Source of the DNA: Geodermatophilus dictyosporus
GTDB lineage: Bacteria; Actinomycetota; Actinomycetes; Mycobacteriales; Geodermatophilaceae
Assembly (NCBI RefSeq): GCF_900115505.1
Contig: NZ_FOWQ01000002.1
Location: 690,673-754,672 of the forward strand
Length of the DNA: 64,000 nt
Direction: 5' to 3'
Below, in pieces: positions 1 to 64,000 of this stretch (position 1 is the stretch's first letter; each line of letters starts with the position of its first letter). The translations under genes and the position numbers were made by a program. Below the pieces are notes generated by a model, which saw only the letters and a program-made list of their open reading frames with translations, was not told the DNA's origin and searched no databases.

Positions 1-157
1 CGCGCCGACGACGCCATCAGCGCCGTGCAGAGCACCCAGCAGCGCGCCGACGACGCCATCAGCGCCGTGCAGAGCACCCAGCAGCGCGCCGACACCGCGA
101 TCGGCGCCGTCGAGGGCACCCAGCAGCGCGCCGACGGCACCATCGGGGGCGCCGAGG
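1..157 (+). repeat. 42-bp in-frame tandem repeat
   Basis: Units start at 1, 43, 85 and 127. The first two 42-bp copies are identical base for base, the third has diverged, and the fourth decays after about 30 bases. Each unit encodes 14 residues. The array probably extends upstream of the window. Identical neighbouring copies suggest recent expansion or ongoing length variation. Confidence 0.9.
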
Positions 158-507
158 GACTGGTGACCCGGATCGACCCGCTGCTCGGCCGCTACGAGCA
201 GCCGCTCACCCAGCTGGCCCCGTCGGTGCAGCGGCTGGCGGAGACGCTGGACCCGCACGAGGTCGAGGCGCTGGTCGGCCTCGTCGACCGACTGCCCACG
301 CTGGTGACGCACCTGGACGAGGCCGTGCTGCCGGTGCTGGAGTCCCTCGGCGACGTCGGCACCGACGTGCACGACCTCGTCGACACCATGCGGGACATCC
401 GCGAGGTGGTGAAGGGCTTCCCGGGCTCGAGGCTCTTCCGCCGGCGCGGCCGGGACGAGATCGCCGACGAGGACGACGAGGGGGCCCAGGAGCGCACCGG
501 CTCCTGA
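1..507 (+). CDS. Repeat-containing hypothetical protein, 5' partial
   Basis: The reading frame is already open at base 1, so the N-terminus lies outside the window; 168 codons plus stop are visible. The first ~50 residues are a 14-residue repeat built on RADxAIxAVxxTQQ, with alternating charged and small hydrophobic positions suggesting a coiled coil or extended helix. The rest is helical and rich in Leu, Asp and Val, and the C-terminus is very acidic (DEIADEDDEGAQE). The segment after the repeats resembles small actinobacterial proteins with spaced Leu/Val heptads, but I recognise no family. No function is assigned. It is followed by two small genes on the opposite strand. Confidence 0.75.
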   Translation, partial: RADDAISAVQSTQQRADDAISAVQSTQQRADTAIGAVEGTQQRADGTIGGAEGLVTRIDPLLGRYEQPLTQLAPSVQRLAETLDPHEVEALVGLVDRLPTLVTHLDEAVLPVLESLGDVGTDVHDLVDTMRDIREVVKGFPGSRLFRRRGRDEIADEDDEGAQERTGS

Positions 508-532
508 GCCCCCTCGCCGACGGTCGGGCCGG

Positions 533-964
533 TCAGGTCTCGGTCGGGTAGCCCAGCGCCCGGGCGACGTCGCCGATCCGCTCGAACGTCTGCCCCTCCG
601 GCAGCCGCTCGAGCTCGGCCACCACGGCATCGGGCGCCCGGTGGTCGAGCGCCGCCTCCACCAGACCGGGGCCGTCGGCCGGGAAGTCGGCCCGCACCAG
701 CCAGCGCGCGAGCTCCGCGCGGGCCACCACGGCGTCCTCGGTCATCCCGACCGGCACGCCACCGACCAGGGTGCTGTCCGGACTGCTGCCCACGTCCGGC
801 TCGCCCTCGACGACCGGCTCCACCTCGCGGAACTCCTCGGAGCGCGTGGCGCGCCCCGCCTTGAGCATCCCCTGGATCTCGTGCTCGAGTTCCTCGTCGA
901 CTCGCGGACTGTGCTTGTCGCTGCGCGACGACACGCCGGCGAACTGGTCGTCGGTCTCGCTCAC
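533..964 (-). CDS. DUF2795 domain protein
   Basis: 143 residues. The C-terminal half (about residues 80-140) fits DUF2795: a helical domain with LARWLVRADFPADGPGLVEA followed by a LERLPEGQ-type LP motif and a final helix. The N-terminal half is charged and looks disordered. It starts with GTG preceded by GGAGG. It lies 9 bp downstream of the DUF2945 gene and is probably cotranscribed with it. DUF2795 proteins are small and widespread in actinobacteria, and their role is unknown. Confidence 0.8.
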   Translation of the reverse strand: MSETDDQFAGVSSRSDKHSPRVDEELEHEIQGMLKAGRATRSEEFREVEPVVEGEPDVGSSPDSTLVGGVPVGMTEDAVVARAELARWLVRADFPADGPGLVEAALDHRAPDAVVAELERLPEGQTFERIGDVARALGYPTET

Positions 965-973
965 GGTGGCCTC

Positions 974-1183
974 CTACTTCTTCTTCAGTGCCGACGGCTT
1001 GTGCACCGCGGTGTTGCCGCTCTTCTCGCTCTCGACCTCGTACTGCGGCTCGTCGGAGCTGGCCTTGACCTTCCGGCCACCGGCCTCGGTGTCCTTGGTG
1101 ATCTTCTTCTTCACGGTGCCCACGGCCTCGCTGCCGTGGCTCTTCCAGGCGACGTGGTCGCCCTTCTGGAAGTCGTCAGCCAT
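974..1183 (-). CDS. DUF2945 / Tudor-like small protein
   Basis: 69 residues starting MADDFQKGDHVAWKSHGSEA. This is the typical start of DUF2945 (hypervirulence-associated TUDOR domain), followed by GTVKKKITKDTE and a Lys-rich tail. I chose the internal ATG at 1183 because GAGGAG sits just upstream and the residues before it do not look coding. It is a predicted small beta-barrel cytoplasmic protein, expressed ahead of the DUF2795 gene. Its function is unknown. Confidence 0.8.
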   Translation of the reverse strand: MADDFQKGDHVAWKSHGSEAVGTVKKKITKDTEAGGRKVKASSDEPQYEVESEKSGNTAVHKPSALKKK

Positions 1184-1514
1184 CCCGGTCTCCTCGTCTC
1201 GGTCGCGTGGCCCTGCCGTGCCCGCCACGGGGAGGGGGCACACATCCCCCGGAGGGCGGTGCACCGCCCGGTGGACCGGAGACCCACGTCACCCCGTCAG
1301 GACCGACCATCACCCGGTCGGGCAGTACAACTTCCGCCGTCGTCACGTAGCGTTCACGTCGACGGGGAGGCACCGGACGAACCTGCTGCTGAGAGCGCAG
1401 CGGACGTCACTCACGGTGACTGGTCCCCGTCCTCGATCGCCGGCCCGGTCGACCTCATTCCCCCGGGGTCGGCCGGGTCGGCCCACGCCGACCCCGGTCC
1501 CTACGCTCGCCGGC
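1184..1514 (+). other. Divergent intergenic region
   Basis: About 330 bp between the divergent DUF2945 gene and the siderophore-interacting protein gene. I see no credible small gene. Open frames through it are Arg/Pro-rich shadows. It must hold promoters for both directions, and its right end carries the inverted repeat listed separately. Confidence 0.5.
1463..1497. promoter_or_regulatory. Inverted repeat upstream of flavoprotein gene
   Basis: Perfect 11-bp arms (CCGGGGTCGGC at 1463-1473 and its complement at 1487-1497) are separated by 13 bases and end 17 bp before the GTG at 1515. It could be an operator or a leader hairpin. It does not match the DtxR/IdeR iron box, which is AT-rich. Function is inferred from position only. 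Confidence 0.35.
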
Positions 1515-2309
1515 GTGACATCCCCCGCCGGCGTGCCGCTGCCCGGAGACCCCCGGCCGGTCGACGTCCTCACCGCCGTCTCGGTCGCGGACGTGACGCC
1601 GTCGGTGCGCCGGGTGGTCCTCTCGGGCACCGCGGACGCCGTCGCGGCGGCGGGGCCGACGGTGAACCTGCTGGTGCCGCGCGTCGGCGACGCCGCTCCC
1701 CGGTGGCCGTCGGTGGCCCGCGACGGCCGCATCGTCTGGCCGGCCGGCGCCCACGGCGTGAGCCTGCGCAGCTACACAGCCCGCCGCCAGGACGTCGACC
1801 GCGGCGAGGTGGAGATCGACTTCGTGCTGCACGGCGACGGCCCGGCGGCCTCCTGGGCCGGCGCGGCGGTCCCCGGCGCGCTGCTCGGGGTGGCCGGCAG
1901 CGGCCCGCTCGGCGACCGCCCGGCCGGCACCGTGCTCCTGGTCGGCGACGAGACGGCGCTGCCGGCGATCAGCCGCATCCTGGCCGCCGCCGACCCGGCC
2001 ACCCGCGGCCTCGCGCTGGTCGAGGTGGCCGACGGCCGGGAGGAGCAACCGCTGGCCGCACCGGCGGGGGTGGAGGTGCGCTGGCTGCACCGCGGCGGCA
2101 CCGCGCCCGGTGCGAGCACGCTGCTCGCCGACGCCGTCGCCGCACTCGACCGGCCGGCGGGCGACGACGTCTTCGCCTGGGTGGCCGCCGAGTCCGCCGC
2201 CGTCCGGGCGGTCCGCGCCGACCTGCGTGCCCGCTGGGGGCTGTCCCGCGCGCAGCACCACGCGATCGGCTACTGGCGCCGCGGCCGCGCGATGGCCCCC
2301 GCCGGGTAG
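1515..2309 (+). CDS. Siderophore-interacting FAD-binding protein
   Basis: 264 residues. Family signatures are LRSYTARR (about residues 84-91), the RxYTxR motif that binds FAD in the ViuB/SIP reductases, then VGDETALPAI, the conserved nucleotide-cofactor segment, and a C-terminal GYWRRGR, the usual SIP ending. These flavoproteins reduce ferric siderophores in the cytoplasm with NAD(P)H to release iron. Start is GTG 1515; GTG 1533 is an alternative. No siderophore synthesis or uptake genes lie nearby. Confidence 0.85.
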   Translation: MTSPAGVPLPGDPRPVDVLTAVSVADVTPSVRRVVLSGTADAVAAAGPTVNLLVPRVGDAAPRWPSVARDGRIVWPAGAHGVSLRSYTARRQDVDRGEVEIDFVLHGDGPAASWAGAAVPGALLGVAGSGPLGDRPAGTVLLVGDETALPAISRILAAADPATRGLALVEVADGREEQPLAAPAGVEVRWLHRGGTAPGASTLLADAVAALDRPAGDDVFAWVAAESAAVRAVRADLRARWGLSRAQHHAIGYWRRGRAMAPAG

Positions 2310-2381
2310 CGACCCCGGTCGTCCAGGGAGCTCACAGGTAGCGTCCAGCGCGGGCGCAGGCCGCGGCGGCACCCTCGGGGC

Positions 2382-3146
2382 ATGACCACGGCAGCCAGGC
2401 GTCCCACGGGAGAGATCGTGACCGGGAGCCGCAGTGCGCGAGGCACCACCCCGGAGGCACGCCTCCTGGTGGTGGACGACGAGCCGAACATCCGCGAGCT
2501 GCTCTCCGCCAGCCTGCGCTACGCCGGGTTCGAGGTGGCCACCGCGGCCGACGGCCAGCAGGCCCTGGCGCTGGCGTCGTCGTTCCGTCCCGACCTGCTG
2601 GTGCTCGACGTGATGATGCCCGGTCTGGACGGCTTCGGCGTCGTGCGGCGGCTGCGCGAGAGCGGCCGGCACACCCCCGTGCTGTTCCTCACCGCCCGGG
2701 ACGCGGCCGAGGACAAGGTCTCCGGGCTCACCCTGGGCGGCGACGACTACGTGACCAAGCCGTTCAGCCTCGACGAGGTGCTGGCGCGCATCCGGGCGGT
2801 GCTGCGGCGCAGCACCTCACAGCAGCGCGCCGCCGAGAGCCCGCGGCTGACCTTCGCCGACATCGAGCTCGACGAGGAGTCGCACGAGGTGGTCAAGGCC
2901 GGCAGCGTAGTCAGCCTCTCCCCCACGGAGTTCAAGCTGCTGCGCTACCTGATGGCCAACGCCGGGCGGGTGCTGTCCAAGGCGCAGATCCTCGACCACG
3001 TGTGGAACTACGACTTCAACGGCGAGGCCAACGTCGTCGAGTCCTACATCTCCTACCTGCGCCGCAAGGTGGACACCACCGAACCGCGCCTGCTGCACAC
3101 CATCCGCGGCGTCGGCTACACCCTGCGGCTGCCGCGCGGCACGTGA
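2382..3146 (+). CDS. OmpR-family response regulator
   Basis: 254 residues. The receiver domain spans about 26-145, with acidic pair D32/D33, phosphoacceptor D76 in LLVLDVMMPG, T104 and K126 in YVTKPF. A winged-helix DNA-binding domain follows (about 155-250), ending in HTIRGVGYTLR. A 25-residue N-terminal extension precedes the receiver. It overlaps the histidine kinase gene by 4 bp, so it is the cognate regulator. It resembles the PhoP/TcrX/PrrA group of actinobacteria, but the signal and regulon cannot be read from sequence. Confidence 0.93.
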   Translation: MTTAARRPTGEIVTGSRSARGTTPEARLLVVDDEPNIRELLSASLRYAGFEVATAADGQQALALASSFRPDLLVLDVMMPGLDGFGVVRRLRESGRHTPVLFLTARDAAEDKVSGLTLGGDDYVTKPFSLDEVLARIRAVLRRSTSQQRAAESPRLTFADIELDEESHEVVKAGSVVSLSPTEFKLLRYLMANAGRVLSKAQILDHVWNYDFNGEANVVESYISYLRRKVDTTEPRLLHTIRGVGYTLRLPRGT

Positions 3147-4747
3147 GCGCACCCCGGCCCGACCCGCGCAGCGGCACCCGCCTCCCGCGGGTGCCGCTGC
3201 GCGTCACGCTGGTCGCCCTGCTCCTGGTGCTGGTGGCCGTCGCGCTCACCGCCACCGGCGTGACCGCCACCTCGCTGCTGTCCCGCTACCTCGGCCAGCA
3301 GCAGGACGCCGAGCTGGGCGCCGCGCTGGGTGAGGCGCGCCAGAGCCAGGCCGTCATGGCCGCCTGCTGGCAGAGCCCGCCCCCGCCGCGCTACGTCGTC
3401 TCGGGCACCTACGTGGCCTGCGTGCGGCCCGACAGCGGCGAGCTCGTCGTCGTCTTCGGGCCGCCGTCGGGCCAGCTGCCCGACGTCGACACCGAGGTCC
3501 TCGACACCCTCCTCTCCGGCGACACGGACGACCGCGGACCGCGCGGGGGCGGGCTCGGGGGTACCGACGTCGCCGTCGTGGGGGCCACGGAGGGCGACGG
3601 GGCCTGGCGGGTCGCCGCTCAGCAGCTGCAGGGCGGACCGGTCGTCGTCGTCGCCTTCCCCCTCGACCGCGACGACGGCGTGATCGGCCAGCTGGTGCTC
3701 ATCGAGGTCGGGGTCGGGCTCGTCGTGCTCGCCGTCCTCGGGCTGGCCGGCTACTGGCTGGTGCGCACCAGCCTGCGCCCGCTCGACGCCGTCGAGCGGA
3801 CCGCCCGGGCGATCGCCGCCGGCGACCTCTCGCAGCGGGTGCCCCCGGGCGACGGCCGGACGGAGGTCGGCCGGCTGTCGCAGGCGATCAACGGCATGCT
3901 CGCCCGCATCGAGGGTGCCTTCCGCGCCCAGCAGGCCTCCGAGGGGCAGGCCCGCGCCTCGGAGGAGCGGATGCGCCGGTTCGTCGCAGACGCCAGCCAC
4001 GAGCTGCGCACCCCGCTGACCTCGATCCGCGGCTTCGCCGAGCTCTACCGCCAGGGCGCGGTGGGCAGCCCGGAGGAGACCGCCCGGCTCATGCAGCGCA
4101 TCGAGAGCGAGGGCGCCCGGATGGGCCTGCTCGTCGAGGACCTGCTGCAGCTGGCCCGCCTCGACCAGCAGCGCCCGCTGACCGTCACCCCGGTGGACCT
4201 CGCCGAGGTCGCCGGGGACGCCGTCCACGACGCCCGCGTCCTGCAGCCCGACCGGCCCGTCACGCTGCGCCTGGACGACTCGCTCACCGAGGTGCCGGTC
4301 GTGCTCGGCGACGAGGCCCGGCTGCGCCAGGTGGTCGGCAACCTGGTCACCAACGCGCTGGTGCACACCCCGCCCACCACCCCGGTGACCGTCTCGATCG
4401 GCGAGGACACCAGCGACGGGGGCGACCGGGTGGTGCTGCGGGTCGCCGACGAGGGCCCCGGCATGGCACCGGAGGACGCCGCCCGGGTCTTCGAGCGCTT
4501 CTACCGCGCCGACGCCTCGCGCAGCCGCGTCGCCGGCGGCACCGGGCTGGGCCTGTCCATCGTGGCGGCGCTGGTGGCCGCGCACGGCGGTGACGTCGCG
4601 CTGGACACCGCGCCCGGCCGTGGGGCCGCGTTCACCGTCCGGCTGCCCCGCTCCGGTCCGGCCGCGGACGGGACGGCGCCGCTGCCCGGGCAGCCCGCCG
4701 GGCAGCCGCCCGGGGCCGCCGGGCTACCGTCCGCAGGTGACTCCTGA
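3143..4747 (+). CDS. Sensor histidine kinase
   Basis: 534 residues from a GTG that overlaps the regulator stop. A TM helix at about 20-42, a ~150-residue extracellular sensor loop, a second TM at about 190-210 and a HAMP domain precede the kinase core. H-box SHELRTPLTS has the phosphorylated His at residue 286. The N-box is NLVTNALVHTPP, and the G boxes are ADEGPGMAP and GGTGLGLSIVAAL. The tail is Gly/Pro-rich. It is a membrane-bound EnvZ/PhoR-type kinase partnered with the preceding regulator. The sensor loop contains two Cys residues but no recognised domain. Confidence 0.93.
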   Translation: MSAPRPDPRSGTRLPRVPLRVTLVALLLVLVAVALTATGVTATSLLSRYLGQQQDAELGAALGEARQSQAVMAACWQSPPPPRYVVSGTYVACVRPDSGELVVVFGPPSGQLPDVDTEVLDTLLSGDTDDRGPRGGGLGGTDVAVVGATEGDGAWRVAAQQLQGGPVVVVAFPLDRDDGVIGQLVLIEVGVGLVVLAVLGLAGYWLVRTSLRPLDAVERTARAIAAGDLSQRVPPGDGRTEVGRLSQAINGMLARIEGAFRAQQASEGQARASEERMRRFVADASHELRTPLTSIRGFAELYRQGAVGSPEETARLMQRIESEGARMGLLVEDLLQLARLDQQRPLTVTPVDLAEVAGDAVHDARVLQPDRPVTLRLDDSLTEVPVVLGDEARLRQVVGNLVTNALVHTPPTTPVTVSIGEDTSDGGDRVVLRVADEGPGMAPEDAARVFERFYRADASRSRVAGGTGLGLSIVAALVAAHGGDVALDTAPGRGAAFTVRLPRSGPAADGTAPLPGQPAGQPPGAAGLPSAGDS

Positions 4748-5453
4748 CGCCGAGGGTGCCCCGTACGACCGGGAGCTGATGGCCGCGGTCACCGACCTCG
4801 GGGACGCGCTGCGCGGCCTGGTCGACGCCTCGGTGCGCACCACCGTGCCCCCGGCCGAGCTGCGCGCGGTGGCCACCGTGGCCCGCGCCGCGCGCGAGCG
4901 GCTGGCCGCGAGCACCCGCCCGGCCACGCAGCTGCCCGAGCTGGACGACCTGGTCGCCTTCCGCCGCGTCCACAACCCGGTGACCGGCGTGGGCAGCGCG
5001 CTGGCCCCGCCGGTCCGGTTCCGGCAGGACGTCGACGGCGTCGTCGCCGAGACCTCGTTCGGACCGGCCTACGAGGGCCCGCCGGGGCTCCTGCACGGCG
5101 GGGTGAGCGGCCTGGTGATGGACCAGGCGCTGGGCGCCGCGGCCATCCGCGCGGGACTCTGGGGCATGACGGCCCGGTTGGAGCTGGACTACCGCCGCCC
5201 GGTGCCGCTGGAGACCCCCGTCGTCCTCCGCGCCGCGGTGGCCGAGAGCGCGGGCCGCAAGGTCGTGCTAGCCGGCACCATCGCCCTCGCCGCGACGCCG
5301 GCGACGCCCCTCGTCGAGGCCCGCGGCGTCTTCGTGCTGCCGCGCGAGGAGCTGCGCGCCGCCTACTTCGCGCGCATCACCGACGCGTCGGGCCGGCACA
5401 CCCCGCCCTCGCGGCCCACCGACGCCACCGCGCCGGCGGGCGGTGCGGCGTGA
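4737..5453 (+). CDS. PaaI-type hotdog-fold thioesterase
   Basis: 238 residues. The C-terminal two thirds form a hotdog domain: GPPGLLHGGVSGLVMDQALG carries the HGG active-site signature of PaaI/YbgC-like acyl-CoA thioesterases, followed by LELDYRRPVPL and the typical terminal strand ARGVFVL. The N-terminal 80 residues are helical. GTG 4737 overlaps the kinase gene by 11 bp, and the stop overlaps cysQ, so it is translated from the same run. Acyl-CoA hydrolysis is inferred from the family; the substrate is unknown. Confidence 0.85.
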   Translation: MTPDAEGAPYDRELMAAVTDLGDALRGLVDASVRTTVPPAELRAVATVARAARERLAASTRPATQLPELDDLVAFRRVHNPVTGVGSALAPPVRFRQDVDGVVAETSFGPAYEGPPGLLHGGVSGLVMDQALGAAAIRAGLWGMTARLELDYRRPVPLETPVVLRAAVAESAGRKVVLAGTIALAATPATPLVEARGVFVLPREELRAAYFARITDASGRHTPPSRPTDATAPAGGAA

Positions 5454-6184
5454 GGGACGTCGAGGTCGCGGCCGCCGCCGCGCGGGCGGCCGCCGACGTG
5501 CTGGTGGAGCTGCGCGCCGGCGGGCTGACCGGCCGCCCGCTCGGCGACGCCGGCGACGCCGCGGCGCAGGAGGCGATCGCCGCCGTGCTGGCCGCGCACC
5601 GGCCCGACGACGTCGTCTTCAGCGAGGAGGCCGCCGACGACCGCAGCCGGCTCGGGGCCGGCCGGGTGTGGATCGTCGACCCGCTCGACGGCACCCGCGA
5701 GTACGGCGAGACGGACCGGTCCGACTTCGCCGTCCACGTGGCGCTGTGGGTGCGCGGCGGGCTCGGCCCGGCCGCGGTGGCGCTGCCCGCCCTCGGCGAG
5801 GTGCTCGTCACCGACCCCGCACCGGCGCCCCCGCCCGCCCTCGCCCGGCCGCCGCGCATCGCGGTCAGCCGCACCCGCCCGCCGGCGCAGGCCGCCGCGG
5901 CCGCCACCGCGGTCGGCGGCGAGCTGGTGCCCCTGGGCTCGGCCGGCTGGAAGGTCACGGCCGTGGTGCGCGGCGAGGTGGACGCCTACGTGCACGCCGG
6001 CGGCATGTACCAGTGGGACTCCGCCGCGCCGGTCGCCGTCGCCCTCGCCGCCGGGCTCACCGCGCTGCGGCTGGACGGCTCGCCGCTGCGCTACAACGAG
6101 CCCGACTCCTCCCTGCCCGACCTGCTGGTCTGCCGCCCCGAGCTGACCGCTGGCCTCCTGGCCGCGGTGCGCGGACCCGCGTGA
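5450..6184 (+). CDS. cysQ: 3'(2'),5'-bisphosphate nucleotidase / inositol monophosphatase family
   Basis: 244 residues of the lithium-sensitive phosphatase superfamily. Metal ligands are visible in SEE (58-60) and DPLDGTREY (77-85), with the second signature QWDSAAPVAVA near residue 190. The position immediately before cysD supports a CysQ role, hydrolysing 3'-phosphoadenosine 5'-phosphate from sulfate assimilation. Starts and stops overlap on both sides (GTGA). An inositol-phosphatase role cannot be excluded by sequence alone. Confidence 0.88.
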   Translation: MRDVEVAAAAARAAADVLVELRAGGLTGRPLGDAGDAAAQEAIAAVLAAHRPDDVVFSEEAADDRSRLGAGRVWIVDPLDGTREYGETDRSDFAVHVALWVRGGLGPAAVALPALGEVLVTDPAPAPPPALARPPRIAVSRTRPPAQAAAAATAVGGELVPLGSAGWKVTAVVRGEVDAYVHAGGMYQWDSAAPVAVALAAGLTALRLDGSPLRYNEPDSSLPDLLVCRPELTAGLLAAVRGPA

Positions 6185-7107
6185 CGGACACTGGAGGGGT
6201 GACGACCCCCGACTACCGGCTCACCCAGCTGGAGACGCTCGAGGCCGAGTCGATCCACGTCATCCGCGAGGTGGCCGCCGAGCTCGAGCGCCCCGTGCTG
6301 CTGTTCTCCGGCGGCAAGGACTCCATCGTCATGCTGGAGCTGGCCCGCAAGGCCTTCGCGCCGGCGCGCATCCCGTTCCCGGTGATGCACGTGGACACCG
6401 GGCTGAACTTCCCCGACGTCCTGGAGTTCCGCGACAAGCGGGTCGCCGAGCTCGGCGTGCAGCTCGTGGTGGCCTCGGTGCCCGACGCGATCGCCCGGGG
6501 CCTGGTCAAGGAGGAGCCCAACGGCTCCCGCAACCGCATCCAGACGCCGGTGCTGCTCGACGCGGTGGAGGAGCACGGCTTCACCGCGCTGTTCGGCGGC
6601 GCGCGGCGCGACGAGGACAAGGCCCGCGCCAAGGAGCGGGTGTTCTCCTTCCGCGACGAGTTCGGCCAGTGGGACCCGAAGAACCAGCGGCCGGAGCTCT
6701 GGGACCTCTACAACGGCCGGATCCACCTCGGCGAGTCGATCCGGGTGTTCCCGCTGTCGAACTGGACCGAGCTCGACGTCTGGCAGTACATCGCCCGCGA
6801 GGGCATCGCCATCCCGCCGCTCTACCTCGCCCAGGAGCGGGAGGTGGTCGAGCGGCAGGGGATGCTCTACGCCGTCAACGAGTTCGTCCCGCCGCGCGAG
6901 GGCGAGCGGGTCTCCCGCGAGTCGGTGCGCTACCGGACCGTCGGCGACGCCAACCTCACCGCCGCGGTGCGCTCCCGGGCGACGACGGTCGAGGAGGTCA
7001 TCGCCGAGGTCGCGGTGACCCGGATGACCGAGCGCGGCGCCACCCGTGGCGACGACAAGGTCAGCGACGCCGCGATGGAGGACCGGAAGAAGGAGGGCTA
7101 CTTCTAG
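6181..7107 (+). CDS. cysD: Sulfate adenylyltransferase subunit 2 (small subunit)
   Basis: About 308 residues. The PP-loop SGGKDS (43-48), HVDTGLNFPD, GGARRDEDKARAKER and NWTELDVWQYI are all CysD hallmarks. It makes adenosine 5'-phosphosulfate from ATP and sulfate together with the GTPase CysN. The start is either GTG 6181, overlapping cysQ by 4 bp like the preceding junctions, or GTG 6199; the GGAGG before 6199 is too close to serve it well. Its partner cysN is 1 kb downstream, separated by a decayed gene and a small opposite-strand gene. Confidence 0.93.
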   Translation: MTDTGGVTTPDYRLTQLETLEAESIHVIREVAAELERPVLLFSGGKDSIVMLELARKAFAPARIPFPVMHVDTGLNFPDVLEFRDKRVAELGVQLVVASVPDAIARGLVKEEPNGSRNRIQTPVLLDAVEEHGFTALFGGARRDEDKARAKERVFSFRDEFGQWDPKNQRPELWDLYNGRIHLGESIRVFPLSNWTELDVWQYIAREGIAIPPLYLAQEREVVERQGMLYAVNEFVPPREGERVSRESVRYRTVGDANLTAAVRSRATTVEEVIAEVAVTRMTERGATRGDDKVSDAAMEDRKKEGYF

Positions 7108-7224
7108 GAGGGGCTCGGTGCCCCCACGCCTCGTTCCGCTCGGCGCGGGGCCCTGCACCGAGGCCGTTCCAGGACGTCGTCCTGACCGCGCTGGCGGCGC
7201 GGCTGGTCGCGGTGCCCCCTCCCT

Positions 7225-7794
7225 GAGCTGGCCGGGTACTGGACGGCCGCGGTCGACCTGCTGGCGGGCAGCCTGCTGGGGGCGGAGCTCGGCGCGTCCT
7301 GGGCCACGCGGATGCGCTCGGCGACGCTGTACCGCGTGCTGGCCGCCCTGCTGGTGCTGATCACCGTGGCGCTGCTGGGCACCCACCTCGGCACGGTCGG
7401 GACGGTGTCGCTGCCGAGACCGGCCACCTGGGTCGCCGGTGCCGTCGCCGGCTTCGGGATCGGCGTCGTCGCCGCGGTCATGGGGTCGCCGGCGGCGAGC
7501 TGCTGATCCCGACCCTGGTCCTGCTGTTCGGCATCGGCCTCGAGCAGGCCGGGAACCTGTCCTGCTGGTCTCTCCCTGCCCACCGTGCTGGTGGCCTTCG
7601 CGCGCCACAGCCGGGACCGGGGCTTCGCGGTGCTCCGGGCCGACTGGCGGTTCGCCGTCGCGATGACGCTCGGGTCGGTCACCGGCACGGTCGCCGGCGG
7701 CCTGCTGGTCGGCGTGGTGCCCGAGGGCGTGCTGCTGCCGCTGCTGGTGGGCCTGCTGCTGCTGTCGGCGGTGGAGGTGTGGCGGCACCGGTGA
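7225..7794 (+). pseudogene. TauE/SafE-type sulfite/sulfonate exporter, decayed
   Basis: Pieces of a TauE/SafE permease are recognisable in two frames. First comes a segment ending GFGIGVVAAVMG (to about 7482). Then, after loss of one G in a G run near 7482, GGELLIPTLVLLFGIG follows in another frame. A second shift near 7570 returns to the first frame with LPTVLVAFARHSRD and the final TM helices, to stop 7794. The first repeat, roughly the N-terminal 80-90 residues, and a start codon are missing. An intact family member has about 250 residues and 7-8 TM helices. Its place between cysD and cysN fits an old sulfur-compound exporter. Confidence 0.75.
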
Positions 7795-7803
7795 CGGCCG
7801 GCC

Positions 7804-8037
7804 TCACCGGGGCCGACCCGCGCGGGACGGGCGGCGGTCCCCGGCCGGCGGCCGCCTCCTCCGCCGGCGGAGGTGGCGCAGCAGCGCCCAGGCGGTGACG
7901 GCGAACAGGAGGAGCCCGGCCGGCCAGGCGACGGCCTCCGGGGCGCCGACGCCCAGGGCCTCGGCGGCCACGTAGGCGACGGCGTACCCCAGCGACACGA
8001 CCAGCAGCACCGGGACGAGGAACACCAGCCCACCCAC
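7804..8037 (-). CDS. Small two-helix membrane protein
   Basis: 77 residues from GTG 8037, chosen because GGAGGAG lies about 6 bp upstream. There are two hydrophobic helices (about 4-23 and 38-55) and then a strongly basic tail with LRHLRRRRRRPP. It is predicted to sit in the cytoplasmic membrane with the basic tail inside. No family is recognised. It converges on the exporter remnant and runs opposite to cysN. Confidence 0.6.
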   Translation of the reverse strand: MGGLVFLVPVLLVVSLGYAVAYVAAEALGVGAPEAVAWPAGLLLFAVTAWALLRHLRRRRRRPPAGDRRPSRAGRPR

Positions 8038-8137
8038 GCGCGCTCCTCCCGCGGGCCCCTGGTGGCCCTGCTCACACCAGCGTCCCCCCATCCGGCCCCG
8101 GACGCTGCCGTCCGCTCCGGCTGGGGATGATGGGGAC

Positions 8138-9451
8138 ATGTCCGAGCCAGTCGTCGACGTCCACTCGCCCGCTGCCGAGCAGGCGGCCGAGATCGCGACC
8201 GCGCGCAAGGACATCCTCCGCATCGCCACCGCCGGCTCGGTCGACGACGGCAAGAGCACGCTGATCGGCCGGCTGCTCTACGACAGCAAGGCCGTCTTCG
8301 AGGACCAGTACGAGGCGATCGAGCGGGCCAGCAAAGGCGACTTCGTCGACCTGGCGCTGCTCACCGACGGCCTGCGCGCCGAGCGGGAGCAGGGCATCAC
8401 CATCGACGTCGCCTACCGGTACTTCTCCACCCCCCGGCGGACGTTCATCCTGGCCGACACCCCCGGCCACGTGCAGTACACGCGCAACATGGTCACCGGC
8501 GCCTCGACCGCCGACCTGGCGATCGTGCTGGTCGACGCGCGCAAGGGGATGCTCGAGCAGAGCCGGCGGCACGCCTTCCTGGCCTCGCTGCTGCGTGTGC
8601 CGCACCTGGTGGTCGCGGTGAACAAGATGGACCTCGTCGACTGGTCGCAGGAGACCTTCGAGGCCATCGCCGACGAGTTCAGCGCCTTCGCCGCCCGCCT
8701 CGACGTCCCCGACCTGACCGTCGTCCCGATCTCGGCGCTGCACGGCGACAACGTGGTCACCCGGTCCGACCGCGCGCCCTGGTACCAGGGGCCCTCGCTG
8801 CTGCACCACCTCGAGCACGTGCACGTGGCCGGCGACCGCAACCTCGTCGACGTCCGCTTCCCGGTGCAGTACGTCGTCCGGCCGCAGTCCGACGCGCACC
8901 ACGACTACCGCGGCTACGCGGGCACCGTGGCCAGCGGCGTGCTGCGGGTCGGGGACGAGGTGCAGGTGCTGCCCAGCGGCCTGACGACGTCGGTCACGGC
9001 GATCGACGGCCCGCGCGGCCCGGTGCAGGAGGCCTTCCCGCCGATGGCGGTGACCCTGCGGCTGGCCGACGACCTCGACGTCTCCCGCGGCGACCTCGTC
9101 TGCCGCCCGGCCAACGCGCCCCAGACCACCCAGGACCTCGACGCACTGGTCTGCTGGATGGCCGAGGAGCCGCTACGGCCGCGCCAGCGGCTGGCGGTCA
9201 AGCACACCACCCGTTCGGTGCGGGCGGTGGTCAAGGAGCTGGTGTACCGGCTCGACGTCAACACGCTGCACCGCGACCAGGAGGCCACCGAGCTCGGCCT
9301 CAACGACATCGGCCGGGTCCGGCTGCGCACCACCCAGCCGCTGTTCGTCGACGACTACAACCGCAACCGGGTCACCGGCCGGTTCATCCTCGTCGACGAG
9401 GCCACGAACGCCACCGTGGGCGCCGCGATGCTCCCGCCGCACCGCGGCTAG
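8138..9451 (+). CDS. cysN: Sulfate adenylyltransferase subunit 1 (GTPase)
   Basis: 437 residues, an EF-Tu-like GTPase. G1 GSVDDGKST (33-41), G3 DTPGH, G4 NKMD and the switch region REQGITIDVAYRYF are intact, followed by two beta-barrel domains. It couples GTP hydrolysis to APS synthesis by CysD. The length shows that the C-terminal APS kinase (CysC) domain found in many actinobacterial CysNC fusions is absent, and no separate cysC is in the window. The start is ATG at 8138. Confidence 0.95.
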   Translation: MSEPVVDVHSPAAEQAAEIATARKDILRIATAGSVDDGKSTLIGRLLYDSKAVFEDQYEAIERASKGDFVDLALLTDGLRAEREQGITIDVAYRYFSTPRRTFILADTPGHVQYTRNMVTGASTADLAIVLVDARKGMLEQSRRHAFLASLLRVPHLVVAVNKMDLVDWSQETFEAIADEFSAFAARLDVPDLTVVPISALHGDNVVTRSDRAPWYQGPSLLHHLEHVHVAGDRNLVDVRFPVQYVVRPQSDAHHDYRGYAGTVASGVLRVGDEVQVLPSGLTTSVTAIDGPRGPVQEAFPPMAVTLRLADDLDVSRGDLVCRPANAPQTTQDLDALVCWMAEEPLRPRQRLAVKHTTRSVRAVVKELVYRLDVNTLHRDQEATELGLNDIGRVRLRTTQPLFVDDYNRNRVTGRFILVDEATNATVGAAMLPPHRG

Positions 9452-9459
9452 GCCCCCCC

Positions 9460-10290
9460 TCAGGCCGCGGCGGCGGCTCCTCCCGCCACCCGCTGCAGCG
9501 CCCGGCGGGTGAGCAGCCGGGCCAGGTGACGGCGGTACTCCTGGTCGGCGTGCATGTCGGCGCCGGGGCTGGTGCCCTGGTCGGCCAGCGCGGCGGCCTC
9601 CTCGATCGACGCGCCCCGGGCGAGGGCCTCCTCGGTGGCGGTGGCCCGCACGACCGAGCCGGCCATGTTGGCCAGCGCGACCCGGCCCTCGACGGCGGCG
9701 ACGGCGACGATCGGCCAGTCGTTGGCCCGGCGGGTGAACTTCTCGTAGGCCCAGCCGGCCGTGCCGGTCCGCGGCACCCGCACCTCGACGATGAGCTCGT
9801 CGGGCTCCAGGGCGGTCTCGAAGAAGCCGAGCCAGAACTCGGGGATCGGGATCTCCCGGCGCCCGCCCGGACCCTGCACGACCACGGTGCCGCCCAGGGC
9901 GAGCAGCGCCGTGGGCAGGTCCGACGCCGGGTCGCTGTGCGCGACCGTCCCGCCGATGGTGCCCCGGTGGCGCACCTGCGGGTCGCCGACCTGGGCGGCC
10001 ACGTACGGCAGGATCGGCACCTCGGCGGCGGCGACGGCGTCCCGCTCGAGCTCGTGGTGCCGGGTGCCCGCGCCGACGGCGACCTCGTCCCCCTCCACGC
10101 GCACGTAGGACAGGTCGCGGATGCCGCTGATGTCGATGAGCACCGACGGGACGGCCAGCCGCAGCTTCATGATCGGCAGCAGCGAGTGCCCGCCGGCGAG
10201 CAGCTTGGCGTCCTCGCCGTGCTCGGTGAGCGCGGCCACGGCCTCGTCCACCGACTGCACCCGCACGTAGTCGAACTGCGAGGGGATCAC
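9460..10290 (-). CDS. Molybdenum hydroxylase medium (FAD) subunit
   Basis: 276 residues of the CoxM/CutM family. The N-terminal FAD-binding segment has [16 protein letters not shown], and the second FAD motif is [19 protein letters not shown]. The C-terminal domain is of the CO-dehydrogenase flavoprotein type. It passes electrons from the iron-sulfur small subunit to FAD. GTG 10290 with GAGGTGGGG upstream is the best start. Third gene of the large-small-medium operon, convergent with cysN. Confidence 0.9.
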
Positions 10291-10363
10291 GACCCCACCT
10301 CGCTGGCGCTCGCCGGGCTCGTGACCCGGGATGCCCGGTCCTCCCATGACCTCGCGAGCTCGG

Positions 10364-10867
10364 TCATGCGTCCACCTCCTGCGCCTGCGGCACCTGGCCG
10401 GCGGCCGGGCCGGCCTGGGCCGCGGCCCGCACCGCCCGGACGATGTTGTGGTAGCCGGTGCACCGGCAGAGGTTGCCCTCCAGCCCCTCCCGGACCTCGC
10501 GGTCGGTGGGGTCGGGGTTGTCGGCCAGCAGGCCCACCGCCGCCATGACCATGCCCGGGGTGCAGAACCCGCACTGCAGGCCGTGCTCCTCGCGGAAGGC
10601 CTGCTGCACGGGGTGCATCTCGCCGTCCGGCCCGGCCAGGCCCTCGAGCGTGGTGACCTGCGCGCCGTCGGTCTGGACCGCGAGCACCGTGCACGACTTC
10701 ACCGACAGCCCGTCGACGATGACGGTGCACGCGCCGCACGAGGTGGTGTCGCAGCCGATGTTGGTCGCCTTCAGCCCGCGCACCTCGCGCAGGTAGTGCG
10801 CCAGCAGCAGCCGCGGTTCGACCTCGTCGGTCCGCTGCTGCCCGTTGACGGTGATCGAGACCTGCAT
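10364..10867 (-). CDS. Molybdenum hydroxylase small (2Fe-2S) subunit
   Basis: 167 residues. The N-terminal plant-type cluster is [11 protein letters not shown] plus a downstream Cys, and the C-terminal cluster is CGFCTPGMV followed by [10 protein letters not shown]. These are the eight Cys of a CoxS-type subunit that relays electrons from the Mo centre to FAD. Its ATG overlaps the stop of the large-subunit gene (ATGA), so the two are translationally coupled. Confidence 0.95.
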
Positions 10868-13143
10868 CAGTGCTCCCCCCGTGCCTGCTGGATGGCCCGG
10901 AACACCCGCATCGGGGTGGTGGGCATGTCGATGTGCCGGACGCCGAGGTGGGCCACCGCGTCGATGACCGCGTTCTGCACGGCCGGGGTGGCGCCGATCG
11001 TCCCGGCCTCGCCGATGCCCTTCGCACCGAGCGCGTTCATCGGCGTCGGCGTGGCCATCTCGACCAGCTCGAAGTTCGGCAGCTCGGTGGCCGAGACGAA
11101 CGGGTAGTCGGCCAGCGTCGACGTCGTCGGGTTGCCGTCCTCGTCGTAGAGGACCTCCTCCAGCAGCGCCTGCGCCACGCCCTGGGCGTAGCCGCCGTGC
11201 CGCTGCCCCTCGGCCAGCAGCGGGTTGAGGATCGTGCCGGCGTCGTCGACGGCGATCAGGCGGGCCACCTCGGCCTTGCCGGACTCGACGTCGACCTCGG
11301 CGACCACCACGTGGGCGCCGAAGGGGAACGTCGGGGCGGCCGCGGTGAACCGGGTCCGCACCAGCAGCGGCTCGTCGCCGGCCAGGTCGGCGAAGCTGAC
11401 CCCCGTCCCCGGCGTCCCGCGGACGGCGAGCCCGGCCAGCCCCAGGTCGACCACGAGGTCCCCGGGGGCGACCTCGAGCCGCTCCGCGGCGCGCTCCTTG
11501 GCCAGCTCGACGAGCTCGACGGCCGCCTGGTGCACCGCCGCGCCCCCCTGCTGGAGGCTGCGCGAGCCCATCGTGCCGCCGCCCTGCGGGATCAGGTCGG
11601 TGTCGCCGTGGACGACGGTGATGTCCTCGATCGGGATGCCGAGCTGGTCGCTGGCGATCATCGCCCACGCCGTGGCGTGCCCCTGACCGTGCGGGGAGGT
11701 GCCGGTGAGCACGGTCGCCGTCCCGTCCGGGTGGACCTCCAGCGAGGCGCCCTCCCCGGTGCCGGCACCGTTGTCGGCCCCGGTGATCTCCACGTAGACC
11801 GACATCCCGATGCCCAGCTGCCGGACGTCCCCGCGCTCCCGGCGCCGCGCCTGCTCGGCCCGCAGCTCGGCGTAGCCGGCGACCTCCAGCGCCTTGTCCA
11901 GGGCCGCGGTGTAGTCGCCGGTGTCGTAGGTGGCGCCCATCGGGGTGGTGTGCGGCTCGGTGAACGCCGGCAGCAGGTTCCTGCGGCGGACGTCGGCCGG
12001 GTCCATGCCGATCTCGGCGGCGAACAGGTCGACCGCCCGCTCCAGCGCCGCGGTCGCCTCCGGCCGGCCGGCGCCCCGGTAGGCACCGATGGACGTCGTC
12101 GTGGTGGCCAGGGCGCGCGCCTGGGCGTGCACGCGCGGGAAGCCGTAGACCCCGGGGGCCATGAGCATGGTCAGGGTGGGCAGCACCGTCCCGATGCGCG
12201 GGTAGGAGCCGCAGTCCTGGTCGACCACGATGCTGTACGCCTCGATCGTGCCGTCCCGGCGCCCGCCGACGGTGACCACCTGGTCCTGTCCCCGGCCGTG
12301 GAGCATCCCGATCATGTTCTCCGACCGGCTCTCCGACCAGCGCACCGGCCGCCCGACGTGCTTGGCCAGCCAGGCGACGAAGGCGTACTCGGGGTCGGCG
12401 CCGATCTTCGCGCCGAAGCCCCCGCCGACGTCGGGGGTGATGAGGTGGATCAGGTCGGGGTCCATCTTGAGCCAGTCCCCGAACTGGCCGCGGGCCTGCT
12501 GGGCGCCCTGGTTGGTGCACCAGACGGTGACCTTGCCGTCCTCGTCCCAGGCGGCGGCCGCGGCACGGCCCTCCAGCGGCACCGGCGCCACCCGCTGGTT
12601 GACCATCGGCTGGGTGACGACGACCTCGCAGCCGTCGAAGAAGTCCGCCGGCGCGGGCTCGCCGAAGGAGGCCATGACGTTGGTGCCCGCCTCGGGGAAC
12701 AGCAGCACCTCGTCGGAGGCGGCCGCGGCGGTGCCGACGACGGCGGGCAGCGGCTCGATGTCGACGGCGACCATCTCGGCGGCGTCCTCGCCCTGGTACC
12801 GCTCCTCGGTGAGGACGACGGCGATCGGGTCGCCGACGAACCGGACGCGGTCCGACGCCAGCCAGGGCCGGGTCATCGCCGGGTTGACGAACGGGAAGGG
12901 CGGGGGGATCGGGACGAGCTCGGCGACGTCCTCGGCCGTGACCACGGCGACCACGCCCGGCGCCTCCCGGGCGGCGGAGGCGTCGACCGACAGCAGCCGG
13001 CCGTGGGCGACGGTGGACCGCACGAAGGTCGCGTGCAGCGCCCCGGTGAGCCGCTCGTCGGCCAGGTCGTCGGTGTAGGTGGCCCCGCGGGTGAGGAACA
13101 GCGGGTCTTCGGTCCGGACGACGCGGGTGCCGAGGATGCTCAT
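10867..13143 (-). CDS. Molybdenum hydroxylase large subunit, form II CoxL-like
   Basis: 758 residues of the xanthine oxidase / CO dehydrogenase large-subunit family, binding the molybdopterin cytosine dinucleotide cofactor. GGGFGAKIG, the Gln-rich [14 protein letters not shown] and GAKGIGEAG cofactor regions are present. The active-site loop reads AYRGAGR, the form II signature; true CO dehydrogenase (form I) has AYxCSFR with the Cu-binding Cys. The enzyme therefore probably oxidises another aldehyde, purine or aromatic substrate. No accessory (CoxD/E/F-type) genes are beside it. Confidence 0.92.
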
Positions 13144-13265
13144 GCGCGAACCTTCCGGAGACGACGGGTGGCCCCGGTCACTATCGGGGACGCGGGCCGT
13201 TCCGCCAACCCCGGAGGCCGCACGGTGCGCGCGTCGCGCGTGTCACGGCCCGCCGGCCAGGCCGG

Positions 13266-14156
13266 TCAGCTCTCCGGCCGCGCCCCCACCTCGTCGCGCC
13301 AGCTGTGCACGGGCGCCCACCCGAGGACGCGGCGGGCGCGCTCGCTGCTCATGAGCGCCTGGTTCCCCTCCAGCGGGCCGCGCACCGGCACGCCGGGGAA
13401 GTACCCGGCTGCGAGCTCGGCGCTGGGCCGGCTCATGACGGTGTCGGCGTTGGCGACGACGAAGACCTCGGCACCGCGGCCGAGGTGGTCCAGAGCGGCC
13501 ACCACCGCCGAGGCGCCGTCGCGCGCGTCGATGTAGGACCACGCGTTCCACCGCCGCAGCGTCGGGTCGGCGTCGAAGGAGGGGAAGTCCGCGTAGTCGG
13601 CCGGCTCCATCACGTTGGAGAAGCGCAGCCCGGTGATCGACAGCTCCGGCCGCCACCGCGCGAACTGCCGCGCCATCTCCTCCTCCAGCGTCTTCGACAG
13701 CGAGTAGGAGGTGGTGGGCGCGGGCCCGCAGTCCTCGTCGAGGGGGAGGTGCGGCGGAGGGGTGTCGAAGGGCAGTCCCAGCACGGTCTCGCTGGAGGCC
13801 CACACGACGGTGTCGATCCCGGCCACGCGAGCGGCGGCGAAGACGTTGTAGGTGGTCGTGACGTTCGCGGCGAACAGCGTCGCGTCGGGCCGGAGACCGG
13901 GGGCCGGCAGGGCGGCGAGGTGGACGACGGCGTCGGGGACGGGCCAGCGGTCGTCGACGCCGGTCAGCACGCCGACGGCCTGGCCGTAGTCGGTGAGGTC
14001 GGCGCAGGTCCAGGCGACGTCGGAGCGGCCGGGGTGCACGAGGTCCACGACGGACACCCGGGAGCCGCACCGCACCAGGAGGTCGACGACGGCGCGACCG
14101 AGCTTGCCGCTCCCCCCGGTCACCAGCACGTGCCGGGCCTGCCCGGTCACCGGCAC
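13266..14156 (-). CDS. NAD-dependent epimerase/dehydratase
   Basis: 296 residues, extended SDR family. Rossmann motif TGGSGKLG at about 13-20, HLAALPAPG, and the catalytic Tyr-x3-Lys as YSLSK. It is shorter than typical UDP-galactose 4-epimerases (about 320-340), and the C-terminus is trimmed. The substrate is probably a nucleotide sugar or related compound, but neighbours give no clue. Single gene, separated by 122 bp from the molybdenum hydroxylase operon on the same strand. Confidence 0.85.
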   Translation of the reverse strand: MPVTGQARHVLVTGGSGKLGRAVVDLLVRCGSRVSVVDLVHPGRSDVAWTCADLTDYGQAVGVLTGVDDRWPVPDAVVHLAALPAPGLRPDATLFAANVTTTYNVFAAARVAGIDTVVWASSETVLGLPFDTPPPHLPLDEDCGPAPTTSYSLSKTLEEEMARQFARWRPELSITGLRFSNVMEPADYADFPSFDADPTLRRWNAWSYIDARDGASAVVAALDHLGRGAEVFVVANADTVMSRPSAELAAGYFPGVPVRGPLEGNQALMSSERARRVLGWAPVHSWRDEVGARPES

Positions 14157-14291
14157 CGGTCCTCGGGTACGGCGCGCGGGGGAGGACGGTCACGGTTCTC
14201 CGATCCGGGTCGTCAGGCGTCCGGCTGCAGTGGCGCACCGGCCCCTGCCGCCCGTCCGGTGTGCCGGTGGCGGGCAGGGGCGGCGGTCGCT

Positions 14292-14468
14292 CTAGGCCTG
14301 GTCGCCGTCCGGGGGCGCGGGGGCCTGGCCGGCGTCGCCGTCCCAGTCCTTGCCGGCCTGGTAGGCGTGACCGGAGGCGCTGTCGGTCTGGTCGGCGACG
14401 GTCTGGGCCATCTCCTCGTCGCTCAGGCCCTCGCCGGCGCTCTCGGTGTGGCTGGTCGGCTCGCTCAT
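14292..14468 (-). CDS. Small acidic hypothetical protein
   Basis: 58 residues, starting MSEPTSHTESAGEGLSDEEM and ending in a Pro/Asp-rich tail; no TM helix or Cys. The ATG at 14468 is preceded by GGAGGAG at good spacing, and codon third positions are nearly all G or C, which supports coding. The family is unknown. The composition resembles small, disordered, stress-associated actinobacterial proteins. It lies 81 bp downstream of an RsbW-like gene on the same strand. Confidence 0.6.
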   Translation of the reverse strand: MSEPTSHTESAGEGLSDEEMAQTVADQTDSASGHAYQAGKDWDGDAGQAPAPPDGDQA

Positions 14469-14549
14469 CGCGTCTCCTCCGTCGGGAACTGTCCCGACAG
14501 CCCTCCCCGGAGACCCCGCCGGTGAAACGCGGTGCCGCCGCGGTGCGCC

Positions 14550-14939
14550 TCAGTCGCCGCCGGGGCCCATGACGAACCAGATCCGCTTGCCGCCGTCGAC
14601 CTGCTCGACCCCCCAGCGGTCGGCGACGGCCTCGACGATCTGCATGCCCCGGCCACGGGGCTGGTCACCGCGCAGCTCCCCCACCACCGGCTGCACGGCC
14701 GAGCCGTCGGCCACCGCGATGCGCAGCCAGCCGTCGGAGAACTCCACCTCCAGCGACAGCACGGCCTCACCGCCGACGTGGTCCACCACGTTGGCCACCA
14801 GCTCGGTGACCAGCAGGGCGACGTCGGCGTCGTCCTGCGGCACCTGCCAGGCGCGCACGAGCTCGCGGACGACGTGGCGGGCCGCCGGGACGCTGCGCGT
14901 CGTCGGCGGCAGGTCCACGCGTGCGGTGAGTGTCGACAC
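14550..14939 (-). CDS. RsbW-like ATP-binding anti-sigma/regulatory protein
   Basis: 129 residues, a GHKL ATPase domain of the HATPase_c_2 / SpoIIAB type. The N-box reads LLVTELVANVVDHV and the G-box GRGMQIVEAVADRWGVE. Such stand-alone domains act as anti-sigma-factor kinases or partner-switching regulators, but no anti-anti-sigma factor or sigma factor is adjacent. GTG 14939 is the likely start, with AGGGGG upstream. Divergent from the HTH protein gene across 213 bp. Confidence 0.85.
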   Translation of the reverse strand: MSTLTARVDLPPTTRSVPAARHVVRELVRAWQVPQDDADVALLVTELVANVVDHVGGEAVLSLEVEFSDGWLRIAVADGSAVQPVVGELRGDQPRGRGMQIVEAVADRWGVEQVDGGKRIWFVMGPGGD

Positions 14940-15073
14940 GGTCAGCGCCCCCTGTGACGGGTCGGGGTGGCGACCGGTCCGTTGTGTGAGATCGAACGGT
15001 GGACGACCATCCCGCACGAGGGCGCCGACACGCAACCCCTCTTGCACGCAATCCCCATCGCACGTCACACGGG

Positions 15074-15103
15074 TTGCAGGCAAGGGTCGTTCAGACCTAT
15101 CGT
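15074..15103 (+). promoter_or_regulatory. Possible promoter of HTH gene
   Basis: TTGCAG at 15074-15079 and TATCGT at 15098-15103 are 18 bp apart, in a comparatively AT-rich stretch of the divergent region. They point toward the HTH gene starting at 15153. Match to a housekeeping sigma consensus is moderate. Confidence 0.3.
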
Positions 15104-15152
15104 GCACAACACAGTGACGCCCGAACGCGGTCGTCGGCGCGGAGGAGGAGCG

Positions 15153-15596
15153 GTGGAGGCAGCCTCGGTGGCCGGGCCGGTCGAGGACGTCGGGACGGGG
15201 AGCGCGGAGGCGGCCCCTCATCGGGCCGCGACGGACCCGGGCGAGGACACCGCCGTCCAGGCGCTCGAGGAACTGGTCCGGGAGATCGACCGGTGCGCCG
15301 CGGAGCTGCAGGGCGCCCGGGCGCGGGCGGAGGTCCTGCTGGCCGACCGGCGCGCCGGGCACAGCTGGCTGGAGCTCGTCACCCAGGAGAGCCGCCCCCT
15401 GGTCGTCGAGCGGATCACCACGGTGCTGTCGGCCCTCTCCGGCGCAGGCTCGGCCTGGCGGCGGGCGCAGGCCCGGGCACTGCAGGAGGAACGGGTGAGC
15501 ATCAACCGCATCGCGGCGATGTACGGCGTCACCCGTCAGCGGATCTCCGCCCTGCTCCGCGAGGGCGCCCCCGCCGAACGGTCCGACGCCGGCTGA
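15153..15596 (+). CDS. Small helix-turn-helix protein
   Basis: 147 residues from GTG 15153, selected because GGAGGAGGAG lies directly upstream. A helical, probably coiled-coil middle (ALEELVREIDRCAAELQGAR) is followed by a C-terminal HTH: SINRIAAMYGVTRQRISALL. The HTH resembles sigma-70 region 4 or helix-turn-helix of the Fis/Psq type. It is probably a DNA-binding regulator. Earlier in-frame starts at 14967 and 15114 would add low-complexity residues. Confidence 0.7.
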   Translation: MEAASVAGPVEDVGTGSAEAAPHRAATDPGEDTAVQALEELVREIDRCAAELQGARARAEVLLADRRAGHSWLELVTQESRPLVVERITTVLSALSGAGSAWRRAQARALQEERVSINRIAAMYGVTRQRISALLREGAPAERSDAG

Positions 15597-15624
15597 CCGG
15601 CCGGCTCCCCCGGCGGCCGCCGCG

Positions 15625-18600
15625 CTAGGCCGTGAGCGCGTCGATGGCCTTGTAGACCCGCTGCTCCGACACCGGCCGCGGCGTGCCGACGGCCTGGGCG
15701 AACAGGCTGACCCGCAGCTCCTCGACCATCCAGCGCACCCGCACCACCGGGTCGTCGGGCGCGCCGGTCGAGGGCACCTCGCGCCGCAGCTGCTCGTACT
15801 CGGCGGTCACGGCCGCCACCTGCTGCGTCCACAGCGCGTCGCGCGCCGCGTTGGCCGGGAGCTTCTCCAGCCGGTGCGCCATCGCGCGCAGGTAGCGGAC
15901 GAGGTCGGGCAGCCGTCGGCGCCCCGCGCCGGCCACGAACCCGCGGTGCAGCAGCCCGCCCATCTGCCGGCGCAGGTCGGCGACCGCCGCCTCGGGCACC
16001 CGCCGGCCCGGCGCGGCGCCGATCGCCACGGCGACCTCGCGGGCCTGGGTGAGCACCGCCTCGACCCGCCGCACGGTGTCCTGGGTGAGGGGCAGCAGCT
16101 GCTGGCGGGCCGTGGCCACGAGGCCGGTGAACGCGGCCTCGTCCCGCGGTGGCCCGCCGGCGGCCGCGATCAGCTCGTCGGCCGCGGCCTCGACGCAGTC
16201 GTCGACCAGCGCGGGGATCTCGCCGTCGGGGTTGAACTGCAGCGCGAGCCTGGTCCTCGGCGACAGGCCCTTCACCACCTTGCCCGTGGGTGAGCCGGCG
16301 ACCAGCAGGAGCAGCCGGCGCGCACCCCGCCAGGTCAGCCGGGTGGCCTCGGCCTCGGTGGCCACCACCCGGACGCCGACCGTCGTGCCCTCGTCGACCA
16401 GCGCCGGGTACGCGGTGACGACGTGCCCGCCGCGGCGGACGTCGACGGTGCGCGGCAGGTCCCCGACGGACCAGGTGGTCAGCCCGGTGCGCTCGACGTC
16501 GGAGGCCGCCGCGGCCAGGCTCGCGCGGGCCTGCGGCGCCACCTCGGCGCGCAGCGCGGCCAGCTCCTTGCCCTGCGCCAGGGTGCGGTTGCGCTCGTCG
16601 ACGACCCGGAAGGTCGCCCGCAGGTGGCCGGGCACCTGCTCGGGACGCCAGGCGTCCGGCGGGACGACGATCGCGGCGGCCCGGCGCAGCTCGCGCTCCA
16701 GCGCCGGCAGCAGCGGCTCGGTCGGCGCGATGCGGGGCAGCACCTCGCGCACCCGGTCGGGGATCGGCACCAGGGCGCGCCGCAGCTGCTTGGGCAGCGT
16801 CCGCAGCAGCGCGGTCACCAGCTCCGCGCGCAGACCGGGCACCGTGAAGGCCAGGGACTCGCCGGACGTCTGCTCGGCGACGGTGTCGAGCACCGCCAGC
16901 GGGACGTCGACGGTGACGCCGTCGGTCGGGGTGCCCGGCGCGAACGCGTAGGACAGCGGCAGGGTCAGGCCCTGCGTCAGCGGCACCTCGTCGGGGAAGT
17001 CCTCGACGCGCACCTGCCCGGCCGTCGCCGCGTTGGTGAGCATCTCGGGGGTGAACGTGAGCAGGTCGGGGGTCTCCCGACGGGCCTGCTTCCACCACCG
17101 GTCGAAGTGCCGGGTGGAGACGACGTCAGCCGGGACGCGCGCGTCGTAGAGCTCGAAGACCGTCTCGTCGTCGACGCGGATGTCGCGGCGACGGGCCCGC
17201 TCCTCGAGTTCCGCGACCCGCTCCAGCGCCCGCTGGTTGTCGGCCCAGAACCGGTGGTGCGTCGTCCACTCGCCCTGCACGAGGGCGTGCCGGATGAACA
17301 GCTCGCGGGAGACCACCGGGTCGATCGAGCCGTACTGCACCCGGCGGCCCACCACCAGCGGCAGTCCGTACAGGGTCACCCGCTCGGTGGCCACGACGGA
17401 GCCGCGCTTGGCGTCCCACCGCGGCTCGGAGTGCTCCCGCTTCACCAGGTGGCCGGCCAGCCGCTCGACGTCGTCGGGGTCGACGCGGGCCACCGTGCGG
17501 GCGAACAGCCGGCTGGTCTCCACCAGCTCGGCGGCCACGACCCACCGCGGCGGCTTCTTCGCCAGCGGGGTGCCGGGGGCGATGACGAACCGGGCACCGC
17601 GGGCACCCAGGTACTCCCGGCTGCCGCGTCGCCGCGACGCCTCCTTGCCGCCGCCGCCGCCCTTGGCGTCCTCGGCCTGCAGTCCCACCTGCGACAGCAG
17701 GCCGGACAGCAGGGCGGTGGTGATGCCGCGCTCGTCGGGCTCGGCGGCGGGCGGGGCGAGGGTCATGCCGAGCCGGCGGGCGGTGCCGCGCAGCTGGCCG
17801 TAGAGGTCCTGCCACTCGCGGATGCGCAGGTAGTGCAGGAACTCCCGCTTGATCGTGCGGCGGAAGGCGCTGCCCGACAGCGCCTCGGCCTGCTCGGCGA
17901 GGTACCGCCAGAGGTTGAGCAGGGTGAGGAAGTCGGAGTGCTCGTCGGCGAAGCGGGCGTGCGCCTGGTCGGCGGCCTGCTGGTGCTCGGCGGGCCGCTC
18001 GCGGGGGTCCTGGACGGTCAGCCCGGCGGCGATGACCAGGACCTCGTCGAGCACGCCCCGCCGGTCGGCCTCGACCACCATGCGGCCCAGCCGCGGGTCG
18101 AGCGGCAGCTGGGCGAGCGCGCGGCCGATCGGGGTGAGCCGGCTGCGCTCGTCGAACGCCCCGAGCTCCTCGAGCAGCGCCCGGCCGTCGGCGACGGCGC
18201 GGCGGTCCGGCGGGTCGATGAACGGGAAGTCCTCCACCGCGCCCAGGTCGAGGGCGGCCATCTGCAGCAGCACCGCGGCCAGGCCGGTGCGCAGGATCTC
18301 CGGGTCGGTGTACTCCGGGCGGCCGTCGAAGTCGTCCGCGGTGTAGAGCCGGATCGCGATGCCGTCGGCCACCCGCCCGCAGCGGCCCGAGCGCTGCCGC
18401 GCCGAGGCCTGGCTGATCGGCTCGATGGGCAGCCGCTGCACCTTGGTCCGGGCGCTGTAGCGGGAGATGCGGGCGGTCCCGGGGTCGACGACGTAGCGGA
18501 TCCCGGGCACGGTCAGCGAGGTCTCGGCGACGTTGGTGGCGAGCACGACCCGCCGTCCGGTGTGCGGCTGGAAGACCCGGTGCTGGTCGGCGGCCGACAG

Positions 18601-19596
18601 CCGCGAGTATAGGGGCAGCACCTCGACGCCGGGGAAGCGCTCGGTGAGCGCGTCGGCGGTGTCGCGGATCTCCCGCTCGCCGGCCAGGAACACCAGTACG
18701 TCGCCGGGCCCCTCGGCGGCCAGCTCCTCGACCGCGTCGCCGATGGCGGTGACCTGGTCGCGGTCGGGGTCGGCTGCGCCGTCGCCCACCCGCCCGTCGG
18801 GGTCGACGACGGGCCGGTAGCGCACCTCCACCGGGTAGGTGCGGCCGCTGACCTCGACCACCGGGACGTCGGCGCCGTCGACACCGAAGTGCTTGGCGAT
18901 CCGGTCGACGTCGATGGTGGCCGAGGTGATGACGACCTTGAGGTCGGGCCGCTGGGGCAGCAGCTGGGCGAGGTAACCCAGCAGGAAGTCGATGGTGAGG
19001 CTCCGCTCGTGCGCCTCGTCGACGATGATCGTGTCGTACTGGCGCAGCAGCCGGTCGTGCGCGATCTCCGCCAGCAGGACGCCGTCGGTCATCAGCTTGA
19101 CCAGCGTCCCGTCGCCGACCTGGTCGGTGAAGCGGACCTTCCAGCCCACCGCGCCACCGAGCGGCGCGCCGAGCTCCTCGGCGATGCGCTCGGCCACCGT
19201 CCGCGCGGCGATCCGCCGCGGCTGGGTGTGCCCGATCCGGCCGCGCACCCCCCGGCCCAGCTCAAGGGCGATCTTGGGCAGCTGGGTGGTCTTGCCGGAG
19301 CCGGTCTCACCGGCGACGACCACCACCTGGTGCTCGCGCAGCGCCGCGGCGATGTCGTCGCGGCGGGCGCTCACCGGCAGCTGCTCGGGGTAGGTCACCG
19401 CGGGGACGGCGGCCCGCCGGCGGGCGACCCGCTCCTCGGCGGCGGCGACGTCGCCGGCGATCTCCTCCAGCGCGCGTTCGCGGGCCACCTCGTCGCGGGT
19501 GCGGCGCAGCCCCTCCAGCCGGCGGCCGAGCCGGTGCTCGTCCTCGAGGGTCAGCGCGGCCAGCCGGGACCGGAGGTCCGGGAGGGTGGCGGTCAC
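15625..19596 (-). CDS. hrpA: ATP-dependent RNA helicase HrpA
   Basis: 1323 residues, full length for HrpA (E. coli about 1300). Walker A GETGSGKTTQLPK near residue 95, DEAH box as VDEAHERSL, SATID, and the QRSGRCGR motif VI are present. HA2, OB-fold and a long C-terminal DUF3418 region follow. It is a cytoplasmic DEAH-box helicase; in E. coli it acts in mRNA processing and rescue of stalled ribosomes. Monocistronic, divergent from the MarR/MFS pair. Confidence 0.96.
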   Translation of the reverse strand: MTATLPDLRSRLAALTLEDEHRLGRRLEGLRRTRDEVARERALEEIAGDVAAAEERVARRRAAVPAVTYPEQLPVSARRDDIAAALREHQVVVVAGETGSGKTTQLPKIALELGRGVRGRIGHTQPRRIAARTVAERIAEELGAPLGGAVGWKVRFTDQVGDGTLVKLMTDGVLLAEIAHDRLLRQYDTIIVDEAHERSLTIDFLLGYLAQLLPQRPDLKVVITSATIDVDRIAKHFGVDGADVPVVEVSGRTYPVEVRYRPVVDPDGRVGDGAADPDRDQVTAIGDAVEELAAEGPGDVLVFLAGEREIRDTADALTERFPGVEVLPLYSRLSAADQHRVFQPHTGRRVVLATNVAETSLTVPGIRYVVDPGTARISRYSARTKVQRLPIEPISQASARQRSGRCGRVADGIAIRLYTADDFDGRPEYTDPEILRTGLAAVLLQMAALDLGAVEDFPFIDPPDRRAVADGRALLEELGAFDERSRLTPIGRALAQLPLDPRLGRMVVEADRRGVLDEVLVIAAGLTVQDPRERPAEHQQAADQAHARFADEHSDFLTLLNLWRYLAEQAEALSGSAFRRTIKREFLHYLRIREWQDLYGQLRGTARRLGMTLAPPAAEPDERGITTALLSGLLSQVGLQAEDAKGGGGGKEASRRRGSREYLGARGARFVIAPGTPLAKKPPRWVVAAELVETSRLFARTVARVDPDDVERLAGHLVKREHSEPRWDAKRGSVVATERVTLYGLPLVVGRRVQYGSIDPVVSRELFIRHALVQGEWTTHHRFWADNQRALERVAELEERARRRDIRVDDETVFELYDARVPADVVSTRHFDRWWKQARRETPDLLTFTPEMLTNAATAGQVRVEDFPDEVPLTQGLTLPLSYAFAPGTPTDGVTVDVPLAVLDTVAEQTSGESLAFTVPGLRAELVTALLRTLPKQLRRALVPIPDRVREVLPRIAPTEPLLPALERELRRAAAIVVPPDAWRPEQVPGHLRATFRVVDERNRTLAQGKELAALRAEVAPQARASLAAAASDVERTGLTTWSVGDLPRTVDVRRGGHVVTAYPALVDEGTTVGVRVVATEAEATRLTWRGARRLLLLVAGSPTGKVVKGLSPRTRLALQFNPDGEIPALVDDCVEAAADELIAAAGGPPRDEAAFTGLVATARQQLLPLTQDTVRRVEAVLTQAREVAVAIGAAPGRRVPEAAVADLRRQMGGLLHRGFVAGAGRRRLPDLVRYLRAMAHRLEKLPANAARDALWTQQVAAVTAEYEQLRREVPSTGAPDDPVVRVRWMVEELRVSLFAQAVGTPRPVSEQRVYKAIDALTA

Positions 19597-19794
19597 GGTC
19601 GCGCTCGGCTTCCTCTCGCAGGTGGGGACGGCACGACGCCGTCGTCCTCAGGATCGCACCGGGGAGGCCGACGCCGTCCGGGCGCCCGGGCCACAGCGCA
19701 CAACGCCGGCCGGGTGGGTCCTCTTCCCGGCATGCCGTGCCGCCGCCGGGGTACGGCACCCCCGAACCGTTGCAGACACCACATCCGTGCGCCT

Positions 19795-19836
19795 TGCACG
19801 TTGTTGCTTGTATCGCGCAACGGCTTGTACCGTGCA
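19795..19836 (+). promoter_or_regulatory. Candidate MarR operator region
   Basis: An AT-richer patch just upstream of the MarR gene holds two nested inverted repeats: GTTGC/GCAAC (19803-19821, 9-bp spacer) and TGCACG/CGTGCA (19795-19800 and 19831-19836). Position 33-74 bp before the GTG suits autoregulation by the MarR protein. The binding claim is inference. Confidence 0.4.
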
Positions 19837-19868
19837 CTCATCCCGTCCGCCGTCCTCCGGAGGCCCTC

Positions 19869-20396
19869 GTGTCCCCTGTCGCCGCGCCCGCGGCCGGCCC
19901 CTCCGCGACGCCGTCGGCCGACCGGGTCGCCGACGTCCGCGCGCTGTCGGACCACCTGCCCCGCTTCTTCCGGCTGGTGCAGGCGCTCAAGCAGGCCGCC
20001 GGGGTCGACGGCCGCGACCGCGCCGCCCTGGTGCTGCTCTTCCCGCTGGTGCGGGTCGGCCCGCTGCGGCAGAGCGCGCTGGCCGAGCTGGTCCACGCCG
20101 ACCCCTCGACGGTCAGCCGGCACGTCGCCGCACTGGTCGAGCAGGGGCTGGTGCAGCGGGTCGCCGACGAGACCGACGGCCGCGCCACCCGCCTGCTGGT
20201 CACCGACGCCGGCCGGGCCGCCGCGGAGCGGCTGCGCGAGGAGCGCACGGCCCACCTCGCCGCCGTCACCGCCGGCTGGTCCGACGACGACCTCGCCGTC
20301 CTCACCGAGCTGTTCGGGCGCCTGCTCGACGACCTCACCGCGGCCCTGCCGGCCGACTCCCGCCCCGCCTTCCCCGCCCCCAGAGAGAAGCCATGA
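19869..20396 (+). CDS. MarR-family transcriptional regulator
   Basis: 175 residues from GTG 19869, with GGAGG 6 bp upstream. A winged-helix core carries the MarR pattern LAELVHADPSTVSRHVAALV, then QGLVQRVADETDGRATRLLV (the wing), flanked by dimerisation helices. Its stop overlaps the ATG of the following MFS gene (ATGA). It is probably the ligand-responsive repressor of that exporter and of itself. Confidence 0.92.
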   Translation: MSPVAAPAAGPSATPSADRVADVRALSDHLPRFFRLVQALKQAAGVDGRDRAALVLLFPLVRVGPLRQSALAELVHADPSTVSRHVAALVEQGLVQRVADETDGRATRLLVTDAGRAAAERLREERTAHLAAVTAGWSDDDLAVLTELFGRLLDDLTAALPADSRPAFPAPREKP

Positions 20397-22273
20397 CCCA
20401 GACCACCCGCACCACCGCGGCCGAGCGCCGGGAGACGCGCGCGGCCGCCGCCGCACCGGGCGAGGACGGCGCGTTCACCCACCGGCAGATCCTCACGATC
20501 ATCGCCGGGCTGATGGTCGCGATGTTCCTGGCCGCTCTCGACCAGACCGTCGTCTCCACCGCGATCCGCACCATCGCCGACGACCTGCAGGGCTACGACC
20601 TGCAGGTGTGGGCGACCACGGCGTTCCTGATCACCTCGACGATCTCCACGCCGCTCTACGGCAAGCTCTCCGACATCTACGGCCGGCGGCCCTTCTACCT
20701 GTTCGCCATCGCCGTCTTCGTCGTCGGCTCGGTGCTCTGCGGCATCGCCGACTCGATGTACCAGCTCGCCGCCTACCGTGCCGTCCAGGGCATCGGCGCC
20801 GGCGGTCTCATGTCGCTGGCGCTGGCGATCATCGGCGACATCGTGCCGCCGCGGGAGCGCTCGCGGTACCAGGGCTACTTCATGGCCGTCTTCGGCACCT
20901 CGAGCGTGCTCGGCCCGGTCATCGGCGGCTTCTTCGCCGGCCAGACCTCCCTGTTCGGCGTCGACGGCTGGCGCTGGATCTTCTTCGTCAACGTGCCGCT
21001 CGGGATCCTCGCCTTCGCCGCCGTCTTCCGGGTGCTGCACCTGCCGCACGACCGCCAGGACCACCGCATCGACTGGCCCGGCGCCCTGGCCCTGATCACC
21101 TTCATCGTGCCGCTGCTGGTCGTCGCCGAGCAGGGCCGCCTCTGGGGCTGGACGTCGACCCGCGCCCTGATCTGCTACGCGATCGGCGCCGTCGGCCTCG
21201 TCCTCTTCCTGCTGGCCGAGCGGGCCTACGGCGACGAGGCGCTGCTGCCGCTGCGGCTGTTCCGCAACCGCAGCTTCACCATCGCCAGCCTCGGCAGCGT
21301 GGTGGTGGGCGCGGCCATGTTCGGCGGCCTGCTGCTGCTCCCCCAGTACCTGCAGATCGTGCACGGCTCCAGCGCCACCGTCGCCGGCCTGCAGATGATC
21401 CCCCTCGTCCTCGGGATCATGATCGGCGCGATGAGCTCGGGCATCACCATCTCCAGGACCGGCAGGTACAAGGTGTTCCCGCTGGCCGGCACCACGCTCA
21501 TCACCGCTGCGCTGCTGTCGCTCTCGTTCGTCGTGGGCGCCGAGACGTCGATCTGGGTCCTCGTGCCGTTCATGGTCCTGCTGGGCGTGGGGCTGGGCTT
21601 CAACTTCCAGCCGGCCGTCCTCGCGGTGCAGAACGCCGTGCCGCCGAGCCAGATGGGCGTGGCCACCTCCTCGGTCACGTTCTTCCGCCAGATGGGCGCG
21701 ACGGTCGGCACCGCCGCCTTCCTCTCCGTGCTGTTCAGCCGCCTCCCGGTGGAGATCGAGGGCTCGCTGACCTCGGCCGCGGCGACCGACCCGCGGGTGG
21801 CCGAGGCACTGCAGAGCGGTCAGCTGCAGGCGGGGTCCGACCTCTCGGACACCTCGTTCATCCAGGACCTGCCCGCGTTCCTGGGGCTGCCGTTCAAGGT
21901 GGGCTTCGCGAACACGATGGACCTGGTCTTCCTCATCGCGGCCTGCGTGGCCGCGGTCGGGTTCCTCGTGTTCCTGTTCCTGCCGCAGCTGGCCCTGAGC
22001 GACAAGTCCGGCATCCAGGCGCGTCAGGCGGCCGCCCAGACGGCCGGCGACCCGGAGGCCGAGGACGCCGGCGAGACGGCGGCGCAGGCGGCGGGCGCGG
22101 CGGCCCCGACGTCGACCGCGCCGCCCGCCGGACGCCCGGGGGACGTGCACGCGGACACCGGGCACCGGCGGCGGCACCCGGGCCGGCACGAGGCCGCCGG
22201 CAGGGCGTCGACCGGCCTGGCGTCCATCCCCGCCGACCACCTGGACGACGGCGCCGCCCGCCCGCGCGGCTGA
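20393..22273 (+). CDS. DHA2-family MFS drug exporter (EmrB/QacA type)
   Basis: 626 residues with about 14 TM helices. ALDQTVVSTAIRTIADDL is the conserved TM1 motif of the 14-TM DHA2 group. GKLSDIYGRRP is the motif A loop, and YRAVQGIGAGG and GFFAGQ fit motifs B and C. The long C-terminal tail (about 100 residues) is Ala/Gly/Asp-rich and cytoplasmic. A proton-driven efflux pump for a hydrophobic compound, coupled to the upstream MarR gene. Followed by a strong hairpin. Confidence 0.93.
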   Translation: MTQTTRTTAAERRETRAAAAAPGEDGAFTHRQILTIIAGLMVAMFLAALDQTVVSTAIRTIADDLQGYDLQVWATTAFLITSTISTPLYGKLSDIYGRRPFYLFAIAVFVVGSVLCGIADSMYQLAAYRAVQGIGAGGLMSLALAIIGDIVPPRERSRYQGYFMAVFGTSSVLGPVIGGFFAGQTSLFGVDGWRWIFFVNVPLGILAFAAVFRVLHLPHDRQDHRIDWPGALALITFIVPLLVVAEQGRLWGWTSTRALICYAIGAVGLVLFLLAERAYGDEALLPLRLFRNRSFTIASLGSVVVGAAMFGGLLLLPQYLQIVHGSSATVAGLQMIPLVLGIMIGAMSSGITISRTGRYKVFPLAGTTLITAALLSLSFVVGAETSIWVLVPFMVLLGVGLGFNFQPAVLAVQNAVPPSQMGVATSSVTFFRQMGATVGTAAFLSVLFSRLPVEIEGSLTSAAATDPRVAEALQSGQLQAGSDLSDTSFIQDLPAFLGLPFKVGFANTMDLVFLIAACVAAVGFLVFLFLPQLALSDKSGIQARQAAAQTAGDPEAEDAGETAAQAAGAAAPTSTAPPAGRPGDVHADTGHRRRHPGRHEAAGRASTGLASIPADHLDDGAARPRG

Positions 22274-22283
22274 GCACCGCACC

Positions 22284-22330
22284 ACGACGGAGGTCCCTCC
22301 CCGCACCCCGCGGGGAGGGACCTCCGTCGT
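22284..22330. terminator. Perfect 21-bp stem hairpin between convergent genes
   Basis: Arms 22284-22304 and 22310-22330 are exactly complementary (21 bp, core GGAGGTCCCTCCCCGC), with a 5-base loop. It lies just after the MFS stop and before the stop of the convergent alcohol dehydrogenase, so it can serve both strands. No U tract, as is usual in GC-rich actinobacteria. Confidence 0.85.
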
Positions 22331-22358
22331 CCTGGGCCGGGCCGGCAGGCCGACCGTG

Positions 22359-23528
22359 TCAGGGCAGGAAGACCGCCCGCACGCAGCCGTCCTCCTTGCT
22401 CTTGAACAGCTCGTAGCCGCGTGCCGCGTCCTCCAGCGGCATCACGTGCGTGGCCAGGTGCTCGGTGGTCAGCTCGCCGCGGGCCATGTGCTCGAGGATC
22501 CGCGGCGTGTAGCGCTGGCCGTGAACCTGCGCGCCCCGCAGGGTGAGCCCCTTGTTCATCGCCGCACCGAGCGGGAACTTGTCCACCGGCCCCGCGAAGA
22601 CGCCCAGCACGAAGACGCTGCCGCCCTTGCGGCAGGCCAGGATCGCCTCCCGGACAGCCGAGGGCCGGTCGGTCTGCAGCCGCAGCTGCTGCTTGACCTG
22701 GTCGTACACCCCGTGGACGCCGGGGCTGTGCGCCTCCATGCCCACGGCCTCGATGCAGACGTCGGGCCCGCGTCCGCCGGTGCGCTCGCGCAGCTCGGCC
22801 ATGACGTCGGTGGTCGAGTAGTCGACCACCTCGGCACCCACGTGCCGCCGGACCTGCGCGAGCCGCTCGGGCAGCCGGTCGATGACGACCACCTGCTCGG
22901 CGCCCAGCAGCATCGCCGCCCGCGCCGCCATCTGCCCGACGCCGCCGGCGCCCCAGACGGCCACGGTGTCCCCCGGCTTCGTCCCCGCCAGGTCGGCGCC
23001 CATCCAGCCGGTGGAGACGGCGTCGGAGGCGAACAGCGCCCGGTCGTCGCTCACCTCCTCGGGCACGACGAAGGTGCCGACGTCGGCGTAGGGCACCCGG
23101 ACGTACTCCGCGTGCGAACCGGCGAAGCCGCCCACCGCGTGCGAGTAGCCGAAGCACCCGCCGGGACTCTGGCCCCACAGCCCCTCGGTGATGCCCGGGT
23201 TCGGGTTGCCGTTGTCGCACAGCGAGTACAGCTCCTGGCGGCAGTACCAGCAGGTGCCGCAGGCGATGAAGGAGTTGACGACGACGCGGTCGCCCACGCG
23301 CCGGTCGCGCACCTCCGCGCCGACCTCGACGACCTCGCCCATGAACTCGTGCCCGATGACGTCGCCGGTCCGCATCGCCGGGATGTAGCCGCCGATCAGG
23401 TGCAGGTCCGAGCCGCAGGTCGTCGTCCGGGTCACCTTCAGGACGACGTCGCGGTCGTTGAGGATCGTCGGGTCGGGCACGGTCTCCACGCCGACCTCGT
23501 TGACGCCCTGCCAGGTCACCGCCCTCAC
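22359..23528 (-). CDS. Zinc-dependent alcohol/formaldehyde dehydrogenase
   Basis: 389 residues of the medium-chain dehydrogenase superfamily. Catalytic zinc site TTCGSDLHLI and GHEFMGEV; structural zinc Cys cluster CGTCWYCRQELYSLC; NAD-binding GAGGVGQMA. The long insertion after the Cys cluster and the overall layout resemble glutathione-independent formaldehyde dehydrogenase-like proteins. GTG start overlaps the stop of the preceding SRPBCC-like gene (GTGA), so the two are coupled. The substrate cannot be fixed from sequence. Confidence 0.9.
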   Translation of the reverse strand: MRAVTWQGVNEVGVETVPDPTILNDRDVVLKVTRTTTCGSDLHLIGGYIPAMRTGDVIGHEFMGEVVEVGAEVRDRRVGDRVVVNSFIACGTCWYCRQELYSLCDNGNPNPGITEGLWGQSPGGCFGYSHAVGGFAGSHAEYVRVPYADVGTFVVPEEVSDDRALFASDAVSTGWMGADLAGTKPGDTVAVWGAGGVGQMAARAAMLLGAEQVVVIDRLPERLAQVRRHVGAEVVDYSTTDVMAELRERTGGRGPDVCIEAVGMEAHSPGVHGVYDQVKQQLRLQTDRPSAVREAILACRKGGSVFVLGVFAGPVDKFPLGAAMNKGLTLRGAQVHGQRYTPRILEHMARGELTTEHLATHVMPLEDAARGYELFKSKEDGCVRAVFLP

Positions 23529-24001
23529 AGCACGCCCTCCCTCGGCGCCGCCTTCGCGGCCCCCTCCAGCGCGGCGCCCTGCGGCGTGGCCGCGCGACGA
23601 CCGTGCGGCTGCGGGTCGACCCGCAGCACCTCGCCGACCTCCAGCAGCGCCTTGGCCTCGCGCAGCGCCGCGCGCAGGTCGCCGATCTCCTCCGGGCCGG
23701 GCGTGTGGCGGTATCGGGCGGCCAGCTCGGTACCGCGGTCACCGGGTGCCGGCGTCACCCGCACCTCGATGCGGTCGCCGAGCGCGGCCAGCGGGGTGGG
23801 CAGCCCGGCCGCCGGGTCGACGTCGGCCGGGTCGCGCAGCACGGTCACCGCCCGCCAGCGCCGGGCGGCGCGCTCGGGGTCGTCGGTGGCCGAGGCCTGG
23901 CCGACCCCGGGCAGCCGCACGTGCTGCAGCCGCTGCAGCAGCGCCGCGCCCGCCCCGCCGGCCAGGCCGGTCGCCCGGCCGATCACCTGCGTCAGGTCCA
24001 T
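23525..24001 (-). CDS. SRPBCC-like small protein
   Basis: 158 residues. The middle part (WRAVTVLRDPADVD, then VTPAPGDRGTELAARYRH) and the end (LREAKALLEVGEVLRVDPQP) resemble the C-terminal half of SRPBCC proteins that carry a GTE motif and a terminal ETGE helix. The N-terminal strands of the usual fold look shortened. It is first in a two-gene unit with the zinc dehydrogenase. No enzymatic role is claimed. Confidence 0.55.
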   Translation of the reverse strand: MDLTQVIGRATGLAGGAGAALLQRLQHVRLPGVGQASATDDPERAARRWRAVTVLRDPADVDPAAGLPTPLAALGDRIEVRVTPAPGDRGTELAARYRHTPGPEEIGDLRAALREAKALLEVGEVLRVDPQPHGRRAATPQGAALEGAAKAAPREGVL

Positions 24002-24151
24002 GGGTCCTCCCCTGGGGGCCGTCCGGCGCCCTCGGGTACCCGGCTACCCGGGACCCGCCGGTCCCCAACCGGACGGGGCCGTCCGCGGGCCTATCGTGGG
24101 CCGGTCGGGCAGCGCGCCCGCTCTCCCGCCGTCGTCGTCCGTGGAGGCCCC

Positions 24152-25942
24152 GTGTCCTCGCTGATCCTGTCCCGCCGCGACCTGGACTTCCTCCTGCACG
24201 AGTGGCTGGATGTCGAGACGCTGACCAAGCGGCCGCGCTACGCCGAGCACTCGCGCGAGACCTTCGACGCGGTGATGGACCTCGCCCAGCAGATCGCGAC
24301 CGAGCACTTCGCGCCGCACAACCGGAAGGCCGACGAGAACGAGCCGCGGTTCGTCGACGGCCGGGTCGAGATGATCCCGGAGGTGGCGCGCGCACTGGAC
24401 GTGTTCCGCGAGTCCGGGATCATGGCCGGCACCTTCGACGAGGAGTACGGCGGCATGCAGCTGCCGCAGACCGTCGGGCAGGCGGCGTTCGCCTGGTTCA
24501 AGGCGGCCAACGTCGGGACGTCGAGCTACCCGTTCCTGACCATGGGCAACGCCCGCCTGCTGCTGGCGCACGGCTCGCAGGAGCAGAAGGACACCTGGGT
24601 CCGGCCCATGCTCGAGGGCCGCTGGTTCGGCACGATGGCGCTGTCGGAGCCGCAGGCCGGGTCGTCGCTGGCCGACATCACCACCCGCGCCGAGCCGCAG
24701 GACGACGGCACGTACCGGCTCACCGGCAACAAGATGTGGATCTCGGCCGGCGACCACGAGCTGACCGAGAACATCGTCCACCTGGTCCTGGCCAAGATCC
24801 CCGGCGGGCCGCCCGGCGTGAAGGGCATCTCGCTGTTCGTCGTCCCGAAGGTCCTGGTGGGCGAGGACGGGTCGCTGGGCGAGCGCAACGACGTCGTGCT
24901 GGCCGGCCTGAACCACAAGATGGGTTACCGCGGGACGACGAACACGCTGCTCAACTTCGGCGAGGGCGTGCACACCCCGGGCGGCCGGGCCGGCGCCATG
25001 GGGTACCTGGTCGGCGAGCCGCACAAGGGGCTCTCCTACATGTTCCACATGATGAACGAGGCCCGGATCGGCGTCGGGATGGGCGCGACCGTCCTCGGCT
25101 ACACCGGCTACCTGCACGCCCTGGAGTACGCGCGCACCCGCACGCAGGGCCGCCCCGCGACCAACCGGGACGCCTCCTCCCCGATGGTGCGGCTGGTCGA
25201 CCACGCCGACGTCCGCCGCATGCTGCTGGCCGCCAAGAGCTACGCGCAGGGCGGGCTGGCCCTCGGCCTGTACTGCGCGCGGCTGGTCGACGAGGAGAGG
25301 ACGGCGGAGACCCAGGAGGAGCGCGACCGCGCCCACCTGCTGCTCGACACCCTCACGCCGATCGCGAAGGCCTGGCCCTCGCAGTGGGGACCGGTCGCCG
25401 ACGACCTGGCCATCCAGGTCCACGGCGGGTACGGCTACACCCGCGACTACCCGGTCGAGCAGTTCTACCGGGACAACCGGCTCAACCCGATCCACGAGGG
25501 CACCAACGGCATCCAGGCCCTCGACCTGCTCGGCCGCAAGGTGACGGTGCACGGCGGTGCCGGCCTGCGGCTGCTGACGGAGACCATCGCGGCGACGACG
25601 GCGCGCGCGGCCGGCACCCCGTTCGCCGACCTCGCCGCCGACGTCGACGCCGCCGCCACCCGGCTGACGTCGGTCACCGCGACGCTGTGGGGCACCGGCG
25701 ACCCGGCGCTGGCCCTGGCCAACGCCAGCGCCTACCTCGACGCGGCCGGCCACACCGTCGTCGCGTGGCTGTGGCTGGAGCAGGCGCTGGCCACCCGCGA
25801 CGAGACCAGCGACTTCCACGAGGGCAAGCGCGCGGCCGCTCGGTTCTTCCAGCGCTGGGAGCTGCCGAAGGTGCACACCTGGCTGGACCTGCTCGAGTCG
25901 CTGGACCGGACGGTGCTCGACACCCCGGAGGCCCACCTCTAG
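24152..25942 (+). CDS. Acyl-CoA dehydrogenase, FadE5-like
   Basis: 596 residues, longer than classical acyl-CoA dehydrogenases (about 390), with the C-terminal extension typical of the FadE5/FadE6 type. ALSEPQAGSSLADI and KMWISAGDH contact FAD and substrate; YGYTRDYPVEQFYRDNR and NPIHEGTNGIQALDLLGRK hold the C-terminal catalytic region including the likely catalytic Glu. It catalyses the first beta-oxidation step. GTG start with GGAGG 6 bp upstream. Single gene, followed by a hairpin. Confidence 0.93.
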   Translation: MSSLILSRRDLDFLLHEWLDVETLTKRPRYAEHSRETFDAVMDLAQQIATEHFAPHNRKADENEPRFVDGRVEMIPEVARALDVFRESGIMAGTFDEEYGGMQLPQTVGQAAFAWFKAANVGTSSYPFLTMGNARLLLAHGSQEQKDTWVRPMLEGRWFGTMALSEPQAGSSLADITTRAEPQDDGTYRLTGNKMWISAGDHELTENIVHLVLAKIPGGPPGVKGISLFVVPKVLVGEDGSLGERNDVVLAGLNHKMGYRGTTNTLLNFGEGVHTPGGRAGAMGYLVGEPHKGLSYMFHMMNEARIGVGMGATVLGYTGYLHALEYARTRTQGRPATNRDASSPMVRLVDHADVRRMLLAAKSYAQGGLALGLYCARLVDEERTAETQEERDRAHLLLDTLTPIAKAWPSQWGPVADDLAIQVHGGYGYTRDYPVEQFYRDNRLNPIHEGTNGIQALDLLGRKVTVHGGAGLRLLTETIAATTARAAGTPFADLAADVDAAATRLTSVTATLWGTGDPALALANASAYLDAAGHTVVAWLWLEQALATRDETSDFHEGKRAAARFFQRWELPKVHTWLDLLESLDRTVLDTPEAHL

Positions 25943-25965
25943 CGAGAGGCCGCCCACGACGCACC

Positions 25966-26004
25966 CGCGCCCCGCTGCTCCTGCGACAGGAGCGGCGGGG
26001 CGCG
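25966..26004. terminator. Terminator hairpin
   Basis: 18-bp arms (25966-25983 and 25987-26004) with one mismatch and a 3-base loop, 23 bp after the acyl-CoA dehydrogenase stop and 36 bp before the stop of the convergent small membrane protein. It can serve both genes. Confidence 0.8.
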
Positions 26005-26040
26005 TCGGGTAGGGGTGGCTCAGGCGGAGCCGGAGGGGTC

Positions 26041-26208
26041 CTAGACGGCGCGGGCCCCCACGGGCTCGCCGGCGGAGGCACGCGTGGTCGAGGGGGCCGC
26101 AGCCCGCTGCTCGCGCTCGTAACGCGCCGTCGTCGAGGTGCCCATCGCGATGACCAGTCCGGTCAGGACCAGGAAACCGACGAGAGCGACAACAGGCCAC
26201 AGCACCAT
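26041..26208 (-). CDS. Single-TM small membrane protein, STARYE family
   Basis: 55 residues from the ATG at 26208, with AGGGGG upstream. One TM helix (about 2-24, VLWPVVALVGFLVLTGLVIA) is followed by GTSTTARYEREQ and a Thr/Ala tail. The same WPVVA...STARYExER pattern begins the larger protein at 41270-42223, so this is a short relative of that N-terminus. ATG 26265 would add 19 residues. Function unknown. Confidence 0.6.
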   Translation of the reverse strand: MVLWPVVALVGFLVLTGLVIAMGTSTTARYEREQRAAAPSTTRASAGEPVGARAV

Positions 26209-26412
26209 CGCAGAACGTCCCCCTGCTCGTAATCCCCCGCTGTCGGGACCGAGTTCCCGCAGCACGTCGTCGGGAACTGTTGTCCCCCGCCGATCGCCCT
26301 CTCAATCGTCGTCTCGCACTGTTCACCTGATGGACGGGGTGAGAGCCCTCACTCCGCCGGGTCACCCGTGCCCGCCTCGGCCCGGGTCGTCGGCGCATGG
26401 TGTCATCGGGTC

Positions 26413-27930
26413 GTGTCCGCCGGTCCGCAGGCCGGGCGAGCCGGCGCCGTGTCGTCGCCCGCCCCGACGCGTCCTGCGCTGCTCGTCCTCGCCCTGTCAC
26501 TGGGCGTGACCACGCTGTCGCTGCTGCAGAGCCTGGTCGTACCGGTGCTCGGGCCCATCGGCGAGCAGCTCGGCGTCTCCACGGCTGCCGCCGGGTGGGT
26601 GCTCACCGCGAACCTGCTGGCCGCCGCCGTCCTCACGCCGGTGCTCGGCCGCCTCGGCGACACCCACGGCGAGCGGCCGGTCATCCTCGGCATCCTGGCG
26701 GCGGTGGCGCTGGGCACCCTGCTGGCCGTCGTCACCCGGTCGCTGCCGCTGCTGCTGGTGGCCCGCGTGCTGCAGGGCGCGTCCTACGGCCTGTTCCCCC
26801 TGTCGATCAGCGTGCTGCGCCGGGAGCTGCCGCCCGGACGGCTGAGCGTGGCGATGTCGGTGGTGAGCAGCACGCTCGGCGTCGGTGGTGTGGTCGGCCT
26901 GGTCGCCGCCGGTCTGCTCACCGGTGACGGCGGCGACTACCGACGGCCGTTCTGGATCGGCCTGGGCGTGACCCTGGTGTCGCTGGTGCTGGCCGCCGTC
27001 CTGCTGCCCCGCCGTCCTGCGACGGCCACCGGGCGGGTCGACTGGGCCGGCGCCGCGGTGCTCGGCGTGGGGCTGGTGCTGCTGCTCCTGCCGGTCTCCC
27101 AGGGCAACGCCTGGGGCTGGACCTCGCCGGGCACGCTGGGCTGCGCCGCCGGCGCGGCCGTCGTCCTGACCGGCTGGGTGCTGCTGCAGCGGCGACGTGC
27201 CCAGCCGCTGGTGCGACCGGCGCTGCTCACCGACCCGCGCATGCTGGTGCCCAACCTGGCCGGGCTCACGACCGGCGTCGGGCTGTTCGTCTCCTTCCTC
27301 GTCGTCATGCAGTACGTGCAGACGCCGCCGGAGGCCGGCTACGGCTTCGGCGCCGGGGTGCTCGAGGCCGCGGTGGTCTACCTGCTGCCCGGGGGCGTGG
27401 TCGGCATCCTGCTGGCGCCGGTGGCCGGGACGATCGTCGACCGGCTCGGCGCGCTGCCGACCCTGCTCGCCGGGGCGGCCGCGGGCATCGCCGGCTTCGC
27501 CGTGTTCGCGGTGGCCCGCGCCGAGCCCTGGCTGGTCGTCACGGCCGGCCTGCTCGCCCAGGTGTGGGTGACGGTGGTCTACGCGGCACTGCCGACGCTG
27601 GTCGTGCAGGCCGTGCGGCGCAGCGAGACCGGGGTGGCCAACGCGGTCAACTCCATCGCCCGGGCGGTGGGCCAGGCGGTGGGCAGCACGCTGACCGTGG
27701 CGCTGCTGGGCGCCGCCGTGGACCCGGCCACGGGCTTCCCGCGCGCCTCGGCGTTCACCGCGGTGGCGCTGCTGGGCGCCGCGTCCGCCGTCGCGGTCGC
27801 GCTGGTCAGTGTCGTGGGGATGGTCCAGGCCCGGCGCCGCGGCCCCGGCGAGCCCGACGGCGACGCCGCCGACGTCGAGCGCGCGACCGCCTGCGCCGGC
27901 GAGTGGTCGCCGGTCTCCGGCATCCGCTGA
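26413..27930 (+). CDS. MFS transporter
   Basis: 505 residues, about 14 hydrophobic helices. TM1 LSLLQSLVVPVLGPIGEQLG, loop motif A GRLGDTHGERP, and VLQGASYGLFPL in the second half of the N domain. It belongs to the DHA2-like drug exporters but diverges from the MFS at 20393. GTG 26413 is the probable start. No regulator beside it; the divergent neighbour is the small STARYE protein. Confidence 0.88.
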   Translation: MSAGPQAGRAGAVSSPAPTRPALLVLALSLGVTTLSLLQSLVVPVLGPIGEQLGVSTAAAGWVLTANLLAAAVLTPVLGRLGDTHGERPVILGILAAVALGTLLAVVTRSLPLLLVARVLQGASYGLFPLSISVLRRELPPGRLSVAMSVVSSTLGVGGVVGLVAAGLLTGDGGDYRRPFWIGLGVTLVSLVLAAVLLPRRPATATGRVDWAGAAVLGVGLVLLLLPVSQGNAWGWTSPGTLGCAAGAAVVLTGWVLLQRRRAQPLVRPALLTDPRMLVPNLAGLTTGVGLFVSFLVVMQYVQTPPEAGYGFGAGVLEAAVVYLLPGGVVGILLAPVAGTIVDRLGALPTLLAGAAAGIAGFAVFAVARAEPWLVVTAGLLAQVWVTVVYAALPTLVVQAVRRSETGVANAVNSIARAVGQAVGSTLTVALLGAAVDPATGFPRASAFTAVALLGAASAVAVALVSVVGMVQARRRGPGEPDGDAADVERATACAGEWSPVSGIR

Positions 27931-28031
27931 CCCGGTCCGCGACGCGCCCGGGTGATCACCGGAGCGCATGGAACGGCACCGTCCGGGGCACCACAGGCCC
28001 GATCGAACCCGCCCAGTCCCGGAGGACGACG

Positions 28032-29072
28032 ATGGCCCGCCCCACTGGCTCCCGTGCCGCGAGCGAGAAGGCGCAGACACGGTTCACCGGCAACACCACC
28101 GGAGACCCGGCGCCGCACGACGACAAGGTCAACTCGACCCGGTTCGACAACGCCCCCCGGGGGACCGACACCAAGCCCACCTTCTTCGGCACGGTCAAGC
28201 GGACCGTGACGGAGTTCAGCGAGGACAACCTCACCGACTGGGCGGCGTCGCTCACCTACTACGGCGTCCTCGCGCTCTTCCCGGCGCTCATCGCGCTGAC
28301 GTCCATCGTCGGGCTGCTCACCACGCCGCAGCAGCTCACCGAGGCGCTGACCACCGTCGTCCCGGCCAGCGCCGCGAGCACGCTGGGCCCGGTCATCGAG
28401 CAGGTCGCCGGCAGCCAGAGCACCGCCGGCTTCGGCCTGGTCCTCGGTCTGGTCGGCGCCGTCTGGTCGGCGTCGGGCTACGTGGGTGCCTTCACCCGCG
28501 CCTCGAACGTCGTCTACGAGACGCCCGAGGGCCGCAAGATCTGGAAGCTCAAGCCGCTGCAGCTGCTGGTCACCCTGATCGGCATCCTGTTCGCCGCCGT
28601 CATCGTGGCGATGCTGGTGCTCAGTGGCCCGGTGGTCGAGGCGATCGGCTCCGCGGTCAACGTGGGCCCGACCGCGCTGACCGTGTGGAACGTCGTCAAG
28701 TGGCCGGTGATCCTCGTGATCCTGGCGCTGATGATCGCCGTCCTCTACTACTCGACGCCGAACGTGAAGCTGCGCGGGTTCCGGTTCGTCAGCCCCGGCG
28801 CCGGCGTGGCGATCCTCGTCGCGGTCGTGGCCTCGGCCGCCTTCGCCTTCTACGTGGCCAACTTCGGCAGCTACAACAAGACCTACGGGGCACTGGCCGG
28901 CGTGGTCGTGTTCCTCATCTGGTTCTGGCTGATCAACCTGGCGCTCCTGTTCGGCATCGAGTTCGACGCCGAGAAGGAGCGGACCAAGGAGCTCAAGGAC
29001 GGCATCCCGGGGGCCGACAAGGAGATCCAGCTCGACGCCCGCGCCGAGCCCAAGCCCCGCAACACGAACTAG
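28032..29072 (+). CDS. YihY/virulence factor BrkB family membrane protein
   Basis: 346 residues with a charged N-terminal segment (1-60) and about six TM helices. Family marks are AASLTYYGVLALFPALIALT, the conserved ASNVVYETPEGRKIWK, and the C-terminal WFWLINLALLFGIEFDAE. Once mislabelled ribonuclease BN, this family has no confirmed enzymatic role. ATG 28032 preceded by GGAGG. Followed by a strong terminator. Confidence 0.92.
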   Translation: MARPTGSRAASEKAQTRFTGNTTGDPAPHDDKVNSTRFDNAPRGTDTKPTFFGTVKRTVTEFSEDNLTDWAASLTYYGVLALFPALIALTSIVGLLTTPQQLTEALTTVVPASAASTLGPVIEQVAGSQSTAGFGLVLGLVGAVWSASGYVGAFTRASNVVYETPEGRKIWKLKPLQLLVTLIGILFAAVIVAMLVLSGPVVEAIGSAVNVGPTALTVWNVVKWPVILVILALMIAVLYYSTPNVKLRGFRFVSPGAGVAILVAVVASAAFAFYVANFGSYNKTYGALAGVVVFLIWFWLINLALLFGIEFDAEKERTKELKDGIPGADKEIQLDARAEPKPRNTN

Positions 29073-29086
29073 CCGCACCGGACACC

Positions 29087-29127
29087 CGCCAGAGGCCCCC
29101 TCCCCGAGCGGGAGGGGGCCTCTGGCG
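29087..29127. terminator. Terminator hairpin, 18-bp perfect stem
   Basis: Arms 29087-29104 and 29110-29127 are perfectly complementary (core CCAGAGGCCCCCTCCC), loop of 5. It lies between the convergent YihY and hemerythrin genes, ending 6 bp before the latter's stop. Confidence 0.85.
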
Positions 29128-29132
29128 TGTGG

Positions 29133-29837
29133 TCAGCGCGCGGTGGGCGGGCCGTCGCCGCGGCGGGCCGGCGGGGTGCGCTCCACCACGGCGGCCACCG
29201 CGGCCAGTCCCCGGCTGACCGTCCGGCCGGCCGAGGCCGCCGCCGGCACCCGCCGGACGACGGTGTCGACGAGGTCGCGGCTGCGGTCGAGCAGCGACAG
29301 CGGCAGGCCCGAGAGCACGTTGCCCGGGGGCCGGCGCGACACGGTCGGGTGGGGGCGGGTCGGCGCGACCCGGCGCACGAGCTCCCAGCGGCGACCGAGC
29401 CGGCGCAGCTCGGCGGGGTCGAGCCGCTCCTGCAGCCGCGGGAGCAGCAGGTCCTCCTCGTCGCGGACGTCCTCCTGCAGCACCTCGACCAGCCGGGCCA
29501 GCCGCGCCGGCCGCTCCGGGGAGTCGGGCCCGCCCTCCTCGAGGGCGGCGACGAGCTCGTTGACCTCCTGGTGCTCGGTCTCGATGCGCCGGGTCAGCGC
29601 GTCCCCGTCGGGCAGCACCCGGCGGATGACCGGCCACAGCACGGTCTCCTCGGCGAAGGCGTGGCTGAAGACGAGCCGGTCGATGCGGGTGAGCACGTCC
29701 TCCTGGGCGTGACCGGTGGTGCGGTCGAGCTCCTGCAGCAGGTGGTCGAGCTCCTCGTGGTCCTCGCGCTGGCGCACCAGGACGCTGCCGGGCCCGCCGA
29801 GCTCGTCCTCGGTCTGGTCGGCGATGGTTCGGGGCAC
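29133..29837 (-). CDS. Hemerythrin HHE domain protein
   Basis: 234 residues. A helical HHE domain (about 25-150) shows the iron-ligand pattern: REDHEELDHLLQEL, FSHAFAEETVLWP, ETEHQEVNEL and DEEDLLLPRLQ. A basic C-terminal region (about 150-234, Arg/Pro/Ala rich) is of unknown role. Probable di-iron oxygen- or NO-sensing/binding protein. GTG 29837 with GGAGG upstream. Confidence 0.87.
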   Translation of the reverse strand: MPRTIADQTEDELGGPGSVLVRQREDHEELDHLLQELDRTTGHAQEDVLTRIDRLVFSHAFAEETVLWPVIRRVLPDGDALTRRIETEHQEVNELVAALEEGGPDSPERPARLARLVEVLQEDVRDEEDLLLPRLQERLDPAELRRLGRRWELVRRVAPTRPHPTVSRRPPGNVLSGLPLSLLDRSRDLVDTVVRRVPAAASAGRTVSRGLAAVAAVVERTPPARRGDGPPTAR

Positions 29838-30006
29838 GGGGCCCTCCTCGGAACTCGGACGGACGCAACCCCTGGTCCCTGCCCCCGGAGGGCGGTCGCC
29901 ATGCCGCCGCGGGCGCCCGGTGTCGCGCGGCCCGGCCGGGTTGCGGCCGGGGTCCGCGGGTAGGGCGGGCGCACGGGACACCGCGGTCCCCTGCGAGGAG
30001 GCACCC

Positions 30007-31188
30007 ATGGCCGACCGGCCCACCGTCACGTCGGACTTCTACGAGCTCGAGGCGCTGCTCGACGACCAGGACCGGGAGACGCTGCACCGCGTCCGCGCGT
30101 TCATGGACGAGGAGGTCGAGCCGATCATCAACCACTACTGGACGCGCGCGGAGTTCCCCCGCCAGCTCATCCCCCGCCTGGCCGAGCTGGGCATCGCCGG
30201 CGCCCAGTACTCCGGCTACGGCTGCCCGGGCCGCTCGTCGCTGTTCGACGGCATGGTGTCCATGGAGCTCGGCCGCGGCGACCCCTCGGTGGCCACCTTC
30301 ATGGGCGTCCACGGCGGTCTGGCCATGGGCACCCTGCAGCTCTGTGCCTCCGACGAGCAGAAGGAGCGCTGGCTGCCGGCCATGGCCCGGATGCAGCTCA
30401 TCGGCGCCTTCGGCCTGACCGAGCCCGAGCACGGCTCCGACGTCGCCCGCGGCATCCAGACCACCGCACGGCGGGACGGCGACGAGTGGGTCCTCGACGG
30501 GCAGAAGAAGTGGATCGGCAACGGCAGCTTCGCCGACCTGGTGATCATCTGGGCGCGGGACGTGGACACCGACCGGGTGCTCGGCTTCGTCGTCGAGACC
30601 CCGGCGCCCGGGTTCAGCGCGGTCGACCTCGAGGACAAGATCGCGCTGCGCGCGGTGCAGAACGCGCAGATCACCCTCGACGGCGTCCGGGTGCCCGAGG
30701 AGAACCGGCTGCAGAACGCGAACAGCTTCCGCGACACGGCCAACGTGCTGCGGGCGACGCGGGTGAGCGTGGCCTGGTCGGCGGTGGGCTGCTCCCGCGG
30801 CGCCTACGAGCACGCCCTGCGGTACGCGATGGGGCGCGACCAGTTCGGCCGCTCGATCACCTCCTTCCAGCTGGTGCAGGACCTGCTGTTCCGGATGCTC
30901 GGCAACATCACCGCCTCCGCCGCGCTCTGCGCCCGCGCCTCGCAGCTGCAGGACTGCGGGATGCTGCGCGACGAGCACGCCTCCATGGCCAAGGGCTACT
31001 CGACGATGCGCATGCGCGAGACGGTCGGCTGGGCCCGCGAGCTCATGGGCGGCAACGGCATCCTGCTGGAGAACCACGTGGGGCGGTTCGTGGCCGACGC
31101 CGAGGCCATCTACTCCTACGAGGGCACCCGCGAGGTCAACAGCCTGATCGTCGGCCGGGCGATCACCGGCACCAGCGCCATCGCGTGA
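30007..31188 (+). CDS. Acyl-CoA dehydrogenase, glutaryl-CoA dehydrogenase-like
   Basis: 393 residues, standard length. FGLTEPEHGSDVARGI and KKWIGNGSFADL are FAD/substrate motifs. The catalytic Glu lies in YSYEGTREVNSLIVGRAITG, the glutaryl-CoA dehydrogenase-type ending. Oxidative decarboxylation of glutaryl-CoA is possible but not proven, and no lysine or tryptophan degradation genes are adjacent. ATG 30007 preceded by GAGGAGG. Confidence 0.92.
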   Translation: MADRPTVTSDFYELEALLDDQDRETLHRVRAFMDEEVEPIINHYWTRAEFPRQLIPRLAELGIAGAQYSGYGCPGRSSLFDGMVSMELGRGDPSVATFMGVHGGLAMGTLQLCASDEQKERWLPAMARMQLIGAFGLTEPEHGSDVARGIQTTARRDGDEWVLDGQKKWIGNGSFADLVIIWARDVDTDRVLGFVVETPAPGFSAVDLEDKIALRAVQNAQITLDGVRVPEENRLQNANSFRDTANVLRATRVSVAWSAVGCSRGAYEHALRYAMGRDQFGRSITSFQLVQDLLFRMLGNITASAALCARASQLQDCGMLRDEHASMAKGYSTMRMRETVGWARELMGGNGILLENHVGRFVADAEAIYSYEGTREVNSLIVGRAITGTSAIA

Positions 31189-31192
31189 AGGA

Positions 31193-31241
31193 CCCCCTGC
31201 CCCCCACCACTCGCGCGCTCGTGGCGGGACCCTGCAGGGGG
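31193..31241. terminator. Weak candidate terminator hairpin
   Basis: CCCCCTGC (31193-31200) pairs with GCAGGGGG (31234-31241) around a 33-base loop that can itself pair through CCAC/GTGG. It lies between the acyl-CoA dehydrogenase and the convergent binding-protein gene. Confidence 0.45.
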
Positions 31242-31263
31242 CCGGCTGACCGGAGGACCGCGT

Positions 31264-32187
31264 TCACCTCCCGTCCCACCAGCGGGCGGCGGCCTCGCGG
31301 GGCGTGTGCCCCTCGGCGACGGCCCGGTTGAGCGTGACCAGGTCGATGGTGGTCAGCTGCGCGCTGACCGCGTCCAGCGCACCGCGCAACCGCTCGCCGG
31401 CCTCGTCGGCCAGCGCCGTCCGCACGATCGGCACGACGTTCTCGCGGGGCTGCAGCGACCGGTCGTCGCGGAGCAGCAGCAGCGCGGTGTCGACGAGGTG
31501 GGGGTCGGTCGTCTCCAGCATCCCGACGTGGACCTGCCCGGTGAGCAGCGCCTCCACCGTGGCCGCGCGCGAGGGCATGCTGCGGACGCCGGCGAACTCC
31601 ACGCCGTAGACCTCGCGCAGGCCGGGCAGGCAGAAGGGCCGCTGCACGCACTCCGGCGGACCGCCGAAGACCAGCCCGGGCGCCAGCGCGGCGAGGTCGG
31701 AGAGCGTGGTCATCCCGTGCTGCACGGCGAGGTCGGTCCGGACGACGAACCCGTTCTGGTCCTCGGCCGCGGCGGCGGCCAGCACGGTCATCCCCCGCGG
31801 CGCCAGCGCGGCCGCCAGCGCCTCCCGCAGCGGCACCGGGTCGTCGTGCACCGACCCCGCGCCGGGCTCGAGGAACTCCGAGGCGGTCCCGAGGTAATCG
31901 ACGACGACGTCGACGACGCCCTGCTCGAGCGCCGGCAGCACCACCTCCCGGGTGCCGATGCCGTGCTGCACGGTCACCCCGAACCCGGCCCGGCGCAGCG
32001 CCTCGGCGTAGACCTCGGCGAGTGCCTGGTTCTCCGGGAAGTCGTAGGAGGCGACGCGGACGGCGTCCTCCCCCGCGGGCGCGGGCTCCGCGGACGGCCC
32101 GCCGCAGCCGCACAGCACCGCCACCGCCACCGCCACCGCCAGCAGGATGGCGAGCAGCGGGCGGGCGAGCGGGCGGCGACGGGTCAC
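31264..32187 (-). CDS. OpuAC-type osmoprotectant/glycine-betaine-binding lipoprotein
   Basis: 307 residues from GTG 32187 (GGGAGG upstream). A signal peptide of Leu/Ala/Val repeats ends in VLCGCGG, a lipobox. The mature part is a type F periplasmic-binding protein: RVASYDFPENQALAEVYAEA, VVDYLGTASEFL, and LDAVSAQLTTIDLVTLN near the end, all typical of OpuAC/ProX-like compatible solute binders. No ABC ATPase or permease is beside it, so it is an orphan component or pairs with genes elsewhere. Confidence 0.88.
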   Translation of the reverse strand: MTRRRPLARPLLAILLAVAVAVAVLCGCGGPSAEPAPAGEDAVRVASYDFPENQALAEVYAEALRRAGFGVTVQHGIGTREVVLPALEQGVVDVVVDYLGTASEFLEPGAGSVHDDPVPLREALAAALAPRGMTVLAAAAAEDQNGFVVRTDLAVQHGMTTLSDLAALAPGLVFGGPPECVQRPFCLPGLREVYGVEFAGVRSMPSRAATVEALLTGQVHVGMLETTDPHLVDTALLLLRDDRSLQPRENVVPIVRTALADEAGERLRGALDAVSAQLTTIDLVTLNRAVAEGHTPREAAARWWDGR

Positions 32188-32279
32188 GGACCCTCCCGGG
32201 GTGGGGCAGCGCCACGCTAGCCCCGCGCGGGACCAAGGTCGATGGTCACGGGCGCGCATCGGGGGCAGCATCGGCCGGC

Positions 32280-34064
32280 ATGGCGGCCACCACACGGGCC
32301 CCCGCGACGCCACCGGGGACGGCACCGGGGACGGCACCGGCGGCGGCACCGGCGACGGCACCCGCGCCCCGGGCACCCGCGGGAGAAGCGGTCCGGCGTC
32401 CGGGCCCCCCGCCGGTGCAGCGCGTGCACCGCCGCCGCCGGCCCTCCGGCGAGCCGCCACCGCTGCCGCGCCACCTCAACGCCTCGGGCAAGTGGTGGCT
32501 GGGCCTCAGCGGCGCCGTCCTGGCCAGCTGGGTCGTCGTGGTCGCCACCGGCAGCGTGGCCGTCTTCGACCTCGTCGACACCCGCGTCCTGCAGGCCCTC
32601 GCCGCGGTCCGCTCGCCCACCCTGACCGACGTCGCCGAGGTGGCCGGGGTGCTCGCCACCGGTCCGGCGATCCACGCGCTGTGGCTGGCCAACCTCGCCG
32701 TCCTGGCGGTGTTCCGGCGCTGGCGGCACCTGTTCGTGTGGATCGGCGTCGGCCTGCTGGTGATCAACACCGCGGCCACGCTCGCCGCGACGCTGCAGCG
32801 CCCGCGGCCCTACGAGGTCGAGCTGCTGGGCCCCTGGTCGGGGTTCTCCATGCCCTCGGTGCCGGTGACCGTGCTGGCCACCTTCCTGGTCAGCACCCTC
32901 TACTCGCTGGTGCCCGCGGGCCGCCGGCGCGACACGGGCAAGTGGGTGGTGTGCGGGCTGCTGCTGGTGACCGCCGCCTCCCGGCTCTACCTCGCCCAGG
33001 ACCACCCGACCGACGTCCTCGCCGGCGTGGTGCTCGGCGTCGCGGCGCCGCTGGCCGCCTTCCGGCTGCTCACGCCCAACGAGGTCTACCCCGTCGTCTA
33101 CCGCCGGGGCAGCCCGGCACACCTCGACGTCTCCGGGGCCCGGGGCGAGGCGATCGTCCGGGCCCTGCAGGACCAGCTCGGCCTGGTGGCCACCGCGGTG
33201 ACGCCCTTCGGCCTGGCCGGGTCGGGCGGCTCCACCCCGCTGCGGATCACCGTCAAGGCCGACGACGCGGTGGAGGAGGACGAGAGCTGCGTCTTCGGCA
33301 AGCTCTACGCCGCCACGCACGTGCGCTCCGACCGCTGGTTCAAGCTGGGCCGCACGCTGCTCTACGGCCGGCTGGAGGACGAGAAGCCGTACCACAGCGT
33401 GCGCCGGCTGGTGCAGTACGAGGACTACGTGCTGCGCCTGATGTCCGACGCCGGCCTGCCGGTGCCGCACCCGCTGGGCATCGTGGAGATCACCCCGGAG
33501 CGCGAGTACCTGCTGGTCGCGGAGTTCCTCGCCGGCGCCCGCGAGATCGGCGACCCGGAGACCGTCGTGGACGACGCGGTGATCGACCAGGGCCTGGCCG
33601 TCGTCCGGCGGATGTGGGAGGTCGGCATCGCCCACCGTGACATCAAGCCGGCCAACGTGATGGTGCGCGACGGGACGCTGTACCTCATCGACTCCGCCTT
33701 CGCCGAGGTGCGCCCCAGCCCGTGGCGGGAGGCCGTGGACCTGGCGAACACGATGCTGGTCCTGGCGCTGCGCACCGACCCCGCGCGGGTGTACGCCCGG
33801 GCGCGGCTGTTCTTCTCCGACGAGGAGATCGCCGAGGCGTTCGCGGCCACCCGCGGCCTGACCATGCCCTCGCAGCTGCGCCGGATGCTGCGGGCGCAGG
33901 GCCGCGACCTGCACGCGGAGTTCCTCCGGCTGCTGCCCTACCGGCTGCCGCCGGTGCGGATCCAGCGGTGGACCTGGCGCCGCGCCGGGCTGACCCTGGT
34001 CACCGGCCTGGCGCTGGCGCTGGCCGTGACCATCGCGGTCGACCTGCTGAGGTCCCCGCTGTGA
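32280..34064 (+). CDS. PAP2-kinase fusion membrane protein
   Basis: 594 residues. A Pro/Ala/Thr N-terminal tail (1-65) precedes a membrane PAP2-like domain (about 70-265) with TLQRPRP, MPSVPV in place of the PSGH motif, and SRLYLAQDHPTDVLAG. A protein-kinase-like domain (about 320-560) follows: HRDIKPANVMV catalytic loop and LIDSAFAE in place of DFG. A C-terminal TM helix (about 565-590) anchors the end. The His of the second PAP2 motif is missing, so the PAP2 part may bind rather than cleave lipid phosphates, or act atypically. First gene of a five-gene overlapping cassette. Confidence 0.85.
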   Translation: MAATTRAPATPPGTAPGTAPAAAPATAPAPRAPAGEAVRRPGPPPVQRVHRRRRPSGEPPPLPRHLNASGKWWLGLSGAVLASWVVVVATGSVAVFDLVDTRVLQALAAVRSPTLTDVAEVAGVLATGPAIHALWLANLAVLAVFRRWRHLFVWIGVGLLVINTAATLAATLQRPRPYEVELLGPWSGFSMPSVPVTVLATFLVSTLYSLVPAGRRRDTGKWVVCGLLLVTAASRLYLAQDHPTDVLAGVVLGVAAPLAAFRLLTPNEVYPVVYRRGSPAHLDVSGARGEAIVRALQDQLGLVATAVTPFGLAGSGGSTPLRITVKADDAVEEDESCVFGKLYAATHVRSDRWFKLGRTLLYGRLEDEKPYHSVRRLVQYEDYVLRLMSDAGLPVPHPLGIVEITPEREYLLVAEFLAGAREIGDPETVVDDAVIDQGLAVVRRMWEVGIAHRDIKPANVMVRDGTLYLIDSAFAEVRPSPWREAVDLANTMLVLALRTDPARVYARARLFFSDEEIAEAFAATRGLTMPSQLRRMLRAQGRDLHAEFLRLLPYRLPPVRIQRWTWRRAGLTLVTGLALALAVTIAVDLLRSPL

Positions 34065-34660
34065 CCGGCGCCCGCCGCGCCGCCGCGGTGGCCGTCCTGG
34101 CCGCCGCCCCCCTGCTGACCGCGTGCGGGGGCGGCACGAGCGTCAGCGTCGAGGTGCCGGCCTGCGCGAGCGGGGACGAGGGCAGCGCGGCCAACGGCGT
34201 CGTCCTCATGGCGCAGGCGGTGCCGACGGCGACCTGGGTGCCGTGCGTCGAGAGCGTCCCGGTGGGCTGGACCTTCGCCGGCCTGGACGCCCGCTCCGGC
34301 TCGGCCCGGTTCTGGCTGGACTCCGACCGGGACGGGGTGCACGCCATCGAGGTGCGGCTGACCGCGGAGTGCGACACCGCCGGCGCCACGGAGATCCCCA
34401 GCGAGCGGGAGGACCTCCGCCGCTTCGAGCGGGTCACCCAGGTCAGCCCGCAGTACCTCGGCCGGCGCTACTACGTCTTCCCGGGCGGCTGCACCACGGT
34501 GGTGTTCACCCTCTCGGGGGAGAACCGAGGCGAGCCGCTGGCCCTGGCCACCCAGGGCCTCGGGGTGGTGAGCCGCGAGGACCTGGCCGCCCAGGTGCAC
34601 ACCGAGAGCGGGGGCCGGCTGCACCTGGACCCGCCCTCCGACGAGGGGGACCCGTCATGA
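34061..34660 (+). CDS. Lipoprotein of unknown function
   Basis: 199 residues. The signal peptide ends LLTACGGG, a clear lipobox, so it should be lipid-anchored outside the membrane. The mature domain has several Cys (VPAC, VPCVES, TAECDT, GGCTTV) that may form disulfides, and a beta-rich pattern with RFWLDSDRDG. No family recognised. Start GTG 34061 overlaps the PAP2-kinase stop, and its stop overlaps the next ATG. It sits inside the cassette. Confidence 0.82.
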   Translation: MTGARRAAAVAVLAAAPLLTACGGGTSVSVEVPACASGDEGSAANGVVLMAQAVPTATWVPCVESVPVGWTFAGLDARSGSARFWLDSDRDGVHAIEVRLTAECDTAGATEIPSEREDLRRFERVTQVSPQYLGRRYYVFPGGCTTVVFTLSGENRGEPLALATQGLGVVSREDLAAQVHTESGGRLHLDPPSDEGDPS

Positions 34661-35763
34661 CCGCCGTCGCGCCGAAGGCACCTCCCGACCGGCCGCCGCG
34701 CACGACCCCGCTGTGGCGCCGGGTGCTCCCGCCGGTGCTCTCCCTCGCCCTGGTGGCCGCGGTCTTCGTGTGGTTCCTGCCCCGGTTCACCAGCCTCGCC
34801 GAGGTGTGGTCGGCGGTGCGCGGCCTGTCGTGGGCGGCGGTGGCCGCGCTCGCGGTCGCCGCCGTGTGGAACCTGGCCACCTACCAGTTCGTCATGGTCT
34901 CGACCATGCCCGGGCTGCGGCTGCGGGAGGCGACGGTCTCCACCCTCACCACGACCGCGGTGTCGAACACGGTGGTCGGCGGGGCGGCGCTCGCCCTCGG
35001 GCTGACCTACGGGATGAACTCCTCGTGGGGCTTCTCCCGGTCCCGGACGTCGGTGTCGCTGCTGCTGTCGGGGCTGTGGAACAACTTCGCCAAGCTGGGC
35101 CTGCCGGTGCTCGCCCTGGCCCTGCTCGCGCTGACGTCGTCCGCGCCGGGCGCGGGCCGGCTGGCCGCGGGGCTGGCCGGGGTGGGCGGGCTGGTCGCGG
35201 CGGTGGCCGTGCTGGCGCTGCTGCTGCGCAGCCGGGAGGGCGCCGCCCGCATCGGCACCGGCACCGGCCGGGTCGTCTCGGCGCTGCTGCGGCCGCTGGG
35301 CCGCCCACCGGTGCAGGGCTGGGACCGGGCGACGACGCGGTTCCGCGACCGCACCGTGGTGCTGCTGCGCGCCCGCTGGCACTGGCTGACCCTGGCCACC
35401 CTGGTCAGCCACCTGTCACTGTTCGCGGTCCTGCTGCTGGCGCTGCGCGCGGTGGGCGTGACCGCGGAGCAGGTCGGCGCGGTGGAGGCGCTGGCGGTCT
35501 TCGCCTTCGCCCGGCTGCTGACCGCCGTCCCCTTCACCCCGGGCGGGCTGGGCGTCGTCGAGCTGGCGCTGCTCACCGGGCTCTCGGCCTCCGGCGGCGA
35601 CCGGCCGCTGGTGGCGGCCGCGGTCCTGCTCTTCCGGGGGCTGACCTACCTGCTGCCGATCCCCCTCGGCGTCGGCACGTACCTGTTCTGGCGGCACAAC
35701 CGCTCGTGGCGGCGGGAGCCGAACTCCGCTCCGCGCACGGAGCTGGTGCCGGAGACGGCGTGA
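34657..35763 (+). CDS. UPF0104 / LPG-synthase-TM-like integral membrane protein
   Basis: 368 residues, about 8 TM helices. It matches the lysylphosphatidylglycerol-synthase membrane-domain (UPF0104, AglD-like) family: TTTAVSNTVVGGAALALGLT, VSHLSLFAVLLLALRAVGV and the signature PFTPGGLGVVELALLTGL. The cytoplasmic aminoacyl-transferase domain of MprF is absent, so a flippase-like or scaffold role is inferred. It overlaps its neighbours by 4 bp on each side. Confidence 0.88.
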   Translation: MTAVAPKAPPDRPPRTTPLWRRVLPPVLSLALVAAVFVWFLPRFTSLAEVWSAVRGLSWAAVAALAVAAVWNLATYQFVMVSTMPGLRLREATVSTLTTTAVSNTVVGGAALALGLTYGMNSSWGFSRSRTSVSLLLSGLWNNFAKLGLPVLALALLALTSSAPGAGRLAAGLAGVGGLVAAVAVLALLLRSREGAARIGTGTGRVVSALLRPLGRPPVQGWDRATTRFRDRTVVLLRARWHWLTLATLVSHLSLFAVLLLALRAVGVTAEQVGAVEALAVFAFARLLTAVPFTPGGLGVVELALLTGLSASGGDRPLVAAAVLLFRGLTYLLPIPLGVGTYLFWRHNRSWRREPNSAPRTELVPETA

Positions 35764-36386
35764 GCGGCCGCGCGGGCACCCGCCCGCGCCCGGTCGTGCG
35801 GCCGTGGGGCGCCGAGGCGGTGCTGGCCGGCTGCGGTGCCCTCGTGCTGGTGCTCGCGGCGCTCCCGGTCGAGCCGGCGCGGGTGCCCGCCACCGAGGCG
35901 GCCGTGTTCCGCGCGGTGAACGGCGTCGACGTGCTGCCGTTCGTGCTGGTCTGGCCGGTCATGCAGCTGGGCAACGTGCTGGTGGTGCCGGCGAGCGCGC
36001 TGGTCGCCGCCGCGCTGCGGCACTGGCGCCTGGCGGCGGGGCTGCTCCTGGCCGGCGTCGGCACCTACCTGGCCGCCAAGGGGATCAAGGACGTGGTGGT
36101 GCGCGGCCGCCCCGACGGGCTCCTGGACGGCGTGGTGGTCCGCGGCACCGCCGCCCGCGGGCGCGGCTTCCTCTCCGGGCACGCCGCCGTCGTGGTCACC
36201 GTGCTCACCGTGGCCTGGCCGTGGCTGCGGCGTCCCGCCCGCGTCGCCGGGGTGCTGCTGGCCGCCGCCGTGTGCCTGGCGCGGGTGCACGTGGCGGCGC
36301 ACCTGCCGCTGGACGTGGTCGGCGGGGTGGGGCTCGGCCTGCTGGTCGGGGTGCTGGTGCGGCTCGCCGTCGGGCGGCCGGCCTGA
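35760..36386 (+). CDS. PAP2-family lipid phosphatase
   Basis: 208 residues, about six TM helices. Motif 1 KDVVVRGRP, motif 2 SGHA and motif 3 ARVHVAAHLPLDVVGG match the phosphatidic acid phosphatase type 2 pattern with both catalytic His present; the usual Ser of motif 3 is Ala. Probably dephosphorylates a lipid or polyprenyl (pyro)phosphate on the outer membrane face. GTG overlaps the UPF0104 stop, and its stop overlaps the next ATG (TGATG). Confidence 0.9.
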   Translation: MSGRAGTRPRPVVRPWGAEAVLAGCGALVLVLAALPVEPARVPATEAAVFRAVNGVDVLPFVLVWPVMQLGNVLVVPASALVAAALRHWRLAAGLLLAGVGTYLAAKGIKDVVVRGRPDGLLDGVVVRGTAARGRGFLSGHAAVVVTVLTVAWPWLRRPARVAGVLLAAAVCLARVHVAAHLPLDVVGGVGLGLLVGVLVRLAVGRPA

Positions 36387-37036
36387 TGCTCGTCGACGCC
36401 CGCCGCGGCCTGCGGGTGAGCGCCGTCCTGCTCGGCGGTGCCGTCGGCATCGGCCTGCTGGTCGCCCTGCCGGCGACCCGACCGGCGGTGCAGGCGGTCG
36501 ACGACGCGGTGTGGGAGTGGGCCGGCGCGGTGCGCAACGAGCCGGCGACGTGGGCCGCGGTCGCGCTGTCGTGGCTGGGCAGCGTCTGGGTGAACTGGCC
36601 GCTGCGGGCGCTGGCGGTGCTGCTGCTGGCCGGGCGGCGGCACTGGGCCCGCCTGCTCGCCTTCGTACTGGCGGTGGTCACCAGCGAGGCGGCGATCGGC
36701 CCGGTGAAGGCCGCGTTCGACCGGCCGCGGCCGCCGGGCGCGCTCATCGAGACCTCGGCGGCGGCCTTCCCGTCCGGGCACGCCATCGCCGGCGCGGTGA
36801 CCGCGGTCGGGCTGGTGCTGGTGCTCGTGCCGCCGGGCCCGGCGCGCTGGCGCTGGGAGGTGCGGGCCGTGGTCTTCGCCGCGGTCATGGCGCTGTCGCG
36901 GGTCTACCTGCGCGCGCACTGGCTGTCGGACACCGTGGCCGGCGCGCTGCTCGGCGCGGGCCTGGCGCTGGGCTGGCCGGCGGTGGTGACGGCGCTGCGC
37001 GACCGCCGTGGGCGGGCGGCCCGCCCCTCCCCCTGA
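36386..37036 (+). CDS. PAP2-family lipid phosphatase
   Basis: 216 residues, about six TM helices, with a full catalytic triad of motifs: KAAFDRPRP, PSGHAIAG and SRVYLRAHWLSDTVAG. It is clearly distinct from the preceding PAP2 gene, so the two are not a fresh duplication. Last gene of the cassette, 102 bp before phaC. The substrate is unknown; undecaprenyl pyrophosphate or phosphatidylglycerol phosphate are family possibilities. Confidence 0.92.
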   Translation: MLVDARRGLRVSAVLLGGAVGIGLLVALPATRPAVQAVDDAVWEWAGAVRNEPATWAAVALSWLGSVWVNWPLRALAVLLLAGRRHWARLLAFVLAVVTSEAAIGPVKAAFDRPRPPGALIETSAAAFPSGHAIAGAVTAVGLVLVLVPPGPARWRWEVRAVVFAAVMALSRVYLRAHWLSDTVAGALLGAGLALGWPAVVTALRDRRGRAARPSP

Positions 37037-37138
37037 GGACGGCGGCTCCCGGACGCGGGCCCGGCCGTCCCCCTGCCGGGTCCGGGGACCTGTGCTTGAG
37101 TTGCTCAGGTCAGGCATCCGTCCCCGAGGAGTCCCGGG

Positions 37139-38899
37139 ATGACCACCACCGCCAGCCGTCCGACGCCGGACCAGCCGAACAGCCGGCCCTCCGCCGTCGC
37201 CGGGTCGACCGACGAGGCCACCGAGCAGGCCGGCGACGCCGTCCTCGGCCTGGACATGGTCCTCGTCGACGCCGCCCGCGGCCCACTGCGCCGGATGGTG
37301 CCCCCGGCCCGCACCCTCGCCCACCTGGGCGGCGCGCTGGTCCGCCGGCCCCAGGCCGTCACCCGCCACGGCGGTGAGCTGGTCAGCGAGCTGGGCCGGA
37401 TCGTGGCCGGCCGCTCGGAGATCGCGCCCTCGCCCAAGGACCGGCGCTTCTCCGACCGCGCCTGGAAGGACAACTGGCTCCTCCGGCGCACGATGCAGGC
37501 CCACATGGCCGCCGCCCAGGCCGCGGCGCGGCTGATCGACGACGTCGACCTCGACTGGCAGGACGACGAGCGGATCCGCTTCGCGCTGACCAACGTCGTC
37601 GACGCGCTCGCGCCCAGCAACGTGCCGTTCCTCAACCCGCTGGCCCTCAAGGCGGTCGTCGACACCGGCGGCCGCAACGCCGTCACGGGCGTGCGCCGGC
37701 TGGTGTCCGACCTGGCCTCGGCGCCGCGGGTGCCCTCGATGGTGGAGCCCGACGCCTTCACCGTGGGCGAGGACCTCGCCGTCACCCCGGGCGCGGTGGT
37801 GCTGCGGACGCCGGTGTTCGAGCTGCTGCAGTACCGGCCGACGACCGGGACCGTGCGCAGCGTCCCGCTGGTGATCGTGCCGCCGACGATCAACAAGTTC
37901 TACGTCACCGACCTGGCGCCGGGCCGCAGCATCGTCGAGCACTACGTCTCCGCCGGACACCAGGTCTTCATGATCAGCTGGCGCAACCCCGACGAGCGGC
38001 ACGCCGACTGGGGCCTGGACGCCTACGGCCAGGCGGTGCTCGACGCCGCCGACGCCGCCCAGGAGATCACCGGCAGCGACCAGGTGGCCCTCCAGGGCTT
38101 CTGCTCCGGCGGGATCATCGCCGCCATGGTGCTGGCCCACCTGGCCGCCACCGGCCGGCTCGACCGGGTCGCGGCGGCCAGCTTCGCCGTCACCGTCCTG
38201 GACTGGGCCCGCGCCGGCACCATCGGCGCGCTCATGGACGAGGAGGCGGTCCGCGAGGCCACCGAGAAGTCGCGCAAGAAGGGCTACCTCGACGGCGCGA
38301 TGCTGGCCGAGGTCTTCGCGTGGCTGCGGCCCAACGACCTGGTGTGGAACTACTGGGTCAACAACTACCTGCAGGGCAACCCGCCGCCGGCCTTCGACAT
38401 CCTCTACTGGAACGCCGACACCACGCGGATGAGCGCCGGCCTGCACCGCGACTTCATCGAGCTCGCCGTCGGCAACCAGCTCAGCACGCCCGGGGCGGCC
38501 AGCATGCTCGGGACGCCGGTGGACCTCTCCACCGTCACCGTCGACACCTACGTCACCGCCGGCATCGCCGACCACCTGTGCCCGTGGCAGTCCTGCTACC
38601 GCACGACCCAGATGCTCGGCGGGCGCAGCCGGTTCGTGCTGTCCACCGCCGGGCACATCGCCTCGCTGGTCAACCCGCCCGCCAACCCGAAGGCGTCCTT
38701 CCAGGTGGCGCCGGAGACGCCGGAGGACCCGGAGCGCTGGCTGGCCTCGGCGCACAAGGAGAAGGGCTCGTGGTGGCCGGACTTCACCGACTGGCTGGCC
38801 GAGCGGGCCGGTGAGGAGAAGCCGGCACCGGAGGAGCTGGGCAGCGCCGCGCACCCGGTCCTGGGGGACGCGCCGGGGACGTATGTCTTCGACAAGTGA
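37139..38899 (+). CDS. phaC: Poly(3-hydroxyalkanoate) synthase
   Basis: 586 residues, in the class I/II size range (about 560-600). The lipase-like box is GFCSGG with catalytic Cys322; Asp near 477 in AGIADHLCP and His near 505 in TAGHIASLVNPP complete the triad. AWKDNWLLRR and NNYLQGNPPPAFDILYWN are conserved PhaC segments. Polymerises hydroxyacyl-CoA into storage granules. ATG with GAGGAG upstream. Overlaps the depolymerase gene by 17 bp. Confidence 0.95.
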   Translation: MTTTASRPTPDQPNSRPSAVAGSTDEATEQAGDAVLGLDMVLVDAARGPLRRMVPPARTLAHLGGALVRRPQAVTRHGGELVSELGRIVAGRSEIAPSPKDRRFSDRAWKDNWLLRRTMQAHMAAAQAAARLIDDVDLDWQDDERIRFALTNVVDALAPSNVPFLNPLALKAVVDTGGRNAVTGVRRLVSDLASAPRVPSMVEPDAFTVGEDLAVTPGAVVLRTPVFELLQYRPTTGTVRSVPLVIVPPTINKFYVTDLAPGRSIVEHYVSAGHQVFMISWRNPDERHADWGLDAYGQAVLDAADAAQEITGSDQVALQGFCSGGIIAAMVLAHLAATGRLDRVAAASFAVTVLDWARAGTIGALMDEEAVREATEKSRKKGYLDGAMLAEVFAWLRPNDLVWNYWVNNYLQGNPPPAFDILYWNADTTRMSAGLHRDFIELAVGNQLSTPGAASMLGTPVDLSTVTVDTYVTAGIADHLCPWQSCYRTTQMLGGRSRFVLSTAGHIASLVNPPANPKASFQVAPETPEDPERWLASAHKEKGSWWPDFTDWLAERAGEEKPAPEELGSAAHPVLGDAPGTYVFDK

Positions 38900-39749
38900 C
38901 CCGGCGGGCGACCCGGCGGGCGATCGGACGCGGGCCGGCGCCGAGTCGGTCCGCTCGCTGACCGTCGGGGGCCGCACGCTGCGGGTGGCGGTGCGCCGAG
39001 GGGACGGGTCGGTCCCGCCGCTGCTGCTGATGAACGGCATCGGCGCCAGCCTCGAGGTGCTGCAGCCCTTCGTCGACGCCGTCCACCCGCGGCGGACGGT
39101 GATCCGCTTCGACGTCCCCGGCGTCGGCGGCTCCCCCAGGCCCGTCGTCCCCTACGTGCTCGCGACGCTGACTCCGGTGGTGGCCGGCCTGCTCCACGAG
39201 CTCGGCCACGACGAGCCGGTCGACGTGCTCGGCCTGTCCTGGGGCGGCGGGCTGGCGCAGCACTTCGCCGTGCAGCACCGCCGCCGCTGCCGCCGGCTGG
39301 TGCTGGCGGCCACCGGCACCGGCAGCCTGATGGTGCCCGCGCACCCGCGGGTGCTGGCCCACATGCTCACGCCGCGGCGGCACCGCGACCCCCGGTACGC
39401 CGAGGAGGTCGCCGCGATGCTCTACGGCGGCACGGTGCGCAGCGACCCGGGGATGGCCGCCCGCGTGCTGCACTCGGCCAGCCGGCTGGGCCCGCGGCGC
39501 GGCTACTACTACCAGCTGGCCGCGAGCGCGGGCTGGAGCAGCCTGCCGTTCCTGTCGCTGATCCGGCAGCCCACGCTGGTGGTCGCCGGTGACGACGACC
39601 CGATCATCCCGACGGTCAACGCGCGCATCCTGGCCCGCGGCATCCCGCGGGCCCGGCTGCACCTGCACCACGGCGGGCACCTGGCGCTGGTCACCGAGGC
39701 GCGGGAGCTCGCGCCGGTGGTCGAGGACTTCCTCGACGGGCCGGCCTAG
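38883..39749 (+). CDS. phaZ: Intracellular medium-chain PHA depolymerase
   Basis: 288 residues of the alpha/beta hydrolase fold. It follows the mcl-PHA depolymerase pattern closely: LLLMNGIGASLEV, FDVPGVGGSPRPV, the nucleophile box GLSWGGGLAQ, RLVLAATGTGSLMVPAHP, the acid in QPTLVVAGDDDPIIP and HHGGHLALVT with the catalytic His. It mobilises the polymer made by PhaC. ATG at 38883 lies inside the end of phaC. Its stop shares a CTAG with the stop of the convergent metallopeptidase gene. Confidence 0.9.
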   Translation: MSSTSDPAGDPAGDRTRAGAESVRSLTVGGRTLRVAVRRGDGSVPPLLLMNGIGASLEVLQPFVDAVHPRRTVIRFDVPGVGGSPRPVVPYVLATLTPVVAGLLHELGHDEPVDVLGLSWGGGLAQHFAVQHRRRCRRLVLAATGTGSLMVPAHPRVLAHMLTPRRHRDPRYAEEVAAMLYGGTVRSDPGMAARVLHSASRLGPRRGYYYQLAASAGWSSLPFLSLIRQPTLVVAGDDDPIIPTVNARILARGIPRARLHLHHGGHLALVTEARELAPVVEDFLDGPA

Positions 39750-41140
39750 AAGCCGCAGGCGGCCCCGCCGTCGACGAAGCCCCGCCGGAAGTCGTCGACC
39801 AGCTCGAAGCCCGACAGCCCCGGCACCGGGACGACGGTCTCCTCGGTGGCGTAGCGCAGCAGCACGACGGCGGCCTCGTCGACGTCGCCCGGGGACAGGG
39901 CGAGGTCCAGCCCGTCGACCGATCCCCGGTGCACCTCGCGGACCAGCCAGCCCGTGGCGCACACCGAGCCGGTCACGGCCGCGGCGTCGTCGACCGACAG
40001 GCCGCGCTGCTCGCGCACGGCCATCGCGTAGGGCAGCCCGAGCAGCGTGGGGACGGCGAAGTCCCCGACCTCGGCGTAGGCCGGCTCGAGCAGGTCGGCG
40101 CCGTCGTAGCGCACCGAGTCGTCCACCGGGCAGTACTGCAGGTCCAGCTCGCCCCCGCCGCCGCAGACCGTGCCGGTGCCGTCGGCGGCGCGCAGGTCGG
40201 GGGCGTCGAGCAGGCCGCCGAGCGGGTCGGTGCCGGGGAAGCCGCGGGTGAGCGCCTGGTCCCAGAACGCGGTGAGCAGGTCGCCGGTGCCCGCGACGAC
40301 CGCCTCGTAGGACAGGTCGCCGCCGGTGGCCGCCTCGTCGCCGTCGAACTCCTCCTCGGTGAACAGCCGCGAGGAGTCGAAGGCCGCGCACGCCACCGGG
40401 CCGTCGGCGTAGCCCTCCTGGAACGCGGAGAGCTGGTCGAAGACCGAGCCGTGCGCGTCCTCGGCGTCGGGCGAGGAGCCCACCTCGTCGCCGAAGTACA
40501 GGTAGCCCAGCAGGTAGGGGTCGAGCTCCTTGGGGCGGACGGAGAAGTGCGCCGCGTTGCCCCGTACCACCCACCGCGTCCACGCGCCGGCGAAGCACTC
40601 GGCCTGCGTCTCGGCGACGATCGACGGGTCGTCGAGGCCGGCGTGCGCCTGGACGGCGTGGGCGATCTCGTGCGCCATGATCTCGGCGACCACGAACGGC
40701 CCGTAGTCCCCCGCCAGCTCCGCCATCCACGCGCGGTCGTAGACGACCAGGTCCTCGTCGGGGCAGTAGTAGGCGTTGTCGGCCAGGTCCTCGACGTCGT
40801 CGGGGAAGCACGGGCCGTCCGGCAGGTCGGCGGGGTCGGTCTCGTCGGGGTCGATGGACCAGAAGCCGCCGTCGACCGGGCCGAACCCGCCGCCGAACAC
40901 CTCCGGGTAGGTGCGGTCCCAGTAGGTGAGGACGTCGGCGAGGGCGTTGCGCGCGATGCGGTCGGTCTCGTCGCCCGCCTCGGCCAGGTGGACGGTCAGG
41001 TCGGCGTCGGTGGCGTCGGTGGCGTCGGTGCGCAGGCCCCCGGGTGGTGGGCTGGCCACGCCGGCGACCACGGTGCTGCAGCCGGTGGCGGCCAGCGCCA
41101 GGGCGAGCAGCGCCGCGACGGCGGGGGGACGGACGCGCAC
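39746..41140 (-). CDS. Secreted neutral zinc metallopeptidase lipoprotein
   Basis: 464 residues. The N-terminal signal ends LAATGCSTVV, a lipobox. The catalytic zinc motif MAHEIAHAVQ (near residue 157) fits the HExxH clan, and a Glu in IVAETQAECFAGAW is the likely third ligand, as in the YpfJ/neutral zinc metallopeptidase family. A short TDATDATDAD repeat lies after the signal. Extracellular, membrane-anchored protease of unknown target. Confidence 0.87.
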   Translation of the reverse strand: MRVRPPAVAALLALALAATGCSTVVAGVASPPPGGLRTDATDATDADLTVHLAEAGDETDRIARNALADVLTYWDRTYPEVFGGGFGPVDGGFWSIDPDETDPADLPDGPCFPDDVEDLADNAYYCPDEDLVVYDRAWMAELAGDYGPFVVAEIMAHEIAHAVQAHAGLDDPSIVAETQAECFAGAWTRWVVRGNAAHFSVRPKELDPYLLGYLYFGDEVGSSPDAEDAHGSVFDQLSAFQEGYADGPVACAAFDSSRLFTEEEFDGDEAATGGDLSYEAVVAGTGDLLTAFWDQALTRGFPGTDPLGGLLDAPDLRAADGTGTVCGGGGELDLQYCPVDDSVRYDGADLLEPAYAEVGDFAVPTLLGLPYAMAVREQRGLSVDDAAAVTGSVCATGWLVREVHRGSVDGLDLALSPGDVDEAAVVLLRYATEETVVPVPGLSGFELVDDFRRGFVDGGAACGF

Positions 41141-41269
41141 GGTGCCCCCTCGGTTCGCGTGGACGGCCCGGTCGGCGTCCGGTTCGGAGGACCGGAGGCT
41201 GCCCCGGCGCCGCCCGCCCGGTCAACGGGGACGCGTCCGGCGGCCCCGCTCAGGCCGCGCGGGCCGGCG

Positions 41270-42223
41270 TCACGCCCCGGCGTGGACGACGCAGCCGCTG
41301 GCCGCCCCGCCGAGGGCGTCGACGGCGAACCCGCGCACCCGCAGCACGTCGGCGAGGGCCGCGTTGACGACCTGCTGGACGTCGACGTCGGCGTCGGCGC
41401 CGTGCACCTGCTCGACGCTCATCCGGTCGTGCTGCCGCCAGCCGACCACCACACCGCCCAGGCCCGGCTCGACCGAGACGCAGACCCCGCCGTGGGCGCC
41501 GCGCGGGCCGGTGGCGTCCCACAGCGGCAGGCCGGTCTCGGCGAGCGCGGCGGTGACCTCGACCAGCAGGGTGACCAGCGGGTCGTCGTCGTCGACGTCG
41601 GCGTCCCACTCCTCGGGCAGCCGGTCGAGCTGCTCGCCCAGGTGGGTCAGCCACGCGGAGTCCTGTGCGGAGACCCGCCGGACCACCGTGCCGTCGGCGC
41701 GCAGGGTGCCGTGGACGGCGCGGGCGGACCCGTCGAGCCCGGCGACCAGCGCGGTGCACAGGGCGTCGGTGCGGGCGTCGAACGGCCCGGCGACCGCGTG
41801 GTGCCCCGGCCGGTCCTCCGACCCGTCGACCAGCCACCACGCCGTCGCGCCCTCGGCGCCGGCGACGCGCCGGCCGGCCGGGTGGGCGGCCACGCCCACG
41901 GCGGTCCGGCCCGCGGGACGCACCTCGGCACCGAGGTCGGCCCGCAGCTCGCCACCGCCGGCCGGCCCGGCGCCCGTGCCGCCGGGAGCCGCCGGGCCGG
42001 CGGGGGCCGGCAGACCCGCGTCGCCCACGGGGCCCGGACCGGAGGCGGGCCGGGCGACCGCGGCCGGCCGCACGGCGTTGCGCTCGAACTCGTAGCGGGC
42101 CGTCGAGCTGCGGCCCAGGACGACGACGAGCCCGGCCATGAGCAGGAAGCCGGCGACGGCGACCACCGGCCACACGACCAGCTCGACGAGGCCCACCGGC
42201 ACCACCGGGGTCACCACGCGCAC
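41270..42223 (-). CDS. Membrane-anchored paralogue A, unknown family
   Basis: 317 residues. One N-terminal TM (LVVWPVVAVAGFLLMAGLVV) leads into GRSSTARYEFERN, as in the small protein at 26041. A Gly/Pro/Ala linker follows to about residue 100, and then a domain shared with the protein at 42435: LLVEVTAALAETGLPLWDA and WRQHDRMSVEQVHGAD appear nearly unchanged in both. The C-terminal domain is probably cytoplasmic. No function known. GTG 42223; overlaps the small gene upstream. Confidence 0.72.
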   Translation of the reverse strand: MRVVTPVVPVGLVELVVWPVVAVAGFLLMAGLVVVLGRSSTARYEFERNAVRPAAVARPASGPGPVGDAGLPAPAGPAAPGGTGAGPAGGGELRADLGAEVRPAGRTAVGVAAHPAGRRVAGAEGATAWWLVDGSEDRPGHHAVAGPFDARTDALCTALVAGLDGSARAVHGTLRADGTVVRRVSAQDSAWLTHLGEQLDRLPEEWDADVDDDDPLVTLLVEVTAALAETGLPLWDATGPRGAHGGVCVSVEPGLGGVVVGWRQHDRMSVEQVHGADADVDVQQVVNAALADVLRVRGFAVDALGGAASGCVVHAGA

Positions 42224-42438
42224 CAGGAGCGCTGCGGGCCGGCACCCCAGTCGGCGGCCCGGTGCACCCAGGTCCGCACCCGGCCGAGCGGGTCGGCGGG
42301 GCGGCGGTCGGGTGCCGGCGGGTCACCGGCGGGGTCGAGGCCGAGCAGGTCGAGCAGGTCGGCCAGGCCCAGGCCGTCCTCGGCCGGGGCGGCCGGGCGA
42401 CGCGCCAGGAGGGAGGGGGTGGCGCCCACGGCGGTCAC
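42211..42438 (-). CDS. Small hypothetical protein within paralogue operon
   Basis: 75 residues. Start GTG overlaps the stop of the upstream paralogue by 4 bp, and the end overlaps the next gene by 13 bp, which strongly argues for a real, coupled gene despite its size. It contains DGLGLADLLDLLGLDPAGDP and a Trp-rich basic end (WVHRAADWGAGPQRSW). No TM helix and no family recognised. Confidence 0.55.
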   Translation of the reverse strand: MTAVGATPSLLARRPAAPAEDGLGLADLLDLLGLDPAGDPPAPDRRPADPLGRVRTWVHRAADWGAGPQRSWCAW

Positions 42439-43064
42439 GCCCCGCAGCGGACGACGCAGCCGCCGGCCACGCCGCCCAGGGTCTCGACGTCGAAGCCCCG
42501 CACCAGCAGGACGTCGCCCAGCGCGCAGTTCATGACCCGCTGCACGACGGCGTCGGTCTCGGCGCCGTGCACCTGGTCGACGCTCATCCGGTCGTGCTGG
42601 CGCCAGCTCACCACGACGCCGTCCAGCGCGGGCTCCACGGCCGGGCAGGCCCCGCCCAGGGCGGCCCCGGCGCCGGACGCGTCCCACAGCGGCAGGCCGG
42701 ACTCGGCGAGTGCCGCGGTCACCTCGACCAGGAGCGTCGTCAGGGGGTCGTCCTCGGCCAGGACGCCGGCCCGGTCCTCGGGCAGCCGGTCGAGCTGGTC
42801 GCCGAGGTGCGCCAGCCACGCCAGGTCCTCCGGCGAGGGCCGGCGGTGCAGGCCGCCGTCGGCGCGGCGCACGCCGTACACCGGCCGCACCGGCTCGTCG
42901 TCGTCGCCGCGCACGGCGGCGGCCCAGCCGGCGCCGGAGCGGTCGGGGAAGGGGCCGGCGACGAGGCGGTCGGGGCCCTCCTGGCCCTCGACCACCAGCC
43001 ACCAGCCCAGGCGCACCTCGTTGTCGAGGCGCAGTCCACTGCTGCGGAGTGCCACGTGATCCAC
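42435..43064 (-). CDS. Soluble paralogue B, unknown family
   Basis: 209 residues, no signal or TM. It is the diverged partner of paralogue A: VTAALAESGLPLWDASGAG, VVSWRQHDRMSVDQVHGAET, and a shared end GFDVETLGGVAGGCVVRCGA. The N-terminus (LGWWLVVEGQEGPDRLVAGP) matches the stretch after paralogue A's linker. It may be the ancestral soluble form. Leads the three-gene unit. Function unknown. Confidence 0.75.
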   Translation of the reverse strand: MDHVALRSSGLRLDNEVRLGWWLVVEGQEGPDRLVAGPFPDRSGAGWAAAVRGDDDEPVRPVYGVRRADGGLHRRPSPEDLAWLAHLGDQLDRLPEDRAGVLAEDDPLTTLLVEVTAALAESGLPLWDASGAGAALGGACPAVEPALDGVVVSWRQHDRMSVDQVHGAETDAVVQRVMNCALGDVLLVRGFDVETLGGVAGGCVVRCGA

Positions 43065-43625
43065 CGTTCATCCCGTCCTTGGGGCCGCCGCAGGGGAAGT
43101 GCGGCGGCGCCCGCCACCGCCGGTGAGGGCGGCGCGAGTGAGGGAAGTGTGGGGTCCGGCGGGGGCCGGGGGACGCGTCCCGGCACACGCTGGTACGGCA
43201 CGTGTTCGTATCGTTGTGCAGCCGCTCCGCCGGGCCGCTGACCCGCCTCCGGAAACACCCACATGTCGACCAGTTCGACCCGGTCCGAGCGTGGAGGTGT
43301 GCCGAGGAGTGCTGCTGACCTGGAACGACCCGCGCCGCGACGGCGTGCCGCGAGCAGCTCGCGCGGGCCCCGCTCCCACCGGCGCGCCCGTCCCGCCGGG
43401 GCCGGCGCCCCGCGCCAGGCGACCGGGCGGAGGACTCCGTGCGCCACCGGTCGTCACCCGCCGACGGGCCGCCACGGTGGCCCCGCCATACGCTGCGCCT
43501 GCCCGGATCCACCCCTGCAGACGCCGAAGGAGTCACCTCGTGTCAGGCCTCCGTGCCCGCACCGGTGCACGCCGCGCTCCCGGAGCGACGGCCCGGGTAC
43601 CGACGTCCGGCGGGCGGGCCGACGG
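43065..43625 (+). other. Divergent intergenic region before glycan island
   Basis: About 560 bp between paralogue B and the first glycan-island gene. Long open frames cross it, but their translations are Arg/Pro/Ser-rich and look non-coding. A slightly AT-richer patch near 43190-43215 (TGTTCGTATCGTTGTGC) is the best promoter candidate. The right end holds the possible leader peptide listed next. Confidence 0.45.
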
Positions 43626-43632
43626 ATGGTGA
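43540..43632 (+). CDS. Possible 30-residue leader peptide
   Basis: GTG with a well-placed AAGGAG 8 bp upstream opens a 30-codon frame (starts VSGLRARTGARR) whose TGA lies inside the first codons of the following membrane-protein gene, which has no clear ribosome site of its own. Translational coupling would explain the layout. Alternatively, chance. Confidence 0.3.
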   Translation: MSGLRARTGARRAPGATARVPTSGGRADGW

Positions 43633-44837
43633 CCGTCACCCGGCTCGCTCGCACGGTGGAGGTGCGGCTACCGGCGGGCGTGGCACGGGCCGGAGCCACC
43701 GTCAGACGCCGGGTGCGACTCGTCGCCGCGCTGCTCCCGCCGGTCGCCCGGGGTGCCCCCACCCGGCCGGTGAGCGAGTACAAGGCACCCTGCTACTGGC
43801 TCGACTACCGCTGCGGGTTCGTGCGCCGCGGGCTGCCGGGCGAGGTCCTGAGACGAGTCGCCGGGGGACCACCCACCCACCACGACGTGGAGCGGGCGGC
43901 GGCCGCCCTGGCGCGCGCGTCGGCCCTGTCGATCGTGCCCGTGGCGGTGGAGGTGGCCCTCCGCGCGCCGGAGAGGCTCCCGCGCGCGGTGGCGGCCGGG
44001 CTCCTCGTCTCCTCCCCGCTGACGTGCAGCCTCGCCCTGGGCGACGTGGGTCGGTACGACGCCGTCGGTGTGCTGGCGCTGGCCCTGCTGTCGACCGGCC
44101 GGGTGGTCTGGCTCCGGCTGCCGCTGCCGGTGAGCGCCGCCCTGCTCGCCGGGACCGTCGCCGGTGCCGTGGCCAGTGAGGAGTTCCTGCTCGCCGTGCT
44201 GGCGCCGACGGCCGTCGCCGCCGTCAGCCGTCTCGCCCGCGAGCGGCAGGCGAGCCGGACCGCGCGGCGGTGGCTCCTCGGGGGCGTCCTCGCGCCCGGC
44301 GCCCTCGTGGCCGGCGCCAGTCTCCTCGTGCCGGCGCCACGGGGGGCCGTCGCCGCCGCGCGGGCGCAGGCGGCCCGGGCCGGGGTGGGACCGCCCGGGG
44401 CCCTGGGGGACGCGCTGAGCGCGCTGGAGCGCGGCTACGTCGAGAACCTCGCCTTCTTCCGGCTGTTCCGGCCCGCCGCGGTGGGGCTGTCGTGGGGACT
44501 GTGGGCCGGGTGCCACCTCCTCACCGCGGGCGTGCTCGGGAGGCTGCTCGGCGCGGGGGCCGACGGCCGGCACCGCCGGGCGGCCACCGTCCACGCCCTC
44601 GTCGCCACCGTCCTGTCCACGGCGGGGGTCGACTTCCGCCGCTGGTGGGGGCTGGCGCTCACGGGTCTGCTCGCCACCCTCGTCCTCCTGGACCCACCAC
44701 GACCTGCCGAGCCGGTGTCCCGAACGGCGATCGTCGCCGCGCTGGCAACGGCGGCCGCCGGTGTCGCCCTCCGGGACGTCAGCGTCCACCCGTGGGGCGC
44801 CCCCCGCGTCGACCGGGCCCTGCCGGTGCGGACGTGA
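43626..44837 (+). CDS. Polytopic membrane protein, unknown (glycan island)
   Basis: 403 residues, about nine hydrophobic segments. The N-terminal motif WLDYRCGFVRRGLPGEVLRR resembles a conserved DYxxGFxRRGL pattern of uncharacterised membrane proteins in polysaccharide loci. The middle has DVGRYDAVG, and a late segment reads DFRRWWGLAL. It could be a GT-C type enzyme or a polymerase/flippase, but I cannot assign it. The gene uses AGA, CGA and AGG codons that are scarce in neighbours outside the island. Its stop overlaps the PAP2 remnant start (GTGA). Confidence 0.7.
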   Translation: MVTVTRLARTVEVRLPAGVARAGATVRRRVRLVAALLPPVARGAPTRPVSEYKAPCYWLDYRCGFVRRGLPGEVLRRVAGGPPTHHDVERAAAALARASALSIVPVAVEVALRAPERLPRAVAAGLLVSSPLTCSLALGDVGRYDAVGVLALALLSTGRVVWLRLPLPVSAALLAGTVAGAVASEEFLLAVLAPTAVAAVSRLARERQASRTARRWLLGGVLAPGALVAGASLLVPAPRGAVAAARAQAARAGVGPPGALGDALSALERGYVENLAFFRLFRPAAVGLSWGLWAGCHLLTAGVLGRLLGAGADGRHRRAATVHALVATVLSTAGVDFRRWWGLALTGLLATLVLLDPPRPAEPVSRTAIVAALATAAAGVALRDVSVHPWGAPRVDRALPVRT

Positions 44838-45145
44838 GGTCCGCGGACGGCTCGGGAGGCGACCGTCGCACGTCCCGGGAGAGGCGGAGGGTGCTCGCCG
44901 TGCAGCGACGGACCATCGGCCCCAGGACCCGCCCGGCAGCCACGCTGCTCAGCCGAGCGGGAGAGCACGCCGCCGCCTGGGTCGTGATCGGCCTCGTCGG
45001 TGCGGCACTGGACGCCCGGCGCCGGCGCCGGCGGGGCGAGGCGGTCCTGGGCGTGCACCTCCCCTCCGACGTCCTGTCGGGCACGGCGCTCGGCGGTGCC
45101 GTGGCCGCCCCGACACGGATCAGCCGCCGGACGGACGCACGGTGA
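44834..45145 (+). pseudogene. Internally deleted PAP2 phosphatase (Rv3807c-like)
   Basis: An open frame of 103 codons. Its middle reads TLLSRAGEHAAAWVVIGLVG, the N-terminus of the PAP2 protein that sits next to UbiA in mycobacteria. The frame then jumps directly to GVHLPSDVLSGTALGG, the third PAP2 motif. Motifs 1 (KxxxxxxRP) and 2 (SGH), and several TM helices, are missing; intact relatives have about 165-230 residues. Start and stop overlaps with both neighbours are preserved, so it may still be translated to keep coupling. Confidence 0.7.
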
Positions 45146-46008
45146 GCCCGCTCGCTGCCCTGGGACGGACGGCGCGGCCGCACCAGTGGACCAAGAACGT
45201 CCTCGTCCTCGCGCCGCTGCTCCCCGGCGGCCAGTTGCTGAGCTGGTCGGCCGTGGCCGGAGCGGGGATCGCCTTCGTCTCCTTCTGCCTCGCCGCATCG
45301 GGCGTCTACGTCCTCAACGACGTCCTCGACGCCGAGGCCGACCGCGCGCATCCCGTCAAGCGGGGACGGCCGGTCGCGTCCGGTGACCTCTCGCCGCGCA
45401 CGGCAGTCGCCTCCGCGGTGCTCTTCCTGGTGGCGGCCCTGCTCATGGCGGTGGCCGCGCGGCCCGAACTGGTCCTCGTCGTCGCCGTCTACGAGGCCAT
45501 CCAGGTCGCCTACTGCCTGGGGATGAAGCACGAGCCGGTGCTCGAGCTGGCGAGTGTCGCCAGCGGGTTCCTGCTCCGCGCGCTGGCGGGTGGCGTGGCC
45601 GGGGGCATCCCGCTGTCGCAGTGGTTCCTCATGACCGCGGCCTTCGGGTCGCTGTTCATGGCGGCCGGCAAACGCTACGCCGAGAGCCGGCTCGGCGAGC
45701 GCACGGGGATGCCCGTGCGCCGGGTGGTCGAGCGGTACACCTCCAGTTACCTGCGGTTCGTGTGGACGCTGTCGGGCACCGCCGTGGTGGTGACCTACTC
45801 ACTGTGGGCGTTCGAGGTCGGTCAGCGCACGAACTCGACGTGGCCCGTGGCCTCCCTCGTCCCGTTCGTGCTGGCGATCCTGCGGTTCGCCATCGACGTC
45901 GACGCGGGTGTCGCCGAGGCGCCGGACCGGATGGTGGTCCGGGACCGCGTCCTGTTCCTGCTCGGCGGGGTCTGGGTCGCGACCCTGGCGGCGGCCGTCT
46001 ACACCTGA
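45142..46008 (+). CDS. ubiA: Decaprenyl-phosphate phosphoribosyltransferase (UbiA family)
   Basis: 288 residues, about eight TM helices. RPHQWTKNVLVLAPLL and the Asp-rich site NDVLDAEADRAHPVKRGRP (59-77) fit the DPPR synthase (Rv3806c) branch, where PRPP and decaprenyl phosphate are joined; the HPxKRxRP form separates it from quinone prenyltransferases. First step of decaprenyl-phosphoryl-arabinose synthesis, continued by DprE1 and DprE2 encoded on the opposite strand next door. Confidence 0.92.
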   Translation: MSPLAALGRTARPHQWTKNVLVLAPLLPGGQLLSWSAVAGAGIAFVSFCLAASGVYVLNDVLDAEADRAHPVKRGRPVASGDLSPRTAVASAVLFLVAALLMAVAARPELVLVVAVYEAIQVAYCLGMKHEPVLELASVASGFLLRALAGGVAGGIPLSQWFLMTAAFGSLFMAAGKRYAESRLGERTGMPVRRVVERYTSSYLRFVWTLSGTAVVVTYSLWAFEVGQRTNSTWPVASLVPFVLAILRFAIDVDAGVAEAPDRMVVRDRVLFLLGGVWVATLAAAVYT

Positions 46009-46011
46009 GCG

Positions 46012-46035
46012 GCCTCGTCAGCCGGCTGACGAGGC
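46012..46035. terminator. 24-bp palindrome between convergent genes
   Basis: GCCTCGTCAGCC and its exact complement sit head to head (12-bp arms) between the ubiA stop and the dprE2 stop. As RNA it gives a 10-bp stem with a 4-base loop on either strand. Confidence 0.7.
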
Positions 46036-46036
46036 G

Positions 46037-46792
46037 TCAGACGGGGAGCCGCCGGAACAGCGGGGACGGCAACGACCGCAACACGACCATCACCAGCCGC
46101 AGCACGGCGGGTGCGTAGACCACGTCCCGGTGCGCCCGCCAGGCCCTGACGACCACCCGGGCGACGGCGTCCTGGTCGACGGCGAGCGGGGCGGCCGGCA
46201 ACCCCTCGGTCATCCTGGTCCGCACGAACCCGGGCCGGGCGACGAGCACCGAGACCCCCGCCGGCCGGAGCGCCTCCCGCAGGCCGGTGTAGAAGTCGTC
46301 CATGCCGGCCTTGGTCGCCCCGTAGACGAAGTTGGACCGTCGCGGACGCTGCCCCGCGACGCTGCTCAGCGCGATGATCCCCCCTCGTCCCTGGGCGGAC
46401 AGGTGCCGGGCCAGCTCGACCCCGACCGAGACCGAAGCCGTGAAGTTCACCTGTGTCAGGCGTACCGCCGCCTCGTGGTCCTGCCACGCCCGTTCCTGGT
46501 CCCCGAGCACCCCGAAGGCCACGACGGCGACGTCGACGTCCCCGTCGGCGAAGGCCCGCTCGAGCACCTGCGGGTGGGACGCGGGGTCCTCCGCGTCGAA
46601 CGGCAGCACGGTGACGTCGTGGCCGGCGGCGCGCAACCCGCTTCCGGCGGCGTCGAGCCGCGGGCCCGGCCGCCCGGCGAGCACGGCGTGGACCGGGCGC
46701 CCCCCGGCCAGCTCGCGCAGCACCGCGAGCCCGATCTCCGACGTGCCACCGAGCAGCAGGACCCGCTGGACGTTCCCCACCGCGTCGATCAC
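46037..46792 (-). CDS. dprE2: Decaprenylphosphoryl-2-keto-ribose reductase
   Basis: 251 residues, short-chain dehydrogenase. The cofactor motif GGTSEIG (15-21) and the catalytic pair YGATK (157-161) with Ser143/144 are intact. It reduces the 2-keto intermediate made by DprE1 to decaprenyl-phosphoryl-arabinose. Assignment rests on the sequence type plus direct coupling: its GTG overlaps the dprE1 stop. Confidence 0.93.
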   Translation of the reverse strand: MIDAVGNVQRVLLLGGTSEIGLAVLRELAGGRPVHAVLAGRPGPRLDAAGSGLRAAGHDVTVLPFDAEDPASHPQVLERAFADGDVDVAVVAFGVLGDQERAWQDHEAAVRLTQVNFTASVSVGVELARHLSAQGRGGIIALSSVAGQRPRRSNFVYGATKAGMDDFYTGLREALRPAGVSVLVARPGFVRTRMTEGLPAAPLAVDQDAVARVVVRAWRAHRDVVYAPAVLRLVMVVLRSLPSPLFRRLPV

Positions 46793-48129
46793 AGGTCCAG
46801 CCTCCTGGCCAGGTCGGAACGGAAGTGGCGGTGCGGGTCCACCCTGTCACGCACGGCCCGGAACTCCGCCACCCGCGGGTACATGGCGTGCACCGTCCGG
46901 GCCGTGGCCCGCGAGTCCTTGGCGAGGTAGAGCCGCCCGCCGGCGTCCAGGACGCTGCGGTCCAGGTCGTCCAGCAGCTCCCCGAGGCCACCGCCCACGG
47001 GGATGTCGAGGGCGAGCGTCCAGCCCGGCGCGGGGAAGGACAGCGGTCCCGGGTTGCCCGTGCCGAAGCGCTTGAGGACGGCGAGGAAGGAGGCGGTGCC
47101 GGCGTCCGACAGCCGCCGCACGACGTCCCGCAACGCCTGTTCCTCGCCGAAGGGCACCACGAACTGGTACTGCAGGAAGCCACGCGGCCCGTAGATCCTG
47201 TTCCAGTCCTCGACAGCGTCCAGCGGGTGGAAGAACTGGCCGAGGCCCTGGACGTCCCGGCGGACCCGGCGCGGCGCCTTGCGGAACCACAGCTCGTTGA
47301 AGGCGCGCACCGTCAGGCCGTTGAGCAGGCGGGGCGGGCAGACGTCGGGGACGGTCAACCGGGTGCTGGGCCGGAACACCAGCGGTGCTCGCTGCAGGGA
47401 CCGCGGGAGCTCCGCCACGCGCGCCGAGCGTCCACGGGTGATGACCGACCGGCCCAGCGCGCTCCCGCGCGCGAGGCAGTCGATCCACGCCACCGAGTGC
47501 GGATAGCGGTGGTCGTCGGCCTCCAGGCGGGCCATGAGGTCGTCCAGGTCGCGTGCCCGCTCGGTGTCGACGACGTAGTGAGCGCTCTCCACGTGGGACA
47601 TCCGGAGCAGCACGCGCAGGACGAGCCCCGTGAGGCCCATGCCCCCGGCCGTCGCCCAGAACAGCTGCGGGTCCGACTCCCGTGAGACGGAGCGGACCAC
47701 GCCATCGGCGGTCAGCAGGTCGAGCGACTCGACGTGGTCGCAGAAGCTCCCCGCGGCGTGGTGGTTCTTGCCGTGGATGTCGGCGGCGACGGCCCCACCC
47801 ACGGTGACCTGACGCGTACCGGGTGACACCGGGACCATCAGGCCCAGGGGGAGCAGGTGCTGCATCAGGTGGTCCAGCGAGGCGCCGGCCTCGACGAGCA
47901 CCCGTCCGCTGGGGACGTCGACCGACAGGACCCGGGAGCGCGACGTCATGTCGAGCACGGCCCCGCCGCCGTTCTGGGCGGGGTCGCCGTAGGAACGGCC
48001 GAGGCCGCGCGCGATGACCCCGCGGACCGGAGCGCCGGCCACTGCCTCGGCCAGCTGGTCGTCCTCGCCCGCGGCCCGGACGACGGCCACGGAGGGCGCG
48101 GTCCGTCCCCACCCCGCGAGCGCCGTCAC
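46789..48129 (-). CDS. dprE1: Decaprenylphosphoryl-beta-D-ribose oxidase
   Basis: 446 residues, close to the mycobacterial 461. FAD-binding region RGLGRSYGDPAQNGGG, IHGKNHHAAGSFCDHVESLD, substrate region QFFHPLDAVEDWNRIYGPRG and the active-site Lys in LAKDSR (K404, Lys418 in M. tuberculosis). At the position of Cys387, the covalent target of benzothiazinones, the sequence is PGWTLALDIP with Ala373. The Tyr314 equivalent is Phe300. Oxidises the ribose 2'-OH at the membrane. GTG 48129; cotranscribed with dprE2. Confidence 0.95.
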   Translation of the reverse strand: MTALAGWGRTAPSVAVVRAAGEDDQLAEAVAGAPVRGVIARGLGRSYGDPAQNGGGAVLDMTSRSRVLSVDVPSGRVLVEAGASLDHLMQHLLPLGLMVPVSPGTRQVTVGGAVAADIHGKNHHAAGSFCDHVESLDLLTADGVVRSVSRESDPQLFWATAGGMGLTGLVLRVLLRMSHVESAHYVVDTERARDLDDLMARLEADDHRYPHSVAWIDCLARGSALGRSVITRGRSARVAELPRSLQRAPLVFRPSTRLTVPDVCPPRLLNGLTVRAFNELWFRKAPRRVRRDVQGLGQFFHPLDAVEDWNRIYGPRGFLQYQFVVPFGEEQALRDVVRRLSDAGTASFLAVLKRFGTGNPGPLSFPAPGWTLALDIPVGGGLGELLDDLDRSVLDAGGRLYLAKDSRATARTVHAMYPRVAEFRAVRDRVDPHRHFRSDLARRLDL

Positions 48130-48164
48130 CAGGACAGCGTAGTGAGACGGCGGGGACCCGCCGG

Positions 48165-48539
48165 TCAGGGGACGGGGGACCGCCGCCGCCAGCGCGTCAG
48201 CACGACGGCGTAGGACAGGAGGGCGATGCCCGTCGCGACCAGCCAGGCCGCCCTCTCGTACTCGGCCGGGTAGAGGACGTCGTGCAGGTAGTGCGCGATG
48301 AAGCTCCCCTCGTACGGCACCCGGCCGCCGACCTCGAGCAGCCACTTCTCCAGGGTGGTGAGGGGGCAGGTGAAGCCGGCCAGCGTCACGTAGGCCGAGT
48401 AGAGGGTCGTCGCGATGCTCGGCCACAGCCAGGCAAGTCTGCGCAGCGCCAGGAACCCGCCGAACACGATGTAGGCCAGGAAGCCCAGGTGCCCCACGGC
48501 GACCAGCACCGCGGCCACCACAGCCAGCCCGCTCGCCAC
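48165..48539 (-). CDS. DUF2784 membrane protein
   Basis: 124 residues, about four TM helices. GHLGFLAYIVFGGFLALRRL and the central FTCPLTTLEKWLLE match DUF2784, whose hallmark is the CPLTxLE segment; FIAHYLHDVLYP follows as usual. Function unknown. It ends 36 bp before dprE1 on the same strand, so it may share its transcript. GTG start. Confidence 0.85.
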   Translation of the reverse strand: MASGLAVVAAVLVAVGHLGFLAYIVFGGFLALRRLAWLWPSIATTLYSAYVTLAGFTCPLTTLEKWLLEVGGRVPYEGSFIAHYLHDVLYPAEYERAAWLVATGIALLSYAVVLTRWRRRSPVP

Positions 48540-48639
48540 GTGGCGAGCATAGGACTCGGGCGACCTGCCGCACCGGGACTGCCGCGACCGGGCGGTGGGC
48601 GGGGCGGTGCGGCGCGGCGGTCCGCGGTTGGATGGGGCC

Positions 48640-50166
48640 GTGGCCTCGCCTGCGGTCCGGGACGTCGAGCCCGCCCCCTCCCCCCGGCGCTCCACCCGGC
48701 GGTTCCTCGTCCCGCTGTGCCTGGCCGTGGTGCTCGCCCGCGCGACGTACGTGCTCAGGCCGCTGCGGAACGACGAGGGCGGCTACCTGCTGGCGGCCCG
48801 GCAGTGGCACACCGGCGGCGAGTTCCTGTACGGCGACTACTTCGTCGACCGCCCGCCGCTGCTCATGCTGGTCTTCAGGATCGCCGCGCTCACCGAGTGG
48901 GACCAGGCGATCCGCGTCCTCGCCATCCCGTTCGTCCTCCTGTTCGTCCTCGCCGGCTGGCGTGCCGGCACGCTGCTGGCCGGCCCGGCCGGCGGGCGGT
49001 GGGCCGCCGTGGTGGCCGCCGGGATCACGTGCTCCCCGGCGCTGGCGGCGGAGCAGGCGGACGGCGAGCTGTTCGGGGCCGCACTGGTGATGGTGGCACT
49101 CGCGCTGGCCCTGTCCGCGTGGCACGCCGACTCCGCCCCCCACCGGTTCGGGTGGGCCGTCGCCGCCGGCGCGGTCGCCGCGGCCGCACCGCTGGTCAAG
49201 CAGAACCTGCTGGAGGGCCTGCTCCTGCTCGCCGGCCTGGTGGTGTCCGGGTGGTGGGGTCGGGGCGCGGACCGCCGCCGCGCCCTCCTCGTCGGAGGGG
49301 GGAGCCTCCTGGGCGCGCTGTTCCCCTGTGCGCTGTCCTGGCTGTGGCTGAGGGCCGCCCGGATCGAACCGGCCGACGCGTGGCACGACCTCGTCGGTTC
49401 GCGTGGTGTCGCGTTCGACGTCCTCTGGTCGACCGGTCCCGACGACTCGCTCCGCAGGGTGGGGCTGCTGCTGGTCCTGGGCACGGTCACGGGCCTCCTG
49501 CCGATCGTGGCCACCTGGCTGCTCACCGCGCGCCGCGGCCCGCGGCAGGGGTCGGCCGAGGGGAGGGTCCTCACCCTGCTCCTCGTGTGCGGGGTCGTGG
49601 GCATCGCGTCGGGTGGCGCCTACTGGCCTCCCTACCTGCTGCAGCTCGCGCCGGCGGCCGTCCTCGCCGCGGGTGCGCTGGCTCCGTCGACCTCCCGCCC
49701 CGGCGCCTGGATGCGGGGCTGCTGCCGGCTGGTGGCCGCCGCTGCCGTCGTCGGCACCCTGGTCTCGGGCGCGGTCTACGCCACCGTCCCGTCGGCCTGG
49801 TCCAGCCAGCGGACCGGCGAGTGGCTGGCCGACTCGAAGGCGGTGGGCGACACGGGGTTCGTGGCGTACGGGCTCCCCTCCGTCCTGGAGACCGCGGACG
49901 TGCCGTCGCCCTACCCCCACCTGTGGAGCGCGGCGATGCGCACGCTCGACCCCGACCAGACCCGCCTGCGGGCCACCCTGGCCGGGCCCGGTGCGCCGTC
50001 GTGGGTCGTCCAGGTCAACGGCCTGAACGCGTGGGGCATCGACGAGGACTCGCGGCTGCGGGACCTGCTGCACCAGCGCTACCGGGTCGTCGCCGAGGTC
50101 TGCGGCCACCCGGTGTGGCTGCGCCAGGACCTGACCCGGGAACTCGCGCCACCCCCGCCCTGCTGA
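48640..50166 (+). CDS. GT-C glycosyltransferase (ArnT/GT39-like)
   Basis: 508 residues, about 10-11 TM helices with a long N-terminal extracytoplasmic loop. RNDEGGYLLAARQW and YGDYFVDRPPLLMLVFR are the acidic loop and following motif of polyprenyl-phosphate-dependent GT-C transferases. The C-terminal extracytoplasmic domain (about 390-508) is soluble. It probably transfers a sugar from a polyprenyl phosphate donor, perhaps arabinose given its position beside dprE1. GTG start; divergent from the DUF2784 gene. Confidence 0.8.
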   Translation: MASPAVRDVEPAPSPRRSTRRFLVPLCLAVVLARATYVLRPLRNDEGGYLLAARQWHTGGEFLYGDYFVDRPPLLMLVFRIAALTEWDQAIRVLAIPFVLLFVLAGWRAGTLLAGPAGGRWAAVVAAGITCSPALAAEQADGELFGAALVMVALALALSAWHADSAPHRFGWAVAAGAVAAAAPLVKQNLLEGLLLLAGLVVSGWWGRGADRRRALLVGGGSLLGALFPCALSWLWLRAARIEPADAWHDLVGSRGVAFDVLWSTGPDDSLRRVGLLLVLGTVTGLLPIVATWLLTARRGPRQGSAEGRVLTLLLVCGVVGIASGGAYWPPYLLQLAPAAVLAAGALAPSTSRPGAWMRGCCRLVAAAAVVGTLVSGAVYATVPSAWSSQRTGEWLADSKAVGDTGFVAYGLPSVLETADVPSPYPHLWSAAMRTLDPDQTRLRATLAGPGAPSWVVQVNGLNAWGIDEDSRLRDLLHQRYRVVAEVCGHPVWLRQDLTRELAPPPPC

Positions 50167-50199
50167 CGACCCGGAGGCCGCCCACCACCGTGCCGACGG

Positions 50200-50790
50200 T
50201 CAGCCGGGCGCGTGCGGCGGGGAGACGGCCGGCGGCTGCAGGGCCGGCCGCCGGGCCCGCGTCAGCGCCGCCGCCTTGGCGCCGTAGTCCAGCCCGGTGA
50301 GCACCGTCCAGGCGACGGTCAGCACGACCACGGCGGTCAGCACCGCCGTCCACTCCGGCGCCGCGAGCGCCAGCACGATCATCGTCGTCTGTGCTGCCGT
50401 CTTCAGCTTGCCGCCGCGGCTCGCCGGGATGACGCCGTGCTGCAGCACGGTGAGCCGGAGGACCGTGACCGCCACCTCGCGCGCGAGGACCACCACGGTC
50501 GCCCACCAGGGGACGAGGTCGCGAGCGGACAGGCAGACCAGCGCCGTGGCGACCAGCGCCTTGTCGGCGATCGGGTCGACCAGGGCGCCGAAGTCCGTGC
50601 ACTGGCCCCACCGGCGTGCCAGCCAGCCGTCCGCGAGGTCGGTGAGCGACGCGGCCGCGAACAGGGCGAGGGCGACCCACCGGCCCCCGGGCGTGTCCCC
50701 CGCGACGGCGAGGACCGCGCCGAGGAAGGGAACCGCGAGCAGGCGCAGTCCGGTGAGGGCGTTGGGGAGCGTCCACATCCCGCGGGTCAC
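50200..50790 (-). CDS. pgsA: CDP-alcohol phosphatidyltransferase, PgsA-like
   Basis: 196 residues, about six TM helices. The family signature DGWLARRWGQCTDFGALVDP (DGxxARxxxxxxxxGxxxDxxxD) is complete, and MWTLPNALTGLRLLAVP is the typical PGP-synthase start. It joins CDP-diacylglycerol to an alcohol, most likely glycerol 3-phosphate. GTG 50790 overlaps the stop of the AftB-like gene by 4 bp; ATG 50778 is an alternative. Another alcohol acceptor is possible in this glycan context. Confidence 0.85.
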   Translation of the reverse strand: MTRGMWTLPNALTGLRLLAVPFLGAVLAVAGDTPGGRWVALALFAAASLTDLADGWLARRWGQCTDFGALVDPIADKALVATALVCLSARDLVPWWATVVVLAREVAVTVLRLTVLQHGVIPASRGGKLKTAAQTTMIVLALAAPEWTAVLTAVVVLTVAWTVLTGLDYGAKAAALTRARRPALQPPAVSPPHAPG

Positions 50791-52304
50791 CGCTGGAAGA
50801 CCATGAGGTGGTACCCGCAGGAGGCGCGGGGTCCGGTGGCCACGTGCGCGAGGCGGTACGCCGACGTGGCCGGGTGTTCGTGGATCGCCTGCTCGGTCGG
50901 GTAGTAGCCGACGAACCGCTCGCTGTCCCGGCTGGCGAGCACCAGGACGTCGGGAGCGCGGTCGTGCACGAGGTCCGCGCGCTCCCGGAACGGCAGCCGG
51001 CCCGTCTCCTGGATCAGCGACTCGTTGAGGAAGAAGTTGTCGACCACGGACCGCCCCTCGGCACGGGCCGGCACGAGGCCCGCGTCGGAGATGGCGAAGG
51101 AGGTGTCCGGCGGGGTCGTCCGCAGCCAGTCGAGCGCCGACTCCCGGGCACCGACCCGGCAGTCCGTGTAGCGCTCCTGCCAGGCGGCCACGCTCCGGAC
51201 GTCGCCCGGGGGCAGCGCCAGGACGAGGAGTCCTGCGACGGCGGCCCCGAGGACCGGCACCAGGCCCCGGCCGCGATGCCCGGCGAGTGCCTGGAGTCCG
51301 GCACCGATCGCGACCGCCGCCAGCAGCGCGACGAGCGGCCACACCGGCATGAAGAAGCGGCTGTAGGCGTTCGCGCTGTCCAGCGTGCCGATCGACCCCA
51401 GCCCGTAGAGGACGGGCGGGACCGCGAGCAGCCGCGCCCGGCCCCTGAGGACGACGGCACCCACCACGGCCAGCAGCGTGGGCAGAAGCGCCTGCTGGAG
51501 GAACTTCTCCAGGACCGTGAGCGCGTCGCCCGCGCCGGACTTGTAGACGACGGAGTTGGGGAGCAGGTGCCCGTAGATGCCCAGCCGGGCGACCTCGAGC
51601 ACGACCTGCGAGCAGACCGGGACGCCGCCCAGCACCAGGACCCGCCGCAGCGCACGCCGGCGGGTCGCCGCCCGGAACAGGCCCGGGACCTCGCCGACCG
51701 CCACCACGGCCGCCGCCACGGCGAGTCCCTCCGGGCGCAGCCAGGGCAGCACGGCGAACGCCGCGGCGGCACGGAGGACCCTCCCGCCGTCCCGCCGGGC
51801 GACCTCGAGCGTGCCCACGGTGACGGCGAAGGCCACCAGGAGCGTCTCGAGACCGCCGACGGCCCACAGGGCGAAGGGCGCGCTGCAGGCGGTGAGCACC
51901 GAGGCGATCCGGGCCGCGGACTCCCCCACGACCGGGCGTCCGGCGACGTAGACGGCCACCACGCAGGCGAGGCCGCCGACCACGCCGAGCACGCGGGCCG
52001 CCGCGGGAGCGGACCCGCCGGCCCAGGAGACGAGCGCTTCGACGGCGACGAGGAGCGGGTTGCTGAAGCCCTCGACCCGCGGGCCGCCCGGGTTCCAGAC
52101 GAACCCCTCGCCGGCCGCGAGGTTCTCCGCGTAGCGCACCGAGATCCAGGCGTCGTCGGTGAGGAACCCGCGGAACAGCCAGCAGAGCGCGAGGTGGACG
52201 ACCGCGGACAGGCCCACCACGACCCACCCGGAGCCCGGCCACGCCCAGCGGCGACGCCCGTGACGAGACGACGGCGTCTCGACCGGTAGGCTGATCGTCC
52301 CCAC
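50787..52304 (-). CDS. AftB-like arabinofuranosyltransferase (GT-C)
   Basis: 505 residues, about ten TM helices. The N-terminal loop FLTDDAWISVRYAENLAAGE followed by GFVWNPGGPRVEGFSNPL matches the AftB-type pattern (DD, RYxxNLxxGxGxVxNPGxxVEGxSNP). The C-terminal half is an extracytoplasmic domain with TSFAISDAGLVPA. In mycobacteria AftB adds terminal beta-1,2-arabinofuranose from decaprenyl-phosphoryl-arabinose. The donor pathway is encoded nearby, which supports the role, but acceptor specificity is unknown. GTG start. Confidence 0.8.
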   Translation of the reverse strand: MGTISLPVETPSSRHGRRRWAWPGSGWVVVGLSAVVHLALCWLFRGFLTDDAWISVRYAENLAAGEGFVWNPGGPRVEGFSNPLLVAVEALVSWAGGSAPAAARVLGVVGGLACVVAVYVAGRPVVGESAARIASVLTACSAPFALWAVGGLETLLVAFAVTVGTLEVARRDGGRVLRAAAAFAVLPWLRPEGLAVAAAVVAVGEVPGLFRAATRRRALRRVLVLGGVPVCSQVVLEVARLGIYGHLLPNSVVYKSGAGDALTVLEKFLQQALLPTLLAVVGAVVLRGRARLLAVPPVLYGLGSIGTLDSANAYSRFFMPVWPLVALLAAVAIGAGLQALAGHRGRGLVPVLGAAVAGLLVLALPPGDVRSVAAWQERYTDCRVGARESALDWLRTTPPDTSFAISDAGLVPARAEGRSVVDNFFLNESLIQETGRLPFRERADLVHDRAPDVLVLASRDSERFVGYYPTEQAIHEHPATSAYRLAHVATGPRASCGYHLMVFQR

Positions 52305-52385
52305 AGCGCTCCGTTCCGGGTGGCCTGGACGGCGGATTCGGACGACGACGTGTGCTGGCCGACGACCCAGAGAAGATAGCCGCCC

Positions 52386-53501
52386 ATGGATGAACCCGCC
52401 GCCCGTAGGCCTCGCGACCAGCACTCCTACGGGATGGCCGTGGGCGTCGCCCTCGTCACGGGTGCCGTGGCCGCCGTCTGCGCCGTGCTGCTCGGCCTGC
52501 CGCTGCGCGACCCGGACGGGTTCCTCGGCCCGACCTACGTGCGCCTGCCGTTGATCGCTGCGCTGCTGCTCGCGCTCGACGTGCTCCCCCGCGCCGTGCT
52601 CGGCGCGCGGTCCCCGAGGAGGCTGGCCGGGGAGACCGTCCGTGTCGCCCGCGAGCGGTGGCCCTGGCGCCGGCTCCGTCCGGTCCTGATCGGGCTCGCG
52701 GCCTTCTACGTCACGTACGTGGCCTACCGGAACCTCAAGCACTACCTGCCGCTGCTCCGGCCCGGCCTCGTCGACGACGAGCTGGCGGAGACCGACCTGG
52801 CGCTCACGGGAGGCGTCGCGCCCGCCGAGGTGCTGCACGACCTGCTCGGCACCGGTGTCGCCGCGCACGTCCTGTCGTGGGTGTACCTGGCGTTCCTGGT
52901 GTTCGTGCCGGCTTCCCTGGGGCTCGCCCTCGTCCGGAGGGGGCGGGCCGGGGAGGCCAGCTGGTACGTCACGGCGCTGTGCCTCAACTGGGCGCTCGGT
53001 ACCGCCAGCTACTACGTCCTGCCGTCGAGGGGCCCCATCTACGCGCAGCCGGAGCTGTTCTGGGACCTCCCCGAGACCGGCACGTCGCAGCTCCAGGACA
53101 GCCTGCTGCTGTCGCGGCTGATCGTCCTCGGCGACCCCCAGGGCACCGAGCGGCTCAACAGCATCGCCGCCTTCGCGTCACTGCACGTGTCGATCATCTT
53201 CACCGCTGCGCTCATCGCCCAGCTGACGCTCCGGTCGGTCGTGGTGCGCGCGGGCCTGTGGGTCTTCTTCCTCCTGACCGTGACGGCGACGATCTACTTC
53301 GGCTGGCACTACCTCCTCGACGACGTCGCCGGACTGGCGATCGGCGCGATCTCGGTCCTGCTCGCCGCGTGGAGCACCGGCCAGCTGCGGGGACGGCGGC
53401 AGCCGGCGCCCGTGCCACAGGGCAGCGCCGAGGCGCCCGGGACGGTCGGACCGCGGCGTCGCTCCCGGCGTCGTCCGCAGACGTCCCCGTCCACGTCCTG
53501 A
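52386..53501 (+). CDS. Aur1/inositolphosphotransferase-like PAP2 membrane protein
   Basis: 371 residues, about seven TM helices. YYVLPSRGPIY, the second motif as SLHVS and the third as GWHYLLDDVAG (His-x3-Asp) place it in the Aur1/Ipt1 inositol-phosphoceramide-synthase-like branch of PAP2, which can act as phosphotransferases. The tail is basic and rich in Arg and Pro. Divergent from the AftB-like gene; possibly acts on a glycolipid precursor. Confidence 0.85.
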   Translation: MDEPAARRPRDQHSYGMAVGVALVTGAVAAVCAVLLGLPLRDPDGFLGPTYVRLPLIAALLLALDVLPRAVLGARSPRRLAGETVRVARERWPWRRLRPVLIGLAAFYVTYVAYRNLKHYLPLLRPGLVDDELAETDLALTGGVAPAEVLHDLLGTGVAAHVLSWVYLAFLVFVPASLGLALVRRGRAGEASWYVTALCLNWALGTASYYVLPSRGPIYAQPELFWDLPETGTSQLQDSLLLSRLIVLGDPQGTERLNSIAAFASLHVSIIFTAALIAQLTLRSVVVRAGLWVFFLLTVTATIYFGWHYLLDDVAGLAIGAISVLLAAWSTGQLRGRRQPAPVPQGSAEAPGTVGPRRRSRRRPQTSPSTS

Positions 53502-53521
53502 CGCCGGTGGCGGTCGCCCCC

Positions 53522-53586
53522 GACCCCGCGCGCCGGGGTCAGGTCGCGGGCTGTTCTGAGAGCACGTGAGCCGGTGGCTCAGAACA
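53522..53586. terminator. Tandem hairpins between convergent genes
   Basis: Two stems lie between the PAP2 gene and the convergent GtrA gene: GACCCCG/CGGGGTC (53522-53528 and 53534-53540), and TGTTCTGAG/CTCAGAACA (53552-53560 and 53578-53586). The second covers the gtrA-family stop codon. Confidence 0.6.
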
Positions 53587-54022
53587 CGTAACGCCGGTAG
53601 GTCAGGAAGCGGAAGAGGCTGCCGAGCACCAGGCCGACGATGTTGGCCGCGACGTTGTCGGCGACCGGGCTCCTGAGGTCGAGCACGTAGCGGGAGACCG
53701 CGAGACAGACGAGCGAGATCAGCAGGGCGACGGCGCTGAGCCCCATGTACAGCGTGTACTCCCGGGCGAGCCGGCCACGGGGGCGGTCCCGGTAGGTCCA
53801 GAACCGGTTGCCGACGTAGGCGACGGTGGTACCCGCGACGGTGGAGAGCGTCTTGGCGACGAGGGGCTGGTCGTCCAGCAGGCCGTCCCCACCCAGGTGC
53901 ACGAGCACGTTGTAGGCCCCGACGTCGACGACCAGGCCGATCGCGCCCGCCGCCAGGAAGCCCGAGGCCTCCCGCCCGAGGGCTCGACCGCGCTCTCGCA
54001 GCGCCACCGTCCGCGGGCTCAC
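53579..54022 (-). CDS. GtrA-family membrane protein (Rv3789-like)
   Basis: 147 residues, four TM helices. FLAAGAIGLVVDVGAYNVLV and the central TTVAYVGNRFWTYRDR are GtrA hallmarks, ending FRFLTYRRYVF. The mycobacterial member Rv3789 lies next to dprE1 and has been proposed to handle decaprenyl-phosphoryl-arabinose or to recruit an arabinosyltransferase. Its presence in this island fits the same partnership. Confidence 0.92.
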   Translation of the reverse strand: MSPRTVALRERGRALGREASGFLAAGAIGLVVDVGAYNVLVHLGGDGLLDDQPLVAKTLSTVAGTTVAYVGNRFWTYRDRPRGRLAREYTLYMGLSAVALLISLVCLAVSRYVLDLRSPVADNVAANIVGLVLGSLFRFLTYRRYVF

Positions 54023-54228
54023 TCCGCCGGCCGGTCCGGTCCGGCCACCACGGACGCCGGGACCGCCTCGGGGGTCGTCCGCAGCGGCGCCGTCGGCGAG
54101 TGCCCGCGCGTCCGCGTCCTGACGGACGCAGGTGAGGGGTGGGGCGGAGAGGGCTGCACCACCGGCTGCGCTCGAACCCAGGCCACCGGGCGATGGTACT
54201 GGTGTCGGTCCAGGTCAGCCGGTCGAGA

Positions 54229-55320
54229 ATGGACCGCATGGGTGCCGCACCGCCGTTCGCACTGACGACGACACGGCTCCGGGCCGACCTCGTCGAGCGC
54301 CTCGGCGTGCGGCTGCGGAGGGTCGCGCTCGACGGCGTCCTCGCCGACCTCGACCGCGCCGGCGAGTGGTGCCCCGTCCCGGGCAGGGCCGCAGGTGGGG
54401 GCTTCACCTGGGACGACGTCGACCGGGACGACCCCAGGTGGTGGCCGCAGGGAGTGGCGAGCACCCGGTCCGGCGCCGTGCTGCTGGTGAGCTGGTACGC
54501 CAGACGGGACCGCCTGCTCCGCACCCCGGGCTCGCGGATCTCGGTCGTCGACCGGACGCACCCGGAGGGTCCCCGGTACCGGCACGTCCTGCTGGTCGTG
54601 CCGCGCCGGGCCCTCGGGACCGTGGTCATGGGCACCGTCCCCGTCCACGCCGGGGGCATCGCCGTCCACGGTGACCTCCTCCTGGTCGCCGACACGCTCT
54701 TCGGGGTCCGGGTCTTCCGCCTCGGGGACGTCATGGCCGTTCCTCGGCGCCCCACCGGCGCGGGAGGCGACGCGTCGCGCGGCAGGGCCGGCGTGCCGTG
54801 GCGCTCCGCCCTCGGCGGCTTCGGTGCTCGGGGGTGTGATCACGTGCTCCCCCAGCTCATGGCGTTCCGTGTCCCGCTGTCCGCGGGTCGCCGTCGGCTG
54901 CGTCACTCGTTCCTGTCCGTCGGGGAGGTGGAGGGTCGAGGGAACCTCGTCGTCGGGGAGTACCGCCGGAAGGACGACCGGCCGCCCCGGCTCGCGCGCT
55001 ATCCCCTGGACCCCCGAACCGGCCTCCCGGAGGTGGACGACCAGGGGTGGTGCGTCCCCCTCGAGGTCTACGGGGACCAGCCGCGCCGCATGCAGGGAGT
55101 GGCCGTGCACGGGTCCACGTGGTTCGCCACGGCGAGCACGGGCGAGGGGTCGGCCGGGGACCTGTACAGCGGCGCGCCGGGCGCATGGCGCCGCCACCGC
55201 GGGGTGCTGCCGCCCGGTCCGGAGGACCTCGACTGGTCACGTCCCGGCGAGGAGCTCTGGGGTGTCTCCGAGTGGCCCGGGCGCCGGTGGGTCTTCCCCG
55301 TCGCGACGGACCGCTGGTAG
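54229..55320 (+). CDS. Hypothetical protein, beta-propeller-like
   Basis: 363 residues. No signal peptide or TM helix is clear. It resembles actinobacterial hypothetical proteins with a CDHVLPQLMAFRVP segment and LVVGEYRRKDDRPPRLARYP. Repeated VxVHG...LLVADTLFGVRVFRLGD strands suggest a propeller. Function unknown. ATG 54229 and ATG 54238 are both possible; neither has a strong ribosome site. Confidence 0.72.
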   Translation: MDRMGAAPPFALTTTRLRADLVERLGVRLRRVALDGVLADLDRAGEWCPVPGRAAGGGFTWDDVDRDDPRWWPQGVASTRSGAVLLVSWYARRDRLLRTPGSRISVVDRTHPEGPRYRHVLLVVPRRALGTVVMGTVPVHAGGIAVHGDLLLVADTLFGVRVFRLGDVMAVPRRPTGAGGDASRGRAGVPWRSALGGFGARGCDHVLPQLMAFRVPLSAGRRRLRHSFLSVGEVEGRGNLVVGEYRRKDDRPPRLARYPLDPRTGLPEVDDQGWCVPLEVYGDQPRRMQGVAVHGSTWFATASTGEGSAGDLYSGAPGAWRRHRGVLPPGPEDLDWSRPGEELWGVSEWPGRRWVFPVATDRW

Positions 55321-55617
55321 CAGCCGCCCGGTCCGCTTGGAGACCTCGGGCGTTCCGGAGCGGGTTCACCGAGGAGCTTCTGGGCAACCCCCGTCCTGGC
55401 CCGCGCTGGTGCTGGGCCTGCTGTTCGGGCTGGGGGGAGGCAGCGATGAGGCGGACCACCCGGGCTGCGGCGGCCTGTACGTCGGTGTCGGCCTCCGCCG
55501 GAGAGGTGCGGGAGCGAGGAGCGAGCCTGCCGCCGTGCCACCGACCCGGCGGCGGATCGGTGTCCCGGGTCCGCACCGTCGAGCGCGCTGCGCACGTGAC
55601 GCGGCCCCGGTGCCGTC

Positions 55618-56904
55618 GTGGACACCGGAGGACCACGTCCCGTGCCTGACCACTCCCGGGGCCTGCAGCGGGTGGCGTGGACGCGGGCGGCCCGTGCGGT
55701 GCTGTGGCCGCTGGCCGTCGGCTCCCTGCTGCACCTGGCGGTGCGCTCGGCCACCGGGACCGCCTCGGACCTGGCGATCCTGTGGCGCAGCGGCGCCAGC
55801 CTGGCCGCCGGCGGACCGCTGTACGACCCCGGCCTGGAGTTCATCTACCCGCCGCTGGCCGGCTGGCTCGTCGCGCCGCTGGGCCTGTTGCCGTTCCGCG
55901 GCGCGGTCCTCGTCGTCGTGGTCGTCGGCCTGGCCGCCACGGTCGCCGCGACGGTGCTGCTGCTGCGGTTGGTCGGCGTCCGTGCGACGTCGCCCGTCCT
56001 GCCGGGGGTGCTGCTGGTGCTCGCCCACAGCCGGCCGCTGATCGGGTTGTTGGACCAGGGCAACGTCGACACCGTCCTGCTGCTCGCCGAGTCCGGCATC
56101 ATCGCCCTGCTCCTGGCGCGCCGGGACCTCGCAGCCGGGGCGCTCCTCGGCGCCGCGTGCGCGGTCAAGCCCACCCTGGCCCCGGTGGTGCTGGCCCTCG
56201 TCCTCCTGGGGCGGGGGCGGGCCCTGCTCGCAGCCGCCGTCAGCGGAGGAGTGCTCACCGCGGTCGGGTTGCTGACGGTGCCGGACCGCGCCACGTTCTT
56301 CACCGGCGTCCTACCGCTGCTGGCGGGCGGCAACCGGACCGAGCTGGCCCCGTTCAACCGCTCCCTCCACGGTGCAGCCGTGGAACTCGGCCTGCCGCCC
56401 GCGCTCGACCTGGCGCTGAGGGCAGCCGCGTTCGGCCTGGCCTGCTGGGTGGCCTGGCGCCGGCGGTCCGGCCCGGAGGCCCCCGTGGAGGTGGTGCCGC
56501 TGCTCGTGCTGGGGACGCTGCTCGCGTCGTCCTTCTCCTGGGCCAACTACAGCATCTACCTGCTGCCGCTCCTGGTGACCGCGGCTCGGCGGGGTAGCCT
56601 GGTGTGCGCCTGGCCGGCGTGGGCGGGGGTCTACCTCTTCGCGACCGACGACGCCTGGCACGTCGAGGGCCTGACCGGCCTGCCCGACACGCTGCTGCGC
56701 CTACTGCCGCTCGGGGGGTGGCTGCTGCTGCTCGGCGCCTGCACCGTGGCTGCGCACAGCACCCGAACGGCCGCGCCGGGCCGGCACCCCGTGCCCGAGT
56801 CGGACAGGGATCGGGCCGGGGCGCGCACTGCGCGAACCCCTTCCCGTACCAACGCTCCCCGTGCGGGAGTCGAGGACGTGTCCGTCGGCGACCCCCGAGG
56901 ATGA
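55618..56904 (+). CDS. GT87-family polyprenyl-phosphate-dependent glycosyltransferase
   Basis: 428 residues, about ten TM helices. SDLAILWRSGASLAAGGPLY and the next loop FIYPPLAGWLVAPLGLLPF are the GT87 (DUF2029) signature; ALLLARRDLAAGALLGAACAVKPTLA continues the fold. Mycobacterial GT87 enzymes include mannosyl- and AftC-type arabinosyltransferases. The C-terminal 50 residues are charged and cytoplasmic. Start is GTG 55618 or GTG 55642; the latter has GGAGG 10 bp upstream. The 297 bp before it show no clear gene. Uses more TTG codons than most genes here. Confidence 0.82.
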   Translation: MDTGGPRPVPDHSRGLQRVAWTRAARAVLWPLAVGSLLHLAVRSATGTASDLAILWRSGASLAAGGPLYDPGLEFIYPPLAGWLVAPLGLLPFRGAVLVVVVVGLAATVAATVLLLRLVGVRATSPVLPGVLLVLAHSRPLIGLLDQGNVDTVLLLAESGIIALLLARRDLAAGALLGAACAVKPTLAPVVLALVLLGRGRALLAAAVSGGVLTAVGLLTVPDRATFFTGVLPLLAGGNRTELAPFNRSLHGAAVELGLPPALDLALRAAAFGLACWVAWRRRSGPEAPVEVVPLLVLGTLLASSFSWANYSIYLLPLLVTAARRGSLVCAWPAWAGVYLFATDDAWHVEGLTGLPDTLLRLLPLGGWLLLLGACTVAAHSTRTAAPGRHPVPESDRDRAGARTARTPSRTNAPRAGVEDVSVGDPRG

Positions 56905-57122
56905 CCGGCATCCACCGTGGGGACCGACCAGGACGCGCGGAGCGGGCAGGCGGCCTGCGCCACCTGCTGCCGTCACCCGTGAAGGCGCGCTCCGACCACC
57001 GTGTGTCGGGCGCGTCGCCGGTCGTGGCACGCTGGCGGGACGCGCCGTGGCCGGAGTAGAAACGGCACCCTGCCGGAGGGCCGGAACGCCCGACCCGGCC
57101 CTGCGGAAGGCGGCGCGGCGGC

Positions 57123-58616
57123 ATGGTGAACGCGGAACAGGAGCGCCGGGCACCGGCGGGGGTCCTCGTCATCTTCGGCGCCTCGGGTGACCTCACCGCC
57201 CGCAAGCTGCTGCCGGCGCTCGAGCAGCTGGCCGACCAGGGCGCGCTGACGCCGGAGGTCGCGCTGGTCGGGGTGGCCCGGACGCCGATGTCCGACGGCG
57301 AGTTCCGCGACTACTGCCGGCAGCGGGCCCCGGGCGACGGCGGCGCGCGGTGGCGCGAGCTCACCGACACCGCCCGCTACGTCGCCGGGGACTACGACGA
57401 CCCGGCCACCTACGCCCGGCTGGCCGAGGTGCTCGAGGAGTGCGACCGCGACCGCGGCACCGCCGGCAACCGCGTCTACTACTTCTCCACCCCGCCGCGG
57501 CTGTTCGGCCCGATCGCGCTCAGCCTGGGCAAGGCAGGACTGAGCCGCCCCGGCGACGGCGAGTCGGTGCGGGCCGTCATCGAGAAGCCGTTCGGCTGGG
57601 ACGAGGACAGCGCGCGGGCGCTCTACGCCGACCTGACCACGGCCTTCAGCGAGGAGCAGATCTTCCGGATCGACCACTACCTCGCCAAGGAGACGGTGCA
57701 GAACCTGCTGGCGCTGCGCTTCGCCAACTCGATCTTCGAGCCGATCTGGAACCGCACGTGGGTCGACAACGTGCAGATCACCGTCGCCGAGACCATCGGC
57801 GTGGGCGACCGGGGCGGCTTCTACGAGACGACCGGCGCGATGCGCGACATCGTGCAGAACCACGTGCTGCAGGTGCTCTCGCTGTTCCTCATGGAGCCGC
57901 CGACGTCGTTCCACCCCGAGGCCATCCGCGACGAGAAGGTCAAGCTGCTGCGCGCGATCCGGCCGCTGGACGAGGAGGCCGAGATCGCCGCCAACGCCGT
58001 CCGCGGCCAGTACACCCGCGGCGGCACGCGCGAGGACCTCATGGCCGGCTACCGGGAGGAGTCCGGCGTCGACCCGCTCAGCGCCACCGAGACCTTCGTG
58101 GCGATGCGGCTGGACATCGACAACTGGCGCTGGACCGGCGTGCCCGTGTACGTGCGCACCGGCAAGCGGCTGCCCGCGCGGGTCACCGAGGTGGCGATGC
58201 AGTTCCGCCAGCCGCCGCAGCTGCCGCTGTTCCCGGGGCCGTCGACCGAGTCGGAGCCCGACGCGCTCGTCGTCCGCGTGCAGCCCGACGAGGGGCTGAG
58301 CCTGCGCTTCGGCGCCAAGGTGCCCGGCCACGCGTTCCGGGTGCAGAAGGCGTCGATGGACTTCTCCTACAGCAGCTTCACCGAGCAGTCCCCCGACGCC
58401 TACGAGCGGGTCATCCTCGACGCGCTCGTCGGGGACCCGACGCTGTTCATCCGGGCCGACGAGGTGGGCCGGTCCTGGCGGATCGTCGACCCGGTGCTGC
58501 GGTTCTGGGCCCAGGACGACCGGCCGATCCCGCTGTACCAGGCGGCCACCTGGGGCCCGCCCGAGGCGACCACCCTGGTCACCCGCGACGGCCGGAGCTG
58601 GCGGCAGTCGTCCTGA
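57123..58616 (+). CDS. zwf: Glucose-6-phosphate 1-dehydrogenase
   Basis: 497 residues, normal length. NADP-binding GASGDLTARKL (19-29), the EKPFG region, and the substrate site RIDHYLAKETVQNL near residue 182 with catalytic His are all intact. First step of the oxidative pentose phosphate pathway and a main source of NADPH. Not clustered with opcA, tal or pgl here, unlike the common actinobacterial arrangement. The 218 bp upstream hold nothing recognisable. Confidence 0.96.
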   Translation: MVNAEQERRAPAGVLVIFGASGDLTARKLLPALEQLADQGALTPEVALVGVARTPMSDGEFRDYCRQRAPGDGGARWRELTDTARYVAGDYDDPATYARLAEVLEECDRDRGTAGNRVYYFSTPPRLFGPIALSLGKAGLSRPGDGESVRAVIEKPFGWDEDSARALYADLTTAFSEEQIFRIDHYLAKETVQNLLALRFANSIFEPIWNRTWVDNVQITVAETIGVGDRGGFYETTGAMRDIVQNHVLQVLSLFLMEPPTSFHPEAIRDEKVKLLRAIRPLDEEAEIAANAVRGQYTRGGTREDLMAGYREESGVDPLSATETFVAMRLDIDNWRWTGVPVYVRTGKRLPARVTEVAMQFRQPPQLPLFPGPSTESEPDALVVRVQPDEGLSLRFGAKVPGHAFRVQKASMDFSYSSFTEQSPDAYERVILDALVGDPTLFIRADEVGRSWRIVDPVLRFWAQDDRPIPLYQAATWGPPEATTLVTRDGRSWRQSS

Positions 58617-58631
58617 CCCGGGGGTCGCCGC

Positions 58632-59232
58632 TCAGCGGCGCAGGTGGGCGGCGACCACCGGTGCGAGCACGTCCGGCGGCACGACGTGGCCGTGCCCCTC
58701 GACCACGTCCAGGCGTCCCCCGGGTAGGAGCTGCGCCAGCCGCCGGCCCACCTCGCGCACGAACGGGGGGCTCTCGCCGCCGACCAGGACGACGCCGGGC
58801 CGGGTGACCCGGGCCGCGACGTCCTCCGGCACCGCGCCGCGCCGCGTCGCGCGAGGGCCGGTCGTCGGGCGAGTAGGGCGGGTCGTGCAGGACGAACCCG
58901 TCCACGGGCAGCCCGGCCGCGACGGCGTGCAGCACCAGGCCGGCACCGGAGGAGTGCCCGTAGAGGTGGGCCGGGCCGCCGAGACGGTCGATCAGTGCGG
59001 CGATGTCCTCGACCTCCCGGTCGATCGCGTACGGGAGCGTGTCGCCACTGTCCCCGCGACCGCGCCGGTCGTGGTCGACGGTGGTGGAGTACCTGCCGAG
59101 CGCCTGGTCGGTGGGACGCATCAGAGCGCGGTCGCACGTGGCACCACAGACGGTGATCTGCAGCGGGCCGGCGCCGGAGACCTCGTAGGCGATGGAGGTG
59201 CCGTCAGCGGAGGTGACCGTCTCGTGCGTCAT
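58632..59232 (-). pseudogene. Alpha/beta hydrolase, frameshifted and internally deleted
   Basis: From ATG 59232 the frame gives SADGTSIAYEVSGAGPLQIT, DHDRRGRGDSGD and the nucleophile box LYGHSSGAGLVLH. After HDPPYSPDDRPSRDAARRG near 58850 the frame must shift to reach GVVLVGGESPPFV and the catalytic-His strand VEGHGHVVPPDVLAP, ending at 58632. About 60-90 residues that normally lie between these parts (the cap region) are missing. Intact relatives have about 255-265 residues. A non-functional remnant unless the junction is a sequencing error. Confidence 0.7.
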
Positions 59233-59390
59233 GCAGATGAGACCGGCGCGCGGGACGCGGGTCATCGGACGCGACGACCTCGGGACGAGCACCGACACCC
59301 ACGCCGCGCTCAGCGGACCTCACGGCCCCCTCGTCAGGGCTAGCGTCTACGTCCCTCGGAACGCACCCGAGCGGACAAGGGGGCCGGACG

Positions 59391-59717
59391 ATGCCGCTCT
59401 ACCTGACCAGGTTCAGCTACACGCCGGAGACGTGGGCCAGGCTGCTCGACAACCCGGAGGACCGCCGGCAGGCAGCCCAGACCTACATCGAGTCGGTCGG
59501 CGGGCGACTCCACGGGTTCTGGTACGCCTTCGGGCCGCACGACGGCTACACCCTCTGGGAGGCGCCCGACAACGTGTCCATGGCCGCGGTCGCCTTGGCG
59601 ATCACGGCCGGCGGCGCGCTGAGCCCCCTGGAGACGACGGTCCTGATGAGCGTCGAGGAGACGATGGAGGCCATGGGGAGGGCGCAGCAGGTGCGGTACC
59701 GGCCGCCCGGGGCGTGA
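59391..59717 (+). CDS. GYD domain protein
   Basis: 108 residues. MPLYLTRFSYTPETWARLL and the motif FGPHDGYTLWEAPD place it in the GYD (ferredoxin-like, alpha-beta barrel dimer) family, small cytoplasmic proteins of unknown role related to stress-responsive barrel domains. Single gene. Confidence 0.88.
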   Translation: MPLYLTRFSYTPETWARLLDNPEDRRQAAQTYIESVGGRLHGFWYAFGPHDGYTLWEAPDNVSMAAVALAITAGGALSPLETTVLMSVEETMEAMGRAQQVRYRPPGA

Positions 59718-59858
59718 CGGCGTCCGGAGGCCGTGACCCAGCGGTCGGGCGCACGTGCCCTCGCGGATCACGACCTCCGTCCGACACGGCCCGCGATGAC
59801 GCTGCACCCGTGCGGCCGCCGGGGACACGGAGTGGCGTCGTGACCCGCGGGCGGCGAC

Positions 59859-61346
59859 CTAGTCGTCCTCGTCGTCGTCGTCCCTGCCGCTGACGCCGAG
59901 GGCGGCGCGCACGTCGCCGAGGGCGGCCGCGAGCTGGACGGCGCCGTCGGCGGTCAGGCGCTCGTCGCGCTGCAGCTCCTCGAGCCGCTGCTCGAGCTCG
60001 CCGGCCTTCTCGCCGGCCTTCTCCGCGTCCCCGCGGGCCACCGCCTCTTCGATGTCGGCGACGCGGCGGTCGACGTCCCGGAGCCCCCGCTCGGTCAGCG
60101 CGCCGGAGGAGGTGGCGCCGTCGACGGTCGCGCGCAGGCCCGCGAGGGCCGTCTGCACCGGGTCGGCGGCGGGCTGCGGCACGGGCGCGGGCGCGGGCGC
60201 GGGGGCCGGCGTGGGCGACGGGGTGGGGGCCGCCGTGGTGGTCGGGGCGACCGACGGCGCCGGTGCCGGGGCCGGGGTGCTGGCCACCGCGGTGGTCGGT
60301 GCCGCGGTGGCCGACGTCGACGCCGGTGCCCCGGTCGACGTCGCCGGGTCCGCCCCCCAGCCGGCCCACAGGGCACCGGCCACGGCCAGCACCGCGACGC
60401 CCCCGCCGAGGGCGGCGAGCAGGCGCACCGGCCGGCGCCGCGGGCCGTCGTCGGCCGGGTGCCCCGGTGCGGTGGCCGCGGGGAGGGGCAGCACCAGCGT
60501 CGGGGAGCTCCCGCGGTCGGGTGCGGCGGCGAGGACACCGGCGAGGGCGCCGGCGACCTGCGCGGCGGACGGCCGGGCGGCGGGGTCCTTGTCGAGCAGC
60601 CGGGTCAGCAGGCGGTCCAGCGCGGCGGGCGTGTCCGGTCGCAGCGACGCCGCGGACGGCGCCACGGCGTGCAGGTGCTGGGCGAGGACCGCGGCACCGT
60701 CGGCGTCGAAGGGCGGGCGGCCGGTGAGCAGGGTGAACAGGGTCGCCCCGAGGCCGTAGAGGTCGGCCGCCGGCCCGGCCGGCTCACCCGCGATGACCTC
60801 CGGCGCCAGGAACGGCATGCTGCCCATGACCAGCCCGGTGCCGGTGAGCGAGGTGCCGCCGGCGCGGTCGGTGAGCCGGGCGATGCCGAGGTCCAGCAGC
60901 AGGCACGACCCGTCGGCGGCGAGCATGAGGTTGGCCGGCTTCACGTCCCGGTGCACGATGCCGGCGCCGTGCGCGGCGGCCAGCGCCTCGGCGACCTGGC
61001 GGCCGTGGCGGGCGACGTCGTCCACCGGCAGCGGCCCGTCGCGGTTGACCAGGGTGAGCAGGTCGGGGCCGGGGAGCAGGGGCATCACCAGCCAGGCCGC
61101 GCTCGCGTCGACGCCGAAGTCGAAGACGGTGACGACGAACGGGTGCTCGAGCGCGGCCAGCACCTGCGCCTCACGGCGGAAGCGGGCCATCCCGGCGTCG
61201 TCGGCCACGGCCAGGTCGAGCACCTTGACCGCGACGCGGCGGCCGAGGACGGCGTCGGTGGCCGCGTGGACGGTGCCCATGCCACCGCGTCCGAGCACGC
61301 TGTCGAGGCGGTACCGCCCGCCCAGCGTCCGCCCGTCCACCCGCAC
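59859..61346 (-). CDS. Ser/Thr protein kinase, membrane-anchored
   Basis: 495 residues. PknB-type kinase domain (about 10-265): LGRGGMGTVHAA, VAVKVLD with the catalytic Lys, HRDVKPANL, DLGIAR for DFG, and APEVIAGE. A basic juxtamembrane segment precedes one TM helix (about 310-330), then an Ala/Thr/Pro-rich stalk and a helical extracytoplasmic domain (about 400-495) with AEKAGEKAGELEQRLEELQ and an acidic end. No PASTA repeats. Signal unknown. Confidence 0.93.
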   Translation of the reverse strand: MRVDGRTLGGRYRLDSVLGRGGMGTVHAATDAVLGRRVAVKVLDLAVADDAGMARFRREAQVLAALEHPFVVTVFDFGVDASAAWLVMPLLPGPDLLTLVNRDGPLPVDDVARHGRQVAEALAAAHGAGIVHRDVKPANLMLAADGSCLLLDLGIARLTDRAGGTSLTGTGLVMGSMPFLAPEVIAGEPAGPAADLYGLGATLFTLLTGRPPFDADGAAVLAQHLHAVAPSAASLRPDTPAALDRLLTRLLDKDPAARPSAAQVAGALAGVLAAAPDRGSSPTLVLPLPAATAPGHPADDGPRRRPVRLLAALGGGVAVLAVAGALWAGWGADPATSTGAPASTSATAAPTTAVASTPAPAPAPSVAPTTTAAPTPSPTPAPAPAPAPVPQPAADPVQTALAGLRATVDGATSSGALTERGLRDVDRRVADIEEAVARGDAEKAGEKAGELEQRLEELQRDERLTADGAVQLAAALGDVRAALGVSGRDDDDEDD

Positions 61347-61436
61347 CCCCGTCGTCCCCGGTCCGTCCTGCGGCTCCGAGCATGCCTGCTCCGGACGGCG
61401 GGACGCCGGACGCAGCGCCGGTGCGGGCCGGTCGCG

Positions 61437-62285
61437 TCAGACCTCCAGGACCGCTCCCCTGTCGGTCGGCCGGCCCACGCCGCGGCCCAGCGGGGTCTTC
61501 TCGCCGGCCTCGACGGCCAGCGGCAGCCGGTTCTCGGCCGGGGGCGTCGGGCAGGTGGCCAGGTCGGTGTAGGCGCAGGGCAGGTTGGCCGCCCGGTTGA
61601 GGTCGACGAGCACCGAGCCGTCGGCGTCCGGCGGGGGCAGCTGCAGCGAGCGGAAGGGGTAGGTGGTGCGGCCGGAGGTCTCGTCGGAGAAGAGCACCGA
61701 CAGCGCCCCGGGGGTGTGGCCGGGGAAGGCGGTCAGCGACAGCTGCCGGCCCTCCAACTCGAACTCGATCCGCCCGGGGGCGTCGTAGACGTGCTGCACG
61801 CCCTCGAGGACCCCGGGGACCGGCGTCGGGCGCGGCGCGTCGAAGGGGACGAACCGCCCCGGGACCGCCCAGCGGGGGTCGGCGGGGTAGGCCGGGGTGC
61901 CCGGGTACCCCAGGCGCAGCGGCGACCGCGGGTCGCGCAGCCGGACGACGTAGCGGCCGCCGCGCTCGGCGACCTCGACGGCGGCGTCACCGGCGGTGGT
62001 CAGCACGCTCTCGCGCAGGCCGAGGTGCCCGAAGACGTGCTCGCCGGTGACCGGCTCCCCGTGGACGACGAGTTCCTCGCCCTCGGCCAGGGTGACGACG
62101 ACCCCCTGCTCGCCGGCCGACCACAGACCCGGCGCACCGGGCACCCCGGTGGGCTGCTCGTCGAGCCAGACCAGCGCGGTGACCGCGAGGAAGCCGTGCG
62201 GGGCGGCGAGGACGGCCTCCTTCTGCCGGTGCCACTCCTCCCACTCGCGGGCGAAGGCCTCGGTCCCCGGGACGGTGGCGGTCAT
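61437..62285 (-). CDS. DUF1684 protein
   Basis: 282 residues. FLAVTALVWLDEQPTGVPG at the start and a C-terminal block GRTTYPFRSLQLPPP, VDLNRAANLPCAYTD are the conserved segments of DUF1684. Cytoplasmic; beta-rich. Function unknown. ATG 62285; 79 bp downstream of the gamma carbonic anhydrase gene on the same strand, possibly one unit. Confidence 0.88.
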   Translation of the reverse strand: MTATVPGTEAFAREWEEWHRQKEAVLAAPHGFLAVTALVWLDEQPTGVPGAPGLWSAGEQGVVVTLAEGEELVVHGEPVTGEHVFGHLGLRESVLTTAGDAAVEVAERGGRYVVRLRDPRSPLRLGYPGTPAYPADPRWAVPGRFVPFDAPRPTPVPGVLEGVQHVYDAPGRIEFELEGRQLSLTAFPGHTPGALSVLFSDETSGRTTYPFRSLQLPPPDADGSVLVDLNRAANLPCAYTDLATCPTPPAENRLPLAVEAGEKTPLGRGVGRPTDRGAVLEV

Positions 62286-62364
62286 CGTGTACCTCCGGTC
62301 AGGTCGTCGGACGGCGGATCCTGCCGGGGACAACCGGCGCGACGGCCGCCCTCTTCCGGCCGGG

Positions 62365-62895
62365 TCAGACCTGGTCGAGCCGCTGCACGCCGGCCGCGTG
62401 CCGGCGGGCGAGCTCCTGGTAGACCGACGGGTTGCCGTCGACCCACACCGCGGCGCCCTCCGACAGCGGGCCGCGCACGCGCGCCGGGGCGCCGACCGCG
62501 AGCACCTCGTCGGGCACCTCCATGCCCGGCGGCACGAGGCTGCCGGCGCCGACGAGTGCCCGGCGGCCGATGCGGGCGCCGTCCTGCACGGTCGAGCCGT
62601 TGCCGACCAGCGCCTCGGCGCCGATGACGCACCCGTGGACGACGCAGACGTGCCCGATGGTGGCGCCGGGCCCGACCTCGGTGACCGGGTCCTCGCCGCC
62701 GTGCAGCACGGAGTTGTCCTGCACGTTCGCCCCGGCCCGGACGACGATCCGGCCGAAGTCGGCGCGCAGCACCGCGCCGTACCAGATCGACGCGCCGGCC
62801 TCGACGACGACGTCACCCACCAGCGTCGCGGTCGGCGCCACCCACGCGTCGGGGTGGACCTGCGGCGATCGGCCTTCGAAGGAGAAGAGCGGCAC
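62365..62895 (-). CDS. Gamma-class carbonic anhydrase-like protein
   Basis: 176 residues, left-handed beta-helix of hexapeptide repeats ([18 protein letters not shown] and following) with the YrdA/PaaY layout. Three candidate zinc-ligand His lie in NSVLHGG, ATIGHV and CVVHGCV. Hydration of CO2 is the family activity, though many members are untested. GTG 62895. Trimeric cytoplasmic enzyme. Confidence 0.9.
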
Positions 62896-63052
62896 GACCC
62901 GGCAGCGTAGGCACGCCGTCACGAGCACCCGGACCCGGCAGCGCGGGACCAGCGGGACGGGACGACGACCGCGGGCCCCGGGCGGCGTCCGTAGCGTGGG
63001 CCCCTGGCGGAGCGGTCCTCCCGACGTTCCCCGACGCCCGCAGGAGGAGCCC

Positions 63053-64000
63053 GTGCCCACCACCGTCAAGGCCTACGCCGCCACGTCCGCCACGGAGCCG
63101 TTGGTGCCGACGACGATCGAGCGCCGGGACGTCGGCCCGCACGACGTCCGCATCGACATCCGGTACTGCGGGGTCTGCCACTCCGACATCCACACCGCCC
63201 GCGGCGAGTGGGGTGCGATGAACTACCCGATCGTCCTCGGCCACGAGATCGCCGGGGTGGTCGCCGAGGTCGGCGCGGAGGTGACCCGGTTCCGGGTCGG
63301 TGACCGCGTCGGCGTCGGCTGCCTGGTCGACTCCTGCCGCGAGTGCCGGTACTGCCGGCGCGGTGACGAGCAGTTCTGCGCCGAGGGCTACGTCGAGACC
63401 TACTCGGGCACCGGCCGCGACGGCCGGCCCACCCAGGGCGGCTACGCCGAGGCCATCGTCGTCACCGAGGACTTCGTCCTGCGCATCCCCGACCCGATCG
63501 CGCTCGACGTCGCCGCGCCGCTGCTGTGCGCCGGCATCACCGTCTACTCACCGCTGCGCCACTGGGGGGCCGGTCCCGGCACGAGGGTGGCCGTCGTCGG
63601 GCTCGGCGGACTGGGCCACATGGCGGTCCAGCTGGCCGCCGCCATGGGGGCCGAGGTCACCGTGCTGTCGCAGTCGCTGAAGAAGCAGGAGGACGGCCTG
63701 CGCCTGGGCGCCGCCCACTACGCCGCCACCAGCGACCCGGACGCGTTCACCCGCCTGGCCGCCTCGTTCGACCTCGTCGTCAACACGGTCAGCGCGTCGG
63801 TCGACGTCGACCGCTACCTGTCCCTGCTGGCCGTGGACGGCACGATGGTCAACGTCGGCATCCCGGAGCACCCGGTGTCGCTGGACGTGTTCTCGCTGCT
63901 CATGCGGCGCGTCTCGTACGCCGCCTCGAACATCGGCGGCATCCGCGAGACCCAGGAGATGCTGGACTTCTGCGCCGAGCACGGCATCGCCGCGCTGGTC
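63053..64000 (+). CDS. NADP-dependent zinc alcohol dehydrogenase (CAD type), 3' partial
   Basis: 316 codons are visible and the frame is open at the window end. Catalytic zinc site [15 protein letters not shown] and [12 protein letters not shown], structural zinc [15 protein letters not shown], cofactor loop [19 protein letters not shown]. It belongs to the cinnamyl-alcohol/YahK group that reduces aldehydes with NADPH. GTG 63053 with AGGAGG upstream. About 30 residues at the C-terminus are missing. Confidence 0.92.

Follow-up and report, generated by a model that had tools for sequence, protein, structure and literature searches.

The window, a 64,000-nucleotide stretch of contig NZ_FOWQ01000002.1 from the soil actinobacterium Geodermatophilus dictyosporus, contains on its forward (+) strand five overlapping open reading frames, A to E, at positions 32280-37036. 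Gene A (32280-34064) encodes a 594 amino acid protein in which a PAP2 domain, predicted to be catalytically degenerate, is followed by a RIO/Bud32-like kinase domain and a final hydrophobic helix at the C-terminus. Gene B (34061-34660) encodes a lipoprotein, gene C (34657-35763) a UPF0104/LPG_synthase_TM protein of the MprF flippase-domain family, and genes D (35760-36386) and E (36386-37036) encode PAP2 proteins. The successive junctions A/B, B/C, C/D, and D/E overlap by 4, 4, 4, and 1 bases, and the overlapping five-gene cassette given in the preliminary description was thus recovered in its ORF coordinates and at all four junctions. Promoter and terminator scans found neither element. A mobile or viral origin was rejected: a scan of viral contigs returned 0 relatives, and tblastn against plasmids matched only two Mycolicibacterium fused proteins.

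The five genes of the cassette stand, but its bounds had left out a divergently transcribed gene immediately upstream of A (31264-32187, - strand), which encodes a substrate-binding lipoprotein of the OpuAC/ProX type (PF04069, E 1.2e-42) and is probably a member of the same system. This gene is present in 40 of the 42 related loci with more than 1.2 kb of upstream sequence, the exceptions being the two Virgisporangium loci. The A. fulgidus ProX binding cage is formed by four tyrosines, Tyr63, 111, 190, and 214; in a phmmer alignment the window protein retains one of the four, together with Arg149. Betaine uptake is unlikely, because most of this cage is absent and because no ABC permease or ATPase was found among the scanned neighbors of the orphan binding protein; those scanned in the window encode acyl-CoA dehydrogenases, an MFS transporter, and a hemerythrin protein. 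The PhaC gene on the other flank (37139-38899) was rejected as a member: it starts 103 bases beyond the cassette, and it is found in 32/46 relatives and in none of the 19 distant regions.

Conservation of the gene order across relatives had been set beforehand as a test of the cassette, and the order was kept in all 46 related loci from other genomes, reaching two families beyond the Geodermatophilaceae. B directly follows A in every one of these loci, and C lies within the cluster in every one, preceding A in the two Virgisporangium. With start codons chosen by script, 41/46 loci show a 4-base overlap between A and B, and 35 of the 44 with C downstream show one between B and C. In a script count, 17 of 42 loci lack both D and E, among them a Frankiaceae metagenome-assembled genome (L048) in which D is fused to C; D and E are optional. 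The conserved core is A, B, and C with the substrate-binding protein, a composition that speaks for a ligand-controlled kinase no less than for salvage. Beyond the close relatives the link between A and C is weaker: the two adjoin in only 2 of the 19 distant regions, several of which are short contigs. The neighbors of multi-copy distant regions, read by eye, had no common theme. The conserved order and the fused relatives support the view that the genes work as a single unit in membrane-lipid (phosphate) biology.

A Pfam search of gene A matched PAP2 (E 1.1e-8) and then a RIO1-type kinase (E 1.3e-4), and the PAP2-kinase fusion on which the preliminary description was built is correct for the architecture. 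PAP2 phosphatases carry the motifs K-X6-RP, PSGH, and SR-X5-H-X3-D, with both catalytic His residues. At the aligned motif positions of 41 A-type PAP2 domains, the motif-1 Lys, the first His, and the second His were each found in 0/41, and the Arg of RP in 41/41. A plain pattern search found the three motifs together in none of 47 A sequences, with one stray SGH. A shifted register of motif 3, using His242 of the window protein one residue later, was rejected, since relatives have Ala, Gly, Thr, or other residues there. The A profile nevertheless matches 5jki across the PAP2 domain (E 9.9e-12), and judged by its residues the domain is a PAP2 fold without catalytic residues, unlike the PAP2 lipid phosphatases Bacillus subtilis YodM/PgpB and LpxE. 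Three PAP2 domains are present as first described, but only two of them are intact phosphatases, and we rejected an active three-phosphatase unit because A lacks the catalytic residues.

The motifs are intact in D and E, which resemble YodM/PgpB and LpxE in this respect. Pfam matches PAP2 at E 4.8e-14 for D and 7.5e-17 for E, whose sequence relatives include YodM/PgpB and LpxE. All three motifs are present in both window proteins and in 19/22 D records and 22/22 E records; among the D exceptions, one is cut at a contig end (L040) and the others concern motif 3 (L034) and motif 1 (L049). Phosphatases of the YodM/PgpB type, next to a C protein that could be a carrier-lipid flippase, would fit a role of the cassette in general undecaprenyl-phosphate recycling for wall synthesis. 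We consider this very unlikely, as a canonical BacA/UppP is encoded elsewhere in the genome, which also has four PAP2 matches beyond the cassette, and D and E are optional. Of the suggested lipid or polyprenyl phosphate salvage, flipping, or modification system, the membrane-lipid unit is retained, but undecaprenyl phosphate salvage as such is not supported.

In contrast to its PAP2 domain, the kinase domain of A appears complete, with the Lys, Glu, HRD, Lys, Asn, and Asp expected of an active kinase, and each of eight checked kinase residues is kept in 41/41 A-type sequences at identities down to 45%. The domain scores just over the cut-off for the Pfam RIO1 family (22.1 bits against 22.0), and its best NCBIfam match is Bud32 (E 2.4e-6), at 27.2 bits, below the curated cut-off of 125. 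Among the best 50 Foldseek matches listed, the target TM-score is highest for Rio1 and RIOK1 (0.57); ordinary protein kinases lead by E-value among the matches listed. Only 16 residues separate the DFG-type Asp471 from Asp487, a very short activation segment without a normal loop, and this speaks against a protein kinase of the classical kind. The domain resembles the RIO/Bud32 atypical kinases in its Bud32 match, its structural likeness to Rio1/RIOK1, and the absent activation loop, but it differs from them in being membrane-anchored and in its HRDxKPAN loop, as found in ordinary Ser/Thr kinases.

Gene B was described as a Cys-containing lipoprotein, and its product indeed has a lipobox Cys and four invariant Cys. 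Pfam detected no family for it at E 1 and nothing consistent among 28 B-type sequences. No Foldseek match reached E 0.001, the best being 3hlz (2.0e-3). PsbP, CyanoP, DcrB, Tsi3, and Apa, which we take to be Mog1/PsbP-like, recur among the best 50 matches listed, with query TM-scores of at most 0.34, and a Mog1/PsbP-like fold for B is only a lead; M. tuberculosis Rv0585c is likewise no more than a lead. In 8/19 distant regions A and B share one ORF, in which B is placed after the last hydrophobic helix of A. This position suggests that B lies outside the cell, either as a partner or as the ectodomain of A; the kinase would be cytosolic. An A+B unit of this inferred topology would resemble the PknB-type receptor Ser/Thr kinases in having a cytosolic kinase, a membrane helix, and an outside domain. 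It differs from them in the dead PAP2 domain in front and in a kinase of another group; moreover, the outside part is usually a separate lipoprotein, and PASTA repeats were not found.

Gene C, the sole PF03706 match in this genome, belongs to the LPG_synthase_TM/UPF0104 family (E 1.1e-16, 61.6 bits against a cut-off of 33.4) and falls just below the cut-off for TIGR00374 (42.4 against 43.2 bits). By family assignment it is a putative, MprF-like lipid flippase, a member of the same family as the MprF flippase domain, the AglD C-terminal domain, and HexF. Two reports describe a UPF0104 protein as a glycolipid or phospholipid flippase (PMC5898192, PMC10128005), and HexF, too, acts from a small operon alongside lipid-modifying enzymes (PMC10128005). 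Unlike these systems, the five-gene unit has no aminoacyl-transferase or glycosyltransferase partner; it has a kinase and PAP2 proteins.

The same three parts occur in one chain in fused PAP2-kinase-UPF0104 proteins of Actinomycetota, annotated as lysylphosphatidylglycerol synthase domain-containing proteins, e.g., WP_013470206 on pMSPYR101; our literature searches found no characterization of them. In one such protein (from G036), D matches residues 61-222 (48% identity), A residues 182-527 (24%), and C residues 712-799 (31%), and D is the closest in the cassette to its PAP2 domain. The cassette differs in that the parts are three separate genes and A has its own degenerate PAP2 domain, and neither B nor the substrate-binding protein was seen beside those fused proteins whose neighbors were examined. 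Counted by eye, kinase motifs are degenerate in 12/16 three-domain relatives and PAP2 motifs in 13/16, which could mean that the PAP2-like and kinase-like domains serve mainly to scaffold UPF0104 transporters and that A is a paralog becoming a pseudoenzyme. This is unlikely for A, since the invariance of its kinase residues requires selection for ATP chemistry. Both enzyme domains are intact in 3/16 of these relatives. Together with the D-C fusion and the placement of the A kinase in the RIO/Bud32/Kdo/APH group, some members of which have small molecules or lipids as substrates, such proteins favor a lipid-phosphate cycle: on the inner face, A would phosphorylate a lipid alcohol or glycolipid head group, with the dead PAP2 domain presenting the lipid; C would flip the product, and D and E would dephosphorylate it outside, giving one-way transport in which the role of B and the substrate-binding protein is limited to carrying or presenting lipid. 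Such a cycle is possible but doubtful, given the loci that lack both D and E, the many fused relatives in which both enzyme domains are degenerate, and the absence of C from the vicinity of A in most distant regions.

Our preferred reading, to which we assign a probability of about 0.4, is that A and B together form a ligand-controlled transmembrane kinase unit in charge of an MprF-like step of lipid translocation and dephosphorylation. The dead PAP2 domain would bind a lipid phosphate in the membrane without cleaving it, and B and the OpuAC-like lipoprotein would sense a ligand or the state of the envelope outside. The kinase may then phosphorylate the translocator C, or the lipid of C, and in this way gate or energize it; in loci that have D and E, these would remove phosphate from the lipid at the outer face. 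In favor of this reading we count the conserved order of A, B, and C, the distant regions with A and B in one ORF, the matches of D, A, and C to one fused protein, the flippase reports on UPF0104 proteins, the orphan substrate-binding protein, which, unlike PhaC, lies beside A in distant regions (4/19), and the dead PAP2 domain of A in the same clusters as intact D and E, with its kinase residues kept. Against it we count the weaker A-C link in distant regions, the missing normal activation loop, the absence of B by BLAST from 4 of 16 untruncated distant regions, and the fold of B, which has no confident match. More tentatively, and with the odds against it, the unit could be an envelope receptor kinase of a new class: the phosphatase-dead PAP2 domain would act as an intramembrane lipid-phosphate sensor, the Cys-rich lipoprotein and the orphan substrate-binding protein would read the outside, and the RIO/Bud32-like kinase would relay to, or power, the MprF-like translocator. 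Our literature searches found no description of such a cassette. If the preferred reading is true, a kinase has recruited a lipid phosphatase fold as its membrane sensor or substrate platform, and the cassette would provide a route of control or energy for the large UPF0104/MprF-like family. The presence of a dead PAP2 domain in A and intact PAP2 proteins D and E within one operon makes this directly testable in non-pathogenic Geodermatophilaceae.

Five genes lie in tandem on the + strand at 32280-37036 and overlap at their four junctions by 4, 4, 4 and 1 bases, which bears out the overlapping same-strand cassette proposed in the preliminary description. By Pfam, the first (gene A) encodes a PAP2 and a RIO1-type kinase domain, the second (gene B, a Cys-containing lipoprotein) has no match, the third (gene C, the UPF0104 membrane protein) belongs to LPG_synthase_TM, and the fourth and fifth (genes D and E) encode PAP2 proteins. 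A divergent OpuAC-type lipoprotein gene (31264-32187, - strand), hereafter the substrate-binding gene, lies upstream of A, and a PHA synthase gene (PhaC, by Pfam; 37139-38899, + strand) directly 3' of the cassette. The genome contains one PF03706 match, one BacA copy and seven PAP2 matches, three of these inside the cassette; a PAP2_3 protein is encoded elsewhere in the window (52386-53501, + strand).

Scanning 84,980 species genomes with A recovered 46 loci (best A locus 92% identical), mostly from Geodermatophilaceae, plus two Virgisporangium and a few Frankiaceae/Frankiales MAGs. These relatives place the window's genome near Geodermatophilus. One locus, labelled "UNVERIFIED_ORG: Bacillus sp. 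AZ43", has a cassette 75-76% identical to that of the window and looks like a mislabelled Geodermatophilaceae. The core order is conserved: B directly follows A in 46/46 loci, and C is in the cluster in 46/46, 3' of B in 44 and 5' of A in the two Virgisporangium, where it overlaps A by 4 bases in one and is separated from A by a PAP2 ORF in the other. The 4-base overlap recurs at the A/B junction in 41/46 loci and at B/C in 35/44. In 42 loci the sequence runs on for over 2.5 kb beyond the last of A-C; among these, a script counted 18 with D, 21 with E, 14 with both and 17 with neither, taking the PAP2 protein of L045 (37% identical) as D and missing a Frankiaceae MAG in which C and D form a single UPF0104-PAP2 ORF (L048:2555-4495). 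Such optional phosphatases argue against a fixed enzymatic cycle. PhaC is near the cassette in 32/46 close relatives, which is ordinary synteny.

Both domains of the proposed PAP2-kinase fusion are supported by Pfam, and the PAP2 domain also by a profile match of A to B. subtilis YodM/PgpB (5jki, E 9.9e-12), so A still has the PAP2 fold; its catalytic PAP2 residues are gone. We aligned 41 A sequences (the window, 27 of the 46 close loci, and 13 of 19 A-bearing distant regions from an Actinomycetota sample, the other six being cut, frame-broken or left out) and scored them, like D and E, against what we take to be the PAP2 motifs. The motif-1 Lys, motif-2 His and motif-3 His were each found in 0/41, with Pro at the second position in 36 and Asp at the third in 38; in all 47 close A sequences these two positions are Pro and Asp throughout. 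The Arg of RP is kept in 41/41, as is each of the kinase residues Lys, Glu, His, Arg, Asp, Lys, Asn and Asp. As an internal control for motif loss, a plain pattern search found all three motifs in 19/22 D records (the exceptions being L034, L049 and a record truncated by the end of its contig), 22/22 E records and 0/47 A records, one of which has a stray SGH. An AlphaFold2 model of A residues 57-594 (mean pLDDT 83.0, pTM 0.65) retrieved kinases only among the 50 Foldseek matches listed, the lowest E-values belonging to ordinary protein kinases and the highest target TM-scores to Rio1 and RIOK1 (0.57). The short activation segment of A argues against a classical protein kinase.

Strong A-type matches (E <1e-50) occur in 7 of 60 genomes spread over the phylum, including the window's own, and several of the seven carry multiple copies on short contigs. 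Two fragmented genomes from one family (G028 with L054/L083, G042 with L055/L082) hold several full and some partial copies on separate short contigs, reflecting either paralogue expansion or, in part, assembly or contamination. A is present in 19/20 fetched distant regions. A and B share a single ORF in 8/19 (L083, L086, L087, L090, L091, L094, L096 and L101), although L090, L094 and L096 match B weakly and L101 has a broken frame upstream. In four more, B has an ORF of its own, either separate from A or overlapping it; three regions are cut within A, and BLAST did not find B in 4 of the 16 uncut regions. The lipoprotein nature of B in the window, and its place after A's final hydrophobic helix in the fused proteins, predict an extracellular B and a cytosolic kinase. 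Four Cys and Arg172 of B are invariant across 28 sequences, which also share a conserved stretch, LMAQSVPTAS..VPC. The AlphaFold2 model of B (mean pLDDT 87.8, pTM 0.81) gave no Foldseek match at E 0.001, PsbP-like proteins recurring at low TM-score.

On the distant contigs, many of them short, C is near A in 2/19 regions, the substrate-binding gene in 4/19, PAP2 genes in 2/19 and PhaC in 0/19; the weak A-C linkage also speaks against a fixed enzymatic cycle. In some relatives the domains are fused. A Mycolicibacterium plasmid encodes PAP2, kinase and UPF0104 as one 804-aa chain adjoining another PAP2. The phylum sample contains a similar 800-aa protein, in which D matches residues 61-222 at 48% identity, A residues 182-527 at 24% and C residues 712-799 at 31%. 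With this 800-aa protein as query, 27/90 phylum genomes match at 1e-10, nine with a single match longer than 700 residues. By eye, 16 three-domain relatives keep the PAP2 motifs in three, the kinase motifs in four and both in three, and the two-domain PAP2-kinase proteins L107, L130 and L131 have intact PAP2 and degenerate kinase motifs, the opposite of A. The three domains thus belong together, with catalysis not always retained. This is the chief argument for regarding the PAP2-like and kinase-like domains mainly as scaffolds of UPF0104 transporters.

The substrate-binding gene, an orphan ProX/OpuAC-like lipoprotein gene co-conserved with A, occurs in 40 of the 42 loci whose upstream sequence exceeds 1.2 kb, the other two being Virgisporangium. 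The closest PDB match of its product is A. fulgidus ProX (2.1e-23); unlike ProX, it lacks most of what we take to be the betaine cage, keeping one of four Tyr, together with Arg149. Homologs beside A are 39-54% identical in distant genomes, and the one in L049 is 49% identical, compared with 33-44% for plasmid-borne relatives (best 12 of 455). Glycine betaine is therefore probably not its ligand.

A literature search, with subscription journals largely outside its reach, found no description of the cassette or the fused family. Published work treats UPF0104 as a flippase family (PMC5898192) and covers HexSDF (PMC10128005); PMC12419801 and PMC6656915 are further literature. A plain cycle of lipid kinase, flip and phosphatase is a slightly less likely alternative to the reading that follows, the two being close. 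We tentatively favor (probability about 0.4) ligand-controlled gating or powering of a translocator, in which the dead PAP2 domain of A may bind lipid, B and the substrate-binding protein would do the sensing, and the kinase unit would act on C.
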